37,593 nucleotides of DNA. It comes from Desulfobacterales bacterium (GTDB lineage Bacteria > Desulfobacterota > UBA8473). Each line of letters starts with the position of its first letter. Position 1 is the stretch's first letter. The translations under genes and the position numbers were made by a program. Shown in pieces: positions 1 through 37,593 of this stretch. Under the pieces are notes generated by a model. It was given only the letters and a program-made list of their open reading frames with translations. It was not told the origin of the DNA and did no database searches. The DNA is taken from NCBI GenBank assembly GCA_016209225.1, contig JACQWO010000049.1, positions 1-37,593 on the forward strand, written 5' to 3'.

Positions 1-6
1 ATTGGT

Positions 7-840
7 TTACTCTGAGCTGCCGGCCCTGCTTGCTCTCTGCTGTAAATACCTGCCCCTTACTACTGACCACTGCCTGCTGGAATTCACCATGTACCTGAAT
101 ATCTCCCGCTCTTTAGGGTATACTGTGTGAGGATATATCCGATTGGGATCCAGGTTGTCCACGGCAAATAACCCTATGCGATGTATTGATAAATACTCGC
201 TGTTCGCTGTAAGCCAAAACTCCTGATCCCGCCACTTTACTCCCAGTGAATCCTGAAATGCAGGTATTATTAAACCATAGTCGTATAGGCTTCCATAATC
301 CTTCCTTAGTTCCACTAAAGCAATGGCCTTTTTATAGGCATCCTCTGCTGTAGACCGTAAGGCTACTCTTATGAGAAATCCCCTGCTATCCTTCTCCGCA
401 TATATGTCCAACTCCCCTCTCTCTAAAAGGGAAAGCACTGATGAATCTATATCACTGGAAATATTGTCCCCCCATATACTGTACCCCTTGTCTTTTAATA
501 AATCGATAAACGCCCCCTTTGTGTAGCTCCACGCTTCTTCATCACTGTCAAAATCCATCCTGGCCCGCAAGGGTAACAACTTAACCTTAGAGGGTACCTC
601 TATCTTTATGTCCCGAACTTTGCGCTCTCTCTTTACTAAACTCTCCCCATAGTAAAGATCCGATACCTCTCTGCCCCTATCATCTATCAGCTTCAAAGCT
701 AATAGAACTCCAACCTTGTCTGAACTATCCCTCTTCTCCAATATGTCAACCTTCTTCACTAACCATTCATCCGGAAATGGAAGCTCTATCTCCAAACCCT
801 TCTCCAAAAAAGCCTCGTTTACCTCCCTTACGGTCGCCAT
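7..840 (-). CDS. Hypothetical protein, 277 aa
   Basis: I do not recognise this protein. It is a soluble-looking, charged 277-residue chain with no signal peptide and no membrane segment. The C-terminal third is rich in aromatic residues (a Tyr/Trp-rich stretch around residues 185-240) and it ends in a basic, Ser-rich tail. The ATG at 840 is preceded by a strong Shine-Dalgarno (AGGAGG about seven bases upstream), which supports both the start and the reading frame. It lies 27 bp downstream of a TetR-family regulator on the same strand, so the two are probably co-transcribed and it may belong to that regulator's regulon; that is inference only. The gene is complete, with its stop at the window edge. 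Confidence is high that it is a gene and nil on function. Confidence 0.7.
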   Translation of the reverse strand: MATVREVNEAFLEKGLEIELPFPDEWLVKKVDILEKRDSSDKVGVLLALKLIDDRGREVSDLYYGESLVKRERKVRDIKIEVPSKVKLLPLRARMDFDSDEEAWSYTKGAFIDLLKDKGYSIWGDNISSDIDSSVLSLLERGELDIYAEKDSRGFLIRVALRSTAEDAYKKAIALVELRKDYGSLYDYGLIIPAFQDSLGVKWRDQEFWLTANSEYLSIHRIGLFAVDNLDPNRIYPHTVYPKEREIFRYMVNSSRQWSVVRGRYLQQRASRAGSSE

Positions 841-867
841 AGGTAAAGCCTCCTGAAAATATGATAT

Positions 868-1494
868 TTAGACCTTAATGGCTAAAAACATCAGTTCTAT
901 GTTTTTCCTAATTAAAGACTCAATATTAGTAGTTCTGCCTTTCAAATAATCAATGGTAGTTTGTGTCTGTAATATACCATGCATATTACTCCAAAAAAGG
1001 CTGGTAATGTCCCAGACATCTATTTGTTTGAATATACCTATACTAATCCCCTGCTTAATCACTTCACTAACCATTTTAAAGATAATATCGGTCTTATCAT
1101 CAATCTTCTCTATTAAATCAGGTATCAACTTTAAATTTAGATGCTCGTTAACAATGAAGTTTAAAATCCTATAATGATCCGGATGATTTTCACAAAAGTT
1201 GTAGTAGGTAGTAGCTATACTTACCAATAACTCATCAGGCGCCACATCTTGTTTTAGCACTTCTCTAAGTTCTTCAATAAGGATATCATAGGTTTCGACT
1301 ATCAGAGAAACGTACAATTCTTCTTTTCCCGAGAAGTAGAGATAGATAGTGCCCGTACTTAGTTCAGACTCCTGGGCAATTTCCTCTATTGTGGCATTCA
1401 TGAAACCCTTTTTCGAAAAACTATTTTTTGCTGCCCCAAGGATATCTTTCCGCCTCTTTATCTTTTCTTTTTCTTTCCTTTCAGGGATACCCAT
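868..1494 (-). CDS. TetR/AcrR-family transcriptional regulator
   Basis: A 208-residue one-component regulator of the TetR family. Residues 15-60 form the helix-turn-helix: the pattern ILGAAKNSFSKKGF followed by TIEEIAQ, then STGTIYLYFSGKEEL, is the classic TetR DNA-binding signature. The remaining 145 residues form the all-helical ligand-binding and dimerisation domain, which does not identify a ligand. The start is supported by AAAGGA upstream of the ATG at 1494. It is followed after 27 bp by an unknown 277-aa gene. TetR proteins usually repress their own operon and neighbours, so the AT-rich 112-bp region upstream (1495-1606) is the natural place for an operator; I did not find an unambiguous palindrome there. 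Confidence 0.9.
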   Translation of the reverse strand: MGIPERKEKEKIKRRKDILGAAKNSFSKKGFMNATIEEIAQESELSTGTIYLYFSGKEELYVSLIVETYDILIEELREVLKQDVAPDELLVSIATTYYNFCENHPDHYRILNFIVNEHLNLKLIPDLIEKIDDKTDIIFKMVSEVIKQGISIGIFKQIDVWDITSLFWSNMHGILQTQTTIDYLKGRTTNIESLIRKNIELMFLAIKV

Positions 1495-1606
1495 TTAAAT
1501 TCCTTTAAATTATATTAACTAAATGAAGACCATTCACTTTCTAAATCTAAATTAAAAAAATTTGGCAAAAAAGTCAACAAAAAAATAAACTAATTCTTTT
1601 TTCAAA

Positions 1607-1879
1607 TCACAGGACAACCTCTATCCTATCTATTTCACTCCATTTATAGCCCTCTGTATGTGGATAGACTACACCACAGCTTCCCATTATTTCAGGTTTA
1701 TAGTTTTGGTATTCTTCTAGGTTTTTAAACTCGTCGGATATGCTAATAGAATCACCTGCCTGGGTAATAACAAGCCCTCTTGCTGTCCTGCTATCTTTAA
1801 GCTTTATCTCTACATATTTACCCCACAGGTTTTCTTTTTCCTCATCTGTCATTCGATTTGATGAACTTGTTTTTTTCAT
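1607..1879 (-). CDS. Small LSm-like hypothetical protein, 90 aa
   Basis: A 90-residue protein with a charged N-terminus. Residues 24-60 read GKYVEIKLKDSRTARGLVI and continue with alternating hydrophobic residues, which resembles the bent beta-sheet start of an Sm/LSm or SH3-like small barrel. This is a weak, pattern-level resemblance; I cannot place it in a named family. It lies 36 bp downstream of adenine deaminase on the same strand and is probably co-transcribed with it. GAGGATTA precedes the ATG. It could bind RNA or be a protein-interaction barrel, but no function is assigned. Confidence 0.6.
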   Translation of the reverse strand: MKKTSSSNRMTDEEKENLWGKYVEIKLKDSRTARGLVITQAGDSISISDEFKNLEEYQNYKPEIMGSCGVVYPHTEGYKWSEIDRIEVVL

Positions 1880-1915
1880 TCATTAATCCTCGCTATTAAA
1901 GGTTCCCCAACTCTC

Positions 1916-3628
1916 CTATTCAAATAGGGGAACTATCCTAAATTCACTTACATCCACTAGTCCTTTGTCTGTAATCTTTAATTCAGGGATAACGGGCAAG
2001 GCAAGAAAAGATAAAGCCATAAAGGGATCTCTAACATGGCATCCAAGGGTCTTTGCTGATGCAAGAAGTCTTTTGATCCCATCGGCTACTTCCAAAAGCG
2101 GTCTATGGGACATCAATCCGGCAATTGGCAAAGGTAGAGAAGCTAATATATTCCCGTTTGCTACAACCAATTGTCCCCCACCTATCTTTTCTATTTCCAT
2201 TACCGCTTTCAACATATCATCGTCATTGGTTGCCACTACTATTATATTATGAGAATCGTGGGCAACCGAAGATCCTATAGCACCGGTTTTCAGCCCAAAA
2301 CCCCTTACAAACCCCAATCCAATATTGCCCGATCCGGTATGTCTTTCTATTACCGCTATCTTAAGAATATCCCTTTCGATATCAGCCAATGCATGGCCAT
2401 TAACAATTCTTACCTTCTCAATTATCTTCTTTGTCGTTATCTGATTTGGGACCAATTCTATTATCCTGGCATTCTCTGAAGATGCCTTTATTTTCAATCT
2501 GTCAATGTCCATCTTTTTTATCATAATGGAGTTCCTGAGGGTTGGTTTTTTCCCTTTTAGTGGCAGTTCCAAAAGCCGGCCATCCTTTGCCACCAATTTA
2601 CCGCCTTTAAACACCATTTCGACTCTTAGATCCTTTAACGTTTTGAATACGGTAATATCCGCTTTGTACCCCGGCGCTATAGCGCCTAATCTGTTCAAAC
2701 GGAAATACTCTGAAGGGTTTAACGTGGCCATCTGGATAGCAATGACAGGATCTAGTCCCTGTTTAACAGCCCTTCTTATTATGAAGTCCATATGCCCTTC
2801 CTCAACCAGGTCAAGGAGATGTTTGTCATCGGTAACAAAGAGGTACCTCCTTGAATTAGTGGGTGTTACTAATGGTAAAAGGGTCTTCATATTTTTTGCT
2901 ACCGTTCCCTCCCTGATCATTATGTACATCCCTTTTTGGAGTTTCTCTCTTGCCTCTTTAAGAGTTGTACACTCATGATCCGAACCTATACCCACAGATA
3001 TATAAGCATTGAGAGCATTTCCAACCAGCATAGGCGCATGCCCATCAATCCTTTTTCCTTTAGCTATTTCTATCTTTCTCAAAATCTCAGGGTCTTCATC
3101 TATTACCCCTGGGAAGTTCATAACCTCGCCGAGACCCAGTGCCCACTCTTTGTGAATTAGCTTTAAAAGGTCTGAAGCAGACAATCTTGCTCCAGAGGTT
3201 TCCATGTCTGTAGCAGGCACACAGGAAGGCAGCATGATGTATACGTCCAGGGGGGTTAATCTGCCTGATTCAGCTATGTATGTAATGCCTTCTGTCCCCA
3301 TAACGTTGGCTATTTCATGGGGATCAGCTATTATTGAAGTAGTCCCCAGAGGAACAACAGCCCCTGCAAATTCAGATACTGAAACCATTGAACTTTCCAC
3401 ATGGATATGACCATCAATAAAACCCGGACAGAGAAACTTCCCCTTCAGGTCTATAATTTCCCTGGCATTATAATCTCCAAACCCTATGATTATTGAGTCG
3501 TGGATTGCCACATCGGCAGAAAAAATGCTGCCTGAAAACACATCCACAACTCTGGCATTTTTGATTAAAAGATCTGCCTTTTCTTTTCCACAAGCAACCC
3601 TAATCCTGCTTTTCAATTGATGTTCCAT
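1916..3628 (-). CDS. ade: Adenine deaminase
   Basis: Adenine deaminase of the amidohydrolase superfamily (Ade/AdeC type), which converts adenine to hypoxanthine and ammonia in purine salvage. The metal-binding motif GHIHVESSM is present near residue 75-85, followed by DPHEIANVMG, then GHAPML, the SDHECT segment and the LFVTDD metal-ligand region. The C-terminal region includes the GAIGSSVAHDSHNIIVVATN stretch typical of this family and the length (about 570 aa) is normal. An ATG at 3646 is open but has no Shine-Dalgarno; the ATG at 3628 has AGAAGG five bases upstream and is preferred. The gene diverges from the sensor kinase across a 200-bp AT-rich gap. Confidence 0.93.
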   Translation of the reverse strand: MEHQLKSRIRVACGKEKADLLIKNARVVDVFSGSIFSADVAIHDSIIIGFGDYNAREIIDLKGKFLCPGFIDGHIHVESSMVSVSEFAGAVVPLGTTSIIADPHEIANVMGTEGITYIAESGRLTPLDVYIMLPSCVPATDMETSGARLSASDLLKLIHKEWALGLGEVMNFPGVIDEDPEILRKIEIAKGKRIDGHAPMLVGNALNAYISVGIGSDHECTTLKEAREKLQKGMYIMIREGTVAKNMKTLLPLVTPTNSRRYLFVTDDKHLLDLVEEGHMDFIIRRAVKQGLDPVIAIQMATLNPSEYFRLNRLGAIAPGYKADITVFKTLKDLRVEMVFKGGKLVAKDGRLLELPLKGKKPTLRNSIMIKKMDIDRLKIKASSENARIIELVPNQITTKKIIEKVRIVNGHALADIERDILKIAVIERHTGSGNIGLGFVRGFGLKTGAIGSSVAHDSHNIIVVATNDDDMLKAVMEIEKIGGGQLVVANGNILASLPLPIAGLMSHRPLLEVADGIKRLLASAKTLGCHVRDPFMALSFLALPVIPELKITDKGLVDVSEFRIVPLFE

Positions 3629-3844
3629 AGCAACCTTCTCATACATAGTCAGAAAAAATAAATTCGAATATCAAATATCGAAATCCGAAACAAATCCTAA
3701 TATTAAATGACCAAAATTTAAAACATAGTTCAGAACATTATATCTATCATCACAGTCTCCATTTGTCAAAAATTTTTAGCTTGAAAGAATCCTCTCCATA
3801 TAGTATTAGATATAAACTGATAACTCAAAAAAGGATTTCTTGCC

Positions 3845-6376
3845 ATGAAAGAGCAGAGTGAAGATGAAAGGACTATTGAAAGAGCAATATTTGCTGACAG
3901 ATTAGCGCGATTTGTCTTGTTTCCCTTTCTATTCGGCATTGCTGTAATAGCCTACACTAAAGGCATACCCTACCCCCTCATCCCAATCGGTATTGTGTTG
4001 GTCGCTTATTATATCACTGCTCAAATCACCATAGTCTTAATTAAGAGAAATTTTTGTCCAAAGTGGGTATACCTCTTTAGGTTAATAATAAGTATGGTAC
4101 TGACCGCCATTGCCGTCCATTACACCGGAGGGATAGAGAGCCCCCTCTTTATCCTTCTTGGGATAAGCTTTATAATGTCAGCCCTGATTCTTCCCCTCAA
4201 ACAGTCCATATTCGTATTTGTTGTAGGTGGTGTAGCTTATCTTGCAGAGATATGGTTAGAGCACTACGGGATAATACCTCATATCCATATCGTTAATGCC
4301 TTTAGTGCCAATGCATTTCAGGATACCACTTATCTCCTGATTTTCAGTCTGGTTATTGTAACTGTGCTTGCTGGTATGGGAACTTTAACAGGGTATCTAA
4401 TAAGATTCCTCAATCTCCAGCTTGAAGAACTCAGGGAAGCAAAAACCCACACAGAAAATCTGGTTAAAGTCCTTGAAGAAGCAAGAGTGACCCTGGAGGA
4501 TAAGGTTAAGGAGAGAACCAGAGAGATTGCCGAATCAGAAGAGAAATACAGAAACATAGTCGACAAGTCATTTGATGGGATATATATCGTACAGGACGAT
4601 GTCTTTAAATTTGTAAATACGAGATTTGAGGAAATAACGGGATATACGGCAGAAGAGCTGAAACATATGGATTTCAGAGAGCTAATTGCCCCGGAGAGCC
4701 TTGAACTGGTTTCCGAAAGAGGACTAAAGAGGCAGAGGGGAGAGAAGGTACCGGAAAACTATGAATTTGTGGAACTAAGGAAAGATGGGAAGAAGATAGA
4801 TGTTGAGGTTTTTGCAACGACCATCAATTATAAAGGCAGACTTGCTGTTCAGGCATATATTAGAGATATCACAGAAAAGAAGATACTGGAAAATGAGATC
4901 AGAGAGACCAGAGATTTAGTGGATAGCATCCTCCAGAGTTCTGCCGATGCCATTGTCGCAGTTGACAGAAAGGGTATCGTAACTTTTGCCAGTAAAGGGG
5001 CAGAGGAAATGTTGGGGTATAGGGAAAGCTGGATCGGCACCCACACCTCGAAATACTATGCAAAGGGGATGGAAAAGGCAAAAGAACTGGAGGGTATAGT
5101 GAGGGAGAAAGAAAAGCTGGAGAATTATGAAATAGATTATATAGCCGAGGATGGAAGAATAATCTCTGCAATCGTATCGGCTTCCCTGTTAAGGGATGTA
5201 AATGGAAAGGTTATCGGATCACTGGGCGTTGCAAAAGATATTACAGAGAAAAAGAAACTGGAAAATGAGACCAGAGAGGTCAAGAACTTCCTGGAAAATA
5301 TTATTGAGAGTTCCATTGACGGTATAACTACAACCAACAACAAGGGCGTTATTACTTTTGCCAGTAAAGGGGCAGAGGAAATGTTGGGGTATAGGAGAGA
5401 AGAAACCATAGGAACTCATATATATCAATACTACCTTAACGGGAGAGAAGATGCCAGAAAGATCATGAAGGTGTTGGGGAAAGACGGGAGGCTGCAAAAT
5501 TATGAGATCGATATCATTGCAAAGGATGGTCGTATCGTTCCCATCAACACCTCTGCCTCTCTGATAAGGGATAACAGAGGGAAAACAATAGGGACTATGG
5601 GGGTTTACAAGGATATTACCGAGAAAAAAAGGTTAGAGGAAGAGATCAGGCGTAGGAATGAGGAGTTAGAGAATTTCGTCTATACCGTATCGCATGATCT
5701 AAAATCCCCTCTGGTCTCTCTGCAGGGCTTTGCTTCGATCCTCCTGAGCGATTATAAGGATAAGATAGACGAGAACGGGCAGCATTATCTTGAGCGCATA
5801 GGCCAAAATGCAAGTTATATGGAGACCCTTACTCAAGACCTCCTTGAGTTGTCAAAAGTCGGGAGGGTGGTGGGCGCCTTTGAGAAGGTTGACACTTCGA
5901 AGATAATAGAGGAGCTAACTGGACGGGTACAACACCTCCTGGAAGAAAAAAAGATAGAGTTACTTCTTCGGAACCACTTTCCAATTGTCTACTGTGACAG
6001 AAACAGGATCCTGCAGGTATTTGAGAACCTCATCAGCAATTCCATAAAATTTATGGGCGATGCAGAGAGCCCTGTAATTGAGATTGGCCACACGGATAAA
6101 GGAGAGGTTTATGAATTTTATGTTAGGGATAATGGAATAGGGATAGAGAAGAAATACCATGAAAAGATATTCATAATATTCCAGCGGCTTCAGGATTTAG
6201 AGGGTGTTGAAGGAACAGGGGTAGGGTTGGCTATTATAAAGAGGATAGTTGAAAACCACGGTGGAAATATCTGGGTAGGGTCCGAGAAGGGCAAAGGGGC
6301 TACATTCCATTTTACGTTGCCGAAGAGAAATCTGGGTCAGCCCTACACGCTGCCAAAGAGGCAAAACATTGATTGA
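3845..6376 (+). CDS. Membrane-bound sensor histidine kinase with three PAS domains
   Basis: An 843-residue sensor kinase. Residues 18-190 contain about six hydrophobic membrane segments, followed by a coiled coil (about 192-232). Three PAS domains follow (about 233-350, 355-475 and 480-600), then a HisKA dimerisation domain with phospho-acceptor H617 in SHDLKSPL, and a HATPase_c domain with the N box (ENLISNSIKF), G1 (RDNGIGI) and G2 (GTGVGLAIIKRIVENHGG). PAS2 and PAS3 are close duplicates, including 42 identical bases. The HATPase resembles phytochrome-type kinases that pair with Rcp1-like regulators, and exactly such a regulator follows after 15 bp with a strong Shine-Dalgarno. The ligand is unknown; PAS domains may bind haem, flavin or small molecules. 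Confidence 0.93.
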   Translation: MKEQSEDERTIERAIFADRLARFVLFPFLFGIAVIAYTKGIPYPLIPIGIVLVAYYITAQITIVLIKRNFCPKWVYLFRLIISMVLTAIAVHYTGGIESPLFILLGISFIMSALILPLKQSIFVFVVGGVAYLAEIWLEHYGIIPHIHIVNAFSANAFQDTTYLLIFSLVIVTVLAGMGTLTGYLIRFLNLQLEELREAKTHTENLVKVLEEARVTLEDKVKERTREIAESEEKYRNIVDKSFDGIYIVQDDVFKFVNTRFEEITGYTAEELKHMDFRELIAPESLELVSERGLKRQRGEKVPENYEFVELRKDGKKIDVEVFATTINYKGRLAVQAYIRDITEKKILENEIRETRDLVDSILQSSADAIVAVDRKGIVTFASKGAEEMLGYRESWIGTHTSKYYAKGMEKAKELEGIVREKEKLENYEIDYIAEDGRIISAIVSASLLRDVNGKVIGSLGVAKDITEKKKLENETREVKNFLENIIESSIDGITTTNNKGVITFASKGAEEMLGYRREETIGTHIYQYYLNGREDARKIMKVLGKDGRLQNYEIDIIAKDGRIVPINTSASLIRDNRGKTIGTMGVYKDITEKKRLEEEIRRRNEELENFVYTVSHDLKSPLVSLQGFASILLSDYKDKIDENGQHYLERIGQNASYMETLTQDLLELSKVGRVVGAFEKVDTSKIIEELTGRVQHLLEEKKIELLLRNHFPIVYCDRNRILQVFENLISNSIKFMGDAESPVIEIGHTDKGEVYEFYVRDNGIGIEKKYHEKIFIIFQRLQDLEGVEGTGVGLAIIKRIVENHGGNIWVGSEKGKGATFHFTLPKRNLGQPYTLPKRQNID

Positions 6377-6391
6377 AAGGAGATTTATAGG

Positions 6392-6832
6392 ATGAATAGT
6401 GAACCTGTAAAGATGCTACTGGTAGAAGACAACGATGATCATGTGGAGTTGACTAAGAGGGCATTAAGGGAAAACGGGATACTCAATGATATCTATGTTG
6501 TCAAAGACGGCCAGGAAGCCCTTGATTTTTTGTATCACAGAGGGAAATACTCTGACAAAACCAAAGCTCCAAGGCCAGGACTTATACTGCTGGATGTTAA
6601 GTTGCCTAAAATAGACGGGTTTGAGGTCTTAGAAAAGATCAAAAGCGACCCTGACCTAAAGTTGATTCCCGTGATAATGCTAACAACTTCGTCTAGAGAT
6701 GAGGAGATAGCCAAGGGATATGCCGGTGGGGCCAATAGCTATGTTACAAAACCGGTTGACTTCAATGAATTTGTTAATAAAATAAAAAGCATCCGACTAT
6801 ATTGGGTGCTTGTTAACAAGCTGCCAAAATGA
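6392..6832 (+). CDS. Rcp1-like single-domain response regulator
   Basis: A 146-residue stand-alone receiver domain. It shows the acidic pocket VEDNDD near residues 11-16, the phospho-acceptor D68 in LLDVKLPKIDG, the switch Thr in MLTTSS and the conserved Lys in TKPVDF. The longer loop between beta 2 and beta 3 (HRGKYSDKTKAPRPG) is characteristic of Rcp1-type regulators that serve phytochrome-like kinases. No output domain is present, so it probably works by protein-protein contact or phosphotransfer. AAAGGAG precedes the ATG, and it is translationally close to the upstream kinase, its most likely partner. Confidence 0.93.
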   Translation: MNSEPVKMLLVEDNDDHVELTKRALRENGILNDIYVVKDGQEALDFLYHRGKYSDKTKAPRPGLILLDVKLPKIDGFEVLEKIKSDPDLKLIPVIMLTTSSRDEEIAKGYAGGANSYVTKPVDFNEFVNKIKSIRLYWVLVNKLPK

Positions 6833-6890
6833 CTGACTTAATATGACGGCTAATCTGCCGTAAGATGTTTCCATATCCCTTAATGGGCCC

Positions 6891-7036
6891 GTAAAAGGTC
6901 AAAATTGGGATGGCAAAGTAAAAAGCTCCAGATTGCAAGGCGCGCAAATCCGAAGGAGTGAAACGTACTTAGGGGTACGCTGCAACGACGAAGGATGCAG
7001 TGGAACGCCGCAGATGGACTTTTTACGAAGCCATCA
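6891..7036 (+). repeat. Dispersed MITE-like repeat, copy 1
   Basis: About 146 bp that is homologous over its full length to the reverse complement of 13240-13393. Shared blocks include AAAGCTCCAGAT, CAAATCCGAAGGA, GGATGCAG, GGAACGCCGCAGATGGAC and CTTTTT-CGAAGCC. The element lies between the response regulator and the hybrid kinase. Its ends are imperfect inverted repeats built on the word TTCGTAAAAAGTC. It has no coding potential of its own, although a spurious TTG-started frame runs through it into the hybrid kinase. It looks like a non-autonomous palindromic element. Confidence 0.75.
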
Positions 7037-7061
7037 AGAGAGTACTACGAAAGGAACAAAT

Positions 7062-8645
7062 ATGGAAGATAACCATACAAGGATATTGATAGTTGAAGAC
7101 AACCCAAACCATATAGAGTTAATGCAAAAGGCTCTTTCCAAACACAACAATAATCTTGACATTGATACCACTGCTTCCGGAGAAGAATGTTGGGCTATGT
7201 TAGGTCAGGGGGCTTACGATGCGGTACTGCTCGACTATACCCTGCCAAAGGTAGATGGTCTGGAGGTCTTGAAAAGAATCAGGGAAAAACACTATCAGGT
7301 CCCGGTTATTATGGTAACAGGATGGGGAGATGAAAGAATCGCTGTTAAGGCTATGAAGTTAGGGGCATATGATTACATTACCAAATCCAGAGATTATCTC
7401 CTAACCCTCCCTTTTGTTGTCCAGAAGACTATTGAACAGTATCGTGTTGCCAAAGAGAAAGAACGATTGGATCAAGAGGTAAAAGAAACCAAAGAATACT
7501 TAGAAAACCTTCTGGAAAATGCCAATGACATTATCTATACCCTTGATATGGATGGCAGGATCATATATGTTAACCAGAAGATCGAAGAGTACGGGATAAA
7601 GAGAGAAAAGTTGATTGGCAAGGAGTTCTTCTCCTTATTCCCTGAAAAACAGTCGAAAAAGAGATTCAAAGATTCAGTAATGAGTAGCAGAAAAAAGAAT
7701 TTTGAAACTGTGTTTAAGGATAAACACGGTGAAACAATATATCTGGTGGTCTCTACTTCTCCGTTAAAGGACGAATACGGAAAAGTGAACGGCATATCCG
7801 GTATAGCCAGAGACGTTACCGAGACCAAAAAACTAGAACAGCATCAGCATGAGATGGAAATAGAGTTGATGGAACATCATAAACTCTCTTCAATAGGGAC
7901 ATTGGTTCAAGGGATAGCCCACAATATGAATTCCCCCCTAACAGGCATATTGGGAAGGTCTCAGCTTCTGGAACACAAGCTGAAAAAGCAGAAAGAAAAG
8001 CTGATGAAATTGTCGAGAGAAAAGGGGATAAAAGAGATCGACGAAATATTACCAGAATCTGATAATGCTATAAAAGATACCATGTCGATCAACAAAAATG
8101 TAGAAAGGCTGGCTGGGATAATAAAAAATATGATGTACAAAAGCCGGCAAGAACAAACAGAAGAACTTCAATTGATAAATATTTGTGAGTTGTTGAAAGA
8201 AGAACTTGCCTTTCTGGAAGCCGACACGTTCTTCAAATATGACATAATAAAAAAGTACAATTTTGATGAGTCTATCCCTCCTATCAAGGCAGTCTATAGC
8301 GATTTCAGCCAGAGTTTCCTCAATATTATCAGGAACTCCCTGGATGCTATGTACTGTTCGGATAAAAAGGAACTGACGGTAACTACAAGACTTGTAGGAA
8401 ACCACATCTTTCTGGATGTCCATGATACAGGTGTGGGTATAAAAAAAGAGCGCTTGCCAAAGATATTTGACCCATTTTTCACAACCAAACCCTCAAACTC
8501 CACTGATGGATCCCCGACCGGCATAGGACTGGGGTTACACAGCTGCTATATCTTGCTAAAAAAATATGGCGTTAAGATAGATGTTAAGAGCAAACCACAA
8601 GATACTACATTTACTTTGAAAATCCCTTATCAAAAACTAAGGTAA
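7062..8645 (+). CDS. Hybrid response regulator-PAS-histidine kinase
   Basis: A soluble 527-residue signalling protein. Domains in order: receiver (residues 1-125, acidic VEDN and phospho-acceptor D58 in LLDYTLPKVDG), coiled coil (about 130-155), PAS (about 155-275), HisKA-type domain with the H box GIAHNMNSPL (H287), and HATPase_c with RNSLDAM, DTGVGI, the FDPFFTTK motif and GIGLGLHSCY. This is the NtrB-like order in which the receiver input controls a C-terminal kinase. The start is set at ATG 7062, preceded by AAAGGAAC. A TTG at 6933 is in frame, but the extra 43 residues would be encoded by the dispersed repeat and look like nothing. It is the third member of the signalling cluster and may receive phosphate from the upstream kinase. 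Confidence 0.9.
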   Translation: MEDNHTRILIVEDNPNHIELMQKALSKHNNNLDIDTTASGEECWAMLGQGAYDAVLLDYTLPKVDGLEVLKRIREKHYQVPVIMVTGWGDERIAVKAMKLGAYDYITKSRDYLLTLPFVVQKTIEQYRVAKEKERLDQEVKETKEYLENLLENANDIIYTLDMDGRIIYVNQKIEEYGIKREKLIGKEFFSLFPEKQSKKRFKDSVMSSRKKNFETVFKDKHGETIYLVVSTSPLKDEYGKVNGISGIARDVTETKKLEQHQHEMEIELMEHHKLSSIGTLVQGIAHNMNSPLTGILGRSQLLEHKLKKQKEKLMKLSREKGIKEIDEILPESDNAIKDTMSINKNVERLAGIIKNMMYKSRQEQTEELQLINICELLKEELAFLEADTFFKYDIIKKYNFDESIPPIKAVYSDFSQSFLNIIRNSLDAMYCSDKKELTVTTRLVGNHIFLDVHDTGVGIKKERLPKIFDPFFTTKPSNSTDGSPTGIGLGLHSCYILLKKYGVKIDVKSKPQDTTFTLKIPYQKLR

Positions 8646-8721
8646 CAGTTTAATCAGGAGTCAGAATAAAAAGGGAACAATATAGACATTTCAAAGCAAA
8701 CGGTAAACGCGATAAGTTGAC

Positions 8722-9168
8722 ATGGACAGGTTAGATAGGGATATATTGAACAGGATTCAGTCTAAATTCCCCATCAGTTCCAGACCATTTAAAGTGCTGG
8801 GAGAGGAATTAAATATATCTGAAGACAATATGATAGAGAGGGTTAAGCAATTGATACATAAAGGCTATATTCGACGCCTTGGTGCTTCCTTTGACTCAAA
8901 GAAACTGGGTTTTACAAGCACACTGTGTGCGGCCAGGGTACCCCCTGAAAAGATTCAAGATTTTGTTAAAGTACTACATTCATATCAGGGCATAACACAT
9001 AACTACAAAAGAGAACATGAGTATAATGTATGGTTTACTTTTATTGGTGAATCCAAAGAGGAGATTATCTATAGCCTCGCTGATATATCAAAAAAAACAG
9101 CCATTAAAGACATCCTCAATCTCCCTGCCAAAAAAATCTTTAAGGTAAATGTTGAGTTTGAAACATGA
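8722..9168 (+). CDS. Siroheme decarboxylase subunit (AhbA/AhbB-like, Lrp/AsnC fold)
   Basis: A 148-residue protein with an N-terminal Lrp/AsnC-like helix-turn-helix (LDRDILNRIQ, then LGEELNISEDNMIERVKQL) and a C-terminal ferredoxin-like domain. The segment GYIRRLGASFDSKKLGF and the motif HNYKREHEYNVWF are the hallmarks of the siroheme decarboxylase family (AhbA/AhbB; NirD/L/G/H in haem d1 synthesis) rather than of transcriptional Lrp proteins. In the alternative haem pathway of sulfate reducers and archaea, AhbAB removes two acetate carboxyls from siroheme to give didecarboxysiroheme. Only one subunit is present here, so the partner must be elsewhere or the enzyme is a homomer. Its stop overlaps the metG start by 4 bp, implying translational coupling. 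Confidence 0.85.
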   Translation: MDRLDRDILNRIQSKFPISSRPFKVLGEELNISEDNMIERVKQLIHKGYIRRLGASFDSKKLGFTSTLCAARVPPEKIQDFVKVLHSYQGITHNYKREHEYNVWFTFIGESKEEIIYSLADISKKTAIKDILNLPAKKIFKVNVEFET

Positions 9169-10700
9169 GCAAAACATTATATGTAACTACTCCTATATAC
9201 TATGTAAATGCCGAACCCCATCTGGGACATGCCTACACTACTATAGCCGCAGATGTTCTCAACCGTTTCAACATACTGTCTGGGAGGGAAACCTTTTTCG
9301 TTACAGGAACGGATGAACACGGTGATAAGGTTGTTAGAGCTGCCGAGGCTGCGGGAGAAAACCCAAAAGAATATGCTGATAGGATAAGCATGCTATTCCG
9401 AAATATCTGGCCGGAGCTTTCCATTTCTAATGATTACTTTATCAGAACAACCGATGAAGACCATAAGAAAGTTGTTCAGTTGATTCTTCAGAAAGTATAC
9501 GACGTAGGGGATATTTACTTTGGTGAATATGGGGGATATTATTGTTTTGGATGCGAACGTTTTTACTATGAAAAGGAACTTGCGGATGGCAAATGCCCTG
9601 ATCATAAGGTTGCCCCTGAGTTTATAAAAGAAAAGAACTATTTCTTTAGAATGAGCAAGTATCAGGATTGGTTGATAGAGTACATCAAGTCCCACCCTGG
9701 TTTTATTCGCCCTGAAAGATATAGCAATGAGGTATTGGCCTTCTTGAGAGACCCTTTAGAAGACCTGTGCATTTCGCGTCCAAAATCAAGGTTGGATTGG
9801 GGAATAACTCTGCCATTTGATAGAGACTATGTCACCTATGTCTGGTTTGATGCCCTTATCAATTATCTAACTGCTGTTGGTTATCCTGACTCTGATCTTT
9901 ATCACAAATTCTGGCCATCAACCCAACACCTGATCGCGAAGGACATATTAAAACCCCACGGTATTTACTGGCCAACCATCCTAAAGGCTTCCGGCATTGA
10001 ACCATATCATCATTTAAATGTTCACGGCTACTGGAACATAGATAAAAACAAGATATCCAAGAGTCTTGGGAATATCATCAACCCCCTTAGTTTAAAAGAC
10101 AAGTATGGTCTCGATGCCTTTCGGTATTTTCTTATGCGAGAGATGGTATTTGGATTGGATGCCAATTTCAGTGAGAGTGCCTTGGTTAACAGGTTGAATT
10201 CTGATTTGGCAAATGATCTTGGGAATTTGGCGAGTCGCAGCCTGGCAATGGTTATTAAATATTTCAAGGGGGGTCTTCATAAACCAACCGGATACTTAGA
10301 GATCGACGAGAGATTGAGAAGTGATGCTTCAAAGATGCTTGAAGACATGATTAATCAGATGAGCCGACTGGCCTTTAACAAGGCATTAATTGCCATTTGG
10401 GGATTTATAGCTGCTGTGAATAAGTATATAGACGAGACCTCACCTTGGACCCTGGCAAAGAAAGAAGATCAAGCGGGAAGATTGAATGCCGTATTATATA
10501 ATATCGTAGAGGCACTGAGGATTATTACTGTTCTTCTCTTTCCCTTTATGCCGAGCACTGCTGAGAAGATATGGACATCTTTAGGTATAAAGGGGAATTT
10601 ACACACCCAGAGATTGGATGATATAACCGAGTGGGGAAAAATAGGAGAGACCACTGCCGTCTCAAAGATTGAACCGATCTTTCCCAGGGTTGAGGGGTAA
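9165..10700 (+). CDS. metG: Methionine-tRNA ligase
   Basis: Class I methionyl-tRNA synthetase, 511 residues, which charges tRNA-Met in the cytoplasm. The HIGH-type signature is HLGH (residues 19-22) and the KMSKS loop reads KISKS (296-300), a common MetG variant. The connective-peptide zinc knuckle is CFGCERFYYEKELADGKCPDH, with three Cys and a His rather than four Cys. The anticodon-binding helical domain is present (ETSPWTLAK), but there is no C-terminal Trbp111-like tRNA-binding extension, so this is the short form. The ATG overlaps the end of the siroheme decarboxylase gene, and the next gene starts directly after the stop. Confidence 0.96.
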   Translation: MSKTLYVTTPIYYVNAEPHLGHAYTTIAADVLNRFNILSGRETFFVTGTDEHGDKVVRAAEAAGENPKEYADRISMLFRNIWPELSISNDYFIRTTDEDHKKVVQLILQKVYDVGDIYFGEYGGYYCFGCERFYYEKELADGKCPDHKVAPEFIKEKNYFFRMSKYQDWLIEYIKSHPGFIRPERYSNEVLAFLRDPLEDLCISRPKSRLDWGITLPFDRDYVTYVWFDALINYLTAVGYPDSDLYHKFWPSTQHLIAKDILKPHGIYWPTILKASGIEPYHHLNVHGYWNIDKNKISKSLGNIINPLSLKDKYGLDAFRYFLMREMVFGLDANFSESALVNRLNSDLANDLGNLASRSLAMVIKYFKGGLHKPTGYLEIDERLRSDASKMLEDMINQMSRLAFNKALIAIWGFIAAVNKYIDETSPWTLAKKEDQAGRLNAVLYNIVEALRIITVLLFPFMPSTAEKIWTSLGIKGNLHTQRLDDITEWGKIGETTAVSKIEPIFPRVEG

Positions 10701-11960
10701 GTGCAAAAACTACATAATCCTTGTATAGAATTCGAGACCGGAAAAAAATTAGTAGATCCAAAACAGATAGGGGTCACTTTTAAATACTTGCCCAGATGCT
10801 ATTCAACACATAAGGAGAAAAAAAATCTTTCAATAGAAAGGAATTACTTTTCTAAAAAGCTAAATTACAAAAAAGACCCTTATGGTGCTATAGGCAGATT
10901 TAAGACTGTAACCATTATTGGTGTAAGCGGAGCAATGGGAAGTGAAATTCTCAAGCGGATTCTAACAGAGCAGGCACTACCAGACTGTGAAAAGATCCAG
11001 CTATTCGGCAGACCGAAGAAGGCCACTCAAGGGAAAGACAAAAACTTTTATTACGCCTTAATTGAAAAGTTAAAAGACGGTATGGATGGGGTTTTACCGA
11101 ATATCGAATTTGTCGATTCTTATGACAGAGTTGATGGAGAACTCCTGATAATGTGTGCGGGGAAGACCATTCCAAGAGATACGGGTAAGGCTTCCGATAG
11201 AACAACCCTGATGCATGAGAACAAGACTATTTTTGAGGATTGTGCTAAATCTATTAAAGAAAATCCTTCTCGTGCCCCTGAAATGGTAATAGTGGTAAGC
11301 AATCCAAACGAGTTATGTACGTGGGTCTTTTCTAAGTATTTCAGGAGGGTTGTTGCAATAGGACATGTGTTGGATTCTATGAGGTTTCAGAGGGAAATCA
11401 GGGAGGAGTTAGATTTGCCCGTTGAAATCTCTGTAGATGGGCTGGTTGGCGGCAATCATGAACTGAGAGGCATGGTAATATATAAGAGTATGCTTCGGAT
11501 AAATTGTGAACCACCAACGGGCCAAATATTGGAAAATGTCTCTCCTGCCCTTAAGAAAAATCCGGATGTGCATGAGGTATACAACAAGGCTTATGAGATG
11601 GTTCAGAGAGGAAGCGAAGGGGTCTTTAATTATATAAACGGCTATCCTATACTTACACGGCTATCTGTTAAGCCACTTATTGAATACTACTGTGGAGAAA
11701 GGGCGGATTTTCCTGTTGGAATTGCTGTAATAGGCATTATAAAAGCATTTCTTGCTAATGTCCGTACCCTAGTGACCCTGACTAATAGAACCAGCTTGGG
11801 GGGAAATGAGATATGCATTGGAGTCCCTCTCTTTATAAGTAAAGATGGCATAGAAGAAATAGATTTGGACTCCATCGAAAATTTTAGAGCGCATAAGGAT
11901 GATGAACAGTTATTTAGGGCTGTAGAGGTATTTAAAAACAAATACTCTTGCCCAGCTTAG
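10701..11960 (+). CDS. Malate/lactate dehydrogenase-like NAD(P)-dependent oxidoreductase
   Basis: A 419-residue protein whose residues from about 70 onward follow the LDH/MDH fold. It shows a Gly-rich nucleotide loop (IGVSGAMGSEI), the strand VIVVSNPNEL, the catalytic segment with Asp and Arg in HVLDSMRF, and a His in VGGNHELRG at the position of the catalytic His of the family. The substrate-loop region AGKTIPRDTGKASDR keeps candidate substrate-binding Arg residues. Two features are unusual: a 60-70-residue N-terminal extension with no recognised motif, and low similarity to standard MDH or LDH around the active site. The start is a GTG directly after the metG stop, with GAGGGG just upstream; no internal Met precedes the fold. 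Substrate is unknown; malate or a related 2-hydroxyacid is most likely. Confidence 0.75.
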   Translation: MQKLHNPCIEFETGKKLVDPKQIGVTFKYLPRCYSTHKEKKNLSIERNYFSKKLNYKKDPYGAIGRFKTVTIIGVSGAMGSEILKRILTEQALPDCEKIQLFGRPKKATQGKDKNFYYALIEKLKDGMDGVLPNIEFVDSYDRVDGELLIMCAGKTIPRDTGKASDRTTLMHENKTIFEDCAKSIKENPSRAPEMVIVVSNPNELCTWVFSKYFRRVVAIGHVLDSMRFQREIREELDLPVEISVDGLVGGNHELRGMVIYKSMLRINCEPPTGQILENVSPALKKNPDVHEVYNKAYEMVQRGSEGVFNYINGYPILTRLSVKPLIEYYCGERADFPVGIAVIGIIKAFLANVRTLVTLTNRTSLGGNEICIGVPLFISKDGIEEIDLDSIENFRAHKDDEQLFRAVEVFKNKYSCPA

Positions 11961-12112
11961 TTGCTTTGCAACAAACTTGAGGTGCCAGAATTCAGGAGTC
12001 AGGAGTCAGAATGGAAAAAGTTCCCGTTAGAGCAAACATAAGCAGAATTTTGGGGAACCCTATTGTTGGGGCTGAGCTTCAAGAAACGGAAAAGGGAATT
12101 TTTCAAGCTGAA

Positions 12113-12463
12113 CTAATTGGATTTATTAAGAAAGCTTGAAATTAAGCCCATATCTTGTTGGCTTAGATTTTCTATCATTATTCCCATCCCAGGCACATCT
12201 CTACCACCCTTCAACGGATCTGCCTTGTATCCCCAAATAACCTTGCCTTTACAGCTAATAACCTTATTGACTTCTGGAATATCAAACTCTATGCCCAATT
12301 TAGTGCCAATAGGTAAGGGATTAAAAGTATTAATAAAGAGACCTTCTCTCCCTATATTTCTAATACCGTCTTTTATAACATCTTCCGTTTTTTCGGTTGT
12401 CAATTTTACTGTAATTTCACAATCTTTTCTGGGATACTCCCTTCTTTCTACTCTTTTTTCCAC
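12113..12463 (-). CDS. PilZ domain protein
   Basis: A single PilZ domain of 116 residues, the commonest bacterial receptor for cyclic di-GMP. The first c-di-GMP motif RREYPR is present near residues 7-12. The second motif, usually D/NxSxxG, reads NIGREG, with Gly replacing Ser, so ligand affinity may be altered. The following GLFINTFNPLPIGT and the later GKVIWGY are typical of the barrel. The GTG start is preceded by GGAGGG. It is followed on the same strand by the sugar isomerase gene's region in the opposite transcriptional order (the isomerase lies upstream), so the two may share a transcript. It may link surface or motility behaviour to c-di-GMP. Confidence 0.88.
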   Translation of the reverse strand: MEKRVERREYPRKDCEITVKLTTEKTEDVIKDGIRNIGREGLFINTFNPLPIGTKLGIEFDIPEVNKVISCKGKVIWGYKADPLKGGRDVPGMGIMIENLSQQDMGLISSFLNKSN

Positions 12464-12539
12464 TTTTCCCTCCGTTTTTATTTGATATAAGTCTTGTTAA
12501 TATTTTCACAATCTTCTATCGGCATACCGTGTCTTTTTC

Positions 12540-13121
12540 TTAAGTATCCTTGGTTGCAAATAGTAAATAGTCAACCATCTCGCAGATAATATGGCCAATG
12601 GTAATATGCACCTCTTGAATGCGGGGAGTGCTGTCTGAAGCAACGTTTAATGAATAATCTACTATTTTTGCAATCTTTCCCCCGTTCTTGCCGGTTATTC
12701 CAACTGTCTTCAAACCCATTTCCTTTGCAGCCTGTAGGGCTTTTATAACATTGAGCGAGCTGCCGCTTGTACTAAGTCCAATAGCCACATCTCCCTTTGC
12801 TCCCAAAGCCCTTATCTGTTTATAAAAAATATCGGAGAAATCTGAGTCATTACCTATGCTTGTAATTATAGAAGTGTCCGTAGTTAAAGCCAGGGCCGGC
12901 AAGGGGGGCCTCTCTATTAAGAAGCGATTTACAAACTCGGCAGCAATATGCTGAGCGTCAGCAGCGCTTCCGCCATTACCGAAGAGGACGATCTTGTTAC
13001 CCTGTTTAAAAGCATTGGTAATCGCTTCGACTACAGATATTATCCTGTCAACATTTTCCTTAACAAATCTTACCTTTAAGTCAGCACTGTCCAAAAAACC
13101 TTGAACAATCATATCTTTCAT
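12540..13121 (-). CDS. gmhA: Phosphoheptose isomerase (SIS domain)
   Basis: A SIS-domain protein of 193 residues that matches sedoheptulose-7-phosphate isomerase, the first step of ADP-heptose synthesis for the LPS core. It has the sugar-phosphate loop FGNGGSAADAQHIAAEF, the Ser-rich loop STSGSSLNV and the C-terminal metal/catalytic region EVHITIGHIICEMVD with the conserved Glu and His residues. DiaA, a replication regulator, shares this fold but is less likely given the retained EVH and GH residues. A TTG at 13136 is open, but the ATG at 13121 has GGAAGG seven bases upstream and is preferred. Confidence 0.88.
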   Translation of the reverse strand: MKDMIVQGFLDSADLKVRFVKENVDRIISVVEAITNAFKQGNKIVLFGNGGSAADAQHIAAEFVNRFLIERPPLPALALTTDTSIITSIGNDSDFSDIFYKQIRALGAKGDVAIGLSTSGSSLNVIKALQAAKEMGLKTVGITGKNGGKIAKIVDYSLNVASDSTPRIQEVHITIGHIICEMVDYLLFATKDT

Positions 13122-13239
13122 CTGGTATCCTTCCAATATCCTCCAGTGAGAGTTTTGAATTCTGTCCGCCTCTGACGGATTGAGACTTTAAAACTACCTT
13201 GAATTTATATACATCTTAATAACCCATGTCAAGCAAATT

Positions 13240-13393
13240 TGACGGCTTCGCAAAAAGTCCATCTGCGGCGTTCCGCTGCATCCTCAGTCATTGCAGCATA
13301 CAGGTAAGTACGCCTCATTCCTTCGGATTTGCACGCCTTGCATCTGGAGCTTTTTTCTGTGCCGTCTGATTTTTGACTTTTTACGACTTCATC
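13240..13393 (-). repeat. Dispersed MITE-like repeat, copy 2
   Basis: Reverse-complement copy of the element at 6891-7036. It occupies the middle of the 385-bp gene-free stretch between gmhA and dut. The two ends form an imperfect inverted repeat (TTTGACGGCTTCGCAAAAAG against TTTGATGAAGTCGTAAAAAG on the other strand), the structure expected of a MITE. It has no open frame of note. The rest of the gap holds the probable dut promoter at 13419-13447. Confidence 0.75.
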
Positions 13394-13418
13394 AAACTTA
13401 ACCCAACCTAGAAATGCC

Positions 13419-13447
13419 TTGACACTTGATTTTTAATTGGGTATTTT
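13419..13447 (+). promoter_or_regulatory. Probable sigma-70 promoter for the dut operon
   Basis: A perfect -35 box TTGACA at 13419-13424, a 17-bp spacer and a -10 box TATTTT (4 of 6 consensus) at 13442-13447, about 75 bp upstream of the dut start. It lies just outside the right end of the MITE-like repeat. Confidence 0.45.
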
Positions 13448-13521
13448 TGTTCTTGTCAGTACTTATTCAGTTAGGCGGCAGGGTTAGGTTTAGTTCAGGA
13501 ATTTAGGAGTTCCTAAAGAAA

Positions 13522-13977
13522 ATGGAAGAGGTTAAGGTTCAGATAAAAAGGGTAAGAGAAGATACGGATGGCGATGTACCTTTGCCCCGATACATGACCG
13601 AGCACTCAGCTGGTATGGACCTTTATGCCGCAGTTGACAAGGATGTTTTTATAAAACCAGGAGAAAGAAAACTAATACCTACAGGAGTTGCTATTGCAAT
13701 CCCCAAAGGCTTTGAAGCGCAGATCCGCCCCCGAAGTGGAATAGCTTTCAAGAACGGGATAAGTCTGGTAAATTCCCCTGGCACTATAGATGCGGATTAT
13801 CGAGGAGAGATAGGCGTTCTGCTTATAAACTTTGGTAGTGAATCCTTTGCCATAAAAAGAGGGGACCGAATAGCTCAAATGGTGATAAATAGGGTTTACC
13901 GTGCCTCTCTCGAGCTTACTCAAGAACTTGATACGACAGAGAGAGACTCCGGAGGGTTTGGACATACTGGAAGGTAA
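13522..13977 (+). CDS. dut: dUTP diphosphatase (dUTPase)
   Basis: Trimeric dUTPase, 151 residues, which hydrolyses dUTP to dUMP and pyrophosphate to keep uracil out of DNA and feed thymidylate synthesis. All five family motifs are present: AGMDLYA (I), PRSGIAF (II), [19 protein letters not shown] (III), [10 protein letters not shown] (IV) and the C-terminal arm [11 protein letters not shown] (V). Length is normal. The ATG is 75 bp downstream of a good promoter. A hairpin with an 8-bp stem (AGTTCATC / GATGAACT, 13986-14022) lies just after the stop, before the HD-domain gene. Confidence 0.96.
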
Positions 13978-14049
13978 TGTTTTTTAGTTCATCCTGGAGA
14001 ATTCCCTTTTCCATGATGAACTTATTAAGTATGTTCAAAGGGGCTACTA

Positions 14050-14805
14050 GTGAAAGAGATATATAAGAGGATGATGAAGGAGTCAAAAAGAATAGCCTCA
14101 AGTTCGAAGCGCCCCAGTTTCTATATAGAACACGAGAGGCTTCTTTTAATGTCAAGGGATATCTATAATAGTAATGCAGAGGTATTAAAGTGCCGTGACA
14201 TGGTGTTCAAACAATTAGCAGACAACCTGGGACATGGCATGGAACATGCCGAGAAGGTAACGATTGATATTGGCGCCCTTGTCTTTATTGAAGGAGAAGG
14301 ACAGCCTTTGGGATCAGATCGGATCAAAGAAGCAATTGTTATTGCCCAACTGTCAGGTTTGCTGCACGACATTAAGAGGAAGGAACCCAATCATGCCAGT
14401 GCCAGTGCTAAAGAGGCAAGGATCAAACTCAGGGATTTTTCATTAAAAGAGGGAGAAAAGGAGATTATAGTTCAGGCTATCTCTAATCATGAGGCATTTA
14501 TTGAACCAAAAAAAGTCTCGACTCTTCTAGGACAGATAATCAGCGATTCTCTTTACGATGCCGATAAGTTTAGATGGGGGATAGACAACTTTACGGAAAC
14601 CCTTTGGTACATGGCAGATTTCCGCGGGACCCCCATTGAACTGATAGTTAAACACTTCCCCAGGGGATTGAAAGGGATCAGAAAAATAAAAGACACTTTC
14701 AGAACTGATACCGGGAAAAAGTACGGGCCAGAATTTATTGATCTGGGATTGGAGGCAGGGGAAAAGATATATGACTATTTATTATCACATTCTCCCTCCC
14801 TATAA
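14050..14805 (+). CDS. HD-domain metal-dependent phosphohydrolase
   Basis: A 251-residue HD-superfamily protein. The metal ligands can be followed: HGMEHAEKV, LSGLLHDIKR (the HD pair), a His in ISNHEAF, and DSLYDADKFRWG as the final Asp. The substrate is not evident; relatives include nucleotidases, (p)ppGpp hydrolases and cyclic-nucleotide phosphodiesterases. The start is GTG at 14050 with AAAGGGG just upstream. It lies 72 bp after dut and 148 bp before a Nudix hydrolase, so the three may form a nucleotide-housekeeping operon interrupted by palindromic element A1. Confidence 0.85.
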   Translation: MKEIYKRMMKESKRIASSSKRPSFYIEHERLLLMSRDIYNSNAEVLKCRDMVFKQLADNLGHGMEHAEKVTIDIGALVFIEGEGQPLGSDRIKEAIVIAQLSGLLHDIKRKEPNHASASAKEARIKLRDFSLKEGEKEIIVQAISNHEAFIEPKKVSTLLGQIISDSLYDADKFRWGIDNFTETLWYMADFRGTPIELIVKHFPRGLKGIRKIKDTFRTDTGKKYGPEFIDLGLEAGEKIYDYLLSHSPSL

Positions 14806-14815
14806 ATCTTTTATC

Positions 14816-14938
14816 GTAACTACTCAGGTTCAAAGTTCCGAGGTTCAAGGTTCAAGGTTAGAAAACGATGAACATAGACCAGCATGAAGATAAGGCAACC
14901 AACTGTGAACCGTGAACCTGACAACCTGAGTAGTTAAC
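14816..14938 (+). repeat. Palindromic element A1 (GTAACTACTCAG ends, IVP remnant)
   Basis: A 123-bp element between the HD and Nudix genes. Its ends are inverted repeats: TAACTACTCAGGTT at the left, and its exact complement at the right. Inside are tandem words of the type AAGGTTCAAGGTTC and their complements (TGTGAACCGTGAACC). The centre keeps a 15-codon frame starting MNIDQHEDK, which looks like the very start of the four-helix-bundle gene better preserved in element A2 (24387-24574). It is an internally deleted copy of the same family. Confidence 0.8.
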
Positions 14939-14953
14939 AAATCGGTTGATAAA

Positions 14954-15505
14954 ATGAAGGACATGGTTAGAAAAATCCTCTCTCAGAGAACAAAAAAGAC
15001 CATCGTTGATGATAGCTTTAAGCCTTCGGGAGTGCTTCTTCCCCTATTTTACAAAGATGATAAGTGCCACATCTTGTTTACAAAGAGGACGGAAGAGGTG
15101 GAACATCATAAGGGGCAGATTTCTTTCCCGGGAGGAGCTTATGATGAAGGAGATGAAACGCTGATGGCTACTGCCCTTAGAGAATGCTACGAGGAAGTAG
15201 GCATCAAGAGCGAGGATGTGGAAATACTGGGAGAATTGGATGATGTGGTAACTACAACAAGGTTTGTTATCTCCCCATTTGTGGGTTTTATACCTTATCC
15301 ATATAAATTCAATATAAATGCCAATGAAACAGATGAACTCATAGAGGTGCCAATACAGGCGTTGTTAGATGAAAAAATATACAGAGAAGAGCTTATGATT
15401 CGTGAAGGTAAGCCTTGCCCTGTTTATTTCTACCACTACAACAGCCATGTTATTTGGGGGGCTACTGCCGGGATATTGAAACAGTTTCTGGATCTGGTCT
15501 TTTAA
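14954..15505 (+). CDS. Nudix hydrolase, probable CoA pyrophosphatase
   Basis: A 183-residue Nudix protein. The Nudix box (GX5EX7REUXEEXGU) is intact: GGAYDEGDETLMATALRECY followed by EEVGI. The upstream segment HKGQISFPGGA, with the preceding LFTKRTEEVEHH, is the extended signature of the CoA-pyrophosphatase (NudL/CoAse) subfamily, which cleaves CoA and its derivatives to 4'-phosphopantetheine and 3',5'-ADP. The gene is convergent with the 2-oxoacid oxidoreductase operon, with only 23 bp between the stops and no clear terminator. The Shine-Dalgarno is weak. Confidence 0.9.
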   Translation: MKDMVRKILSQRTKKTIVDDSFKPSGVLLPLFYKDDKCHILFTKRTEEVEHHKGQISFPGGAYDEGDETLMATALRECYEEVGIKSEDVEILGELDDVVTTTRFVISPFVGFIPYPYKFNINANETDELIEVPIQALLDEKIYREELMIREGKPCPVYFYHYNSHVIWGATAGILKQFLDLVF

Positions 15506-15528
15506 AGGTAGATGTCAAATAATTTGTC

Positions 15529-17613
15529 TTACTCTAATTTTGACTGCCTGACCAGATCATTGAACCTCTTATCCACATCATTCTGTATCTCTGCTATCTG
15601 TTCCGCTGTGAGATGAGAGAATCTCCCCTGTTTAGAAAGATATTCTTCTACGGGTTTTCTCTTTTTCGGTATCCGATTTATAGTTCTCTTTCCGCTTTCA
15701 TATTCATAGAGCACAAGTGAACCGGTCTCAACAGCAAGACGGGCGATCTCTATGGTTAGCGATGCATCGAACTCCCACCCTGTGGGACAGGGCCCAATAA
15801 CGTATACAAAGGATGGCCCTTTATGTTCTCTTGCCTTCTTGACTTTACGCAGGAAATCCTGGGGATAGGCTGGAGAGGCTGTAGCAGTATATACATTTTC
15901 ATGGGCTTCCACTATCTTCATTATATCCTTCTTGTGAGATTTTTTTCCTGATGGTGTTGTTTTTGTACGTGCCAGATAAGGGGTAGCGCTGCTCCTTTGG
16001 ACGCCTGTGTTCATATATGCCTCGTTATCATAGAGGAGATAGGTTATATTATGACCCCTCTCCAATGCCCCTGACAGGGTCTGAAGACCTATGTCGAGGA
16101 TGCCCCCATCACCTCCATAGAGAAAGACATCCGTATCCATCCCCTTTCTCTTCAACGCCACCTCTACCCCGCTTGCCGCTGCTCCAGCGCTGCTGAAGCT
16201 GAAGAAGGCAGAAGGAACCTTGAGACATGTCTGAGGGAAGGCTGCGGGTATTACCCCCATACAGCCGCAGTTAGCCGTAACGAAGGTATTTTTGTCAAAT
16301 ACGCTCAAAGCCAATTTAACGCAGATTAAACTACCACACCCAGGGCAGAAAGGATTCCCCAGCGCTTGTATATCCTCGCCTTCTTTGATCTGTCTATCAA
16401 CGACCTCATATCTTCTAAGTTTCTCATAGTTATCATACCCGATAACCTGGAGCACCTCTTCTTTAAATTCCTGATTATACCATTCAACGAATTCATCATC
16501 TCTATTTAAAGTGTTATCCAGAATAGCTGCAAGATCCCTTTGAAGTATATCCTGGCTTCCTATAATGTAGTTCGATACAATAGCCTGGGAACGCTGCAGG
16601 GCTGCCTTGATCTCCATGTATGTTATGCCGTCAGAACCAGGGGAAGTAGCTCTATCCAAAACCAGAACCTTTTTAACACCCTTGAGACCCCCCATTATTT
16701 CCTCTTTTGGGAATGGTCTGAAACATCTTAGTTTTAACATCCCTATCTTTTGTCCCTTCTCTCTGTATTCATCCACCATCTCTCTTGCTAAGCCTGTTAC
16801 AGAGCCCATAACCACTACCACCACTTCTGCATCATCAATCTTATAGGATTCGGTCAAACCATGGTAGTCTCTGCCAAAAAGATCGGCAAACTCCCTGCAG
16901 GTTTCTCTGATGATACCCTTTGCCCTCTGCAGCGCCGTATACTGCTGGTACTTCAAACTATCGAAGAGAGAGGCCGAAAGGGCCGGTCCGCCCTGCATTA
17001 TAGGGTACCTGGGATCTATGAAGGCGTGTTTTGGGTTATACCTGGGCAGGAATCGGTCTACCGTCTCTTGATCAGGAACATCTACCAGTTCATAGGTATG
17101 GGATAAACGAAACCCCTCTATCACTACAAAGCTCGGAAGGAGGACTCTCTCATCCTCGCTTATCTTATATGCCATAATTGTAGAATCAAGGGCCTCCTGG
17201 GCATTTTCACAGTAAAACTGAAGAAAACTTGCATCCCTTTCAGAGAGGGAATCAGAAAAGTCCGATGCAAAGGTTTGAGGAGAGCCAATGGCACGACTGG
17301 TAACAGCCACAACTACAGGCAATGCCATCCCCGAAGCCATCCATAGCACCTCTTTCATATATGCTAACCCCTGGGCACATGTGCATGTGAAAGACCTAAC
17401 CCCGGCTGCAGTTGCCCCAGCGCAAATGTTCATAGAACCTATCTCTGATTCTGCATTTACGGACTCAGCATCCAGCTCTCCATTGTCTATCATATTCGCT
17501 AATGTCTGCAAAACAAATACATTGGGGGTAATAGGGTAAGCAGATATGACCTCTGTTCTTGAGAGTCTTACACCATGGGCTACGCTTTCAGAACCTGACA
17601 AATACATCTTCAT
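15529..17613 (-). CDS. Pyruvate/2-oxoacid:ferredoxin oxidoreductase, fused alpha-beta subunit
   Basis: A 694-residue chain joining two subunits that are usually separate. Residues 1 to about 390 are the alpha (PorA-like) subunit: SRTEVISAYPITPN, the ESEIGSMNICAGATAAGVR segment, and the domain II region around FRPFPKEEI. From about residue 415 it is the beta (PorB-like) TPP-binding subunit: NPFCPGCGS and ANCGCMGV (cluster Cys residues), and GDGGILDIG with LLYDNEAYMNTGVQRS (the TPP/Mg motif). The enzyme converts pyruvate or a related 2-oxoacid plus CoA to acyl-CoA, CO2 and reduced ferredoxin. Its ATG overlaps the delta-subunit stop by 4 bp. Substrate could also be 2-oxoisovalerate; the alpha subunit looks most like PorA. 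Confidence 0.9.
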   Translation of the reverse strand: MKMYLSGSESVAHGVRLSRTEVISAYPITPNVFVLQTLANMIDNGELDAESVNAESEIGSMNICAGATAAGVRSFTCTCAQGLAYMKEVLWMASGMALPVVVAVTSRAIGSPQTFASDFSDSLSERDASFLQFYCENAQEALDSTIMAYKISEDERVLLPSFVVIEGFRLSHTYELVDVPDQETVDRFLPRYNPKHAFIDPRYPIMQGGPALSASLFDSLKYQQYTALQRAKGIIRETCREFADLFGRDYHGLTESYKIDDAEVVVVVMGSVTGLAREMVDEYREKGQKIGMLKLRCFRPFPKEEIMGGLKGVKKVLVLDRATSPGSDGITYMEIKAALQRSQAIVSNYIIGSQDILQRDLAAILDNTLNRDDEFVEWYNQEFKEEVLQVIGYDNYEKLRRYEVVDRQIKEGEDIQALGNPFCPGCGSLICVKLALSVFDKNTFVTANCGCMGVIPAAFPQTCLKVPSAFFSFSSAGAAASGVEVALKRKGMDTDVFLYGGDGGILDIGLQTLSGALERGHNITYLLYDNEAYMNTGVQRSSATPYLARTKTTPSGKKSHKKDIMKIVEAHENVYTATASPAYPQDFLRKVKKAREHKGPSFVYVIGPCPTGWEFDASLTIEIARLAVETGSLVLYEYESGKRTINRIPKKRKPVEEYLSKQGRFSHLTAEQIAEIQNDVDKRFNDLVRQSKLE

Positions 17614-17879
17614 AGTTTTTCTCTCTCCATTTCAATTGCATCTGATGGGCATTCATAGGCACAAATACCACAGCCTTTGCAGTACTCATAGTTTATGGCA
17701 ACATTATCCTTTTCCCATATGACAGAACTATCAGGACAATACCAATAACACAGCTTACAGCTGTTACACCTGGATTGGTCAATAATGGGTTTAAAGACTC
17801 TCCAACCGCCGGTCTTATAAACCACGGAATTCCCCGAGTTGTGGATAACTCCTCCTCTTATATACTCTCTTTCCATCAC
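17610..17879 (-). CDS. porD: 2-oxoacid:ferredoxin oxidoreductase delta subunit (2x[4Fe-4S])
   Basis: An 89-residue ferredoxin-like subunit with two [4Fe-4S] motifs: CNSCKLCYWYCPD and CKGCGICAYECPSDAI. In the four-subunit 2-oxoacid oxidoreductases this subunit passes electrons from the TPP-linked cluster to external ferredoxin. The GWRVFKPIIDQSRC lead-in is typical of PorD. The gene overlaps its neighbours by 4 bp on both sides (ATGA junctions), which shows a tightly coupled gamma-delta-alphabeta operon. Confidence 0.93.
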   Translation of the reverse strand: MMEREYIRGGVIHNSGNSVVYKTGGWRVFKPIIDQSRCNSCKLCYWYCPDSSVIWEKDNVAINYEYCKGCGICAYECPSDAIEMEREKL

Positions 17880-18409
17880 TTTACCTCATTAAACGCAGCC
17901 CTGACGGCTTCTATGTTATTAGTAATAACCTCTTCTGAAAATTTCTTCCCAAGTATCTGTCTGACGCCTCTTTCTATAGAATCCAGGCATATCAGACCCG
18001 TTGCTCCTGCAAAAGCCCCCAGCATTGCAGTATTTGTAATAGGGGCATTCAGTTTGTCAAGGGCAATAGACGTAGCATCGATGCAGAAAGATTGGTGTTT
18101 GAACTTGAGATCAACAGGAGAATTGACGATAACCTTTCCACCATCCTTCATCCCTGCCTCCAGGTTCACTGCGCCTACTATAGTTGAGTCTAACACAACC
18201 ACATAATCGGGCTCAACGATAAAACCCCTTTCTGATATGGGTTTATCTCCTATCCTGGCATATCCTTCCATAGGGGTTCCCCTTCTATCCCAACTCTGTC
18301 CCTGGGAAGACTGCCCAAATTTACCCTCTTCAGTGGCTGATAGACATAACATATGGGCGAAAGTAACGGCCCCCTGTCCACCTCTTCCATGTATTCTTAT
18401 TCTAATCAT
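17876..18409 (-). CDS. porG: 2-oxoacid:ferredoxin oxidoreductase gamma subunit
   Basis: A 177-residue gamma subunit (PorG/catalytic domain III). The N-terminal IRIHGRGGQGAVTFAHMLC is the family signature and the body (SQGQSWDRRGTPMEGYARI, then VVLDSTIVG) follows the same fold. It contributes to the CoA-binding side of the complex. It is the first gene of the operon, and palindromic element B1 ends 11 bp upstream of its ATG, so the promoter must lie within or beyond that element. Confidence 0.93.
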   Translation of the reverse strand: MIRIRIHGRGGQGAVTFAHMLCLSATEEGKFGQSSQGQSWDRRGTPMEGYARIGDKPISERGFIVEPDYVVVLDSTIVGAVNLEAGMKDGGKVIVNSPVDLKFKHQSFCIDATSIALDKLNAPITNTAMLGAFAGATGLICLDSIERGVRQILGKKFSEEVITNNIEAVRAAFNEVK

Positions 18410-18419
18410 AATTCTCCTT

Positions 18420-18574
18420 GTAACTACTCAGCTACCGATCTACGCTGATCATCACTGATATTTTTTCTTTTATTATCATATACAAAACTTTTGAATTCTG
18501 GAATAATTTCTGTGATTTCTTTGTATTTAAACCTATCTGCGTTCATCTGTGTGAATCTGTGGCTGAATAGTTGC
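18420..18574 (-). repeat. Palindromic element B1 (GTAACTACTCAG ends)
   Basis: A 155-bp element upstream of porG. It starts GTAACTACTCAG and ends CTGAATAGTTGC, the same outer ends as the A elements. The inner arms, around GATCTACGCTGATCATCACT and ATCTGCGTTCATCTGTGTGA, are shared with B2 (26269-26368). Relative to B2 it has about 55 extra bases in the middle. Confidence 0.8.
18424..18546 (-). pseudogene. 40-codon ORF inside element B1, possible GxxExxY-gene remnant
   Basis: The minus strand of element B1 has an open frame of 40 codons that runs almost from end to end of the element and begins MNADRFKYKEITEII. The start resembles the N-terminus of GxxExxY-family proteins (KYxEITExIIG), which in my recollection are often flanked by such CACAGAT/ATCTGCG words. 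The rest (ending in DDQRRSVAE) does not match that family, so this is best read as a collapsed remnant in which the two ends of a former gene are joined. No Shine-Dalgarno is seen. Confidence 0.35.
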
Positions 18575-18645
18575 ATTTTTTGGGTGAGCCCACCTTACCG
18601 AGCATGAAACATCGGTTTTTTTACAGCCGGCTTTACACAAAAAAT

Positions 18646-18673
18646 GGTGGAGTAGAAAGAATCCTACTCCACC
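18646..18673 (-). terminator. Rho-independent terminator of the CoA-transferase gene
   Basis: On the minus strand a perfect 10-bp stem GGTGGAGTAG / CTACTCCACC with an 8-base loop is followed by ATTTTTTG (18638-18645). It lies 43 bp past the stop of the CoA-transferase gene and before element B1 and porG, so it should insulate the two operons. Confidence 0.85.
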
Positions 18674-18715
18674 TTAAAATAGATGACACTGTGTCCTGCC
18701 GGCATCACCATGTGG

Positions 18716-19915
18716 TTATAAAATTACCTTCTCCTCTTTTAATTTGGCAAGGTCATCCTGACTTAGATTAAGCATGGAACCTAATATTTCTTTTGTATGC
18801 TGACCAAGAAGAGGAGCCGGTTCTAGCTTTACCTTTGATTTCGATAACTTGATAGGGCAACCGATCATCAGATGCTTCCCCCTGGTAGGATGTTCTACCT
18901 CTATAGCCATCTCCCTCTCTATCAGGTGGGGATTTTCCATTAATTCTTTTTGATCCAGCACAGCTCCGCACGGGACATCGGCCTTGGCAAGATACGTCAT
19001 GGCTTCCATCTTGGTTCTCTTAGACGTCCACTCTTCAATCAAACCATCAACAGCATCACAGTTTGCACCCCGGGTCAAAGGATCGGCAAACCTTGGATCA
19101 CTTATGGCATCTTCTTTTCCTATGGCCCTGAGCAGGTTTTCCCATAAGGGATTTATGAGGATTCCCACAACCACAAAGCCATCCGTGGTCTTATAACTAT
19201 TCCACGGGGCTATCAGTTTTGTTTTGTTCCCTGTCCTCTCCAGGGGTTGTTTGCCCATTAGATACCAGAAGTTATAGATAGGTCTTAATGTGTTAAATAT
19301 TGCATCCTGCATAGCAACCTCTACCTCTTGGCCTTCACCGGTCTTCTCCCTTTGGTACAATGCCCCCAATATACCAACTGCCAGGTTAATAGCGCCGATA
19401 CTGTCTCCCAGGCCTGTCCCGACCTTGGTAGGAGGATTCTCAGGGTATCCCGTTACACCCATCAATCCACCCATAGCCTGGGCTACTATGTCGAAGCAAA
19501 GGAAGTCCTTATAAGGCCCATAGGTTCCGTACCCAGTTATGGATGCATAAATAATCTTAGGATTTACTTCTTTTAACACATCATAACCCAAACCCATTTT
19601 CTCCATGGTTCCGACGGAAAAGTTATTGACCACAACATCCGATTTCTTAACCATATCCTTGAATATCTCTTTCCCTTTGTTACTCTTTAAATCCAGGGCT
19701 ACGCTTTTCTTATTTGCATTTAAGAAGATAAAGTAGAATGAATCAATCCCCTCGGCCCGCTTTTCTGAAAAGGCAAATCTACCCAGATCACCCGTAGCCG
19801 GGTTTTCAACCTTTATTACATCTGCCCCCAGAAATGCCAGAGATAACGTACAGGTAGTTCCTGCCTCGAATTGGGTTAAATCCAACACCTTAACGCCTTC
19901 TAATGCCTTTTTCAT
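18716..19915 (-). CDS. Family III CoA-transferase (CaiB/BaiF)
   Basis: A 399-residue class III CoA-transferase, which moves CoA between carboxylic acids through an aspartyl intermediate. It has the N-terminal VKVLDLTQFEAGTTCT, GADVIKVENPATGD, the LNANKKSVALDLK motif, GYGTYGPYKD, and the catalytic Asp D171 in GTGLGDSIGAI. The acid substrate is not readable from sequence; succinate-dependent aromatic or dicarboxylic acids are typical. It is divergent from an acyl-CoA dehydrogenase 271 bp away, suggesting that the two act in one degradation pathway: activation followed by oxidation. A strong terminator follows. Confidence 0.92.
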   Translation of the reverse strand: MKKALEGVKVLDLTQFEAGTTCTLSLAFLGADVIKVENPATGDLGRFAFSEKRAEGIDSFYFIFLNANKKSVALDLKSNKGKEIFKDMVKKSDVVVNNFSVGTMEKMGLGYDVLKEVNPKIIYASITGYGTYGPYKDFLCFDIVAQAMGGLMGVTGYPENPPTKVGTGLGDSIGAINLAVGILGALYQREKTGEGQEVEVAMQDAIFNTLRPIYNFWYLMGKQPLERTGNKTKLIAPWNSYKTTDGFVVVGILINPLWENLLRAIGKEDAISDPRFADPLTRGANCDAVDGLIEEWTSKRTKMEAMTYLAKADVPCGAVLDQKELMENPHLIEREMAIEVEHPTRGKHLMIGCPIKLSKSKVKLEPAPLLGQHTKEILGSMLNLSQDDLAKLKEEKVIL

Positions 19916-20078
19916 ACCCTCCTCCTTTTTTAATCACTCTTTAAAATTAAATCCTATCCTGACGTATTGAACAGTATTTTGTTTATATAATTAAAATAAT
20001 ATATATTTCATCCTCTACCGTCAAGAAAAAAACAATTTATTGACAATGGTTGATCGATAAAATAAAATTGTAATACCT

Positions 20079-20160
20079 CAGGTAGATAGACTGAAGTTTA
20101 GGCTATAGACTATTAGTCTGTAGACTATTAGCCTACTTCAGTCTTCAGCCTAAACACCTG
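20079..20160. repeat. Palindromic element D
   Basis: An 82-bp imperfect palindrome in the divergent CoA-transferase/acyl-CoA dehydrogenase gap. The outer words are CAGGT and ACCTG. The inner arms are AGACTGAAGTTTAGGCTA and TAGCCTACTTCAGTCT, around repeats of TAGACTATTAG. It could form a long hairpin in the leader of the acyl-CoA dehydrogenase mRNA. Its word-repeat structure resembles elements A-C but the sequence is different. Confidence 0.7.
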
Positions 20161-20186
20161 ACAGTTACTTTTAATGGAGACCTGGT

Positions 20187-21356
20187 ATGAATTTCTTTTT
20201 AACAGAAGAACAGAGAGCTGTAAGAAGACTGGCGCGAGATTTTGCTGAGAAAGAGATCATGCCGGTAGTGGCTGAAGATGATCACACCCACAGGTTTCAG
20301 AAGGAGATTATCCTGAAGATGGCAGGTCAGGGTTTTTTTGGGGCAGCATTCCCTGAGAAGTACGGAGGTTCCAACCTTGGGTTTATAGCTCATGCCATAA
20401 TAGTAGAGGAGATTTCCAGGGCAGAGTCCTCTCTGAGACACTTCTTTAACATGCAGGCGCTTACCTGTCCTTTGACTATCCTCAACTGGGGTACGGAAAA
20501 ACAAAAGGAGAAGTATGTACAGAAGCTGATCAGATGCGAACTATTCGGCGTAAATGCCATTACAGAGCCAAATGCAGGTTCTGACGTTGCATCTATCCAG
20601 ACAACTGCCATAGAGGATGGTGATTCTTTTGTCCTGAACGGCTCCAAGATGTGGATCAGCAATGCCCCCATAATGGATGCAGGGGTGGTTTATGTGAAGA
20701 CCGATCCCGGGACTCTACCCAAACACAAAGGGATCTCGTGTTTTATTGTTGAAAAGGAGATGGCCGGCCTCACAAGAAAAGAGATAAAGAATAAACTGGG
20801 GCATCACTGTGCACCCACAGGTGAACTTATATTCGAAAACTGCAGAGTACCAAGAGAGAACCTGGTTGGAGAGTTGGGGCAGGGATTTAAGATAGCGATG
20901 AATGCTTTGGACTACGGGCGTATAAGTGTAGCGGCAGGCGCTGTTGGTCTTGCCCAGGCATGTATAGATGAGAGCATAAGGTACTGCAATGAAAGGGAGG
21001 CATTTGGCAAGAAGATCGGTGAGTTTCAGATGAATCAGCAAAAGATTGCCGAGATGATAGCCGGCACAGAGGCGGCCAGGATACTCTTATACAAGGCTGC
21101 CTTTCTGGCGGATAATAAGGTCAGGAACACCCTTGAGAGTACTATAGCAAAACATGTGGCATCAGAGACCTGCGTGAGGGCCGCTCGGTTTGCAGTAGAG
21201 ATATTTGGGGGTTACGGATACTCAGAGGAGTATCCGGTAGCCAGACTCTACCGTGATGCTATTCTGTACCAGACAGGAGAAGGGTCATCCAACATTACAA
21301 GTATGATAATTGCATTAGACAGTCTGGGTTGGAAGAGGGTGAAGGTGGAGTATTAA
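20187..21356 (+). CDS. Acyl-CoA dehydrogenase (glutaryl-CoA dehydrogenase-like)
   Basis: A 389-residue FAD-dependent acyl-CoA dehydrogenase that introduces a 2,3 double bond into an acyl-CoA and passes electrons to electron-transfer flavoprotein. N-terminal helical domain FFLTEEQRAVRRLARDFAEK; FAD/substrate segment NAITEPNAGSDVASIQT and KMWISNA; signature GYGYSEEYPVARLYRDA; probable catalytic Glu E365 in YQTGEGSSN. Its sequence is most like the glutaryl-CoA or short-chain dicarboxyl-CoA branch, which in anaerobes includes non-decarboxylating forms, but substrate cannot be fixed. The start is supported by GGAG. It is followed after 16 bp by mobB and diverges from a CoA-transferase, its probable pathway partner. 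Confidence 0.9.
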   Translation: MNFFLTEEQRAVRRLARDFAEKEIMPVVAEDDHTHRFQKEIILKMAGQGFFGAAFPEKYGGSNLGFIAHAIIVEEISRAESSLRHFFNMQALTCPLTILNWGTEKQKEKYVQKLIRCELFGVNAITEPNAGSDVASIQTTAIEDGDSFVLNGSKMWISNAPIMDAGVVYVKTDPGTLPKHKGISCFIVEKEMAGLTRKEIKNKLGHHCAPTGELIFENCRVPRENLVGELGQGFKIAMNALDYGRISVAAGAVGLAQACIDESIRYCNEREAFGKKIGEFQMNQQKIAEMIAGTEAARILLYKAAFLADNKVRNTLESTIAKHVASETCVRAARFAVEIFGGYGYSEEYPVARLYRDAILYQTGEGSSNITSMIIALDSLGWKRVKVEY

Positions 21357-21372
21357 GAAAGGACATTAGGTT

Positions 21373-22020
21373 ATGATACCCATAGTCTCAATAGTAGGTA
21401 AATCGGATAGCGGAAAGACGACTCTTATAGAGAAGATAATCCCTGAGTTAAACAGGCGGGGGTATAAGGTCGCCACTGTTAAGCATGATGTTCATGGTTT
21501 TGATATCGATAGAGAAGGTAAGGATAGCTGGCGGCATAAAAGAGCAGGCGCTCATACGACTATAGTGTCCTCACCGCAAAGGATAGCCATAGTCAGGGAT
21601 GTGGAACGAGATTTGCCGCTGGACGAGCTCAGAGGAAGATTCATCAGGGATGTGGACATAATAATAACAGAAGGGTATAAGAACGATAAACACCCAAAAA
21701 TTGAGGTTTATCGAAAAGATACCCATGAGGAACTTCTGTGCTCAAAGAAGGATATTCTGATAGCTGTGGTAAGTGATAAGGCGTTCGATGTCGGTGTTCC
21801 ATGTGTAGATATAGACGATGTAAAGGGTACAGTAAATATAATAGAGGATCGGTTTCTTAAGAAGAAACCGAAATCTTCCATCATTCTCAGGGTCAATGGG
21901 GAGAGTATAACCCTTAAACCCTTTATTAAGGACATGATGATTCGGTCAATAACAGGGATGATCTCTGCTCTTAAGGACTGCGAGGACCCAGAGGAGCTAG
22001 AAATAACAATATCCTTATAA
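21373..22020 (+). CDS. mobB: Molybdopterin-guanine dinucleotide biosynthesis protein MobB
   Basis: A 215-residue GTP-binding MobB, which assists attachment of GMP to molybdopterin. The Walker A motif is GKSDSGKTT (residues 8-16), followed by GYKVATVKHDVHGFDIDREG and the DIIITEGYKND segment (Walker B region). About 50 C-terminal residues after the core (ILRVNGESITLKPFIKDMM onward) form a small extra domain seen in some anaerobe MobB proteins. It is 24 bp before mobA, consistent with a mobBA unit serving molybdo- or tungsto-enzymes such as formate dehydrogenases. Confidence 0.93.
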   Translation: MIPIVSIVGKSDSGKTTLIEKIIPELNRRGYKVATVKHDVHGFDIDREGKDSWRHKRAGAHTTIVSSPQRIAIVRDVERDLPLDELRGRFIRDVDIIITEGYKNDKHPKIEVYRKDTHEELLCSKKDILIAVVSDKAFDVGVPCVDIDDVKGTVNIIEDRFLKKKPKSSIILRVNGESITLKPFIKDMMIRSITGMISALKDCEDPEELEITISL

Positions 22021-22044
22021 CCTTTAGTTCTCAGGAGAAACTAT

Positions 22045-22623
22045 TTGACAGGGGTTATTTTAGCCGGTGGTAAGAGTAAAAGGATGGGGAGGAACAAGGC
22101 ATTCCTGGAGATCAACGGCCAAAGGATGGTCGATCAGATAGCTGATATTTTCAAGGATACCTTTGAGGAGGTAATCCTTGTTACCAATTCTCCCATTGAA
22201 TATTTACACTTAGACCTTCGAATAGTAACCGACCTTATTCCTAACAAGGGGGCTTTAGGGGGGATTTATACGGGGCTTTTTTACGCCTCTTCCGAGCATA
22301 TCTTTGTGATAGCCTGCGATATGCCCTTTTTGAGCAAAGGGTTTATAGATTACATGGTATCAAAGGCAGGCAAATTTGACGCTGTGGTTCCCCGCTCCGG
22401 TGATGGTCTTCAGCCCCTCCATGCCATTTACTCCAAGAGGTGCTTAAGACAAATAGAGGCCCTGCTTGAGTTAGATGATTTAAAAATCACCAACTTTTAT
22501 CCCAAAGTAAGGGTAAGAGAAATCAGCCCCCATGAGATACTGTCCTTCGATCCAGAGCAGTCTATCTTCTTCAATATAAATACACCTCAGGATGTGGGAA
22601 AGGTTAGGGGGGAAAAGATTTAA
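22045..22623 (+). CDS. mobA: Molybdenum cofactor guanylyltransferase MobA
   Basis: A 192-residue nucleotidyltransferase that joins GMP to molybdopterin to make the MGD cofactor. It carries the GT-A/NTP signature ILAGGKSKRMGRNKAFLEI, the metal-binding Asp in ACDMPFLS, and the VPRSGDGLQPLHAIYSK segment. The start is a TTG at 22045 with CAGGAG upstream; no in-frame ATG precedes the signature. It follows mobB in a probable operon. Confidence 0.93.
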   Translation: MTGVILAGGKSKRMGRNKAFLEINGQRMVDQIADIFKDTFEEVILVTNSPIEYLHLDLRIVTDLIPNKGALGGIYTGLFYASSEHIFVIACDMPFLSKGFIDYMVSKAGKFDAVVPRSGDGLQPLHAIYSKRCLRQIEALLELDDLKITNFYPKVRVREISPHEILSFDPEQSIFFNINTPQDVGKVRGEKI

Positions 22624-22703
22624 AAGGGTTTAACGTCTCCTTTGGGGGTTTTCCCGGTTCAGAAGTTATCGGCCTGTCTACTATAGGAAAGGAAATTTGT
22701 CAA

Positions 22704-22778
<75 letters not shown>

Positions 22779-22791
22779 TGTATATAATATA

Positions 22792-22866
22792 TGGAGCGGG
22801 AAACGGGATTTGAACCCGCGACTCCAACCTTGGCAAGGTTGTACTCTACCACTGAGTTATTCCCGC
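22792..22866 (-). tRNA. tRNA-Gly (GCC)
   Basis: A complete cloverleaf on the minus strand: acceptor stem GCGGGAA/TTCCCGC, D arm CTCAGTGGTAGAG, anticodon GCC in the loop TTGCCAA, T arm GCGGGTTTGAACCCCG, discriminator T and an encoded CCA end. It is the first gene of a two-tRNA operon behind a consensus promoter. Confidence 0.95.
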
Positions 22867-22893
22867 TAAAAGTCTTTTTTAATTTTTTATAAA

Positions 22894-22921
22894 ATTATAA
22901 CAAATCCTTCGACCTTGTCAA
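22894..22921 (-). promoter_or_regulatory. Consensus sigma-70 promoter of the tRNA-Gly/tRNA-Cys operon
   Basis: On the minus strand TTGACA (22916-22921) and TATAAT (22894-22899) are separated by 16 bp, both perfect consensus. The -10 box is 27 bp upstream of the tRNA-Gly 5' end, leaving a short AT-rich leader. Confidence 0.85.
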
Positions 22922-22934
22922 ATAAAAAACAAGT

Positions 22935-23483
22935 TTATCCATTTATAGATTGAGCTTTTTTAAAAAATCTGTAAAAGTAATCAACCCCTGACCATAATGT
23001 TACTACTAATGCAACCCACAAAAAAAACATTCCAACTATATGTAAATCTACATATATGTATTCATAGTGCAGTAGTAGGGCAATCAGTGCAGTGTCCTGG
23101 AAGATTGTCTTATATTTCCCCAAACTAGAGGCGCTTATAATTGATCCTTCCATAGCGGTAACGCCCCTTAATCCTGTCACAGCAATCTCTCTAAAGATGA
23201 TTATTACTGCCATCCACGCCGGAACCCTCCCAAGAGGTATAAGCATGATTAAGGCAGCAGTGATTAAGAGTTTATCTGCAAGGGGATCAAGGGCCTTACC
23301 TAGAAAGGTTACATTATTTTGCTGACGAGCTATATAGCCATCCAAAAGATCAGTAATGGCTGCTATGGAGAAGAGCAAGGCAGCAAAAAAAGACGCCAAC
23401 TTTCCGGGGAAAAACAGAAAGATCACCACAAAAGGGATTACCGTAATTCTCAGAATAGTCAAATAATTGGGCAGGTTTAACAT
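22935..23483 (-). CDS. pgsA: CDP-diacylglycerol--glycerol-3-phosphate 3-phosphatidyltransferase
   Basis: A 182-residue integral membrane enzyme that makes phosphatidylglycerophosphate, the precursor of phosphatidylglycerol and cardiolipin. The CDP-alcohol phosphatidyltransferase signature DX2DGX2ARX8GX3DX3D is complete: DLLDGYIAR, then eight residues, then GKALDPLAD. About five hydrophobic segments surround it. The N-terminal LPNYLTILRI and the length fit PgsA. It is on the same strand as the upstream transglycosylase gene, 29 bp away. Confidence 0.94.
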   Translation of the reverse strand: MLNLPNYLTILRITVIPFVVIFLFFPGKLASFFAALLFSIAAITDLLDGYIARQQNNVTFLGKALDPLADKLLITAALIMLIPLGRVPAWMAVIIIFREIAVTGLRGVTAMEGSIISASSLGKYKTIFQDTALIALLLHYEYIYVDLHIVGMFFLWVALVVTLWSGVDYFYRFFKKAQSING

Positions 23484-23512
23484 TGTTTAGTGCCTTGATT
23501 TAGTAAAAAATT

Positions 23513-24097
23513 CTACTTCTTGTATTCTTTGAAATATTTCAATACCTGTTTAACATATTTCTGGGTTGAGTCAAAAGGTGGAATGCCGTTATGCCTTATC
23601 ACTGCATCTCCTCCCGCATGATAGGCGGCGATAGCCAGAGGCAAATTGTCCTTGAATCTATTTAGGAGCCATTTAAAATATCTGACACCCCCCTCGATGT
23701 TCTCTTCAGGGTTAAAAGGATTCTTAACATCCATATCCTCTGCTGTTCCGGGCATCAGTTGCATCAGGCCCATTGCTCCCTTATTTGAGACTGCTTTATG
23801 ATTAAAATCAGACTCTGCCTTTATGATGGCCCTTACCAGCGTATCTTCTACCATGTATTTTCCCGATATTCTTGATATAAGGGACCCGTAGTTTATAGAT
23901 CGAGGGTCAAAGTGTCTTTCCTTTATGATCAACTTGTATCTGGGATCAGTGGGGATATTGGTAAAGTTAACAACACCATTTTTATCTGTGAAGCTATAAA
24001 TATCAGACAAGGACGTTGAAGGATATAGCAGTAATACCCCTATCCCTAGAATCAACGGGGATGATTTGACTATTAATAGAAAGAGTTTCCTAATCAT
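23513..24097 (-). CDS. Secreted lytic transglycosylase (DUF4124-SLT)
   Basis: A 194-residue exported murein hydrolase. Residues 1-31 form a signal peptide. Residues 32-60 (DIYSFTDKNGVVNFTNIP) match the DUF4124-type domain often found before SLT domains. From about 75 is the SLT (GEWL) lysozyme-like domain with the catalytic Glu in IKAESDFNHKAVS, then GAMGLMQLMPGTA and AIAAYHAGGDAV. It cleaves peptidoglycan glycan strands to 1,6-anhydro products. Its start overlaps the stop of the TRASH-domain gene by 4 bp, so the two are coupled. Confidence 0.92.
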   Translation of the reverse strand: MIRKLFLLIVKSSPLILGIGVLLLYPSTSLSDIYSFTDKNGVVNFTNIPTDPRYKLIIKERHFDPRSINYGSLISRISGKYMVEDTLVRAIIKAESDFNHKAVSNKGAMGLMQLMPGTAEDMDVKNPFNPEENIEGGVRYFKWLLNRFKDNLPLAIAAYHAGGDAVIRHNGIPPFDSTQKYVKQVLKYFKEYKK

Positions 24098-24360
24098 TTT
24101 GAAATTTGAGCCTTTTCCTGTTTGTATTTTTCAAGACACTCTGTACTGCAAAAATATAGGGACTCCCCGTTTATCTTTGCTGAATAAGAATTTCTTATAG
24201 GTACGTATGTCTCGCAATAAGGGTCCATTACCATCTCATCCTCTTCAGGTCTTTCATTGGAACGCATAGTGTCGATATTTCTTTTCGTATAGGGATAGAA
24301 AATGGCCCTTATAAATCTGTATAGAAGGTAAAGCAAGATAAGCGTAAATATGAAACGCAT
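24094..24360 (-). CDS. Small membrane-anchored TRASH/YHS-like protein
   Basis: An 88-residue protein with an N-terminal hydrophobic segment (residues 2-20) that should anchor it in the inner membrane. The C-terminal half is a metallochaperone-like TRASH/YHS domain: a first Cys in MDPYCETYVP and a second pair in YFCSTECLEKYK. Such treble-clef knuckles bind metals such as Cu or Zn. It is translationally coupled to the lytic transglycosylase gene, which suggests an envelope role; the exact function is unknown. Confidence 0.8.
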   Translation of the reverse strand: MRFIFTLILLYLLYRFIRAIFYPYTKRNIDTMRSNERPEEDEMVMDPYCETYVPIRNSYSAKINGESLYFCSTECLEKYKQEKAQISK

Positions 24361-24386
24361 AACAATCTCCTCTTTAATCTTCTTTT

Positions 24387-24574
24387 GTAACTACTCAGGT
24401 TCAAAGTTCCAAGGTTCACGGTTCAAGGTTAGAGAGCGATGAAGATTGAACGGTTTGAAGATATTGAGGTCTTGCAACTGGCATGTGAATTGACTCGAAA
24501 AGTGTACCGTCTAACAAACAAGCCAGGACTTGCAACCAACCGTGAACTGTGAACCTGACAACCTGAATAGTTAC
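24387..24574 (+). repeat. Palindromic element A2 (GTAACTACTCAG ends, IVP remnant)
   Basis: A 188-bp element between the TRASH-domain gene and folK. It starts GTAACTACTCAGGTTC and ends in CAACCTGAATAGTTAC, so its termini are inverted repeats differing at one base. Both inner flanks are built of GTTCAAGGTT / GTGAACCTG words. It encloses a truncated four-helix-bundle gene on the plus strand. It is the fuller sibling of A1. Confidence 0.85.
24439..24552 (+). pseudogene. Truncated four-helix-bundle protein gene (S23/IVP family) inside A2
   Basis: A 37-codon frame starting at ATG 24439 begins MKIERFEDIEV and continues with QLACELTRKVYRLTNKPG. This closely follows the N-terminal helix of the 23S rRNA intervening-sequence/four-helix-bundle family (about 120 residues; the Avd proteins of diversity-generating retroelements are relatives). 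After the first helix it runs into the right-hand repeat and stops. It is antisense to its neighbours and lies within the palindromic flanks. It is read as an internally deleted remnant, not a functional gene. Confidence 0.7.
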
Positions 24575-24581
24575 CTTCTTT

Positions 24582-25067
24582 TTATATTCTGATGACCTCT
24601 TTTTCGTCCCCTGTTTTTTCCAGCAGCTCCCTTACAGATTTGTTTAATACCGGATGAATAAATTCAGGACATATCTCATTAAGAGGCACAAGCACAAATC
24701 TTCTCGCCTGAATCAGAGGATGGGGAATATGAACCTCTGCTTTGTCTATCTCCTCATTGTTAAAAAACAATACATCAATATCAATGGTTCTGGGGCCCCA
24801 CCTATCCCTCTTAACCCGTTTGAATTTTGTCTCAATTTCCTGTAGTACCTTGAAAAGATCAGGTGCACTTAAAGGGGTTTGGAGTTTAATTACACAATTG
24901 ACAAACCAGTCCTGGTCTTCCTTACCCCACGGTTCTGTCCTATAAAAAGAAGACTGATCTAAGATCACATTTCCTTTGTATTTAGGAATCTCCTTTATCG
25001 CTTCATTGCAGTATTTGATTTTATCGCCCAGGTTCGACCCGATTCCGATATAGGCAATATTCTTCAT
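24582..25067 (-). CDS. folK: 2-amino-4-hydroxy-6-hydroxymethyldihydropteridine pyrophosphokinase
   Basis: HPPK, 161 residues, which pyrophosphorylates the pterin precursor in folate synthesis. It has the N-terminal YIGIGSNLGDK, the SSFYRTEPWG loop, and the ATP/Mg site RDRWGPRTIDIDVLFFN with the two conserved Asp residues, followed by IPHPLIQARRFVLVPL. Length is normal. It is the distal gene of the folK-dapL group, 9 bp after dapL, a link that is common in related bacteria. Confidence 0.95.
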   Translation of the reverse strand: MKNIAYIGIGSNLGDKIKYCNEAIKEIPKYKGNVILDQSSFYRTEPWGKEDQDWFVNCVIKLQTPLSAPDLFKVLQEIETKFKRVKRDRWGPRTIDIDVLFFNNEEIDKAEVHIPHPLIQARRFVLVPLNEICPEFIHPVLNKSVRELLEKTGDEKEVIRI

Positions 25068-25076
25068 ATTACCCTG

Positions 25077-26246
25077 TTAAATCCCCACATCTTTAAGCCG
25101 TTCAACCCCTTCGATAATTCTATCTTTGGATACGGTTAATGCCATACGTATATACCCCTCTCCTGCTTCACCGAACCCGCTCCCCGGGGTGGTTACGATC
25201 CCTGCTTTGTTTAGTAAATGTGCGCAGAAAGTAGTAGAGGTATATCCATCTGGAACAGGAACCCAGAGGTAAAAACTGGCCTTTGGCACTTCCGGTCTCA
25301 AGCCAATCTCCATAAGCCCATTAACCAGTGCATCTCTTCTCTCCAGATATGTCCTTCTCATTTCTTCTACTGGTGATTGATCACCCTCTAATGCCTCAAT
25401 CCCTGCTTCCTGGATTGCCTGAAACAGGCCGGAGTCAATATTCGTCTTGATCTGTCCCAACCCTTCCAAGACATTGGCATTGCCAACTGCGAATCCTATC
25501 CTCCAGCCAGTCATGTTGTATGTTTTAGAGAGGGAGTGGAATTCTATCCCCACATCCTTGGCTCCCTCCACTTCTAAAAAACTGATGGGCTTATCACCAT
25601 TATAGTATACTTCTGTATAAGGGGCATCATGGCAGATAATTATGTTGTGCCTTTTAGCAAATTCAACAAGGTCTCTAAAAAAATCCGTATCAGCTACCGC
25701 AGCAGTTGGGTTATTAGGATAATTGGCGAAAATCAATTTCACTTTTTTTGCAACGTCTTCCGGCACTCTTCCTAAATCGGGTAAAAATTTATTCTCTTTA
25801 AAAAGAGGCATAAAGTAGGGAGTCCCTCCTGCAAATTTAGTTCCTATGCTGTAGACAGGATAACCAGGACTGGGGACCAAAACTATGTCGCCTGGGTTAA
25901 CGAAAGCCAATGGTATATGGGCTATTCCCTCTTTAGACCCGATTAAAGAGAGAACTTCTGTAACAGGATCCAAATCTACATTGAATCTCCTTTTGTACCA
26001 ATTGGATACAGCCCTTCTGAATTCAAGCATTCCCTCATAAGAAGGATACCGATGGTTTTTTTTATCTTCTACTGTCTTTTTCATTTTGGCTATGATGTTT
26101 GGAGGGGTAGGAATATCAGGATCGCCGATGCTAAGGTCAATAACATCCACTCCTTTAGCTATTTGTTCGGCTTTCATCTTATCGATTGTTGCAAACAGAT
26201 AAGGTGGCAACTCTTTTATCCGGTCTGCTTTCTCTACTTTAAACAT
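25077..26246 (-). CDS. dapL: LL-diaminopimelate aminotransferase
   Basis: A 389-residue fold-type I aminotransferase that converts tetrahydrodipicolinate directly to LL-2,6-diaminopimelate, bypassing DapD/DapC/DapE. Visible features are VIDLSIGDPDIPTP, NYPNNPTAAVA, HDAPYTEVYY and the PLP lysine in HSLSKTYNMTGWRIGFAVG. Placement next to dapB, dapF and lysA makes DapL the best call over a generic aspartate aminotransferase. The start has GAGGAGG 11 bases upstream. Element B2 separates it from dapB. Confidence 0.93.
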   Translation of the reverse strand: MFKVEKADRIKELPPYLFATIDKMKAEQIAKGVDVIDLSIGDPDIPTPPNIIAKMKKTVEDKKNHRYPSYEGMLEFRRAVSNWYKRRFNVDLDPVTEVLSLIGSKEGIAHIPLAFVNPGDIVLVPSPGYPVYSIGTKFAGGTPYFMPLFKENKFLPDLGRVPEDVAKKVKLIFANYPNNPTAAVADTDFFRDLVEFAKRHNIIICHDAPYTEVYYNGDKPISFLEVEGAKDVGIEFHSLSKTYNMTGWRIGFAVGNANVLEGLGQIKTNIDSGLFQAIQEAGIEALEGDQSPVEEMRRTYLERRDALVNGLMEIGLRPEVPKASFYLWVPVPDGYTSTTFCAHLLNKAGIVTTPGSGFGEAGEGYIRMALTVSKDRIIEGVERLKDVGI

Positions 26247-26268
26247 TGTAATTATTGCCTCCTCATTT

Positions 26269-26368
26269 GTAACTACTCAGCCACAGATCTACGCTGATCA
26301 TCACTGATATTTTTTCTTTTATTATCATATCTGCGTTCATCTGTGTGAATCTGTGGCTGAATAGTTAC
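26269..26368. repeat. Palindromic element B2 (GTAACTACTCAG ends)
   Basis: A 100-bp near-palindrome between dapB and dapL. The first 20 bases GTAACTACTCAGCCACAGAT match the complement of the last 20 at 19 positions. The inner part is the same as B1 but lacks about 55 central bases. It ends 2 bp before the dapB stop and stays just outside the dapL Shine-Dalgarno. Confidence 0.85.
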
Positions 26369-26370
26369 CC

Positions 26371-27174
26371 TCATTTTAACCCCAGTACATCCTGCATATC
26401 GTACAACCCGTTTTTTTGATTGACAATCCATTTTGCAGCCCTAACAGCCCCACGGGCAAAAGTGTCTCTGCTGTGCGCTCTGTGAGTCACCTCCAGCCTT
26501 TCACCTAAGCCACCGAAGATAACTGTGTGGTCACCTACAATATCTCCTGCTCTAACAGCCTGAATACCAATCTCTTTTTGTGTACGCTCTCCTACAATGC
26601 CCTTTCGTCCATAAACCCCTACCTCATCCATGTCTCTTTTCAGGGTTTGGGCGAGTATTTGTGCAATCCTCATAGCTGTTCCGCTGGGAGAGTCTTTTTT
26701 AAACCTGTGATGAGCCTCAATAATCTCGACATCAAACTCGTCCCCCAGAACCTTTGAGACATCCTTTATCACCTTAAACATTAGATTGACGCCTACGCTC
26801 ATATTTGGAGAGAGGATACACCTGGTGTTCTTAGATAATCTTTTAACCTCCTCCATCTCTTTGGAGGAAAACCCCGTGCTTCCTATTACTATTGACTTCT
26901 TACCTTTAGCAACAATCTCCAAATGGGCTAAAGATGCCGTATGATTCGTAAAGTCTATAATTACATCCCCTGAACTGAGAACTGTGTCCAGATTATCCTT
27001 TAATGCTATGTTTAATTTGCCTATTCCAACAATCTCACCTATATCTTTGCCTATTGCAGGATGGTTCTTATATTCCACCGCGCCAACAATCTCAATCCCC
27101 TCGGTTTCATTTATTGCATTGATTATTCTGCCACCCATTCTACCTGAGGCACCCACAACAATGGCATTTACCAT
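26371..27174 (-). CDS. dapB: 4-hydroxy-tetrahydrodipicolinate reductase
   Basis: DapB, 267 residues, which reduces hydroxy-tetrahydrodipicolinate with NAD(P)H in lysine and DAP synthesis. It has the dinucleotide loop VVGASGRMGGRI, VIDFTNHTASL, GSTGF, SPNMSVGVNLMF and the catalytic/substrate loop EAHHRFKKDSPSGTAMRIA. Length is normal. AGGAGGAAAAGG precedes the ATG. It lies between dapL and dapF in the lysine cluster; dapA, which is often adjacent, is not in the window. Confidence 0.96.
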   Translation of the reverse strand: MVNAIVVGASGRMGGRIINAINETEGIEIVGAVEYKNHPAIGKDIGEIVGIGKLNIALKDNLDTVLSSGDVIIDFTNHTASLAHLEIVAKGKKSIVIGSTGFSSKEMEEVKRLSKNTRCILSPNMSVGVNLMFKVIKDVSKVLGDEFDVEIIEAHHRFKKDSPSGTAMRIAQILAQTLKRDMDEVGVYGRKGIVGERTQKEIGIQAVRAGDIVGDHTVIFGGLGERLEVTHRAHSRDTFARGAVRAAKWIVNQKNGLYDMQDVLGLK

Positions 27175-27193
27175 CCCTTTTCCTCCTCAAACT

Positions 27194-27274
27194 ATTCGTG
27201 AATCGTAAGTCGTAAGTCGTGAATCGTAAGTAGTAAATAGAATAAAACCCATTCACGATTCACGATTCACGAAT
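27194..27274. repeat. Palindromic element C
   Basis: An 81-bp element filling the dapF-dapB gap. It starts ATTCGTGAATCGT and ends with its exact complement ACGATTCACGAAT. The left arm repeats CGTGAATCGTAAGT and CGTAAGT; the right arm repeats CACGATT. The last bases overlap the dapF stop codon. It has the same word-repeat architecture as elements A, B and D but a different sequence. Confidence 0.8.
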
Positions 27275-28104
27275 TAATCTGTAATTATCGTATCCTCCCA
27301 CAATCGTCCCTCGTATATAACTCTGGCATCTCCTTCCAGGAATACCTCCTCAAATCTATCCCCGGTGTGTTTAAAATGAACAGTTAGGATTCCTCCACTT
27401 TTGGTCTTAACAGCCACTGGAGATGAGACCATATCTTCTAGATATGCAATCAGGACTGAGGCTACAGCTCCGGTTCCGCAGGCGAGGGTTTCATCCTCTA
27501 CACCTCTTTCATAGGTACGGACAGCCATATTGGATCGACCACTGACATAAGCGAAAGTTGCGTTGGTTCCTGCCGGCTTGTATTGGTCATGATAACGTAT
27601 CAGCCTTCCTATTTGAACCACTTTACAGCCGTCTATATCATCAACAAATTTCACCACATGGGGTACCCCTGTATTGATGAAGCTAACAAGATGTTTTTCT
27701 CCTTCGATTAACAGTGTTTGATTACAGATAATACTTTCGGGGGATGGCATCTCTAACTTGACTCTATCATCCAGTATTTCAGCTCTAATCAATCCGGCCA
27801 GGGTTTCGAAAGACATCTTTTTGCCTGCAATTCCTTTTAGATAAGCGAACCTGGCGGCACATCTGCCGCCATTCCCACACATCTCAGCCTCACTTCCATC
27901 TGCATTGAAGAACCTCCACTTAAAATCAGCCTTGTCTGATTCCTGAAGTAATATAAACCCGTCAGCCCCAACCGATATCTTTCTCCGGCAGATCTTCTTA
28001 ACAAAGTCGTTAATATTATCTCCGTTTATAATACCGCTGCGGTTATCTACAATTATAAAGTCGTTTCCACTTCCGCTCATCTTGAAAAAATCTATGTTGT
28101 ACAT
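27274..28104 (-). CDS. dapF: Diaminopimelate epimerase
   Basis: DapF, 276 residues from the chosen start, which converts LL-DAP to meso-DAP without a cofactor. Both catalytic cysteines are present in their family contexts: EMCGNGGRCAARF and ETLACGTGAVASV. The N-terminus FFKMSGSGNDFIIVDN is canonical. The frame is open 12 codons further up, but the ATG at 28104 (MYNIDFFKMSG) has AAGG six bases upstream and fits the family. It lies between dapB and lysA; a palindrome and a tandem repeat sit at the lysA junction. Confidence 0.95.
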   Translation of the reverse strand: MYNIDFFKMSGSGNDFIIVDNRSGIINGDNINDFVKKICRRKISVGADGFILLQESDKADFKWRFFNADGSEAEMCGNGGRCAARFAYLKGIAGKKMSFETLAGLIRAEILDDRVKLEMPSPESIICNQTLLIEGEKHLVSFINTGVPHVVKFVDDIDGCKVVQIGRLIRYHDQYKPAGTNATFAYVSGRSNMAVRTYERGVEDETLACGTGAVASVLIAYLEDMVSSPVAVKTKSGGILTVHFKHTGDRFEEVFLEGDARVIYEGRLWEDTIITD

Positions 28105-28130
28105 ATCATACCTTATGGGATGTCCCCTTA

Positions 28131-28178
28131 AACAGCGCACTTAAGTGCGCTGTTGTCGCTATGCGCTGTTGTCGCTAT
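28131..28178. repeat. 24-bp perfect palindrome and 16-bp tandem repeat at the lysA-dapF junction
   Basis: 28131-28154 is a perfect palindrome centred on CACTTAAGTG. It overlaps the first of two exact 16-bp direct repeats GCGCTGTTGTCGCTAT (28147-28162 and 28163-28178). The second repeat contains the lysA stop codon. It could form a hairpin in the polycistronic lysA-dapF mRNA. Confidence 0.85.
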
Positions 28179-29449
28179 GAATTGCTACAGTCCCTATTTA
28201 AGAATTCAGGGATCCTCTCTCCCTTTATAAGATCTTCGTATTCCTCTCTTTCCCGGATTATATAAAATTCATCCCCAGCTACCATGACTTCAGGGACACG
28301 GGGACGTGAATTGTAGTTAGATGACATAGTAAAACCATATGCACCAGCGCTCATAATAGCCACTAAATCTCCCCGTTCAAATTGAGGCATCTTTCGATCT
28401 CTGGCCAGAAAATCACCGGACTCGCATATTGGGCCTACCAGATCAGCCACAAACTCACTTTTCTTCGTTGACTTTACGGGTTGAACCCCCTGGAAAGAAC
28501 CATAGAGAGTAGGGCGGGTTAGATCGTTCATACCCGCGTCTACAATGACGAAGTTTTTCTCTTCACTCTTTTTTGTATAGAGCGCTTTGGTTACCAATAT
28601 CCCAGCATTTCCAACAATCACTCTCCCTGGTTCTAAAATAAGCACGCAATTGAGATTGGAAACCTCCTTAATAATAGCTTGGGCGTAGATATTTGGATGG
28701 GGAGGGGTCTCCTCGTCGTAGGTGATTCCCAGACCACCGCCCAGGTCTAGGTAGTTTATATTTATCCCCTCCTCTTGCAATTCAACGACCAGTTCTTTTA
28801 TCCTTTTGAGGGCATTAATAAAAGGCGCCACATCTGTAATCTGAGATCCAATATGGCAATCTACCCCTACGATATCAATATTTTTGAGTTGTTTGGCACG
28901 CCTGTACTCTTCCAGAGATTTTTTTAAATTGATCCCGAATTTATTCTTCTTAAGCCCTGTAGCGATATAAGGATGGGTTTTAGGGTCTATATCTGGATTT
29001 ATCCTGAATGAGATTCTGGCCTTATTACCAAGTTTTCCTGCCACAGAATCTATGAGCTTCAGTTCTTGGGTTGACTCGATATTAAACATCAGGATGTCTG
29101 TCTGAAGGGCAAACTCTATCTCATCGACTCTCTTCCCCACACCCGAGTAAACTATCTTTTTCGGGTCAGCTCCAGCCATTAATGCCCTGAATAACTCTCC
29201 CCCTGAGACAATATCTACCCCACCTCCTTGATTGATAAATGTTTTTAGTACGGCAATATTTGAGTTGGCCTTTACGGAAAAACAGACCAGGTGCTGTACC
29301 GAAGAAAAGGCAGAGTCAAAGACCTTAAAGTGGTTCAGAAGGGTATTGTGGCTGTAAAGATAAAAGGGGGTTCCAATGCTATCTGCAATAGCTGAAATAG
29401 GGACACCTTCGCAATAGAGTTCATCCTTCTTGTATTGAAAATCATGCAT
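28175..29449 (-). CDS. lysA: Diaminopimelate decarboxylase
   Basis: LysA, 424 residues, a PLP fold-type III enzyme that decarboxylates meso-DAP to L-lysine. The PLP lysine is in CFSVKANSN, the glycine loop is LDLGGGLGI, the EPGR motif is in LILEPGRVIV, and the second-subunit active-site Cys is in GPICESGDFLARD. Length is normal. The Shine-Dalgarno is weak. It is the first gene of the lysA-dapF-dapB-dapL-folK run, and its upstream flank is the left end of the ISL3-like element. Confidence 0.96.
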   Translation of the reverse strand: MHDFQYKKDELYCEGVPISAIADSIGTPFYLYSHNTLLNHFKVFDSAFSSVQHLVCFSVKANSNIAVLKTFINQGGGVDIVSGGELFRALMAGADPKKIVYSGVGKRVDEIEFALQTDILMFNIESTQELKLIDSVAGKLGNKARISFRINPDIDPKTHPYIATGLKKNKFGINLKKSLEEYRRAKQLKNIDIVGVDCHIGSQITDVAPFINALKRIKELVVELQEEGININYLDLGGGLGITYDEETPPHPNIYAQAIIKEVSNLNCVLILEPGRVIVGNAGILVTKALYTKKSEEKNFVIVDAGMNDLTRPTLYGSFQGVQPVKSTKKSEFVADLVGPICESGDFLARDRKMPQFERGDLVAIMSAGAYGFTMSSNYNSRPRVPEVMVAGDEFYIIREREEYEDLIKGERIPEFLNRDCSNS

Positions 29450-29560
29450 GGCTTCTATTTGTCCTGTTTATAGTTTAAGGCTCTTTCTCATTTCAAGTGG
29501 GTAATGTCCTTTCTCTTCATTGAAAAAAGCCCTAGCTTTAGGCATCTGTTCCATCATTTT

Positions 29561-30175
29561 TTAGCCATGGGGTCTTCCTATTCTTGTACAAATTTCGACT
29601 GCTAAAGCATATATAATATCAGATGCACAATGCTCAGTAATGGTTTTATCGTACAATATTTTCGATTCAGGCGGAAATTCATCATCACCTTCCCAATACA
29701 AAATAGCCACTGGAATGCGAGGTGTTATTTTGAAAATATATGCCGCGCCTGCCATGTTAACCGGAATACCGTGAAGCTGTTCACAACTTTGTTTGAATTC
29801 TTTAATATCACCGCGATATTGCCCAGAGATTAAATTAGTCGGTATTTTATGCGGGCCACGGAAAAATGTAGTACCACATGGAATATCTTTCTCTGATATC
29901 CATTCGTTGCATATGTCAATTTCTTTTGATTTGAGGAGATAATGTATAATGAAAAGATAAAAATAATCATGAGGGCTTTGAACATTTTTGCTAATACGAT
30001 CAATCTTCAACTCATGAGGATATATTACATATTCGTCACCCCATACAGATAAAGTAAAAAACTTATTCACTTCATCGTATTTACATAATGCTCGCCTGCA
30101 AACATCTTTCGGATCTTGCTCGGATAGTTCTTGAAAATAAATTATGTCGATTGAGTTTGTCATATTTTTACTCAC
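29561..30175 (-). CDS. DUF3786-family protein
   Basis: A 204-residue protein that fits the DUF3786 family of anaerobic bacteria and archaea. The matching features are HYLLKSKEIDICNEWISEKD (the HYLL...W motif), a Gly-Thr-Phe-Phe segment, and the C-terminal PRIPVAILYWEGDDEFPPE followed by ILYDKTITEHC. The function of this family is unknown. The start is a GTG 17 bp from the R' box of attC1, and the stop TAA lies in GGCTAA, which mirrors the TTAGCC at that R' box; it could therefore be a second cassette whose attC is lost. It lies inside the ISL3-like element. Confidence 0.75.
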   Translation of the reverse strand: MSKNMTNSIDIIYFQELSEQDPKDVCRRALCKYDEVNKFFTLSVWGDEYVIYPHELKIDRISKNVQSPHDYFYLFIIHYLLKSKEIDICNEWISEKDIPCGTTFFRGPHKIPTNLISGQYRGDIKEFKQSCEQLHGIPVNMAGAAYIFKITPRIPVAILYWEGDDEFPPESKILYDKTITEHCASDIIYALAVEICTRIGRPHG

Positions 30176-30191
30176 GCAATTTATATTTTAT

Positions 30192-30266
30192 GGCTAACGT
30201 TTCGCATAACCGGCTGGCAATGAAGCGCAGCGGAATTGACAGTCCGAGTTGATGCGATTGTTAGGT
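30192..30266 (-). other. Integron attC site (attC1) of the SIR2 cassette
   Basis: On the minus strand a 75-bp site runs from R'' ACCTAAC to R' GTTAGCC. The inner arms L'' (CGCATCAACTCGG) and L' (CCGGTTATGCG) pair with an unpaired C in L'', the extrahelical base expected in attC sites and the reason for the minus orientation. R'' contains the TAA stop of the SIR2 gene. R'' is exactly complementary to GTTAGGT at the cassette's 5' boundary (32195-32201). Confidence 0.85.
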
Positions 30267-32200
30267 GTTTTCAGTTTTGGCAAATATTGTCTCTATGTAT
30301 GCAAAATGCTCTCTCCACCGCCTGCCCTCAACTTCAGAAATAAGTGTGGAAAATCTTCTTCTCAGTGCGTCTGTAAGTAACGGCATCTTCCCTTCCATGC
30401 GATTGACGTACGCAAACCCTATGATGCCTTTTATTTCGTTTAACGTATTCCCGCTTTTTTGGGCCATATTGGCATATTCAGTAAATTTTGATCTACTTTC
30501 ATCAAATTTTCCATCACGCAATAATTGATCGGCTTCATTTCTAACCAGCAACTCCGCCCCGGTAGCAGATGTCGTTAGCGCATAGATGTTGGCAGATTCA
30601 GATTTTGTTTTCTCTAAAGGACTTAGCCGATATTTGAATTTTCCAGAATTGGCAATACCAGCAGAATACCCCACGTGGTAACTCATGTCCCTAATGCTGT
30701 TCCACATTCTGATTAGAAAGGCTTTAGCAAGCCTATGCCAACCACGTTGAGGCGACCCTAGTATTGATTGAGTAAGTGCATAGAATCTTATGCGGTGCTC
30801 AATCAACTCATGCTGAGTTTCTAAACTAAGGTCATAATATTGCAACTTATTACGGAACATCTTTACCTTAGCTTTAAACGTAGTGAGCATGAAGTGCGCC
30901 ATAACAAAAGCGACATATAGATAATCCCTAAATCTCTTTGTTTGACCAAAATAAATATCGTTAGGGATACTCATTCTGTACGCCTCACTAACTAAGCAAC
31001 TTGCTTGGAGAGCGGCATTTACATCATATCCATTTTCGCTTTTGAGCATAGCCAATACTTTCATAGCATACTTTCTACAGCTCTCGTATCGTGATATTTC
31101 GTGACTAAGTCTGGCACAGGTTAATAATAGAAGATGCTTACTCGAAGGGCGACACAAATGCGATAACTTGGTCTCCTCAATCTCGATTGCATACTTATGT
31201 GCATCACGATAATTTCCTAACTTGGCTAACAATCCGCAATAAAGAAGTTCCTTTTCTTCGTCGGTCAATAATTGCTTTTCTGTTAGAGATTTCTCAAGGG
31301 AACTCAAAAGTGCTTCTATATGTCCCGCATCATTAGTCAGTTGTTCTCTTTTTGTAGGGGCTTGAATATTAACCCTATTTGATATGGACTCAAATAATTC
31401 GCTTGGCCACAGACAGGCTCTTATGGCATCGCATGACTTAGATGCAACATCCGAGTGGTCTCCATCGAATCTGTTTACCCAGACAATTTTCTGTGCTCCA
31501 CTTTTTTGGGGGAACTCAGCGATGTAAGGGAAGAAATCAATGTCCCTTCCACTGTAACCCACAAAGCATAAATGCTTGTTTGCCATCAAAGCGTTTAGGT
31601 ACTCGATCCATTTTGTATTGATCTTTGTTATCTGGGTCATGGTCGTCCAAAGAGCATGCGGCGAATACTCTCCTTTATTATCTTGGATGCTTCCATGCAC
31701 CTTGCAAATGGATAACGAATCAACTTCCATATCGGGTGGTGATTCCGTTGGCAAAACAACACGATATTTTATATTGAGCAGGTCACAAGCCTGTTCAAAC
31801 ATGGAGTCGAAGTTTGTGGTAATAATTGGCAGACTGTTCTTGCTGGAGTATTCGACAATGAATAAGTGGGAAAAATTCGGAGTGCATTGTACACCATGCT
31901 TTTCCTGCTCAGCCCTATATAATGAACGCCAAATGCCTAAGCATTCGTAAGAGCGAGTCATGCCAATAATTGACTCATAAAACACTTCCGGCTGAATAGT
32001 GTTGCAAATATCTTTCTTTTCTTCATCACTGATGGTGGCAGGTAAAAACACATTAGTTGTGTGTTCTAGTACCGCATATGCGCTTGGCAGATTAGAAGCA
32101 TAGCTTATTCCTGAGCCAGCGAAAAAGAAAATCTCCCCTGCTATTAGCCTATCAACTACAAAATTAGTATCCTTCATCTGCTTTGATTTTGCACACCTAA
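30198..32200 (-). mobile_element. Integron gene cassette carrying a SIR2 gene
   Basis: A 2.0-kb segment with cassette structure. It opens with TTAGGT (after the G of GTTAGGT, 32195-32201). It carries one gene with a 23-bp leader and its stop in R'', and ends at the G of the attC1 R' box. In the circular form the R' box would be GTTAGGT, the perfect partner of R'' ACCTAAC, so both ends are defined by the sequence itself. No attC or attI is seen upstream at 32202-32300, which suggests insertion at a secondary site or loss of the neighbour. Confidence 0.8.
30261..32177 (-). CDS. SIR2-domain protein, probable anti-phage NADase
   Basis: A 638-residue protein. Residues 5-260 form a SIR2 (sirtuin-like) domain: nucleotide loop FAGSGIS (19-25), TTNFD (120-124), the catalytic His H161 in CKVHGS, and FVGYSGRD (205-212). 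Residues 280-638 are almost entirely helical with TPR-like patterns. Stand-alone SIR2 proteins with helical sensor regions are known bacterial defence effectors that deplete NAD+ on phage infection (DSR, Thoeris and SIR2-HerA types); this one is shorter than DSR proteins and I cannot assign a named system. It is the only gene of an integron cassette, without an obvious partner. Base composition is similar to its neighbours. Confidence 0.85.
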   Translation of the reverse strand: MKDTNFVVDRLIAGEIFFFAGSGISYASNLPSAYAVLEHTTNVFLPATISDEEKKDICNTIQPEVFYESIIGMTRSYECLGIWRSLYRAEQEKHGVQCTPNFSHLFIVEYSSKNSLPIITTNFDSMFEQACDLLNIKYRVVLPTESPPDMEVDSLSICKVHGSIQDNKGEYSPHALWTTMTQITKINTKWIEYLNALMANKHLCFVGYSGRDIDFFPYIAEFPQKSGAQKIVWVNRFDGDHSDVASKSCDAIRACLWPSELFESISNRVNIQAPTKREQLTNDAGHIEALLSSLEKSLTEKQLLTDEEKELLYCGLLAKLGNYRDAHKYAIEIEETKLSHLCRPSSKHLLLLTCARLSHEISRYESCRKYAMKVLAMLKSENGYDVNAALQASCLVSEAYRMSIPNDIYFGQTKRFRDYLYVAFVMAHFMLTTFKAKVKMFRNKLQYYDLSLETQHELIEHRIRFYALTQSILGSPQRGWHRLAKAFLIRMWNSIRDMSYHVGYSAGIANSGKFKYRLSPLEKTKSESANIYALTTSATGAELLVRNEADQLLRDGKFDESRSKFTEYANMAQKSGNTLNEIKGIIGFAYVNRMEGKMPLLTDALRRRFSTLISEVEGRRWREHFAYIETIFAKTENT

Positions 32201-32201
32201 C

Positions 32202-32504
32202 AAGTTATTCTATAGTTCTGTATATCCCCACATCCATAGTGATACACAGAAAGATTACAAGTTACTGTTCAAATCCACAACTCAATGGGTTCCTTCGGGG
32301 CTCTAGCAATAACAATTTATGTTATCTATCCAGCCCATGGCCCCCTAACATATCATATCCCACTTAACTCAATTTATTATACATTCTGTATAACATATCA
32401 TTTTTAAGATTATATAGAAATAGGAGAATTCTTCATGCTGGCTATCCCTTCCGCAAGGGGAGAGGAAAAGCATTTTACCCATTCAGTTTGAGAAAGAGCC
32501 TACT
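32202..32504. other. Gene-free AT-rich stretch
   Basis: About 300 bp between the SIR2 cassette boundary and the lipoprotein stop. No credible gene is seen on either strand. The last 25 bases hold the right inverted repeat of the ISL3-like element, and a short GC hairpin CCCTTCCGCAAGGG lies near 32447. No attC structure could be drawn here. Confidence 0.6.
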
Positions 32505-33026
32505 TTAATCACTTAATAGAGGTACATCCCATGAAATCTCAGCATAATTTGAATCTTCACTGAAAACACCATCAGAATTATAAGATAGAACCTTGTAGGT
32601 ATAAATTGTCCGATAACGCAGATTCTTGTCTGTAAACTCTACCGTTTTGTTTGCTTTGCTTACTTTATTAGGAGGACTGTCCCTGTAATCAATATCAGCC
32701 AGTTCTTCGAAGCTTTTGGGACAATCCGAACATGGCTTGGGGTCAGCAGGCACCTTGCTCCTAAAGACCTTGAAGCCGGCTAGATTAGTGAGTTTTGATC
32801 TATCAGTATTCGTATCAGGAATAGTCCAATGGAGTAAAACTTTTCCTTTTATAACGGTAGCTTTTAAATCATTAACAGCCTTTGGAGCAAGACTTTTAGG
32901 CGCAACAGGCAGCGCTTTTTTGCCACATCCAAATCCCCCCATAACCAATGAAAAGATCAATGTAATTAAGAGAATCTGAATTGTAGCCAGAGGTTTCTTG
33001 GTTCTTTCGTATAAAAGTTGAATCAT
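32505..33026 (-). CDS. Lipoprotein with fibronectin type III-like domain
   Basis: A 173-residue lipoprotein from the chosen start. It has a basic N-terminus, a hydrophobic stretch ending in a lipobox-like GFGC, and a CGKKALPVAP sequence after the acylated Cys, which is typical of small LptM-like lipoproteins encoded near lysA/argH in related bacteria (recollection). A single fibronectin type III-like beta-sandwich follows (VNDLKATVIKGKVLLHW, then LAGFKVFRSK, then YTYKVLSYNSDG). Two Cys in CSDCPKS may bind metal or form a disulfide. The ATG at 33026 has GGGGG upstream; a further ATG at 33068 is open but would bury the signal sequence. It is probably a resident chromosomal gene within the island. 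Confidence 0.75.
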   Translation of the reverse strand: MIQLLYERTKKPLATIQILLITLIFSLVMGGFGCGKKALPVAPKSLAPKAVNDLKATVIKGKVLLHWTIPDTNTDRSKLTNLAGFKVFRSKVPADPKPCSDCPKSFEELADIDYRDSPPNKVSKANKTVEFTDKNLRYRTIYTYKVLSYNSDGVFSEDSNYAEISWDVPLLSD

Positions 33027-33064
33027 AACCCCCGATCTTATACTCTCAAAATTTACCAACAATG

Positions 33065-33091
33065 TCATTCCCGCGGAGGCGGGAATCCAGA
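33065..33091. repeat. REP-like palindrome
   Basis: CATTCCCGCGGAGGCGGGAA followed by TCCAG is a short GC-rich hairpin of the common extragenic CATTCCCGC-GCGGGAATCC type found across proteobacteria. It lies upstream of the lipoprotein gene. Confidence 0.65.
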
Positions 33092-33125
33092 TATTTTCAA
33101 ACTAATTAATATTATGGCACATGTC

Positions 33126-33192
33126 GCCTAACGTTTCTGGTGCAAAAGGAGTCCGAAGGATTTGGACAATAGTCTTTCGCAACGTGTTGGGC
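33126..33192 (-). other. Integron attC site (attC2), downstream of mazF
   Basis: A 67-bp site on the minus strand with R'' GCCCAAC, R' GTTAGGC (perfect consensus), inner arms GTTGCGAAAG and CTTTTGCACC pairing with one unpaired G, and a central GTCC-AAATCCTTC-GGAC hairpin. It is homologous along its length to attC3 (34273-34338), including AACACGTT, GTCCAAA and CTTTTG. It begins about 27 bp after the mazF stop, the normal place for a cassette attC. Confidence 0.8.
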
Positions 33193-33218
33193 GAAGTCGC
33201 TTTATCAAATAATATCTC

Positions 33219-33575
33219 TTACTTTAATTCAAGAGCATCCTTAAGACATTCGTTAACTTTACGAATTCCATTCTCAGAGAGTATTCCAATGTCCTTTATA
33301 ATCATTGACTTGTTTATAGTTAGTAAAGACTTACATTTCACAACTGAAGGCACCTTTATTCCTGTTTCGACAATCTCATCACCTTCTATTAAATATTGGG
33401 TAGGTTCTTGACTTCTTGAGATATTAGACGTGCAGACGGCAATAATTAAATCATCGAGTCTTTTATTGTTCAAATCCTTTGAAACGATTAAGCATGGTCT
33501 AAGTTTGGACTCTTTTAATTCTGATGTAGGCATTGGAACTTTGCAAAGGACAATATTACCCCTGCTTAATTTCAT
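33219..33575 (-). CDS. PemK/MazF-family toxin
   Basis: A 118-residue type II toxin of the PemK/MazF family, ribosome-independent mRNA endonucleases. It opens MKLSRGNIVLCKVP and has the KLRPCLIVSKDLNN segment, DDLIIAVCTSNI and the PSVVKCKSLLTINKSMI strand typical of the SH3-like MazF fold. The ATG at 33575 lies inside the end of the antitoxin gene (20-bp overlap) with GAGG upstream, so translation is coupled; a longer frame to 33602 is less likely. attC2 follows directly. Confidence 0.88.
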   Translation of the reverse strand: MKLSRGNIVLCKVPMPTSELKESKLRPCLIVSKDLNNKRLDDLIIAVCTSNISRSQEPTQYLIEGDEIVETGIKVPSVVKCKSLLTINKSMIIKDIGILSENGIRKVNECLKDALELK

Positions 33576-33777
33576 CTTTAAAGACCTCATCATAAATATC
33601 ATTTTCAGAACTTAGCCAATCCATATAAGTTCTTGAGCCAGCCTGCATTCTGAAGATATCTTCCATTTCTTCCTTATTTTTTAAATAGTTGGCAAAATCT
33701 ATTATCTCACTCAATTTACTCTCTGATAGGACTTTGATTATTTCATCAAGCTTTTGCTTAGCTTCGGAGATTTGCAT
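33556..33777 (-). CDS. Antitoxin of the MazF-like toxin
   Basis: A 73-residue acidic protein starting MQISEAKQKLDEIIKVLSES with an internal FANYLKNKEEMEDIF helix and an acidic tail that likely masks the toxin. This architecture is typical of antitoxins partnered with PemK/MazF toxins in anaerobes, but I cannot name the family. The ATG at 33777 has GAGGTGG upstream; an open frame further up would overlap the ParE remnant and is not preferred. It overlaps the toxin start by 20 bp. Confidence 0.8.
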   Translation of the reverse strand: MQISEAKQKLDEIIKVLSESKLSEIIDFANYLKNKEEMEDIFRMQAGSRTYMDWLSSENDIYDEVFKDEIKQG

Positions 33778-33793
33778 ATTACCACCTCTTGAG

Positions 33794-33994
33794 TTATTCA
33801 TTAAAGAATATTTCTCGTATAGTTGGTTCACCAATCTCGGGAACGATTCTTCCAATCTCAGGGAAGATAGTTAATTTCTCGGATTTCTCAATTATTTCAA
33901 GGGATACCTTCTTCGCATAGAATTTGGAATCCCTTGCAATGTAATCATGAATCTGCTTTAAATCATGTTTTGCGGGCGTTGTCCACTTTACCAC
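33794..33994 (-). pseudogene. C-terminally truncated RelE/ParE toxin
   Basis: A 66-residue RelE/ParE-like toxin fragment beginning (GTG start) MVKWTTPAKHDLKQIHDYIA with the family's FPEIGRIVPE and IREIFFNE segments. In full-length relatives (about 95-100 aa) the FFNE is followed by YRIIY and two more strands that carry the active-site region; here a TAA comes immediately after FFNE. The missing third suggests an inactive toxin. The start GTG overlaps the antitoxin stop. The next 16 bp lead straight to the second antitoxin, so a deletion probably joined two toxin-antitoxin modules. Confidence 0.75.
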
Positions 33995-34167
33995 GTTTGC
34001 ATTTCTCTTTTTAAGTCTTCAGGAGAAATTGTGTCGTCACATTCCGCCGCTTCTCTGCCTTTTTTGACCTTGTCAATCACATAAAGTTCATACATTATAT
34101 CATCAATATTTGCGGTATCAGGCAGTTTTGAAATTACCTTGATGGCTTCTTGTTTTAGGGCTTCCAT
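33988..34167 (-). CDS. ParD-like antitoxin, 59 aa
   Basis: A 59-residue gene below common length cut-offs. It begins MEALKQEAIKVISKLPDTAN, continues with IDDIMYELYVIDKVKKGREA and ends SPEDLKREMQTW. This pattern (amphipathic helix, IxDIMYELYVxxKVxxG, acidic tail) is that of the small antitoxins seen upstream of RelE/ParE toxins. AGGAGG lies eight bases before the ATG. Its TAA overlaps the toxin's GTG start by 4-5 bases, the usual coupling. With its partner truncated it may now be a solitary antitoxin. Confidence 0.8.
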   Translation of the reverse strand: MEALKQEAIKVISKLPDTANIDDIMYELYVIDKVKKGREAAECDDTISPEDLKREMQTW

Positions 34168-34272
34168 TATTTATACCTCCTGTACCATTAAAACACCTTA
34201 AATTATTTTACCATTTTATGGCGATTTTGGTTGTTGTATCGGATATCCTGTCTTTTTAAGGAGCACAATTTC

Positions 34273-34338
34273 ACATAACATTTAAGGCCAAAAGAAGCCC
34301 AAGGGGTTTGGACGGAACTTTTTTGGAACGTGTTACCT
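34273..34338 (-). other. Integron attC site (attC3), degenerate, downstream of the ankyrin gene
   Basis: A 66-bp site on the minus strand homologous to attC2, with R'' AGGTAAC, R' GTTATGT, inner arms GTTCCAAAAAAG and CTTCTTTTGGCC and a central GTCCAAACCCCTTGGGC hairpin. R boxes deviate from GTTRRRY/RYYYAAC at one or two bases. It begins about 16 bp after the ankyrin gene's restored stop. Confidence 0.65.
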
Positions 34339-34354
34339 GTCTGTTGCGGGTAAT

Positions 34355-34724
34355 TCAAAATTCAATAAATAGAACCGTCCCCTTTACTACTACTCTATTT
34401 ATATCGGCACCACAGTTTAACAAGGCATCTACAACCGTGGAATTGCCCTTTCTTGTCGTTCTGTCAATGCGGTGCCTCCGAAATAAGAATTTACATCAAT
34501 GCCGTAAGCTAATAATATCTCAACAATTTTATCATGGCCCTCTCTCGTGGCCAAATTTAATAATGGGTCAAGATTTGGCAGCGGCTCATTTATATCGATT
34601 TTAGCATTATCGCATCGTTTAATGAGTGTTTCTACCAAAGAGATGTCGCCTTTTTTACTGCACCCCATAATTCAATTTTGAGACGCTTTGTTTTACCTTG
34701 AGAAAACCAATTTATCAATTTCAT
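34355..34724 (-). pseudogene. Ankyrin-repeat protein gene with two frame breaks
   Basis: From ATG 34724 (GGAGG eight bases upstream) the frame reads MKLINWFSQGKTKRLKIELW then GAVKK. It must shift -1 at GTA-AAA-AAG (about 34645) to continue as GDISLVETLIKRCDN, through an ankyrin repeat (PLLNLATREGHDKIVEILLA then YGIDVN). It shifts -1 again near 34465 to continue as TRKGNSTVVDALLNCGADIN and end at 34355. Restored length is about 123 residues, with two to three ankyrin repeats. The first break is exactly an A_AAA_AAG slippery heptamer. Small ankyrin proteins bind other proteins; no partner is evident. It is probably a cassette gene, followed by attC3. Confidence 0.65.
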
Positions 34725-34870
34725 GTTATACCTCCATCTTACCATTACCCGTAATTTACCATTGGACCCGACCCACGCCGTGAACTCATAGTCGGACTAC
34801 AGGGAGCTTCAATTTCTCTCCCTGAGCAGATAACGTTGTTCTAACTGTACTTGGTGCTTTTAGCATCCTA

Positions 34871-36076
34871 TCATCCCCTATTTTTCATAGCGTGTATTCT
34901 TAACCTGAGGGCATTTGTTTTGATAAAACCTTCAGCGTCTTTTTGGTTATAAACAGTATCCTTCTCAAAGGTAGCAAAATCATGGTGATAGAGAGATTTA
35001 GGCGATTTTCAACCCACTACAAGGCAATTGCCCTTGTATAACTTTAGTCTCACCGTTCCACAAACATCCTTTTGTGTCTCATCGATTGTCTTTCTTAAGA
35101 TGTCCATCTCCGGTGAGAACCAGTAACCATTGTAGATCAGCTCTGAGTATTTTGGGATCAAAGAATCCCTGAGGTGCATAACCTCCCTATCCATTGTTAT
35201 GGATTCCATAGCCCTATGGGCGGTATGCAAGATGGTTCCTCCAGGTGTTTCATATACACCACGGGATTTCATGCCCACATATCTGTTCTCTACCATGTCA
35301 ACCCGCCCTATCCCGTTTCTGCCACCCAGGTTATTGAGATGCTTCAATAGATTTGCAGGACTCTCCTTCTCACCGTCAACGGCTGTTGGAATGCCTGCTT
35401 TAAACTCAATCTCAAGGTAAGCAGCCTTGTCTGGCGCATCTTCGGGAGATACTGAGAGAATGTACATGTCTTCGCTGGGTTCTATCCATGGGTCCTCAAG
35501 GATACCCCCCTCGAAACTTATATGGAACAGGTTTCGATCACTACTGTATGGTTTTTCTTCTGTTATAGTAACCGGGATTTCGTGTTTCTTTGCATATTCG
35601 ATAAGTGACTTGCGGGAATCAAACTCCCACTCTCTCCACGGGGCGACAATTTTGATGTGAGGGTCGAGGGAGAGATATGTTAGCTCAAATCTGACCTGGT
35701 CATTTCCTTTACCTGTTGCCCCATGACATACTGCATCTGCCCCTTCCTTCTTGGCAATCTCAATCTGTTTTTTTGCGATTAGAGGTCTGGCAATGGATGT
35801 CCCCAATAGGTATCCACCTTCATAGACAGCATTTGCCTTTACCATGGGGAATATATAATCACTCACGAATTCCTCTTGGAGATCCTCAATATAAACCTTA
35901 CATGCCCCTGTCTTTATTGCCTTCTCTTCTAAATTTTCCAGCTCCTCTGCCTGTCCTAGATTGGCAGTATAGGCGACAACATCACAGCCGTATGTCTCTA
36001 TCAGCCACTTCAGTATAACAGAGGTGTCTAAGCCTCCGGAATATGCCAGGACTACCTTATTTATTTTTGATTTCAT
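34871..36076 (-). pseudogene. argG: Argininosuccinate synthase with an in-frame TGA (codon 356)
   Basis: ArgG joins citrulline and aspartate with ATP in arginine synthesis. The frame from 36076 shows the ATP loop [56 protein letters not shown] and [18 protein letters not shown]. It hits TGA at 35009-35011 after 355 residues. The same frame then continues 45 codons as [38 protein letters not shown], to a second TGA at 34871; this is the normal family C-terminus and gives the normal length of about 400. The TGA replaces the conserved Arg of VVGRKSP, a one-base change from CGA. It is either a nonsense mutation, a sequence error, or a readthrough site. The truncated protein would lack the C-terminal oligomerisation helix. 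Confidence 0.85.
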
Positions 36077-36102
36077 CTTGATGACCCCGTCTATTTATCT
36101 TA

Positions 36103-37293
36103 TTAAAGTCTAGAAAATACGTCGTCTAAGATTCTAACCATTATATCCACTTCCCCTTTAGTGGCTATAAGGGGGGGGAGAAAGCGAAGGGTTTTACCCA
36201 TTGTGCAGTTGATCAGGAGACCCCTCTTGAGGCATTCTTTTACAACATCACCACCATCAAATCCTAGCTCCATCCCGAGGATAAGCCCCTTACCTTTAAG
36301 GTCTTTAACAAAGGGATACTTCTGCTTCAATTCATTAAGCTTTTGGGAAAGGTAGTTCCCTACCTCAATACAGTTTCCCAAAACCCCATTGTCTAAAATA
36401 GTGTTTATAGTAGCTAAAGCAGAGGCAGCTACCACAGGATTTCCTCCAAAGGTTGAGGCATGAGAGCCGGGAGAGAAACTCTTGGCTATTTCTTCCCTTG
36501 CCAGCATGGCACCTATGGGCAATCCTCCTGCCAGCCCCTTAGCAAGGGTTATAATATCAGGCTCTACATCATAGCCCTCATAAGCGAACAGGGTTCCTGT
36601 TCTTCCTATCCCCACCTGAACCTCGTCGAATATAAGCAACAAGTCGTGACCATCACAGATTTTTCTAAGCCCTTTTAAATAGTTATCCGACGGGCAGTTT
36701 ACTCCGCCTTCTCCTTGAATTGGTTCAACCATAACAGCACAGGTTGCGTCATCAATGGCTTCCTCTATTGCTTCCAGGTCATTGAATTCTGTATATTTAA
36801 AACCCGGGAGTAAGGGTTCAAAACCGTTGCGGAACTTCTCCTGTCCTGTTGCAGTAATAGTGGCTATGGTTCGGCCATGAAAGGAGTTTACCATAGTTAT
36901 GATTTCGAATCTCTCATGCCCTCTTTTCTCCTTGGCATACTTGCGAGCCAACTTAATTGCCGCTTCGTTTGCCTCTGCTCCACTGTTACAAAAAAACACC
37001 CTGTCTGCAAAAGAGTTTTCCACTAAGAGCTTTGCTAAGTTAGTTTGAGGCTCCGTATAGTAGAGGTTTGATACGTGTATAAGGGTATCGGCCTGTTCTT
37101 TTATTGCCTTTACAACATTAGGATGGCAGTGCCCTAAGTTGCATACTGCCAGCCCACCGACAAAATCAAGATACTCTTTACCCTCGGAGTCCCATAACTT
37201 ACAGCCAGAGCCTTTTACAATTACCACAGGTAAACGGGAATAGGTGGAAGCAATATATTGATCTGAAAGATTCATTAGTTGGTTTGGAATCAT
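36103..37293 (-). CDS. argD: Acetylornithine aminotransferase
   Basis: A 396-residue class III PLP aminotransferase that makes N-acetylornithine in arginine synthesis (and may also serve succinyl-DAP in other lineages). Visible are YLDFVGGLAVCNLGHCHP, CNSGAEANEAAIKLAR, the PLP lysine in ITLAKGLAGGLPIGAM, FDEVQVGIGRTG and HASTFGGNPVVAASAL. Length is normal. GAGAGGAG lies about 19 bases before the ATG at 37293, a long spacing, so the exact start is uncertain (ATG at 37275 is also possible). It is 26 bp upstream of argG; argF, often between them, is absent. Confidence 0.94.
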   Translation of the reverse strand: MIPNQLMNLSDQYIASTYSRLPVVIVKGSGCKLWDSEGKEYLDFVGGLAVCNLGHCHPNVVKAIKEQADTLIHVSNLYYTEPQTNLAKLLVENSFADRVFFCNSGAEANEAAIKLARKYAKEKRGHERFEIITMVNSFHGRTIATITATGQEKFRNGFEPLLPGFKYTEFNDLEAIEEAIDDATCAVMVEPIQGEGGVNCPSDNYLKGLRKICDGHDLLLIFDEVQVGIGRTGTLFAYEGYDVEPDIITLAKGLAGGLPIGAMLAREEIAKSFSPGSHASTFGGNPVVAASALATINTILDNGVLGNCIEVGNYLSQKLNELKQKYPFVKDLKGKGLILGMELGFDGGDVVKECLKRGLLINCTMGKTLRFLPPLIATKGEVDIMVRILDDVFSRL

Positions 37294-37395
37294 CGGGTTA
37301 GTAATTAGTCTCCTCTCAATTGGGTTGAAGAATTTTATGACACAAATAACATAATCTTTGGTGATAAATCAACCAAAATATAGACCAGCATTAAG

Positions 37396-37455
37396 GGTTG
37401 ACGAACTCGTAAAAAGCTAAATTAAGGATTGATGAACTCGTATAAAGTCATGACT
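37396..37455. repeat. Isolated ends of the MITE-like repeat
   Basis: The word TTGACGAACTCGTAAAAAG (from about 37398) and, 35 bp later, TTGATGAACTCGTATAAAGT are two direct copies of the terminal motif of the repeats at 6891-7036 and 13240-13393, without the interior. They lie in the gap upstream of argD. Confidence 0.55.
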
Positions 37456-37562
37456 TTTAAGTAGTTGAAATAATTACAAAAAGGTGTATTTTTTGTTTGC
37501 TTTTCTCTTTACATTTTGGTATAAAAAAGCCAGATAATCAACCAAATTGTAGGTGAAAAGCA

Positions 37563-37593
37563 TGATACATATCAAAGACCATAGACAGATGGA
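37563..37593 (+). CDS. Start of a possible IS transposase (cut by window edge)
   Basis: The last 31 bases open with ATG and read MIHIKDHRQM, with AGGTG about nine bases upstream. Several DDE transposase families of anaerobes start with MIHIKD- or MVHIKD-like residues (recollection). With only ten codons this is a suggestion; the frame runs off the window. Confidence 0.3.

Follow-up and report, generated by a model that had tools for sequence, protein, structure and literature searches.

Between argG and lysA in the genome of a Desulfobacterales bacterium, toxin-antitoxin genes are bounded by two similar sites that resemble the attC sites of integrons, and the question is which recombinase such sites belong to. 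The window, that is, the whole stretch of DNA analysed, is 37,593 nt long. Both sites lie on its minus strand: site B (33126-33192; R'' GCCCAAC ... R' GTTAGGC) is the final site and adjoins a lipoprotein gene, and site C (34273-34338; R'' AGGTAAC ... R' GTTATGT) lies nearer to argG. The first-pass annotation had taken them for homologous attC sites in a CALIN, a cluster of attC sites with no integrase gene, and had seen a single decaying cassette array across the whole argG-lysA gap.

The homology of the two sites is confirmed, and they are genuine recombination sites of gene cassettes. Their end-to-end alignment has a local score of 26.5 compared to a best of 17.0 in 2000 shuffles, none of which reached it (0/2000), and the common motifs and R'-type ends named earlier are present. 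On the minus strand, site B reads GCCCAAC-ACGTT-GCGAAAGAC...CTTTTGC-ACCAGAAAC-GTTAGGC, and both sites have the order R'', L'', centre, L', R'. As had been claimed, the canonical orientation is minus for B, C, and a third site, A, and the minus-strand genes stop shortly before R''. The distance from B to C is 1.1 kb on the same strand, in keeping with the definition of a CALIN as at least two close attC sites. Taken singly, the hairpins of B and C have no significant fold energy (z about -1), so family covariation was used instead. A generic scan for R and L boxes combined with fold energy was too noisy for attC detection, being dominated by chance matches, and an Rfam scan returned two tRNAs only and no attC family.

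The family sites were detected with a family-specific covariance model rather than with IntegronFinder. This model, R1, was built from B, C, two sites of the genome G004, and site D, a third copy of the class, flanked on contig C92 by a YgiT/MqsA-like gene on one side and a HicB-HicA pair on the other; none of these sites adjoins a recombinase. In this covariance search, a check that had been suggested earlier, B and C score 79.5 and 65.2 bits (own-genome E 2.6e-14 and 6.2e-11) as members of the training set, and 71.9 and 61.3 bits with the model R2. At E up to 10 the genome has 17 candidates, of which 14, three training sites among them, fall below 0.03. The boxes of the family are R'' AGATAAC, L'' GGCCAAAAG, L' CTTCTTTTGGCC, and R' G|TTATCT. 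In alignments fitted to the model's own structure, which somewhat favours it, 21 sites gave 32 cells changed on both sides of the R and L boxes (17.2 +/- 3.2 in shuffles) and 48 sites gave 71 (41.3 +/- 5.8), with 0/500 shuffles reaching either figure; slid controls gave a third or less of the observed cells. The R and L stems that are expected of attC sites in a CALIN are therefore found through family covariation.

The cassettes of the family mostly hold one toxin-antitoxin pair each, end in attC, and are joined at GTT. For example, contig C16 has a regular array of four sites about 650 bp apart, and all its cassettes are of this kind (MazEF-like, DUF4258+YgiT, HicBA, and RelBE-like). A Pfam scan of 49 cassette proteins gave MqsA, DUF4258, HicB, ParE, PemK, HicA, BrnT, and DUF433/DUF5615 as the most frequent families. 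The exact attC motif was not found in viral contigs, and the relatives of the protein P0001 on such contigs are 34-59% identical to it. A separate attC-like site in genome G045 (L122 3639-3980) has the stem GCGGATAAAAG/CTTTTATCCGC around a 74-aa GIY-YIG-like ORF.

The idea of one array across the gap did not survive comparison with relatives. An FN3-type lipoprotein gene (32505-33068, minus), matched in 33/39 genomes, keeps its synteny with argG and lysA in each of six compared regions, and argG, this gene, and lysA are contiguous in G001 and three same-family genomes. The relatives thus point to two separate insertions, one on either side of the resident gene. Insert 1 (29469-32508), between lysA and the lipoprotein gene, is missing in all compared relatives. 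Insert 2 (about 33083-34868, with approximate borders), between the lipoprotein gene and argG, is missing in G001 and the same-family genomes, where the site is empty, and G004 and G002 have other content there. Because of this synteny, the gap is better described as two insertions of two integron types around a resident gene. Site A shares the orientation of B and C but cannot be counted with them, as it belongs to a different textbook attC class and to a separate insertion beyond a conserved chromosomal gene.

Insert 2 is the one that carries B and C, and all its features are on the minus strand. A PemK/MazF-type toxin gene (33222-33602; PF02452, E 4e-19) stops 27 nt before R'' of site B and is partnered by an antitoxin-like gene weakly matching DUF2281 (33559-33855; PF10047, E 4.4e-4, under the gathering score). 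A 66-aa ParE/RelE-type toxin (33794-33994; PF05016, E 2.4e-10) and a short antitoxin-like segment (33965-34231), the latter sharing 95.9% identity over 267 nt with a portion of the G002 insert, complete the stretch between the two sites. Upstream of site C are a degenerate ankyrin-repeat cassette gene (34429-34668; Pfam Ank_2, E 7.6e-7) and, at the argG border, an orphan attI-like simple site found by pattern scan, CAAGTACAGTTAGAACAACGTTA (34831-34853). Inspection of ORFs in the gap showed no tyrosine recombinase between argG and lysA, and the window contig has no TIGR02249 match. The cassette sites, the toxin-antitoxin cargo, and the lack of a local integrase gene all support the CALIN interpretation, which is partly supported overall: correct, yet incomplete.

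At the position of insert 2, G004 and G002 have distinct 3-kb inserts with their own toxin-antitoxin and YgiT-type genes. The one in G004 carries attC sites of the same family (L037 4984-5056 and 4123-4217), and the family model found no attC site in the G002 insert. The argG side is a species-variable hotspot, with different cassettes in two sister species. All three inserts begin with the attI-like motif of the argG border (...AACAACGTTA), with small changes in G002, and this site has only the core in common with the attI found at recombinases. In the G004 insert the motif occurs twice (L037 4354-4403 and 2270-2307), one copy preceding an internal cassette, which would fit a fusion of two arrays. 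The argG gene itself (35009-36076) has an in-frame TGA after codon 355, where the sister species read to codon 401; the codons beyond it are otherwise conserved, and the TGA could reflect truncation, recoding, or an assembly error.

Insert 1 is a decayed canonical integron consisting of attI, a SIR2 cassette, attC site A, and the first codons of intI. Site A (30189-30269, minus) is of the classical type and scores 92.9 bits with the model R3, whose training set includes it. It is common to Competibacteraceae, Desulfamplus, Cycloclasticus, and another deltaproteobacterial MAG, and a 19-nt stretch of it is identical to contigs of six other genomes. The first cassette is a defence-like SIR2_2-domain gene (30261-32177, minus; PF13289, E 1.8e-13) with PADLOC matches to Dsr1, SIR2, and pAgo-associated models, and its stop falls at R'' of site A. 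The second is a DUF3786 gene (29561-30175, minus; PF12654, E 2.3e-43) that has lost its own attC. Ahead of the first cassette, an attI/cassette junction of the IntI type, AACTT-GTTAGGTG (32194-32201, minus), mirrors R'' CACCTAAC of site A. The intI stub, ATGCTGGCTATCCCTTCCGCA (32435-32455, plus), is divergent from the cassettes, and positions 32247-32455 align with the first intI codons on contig C19 and the sequence ahead of them; the C19 gene has a canonical, divergent array of its own, in which the attC sites are classical. The earlier statement that the window has no integrase gene is thus right for a complete gene and overlooks these first codons. Insert 1 has the classical attC, the attI, and the divergent intI of an IntI integron, and with about seven codons left this intI cannot be functional. 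Given the class of site A, the junction, and the alignment of the stub with C19, the window holds decayed pieces of both integron types. Just inside insert 1 are the arms of a 35-nt inverted repeat (29478-29512 and 32467-32501), both of which recur in a small MITE-like element of about 120 nt at C63:57129; this element may have formed the boundary of the integron remnant or cut it short.

A candidate recombinase for the B/C-type sites lies outside the window. At eight loci in five genomes (C54, C64, and C16 in this genome; C18 in G002; C218 and C205 in G003; C8 in G184; C1 in G045), R1 or R2 sites lie 0.4-1.1 kb after a XerA-like tyrosine recombinase of the HARP type (with a HARP-like N-terminus) or its remnant, on the same strand. 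The R1 model, trained without recombinase-adjacent sites, still found sites downstream of 3/3 of the HARP-type genes or remnants in this genome (C16, C64, C54), and by our own arithmetic (18 sites, 3.1 Mb) the chance of a site within 1.2 kb downstream, given the strand, is about 0.0035 per gene. The recombinase stop is followed by attI-like inverted repeats, such as GTTCGTCTATAACCCC/GGGGATAAACGAAC, and then by AACAA|GTTAT. Such repeats after the stop occur at about a dozen loci; their sequence varies, the dyads are kept, and the end is AACAAGTTA or a near copy. With an attI beside its recombinase and G|TT as the joint between cassettes, the B/C-type system is in these two features like an IntI integron. 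No HARP-type gene was found beside the R2-type sites of G153, G193, and G024 within the fetched sequence, and the HARP-type genomes G044, G188, and G159 gave no R2 match. The assemblies are fragmented, and in this genome C13, C86, C62, C54, and C16 break off within intI or array genes. The contigs C54 and C16 share an array end (L062 3439-3612 and L060 1-174; 174 bp, 96.6%), which could be a common last boundary or could make the two contigs assembly neighbours.

The same kind of recombinase is found at 3/3 arrays of this genome that have one adjacent. The intact copy, on C54, has SAM-like and catalytic domains and an N-terminal stretch that is HARP-like, scoring 21.9 bits with PF07443 (E 1.3e-4), below the Pfam gathering cut-off of 25. 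It passes NF040815 (245.7 bits, curated cut-off 220), and the match of the HARP-type recombinase to TIGR02249 (231.4 bits) is in two pieces and below the cut-off of 265. The spacing from the K motif to HxxR is 58-60 residues, compared to 100 in IntI (n=13) and 65-72 in Xer, and the I2/patch III domain specific to IntI is missing. In a 36-row tree, IntI forms one clade (100/100), and the HARP-type rows fall outside it but form no single supported clade. Several copies are damaged: the one on C64 is a C-terminal fragment, the one on C16 is internally deleted, and truncated or internally deleted copies also occur on G003 C205, on G184 C8, and in G045. The TIGR02249 matches on C11 and C81 were rejected as integron integrases because they are ordinary XerD and XerC. 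In G136, G153, G193, and G047, related recombinases lie directly before IS91-type transposase-like genes (L115-L118, L120); these P0001 matches, which belong to a different branch, were not counted.

The cassettes of the family also appear in other genomes. The DUF4258+YgiT cassette of C16 matches the argG locus of G004 over 670 bp (91.6%), and a cassette of C64 matches one in G184, a genome of a different family, over 650 bp (94.5%). In both cases the homology begins and ends at GTT cores, with none outside, which is what site-specific cassette exchange predicts. Exact-boundary sharing between families, together with the toxin-antitoxin cargo, shows that the cassettes move. Near full-length relatives of the recombinase (38-42% identity) are present on Bacteroidota plasmids. 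On two of them the relative stands ahead of an attC-like array. Downstream of the recombinase on the Rufibacter tibetensis plasmid NZ_CP012644, six small genes run in the same direction, and every one has an attC-like intergenic site; the central CGGCCGACG is common to 5/6 of these sites, and 3/6 were recovered by a stem scan independent of the models. In Chryseobacterium WT5, a HARP-type relative lies ahead of similar long-stem attC-like sites. For the Persicobacter and C. oryzae plasmids, simple stem scanning gave nothing above chance, so these were not counted as arrays. The neighbour of tet(X3) on Acinetobacter plasmids is a recombinase related at 51.6% to the HARP-type enzyme (L284, NZ_CP104735.1, 2501-4714). 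An attI-like dyad TATACGCCATTTGGCGTATAGCCACTTGTTATGTGCC lies between the two genes, and tet(X3), which is followed by a CTAACAAGCAGTTTTGC stretch, may be a first-position cassette of a HARP-type system.

Sites B and C are probably an integrase-less array of a non-IntI integron-like system whose recombinase is of the I2-less, XerA-like HARP type, with catalysis by this recombinase as the inferred part. The enzyme would recombine attI with attC at G|TT, and orphan attI-like or attC sites, the argG locus among them, would receive cassettes in trans; the attC would serve either as a folded single strand or as a duplex. It is rather unlikely that B and C are instead ordinary attC sites of the genome's own IntI integron or integrons, with IntI moving all cassettes in trans and the HARP-type genes as bystanders or mobile cargo. 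A search for intI elsewhere in the genome, as had been advised, did find genuine IntI over the curated cut-off on C19, C86, and C13, one of them with a canonical divergent array; the two attC classes have similar R boxes and GTT cores, and CALIN cassettes are held to be substrates of IntI in trans (PMC9668308). However, the site class differs (R1/R2 compared to R3), no R2-type site lies on the same contig as an IntI among the genomes compared, whose assemblies are fragmented, and a HARP-type recombinase with attI-like repeats stands ahead of the arrays at the eight loci and on the Bacteroidota plasmids.

The other alternatives fare much worse. It is very improbable that B and C are an ordinary interspersed repeat, a terminator family, or a MITE that flanks toxin-antitoxin genes by chance, as their AT-richness and weak single-site fold energies might suggest. 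This reading, in which the copies would sit next to non-cassette genes, is already contradicted by the stops (within 50 nt of R'' in 31/40 family sites with a nearby ORF end) of co-oriented, mostly toxin-antitoxin genes, by the covarying stems, by the regular C16 array, and by shared cassettes that end exactly at R'. Modules of the pdif type, in which genes lie between Xer core sites, are known to carry toxin-antitoxin genes, and the recombinase here is Xer-like, yet there is hardly any chance that B and C were moved as such a module by the housekeeping XerC/XerD. The family sites are 65-75 nt long (66-67 nt in B and C), two-stemmed, and directly oriented rather than 28-nt dif cores in alternating orientation, and the genes for ordinary XerD and XerC on C11 and C81 showed no attI-like region; two sites do lie about 5 kb from the xerD on C11.

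We lean toward a second integron-like lineage, built around I2-less, XerA-like HARP-type recombinases and present in at least two phyla, in which case some CALINs have a recombinase that current finders miss. Since the IntI-specific domain is what integron finders use to define the integrase (PMC9668308, PMC9024848), I2-less systems would end up among the orphan CALINs. According to PMC8138268, its integron-like subgroup does not fully conserve the insertion, so HARP-type relatives may already sit there unrecognised. Literature searches, with subscription journals and preprints outside their coverage, found no paper that joins integrons with the HARP domain and, among the titles and abstracts returned, no description of I2-less integron recombinases; the pairing of B/C-type sites with a HARP-type recombinase thus appears to be undescribed. 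The I2 domain is held to be unique to IntI among tyrosine recombinases and to adapt it to folded single-strand attC, and its origin has been called a chicken-egg paradox (PMC4792948). That question would become testable with arrays that have attI-like and attC-type sites and an I2-less recombinase. A second lineage, if true, would be either a preserved pre-I2 state or an independent solution to attC recombination.

The system resembles several known ones. Like a CALIN (PMC9024848, PMC9668308), the B/C locus has at least two attC-type sites, cassettes with toxin-antitoxin cargo, and no integrase gene of its own, but the recombinase linked with its class of sites lies elsewhere in the genome and is not an IntI. 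Like a sedentary IntI integron, the system has an attI-like site at the recombinase, the order of gene then attC, R'/R'' and L'/L'' boxes, and a G|TT crossover. It differs in that the recombinase lacks I2, falls outside the IntI clade, has a HARP-like N-terminus, and is co-oriented with the cassettes, the attI-like region lying after its stop; a reverse intI orientation is known in Spirochaetota (PMC9668308). With XerA, XerC, and XerD (NF040815, "site-specific tyrosine recombinase/integron integrase") it shares a passed cut-off and the same catalytic residues, but the HARP-type enzyme has an extra N-terminal domain and goes with cassette arrays rather than a single dif site. The integration of CTX phi by XerCD (PMC4792948) likewise involves an Xer-type enzyme without I2, and there the site is a folded single strand. 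However, the phage site mimics duplex DNA and borrows the host XerCD, whereas here a dedicated recombinase would serve an array.
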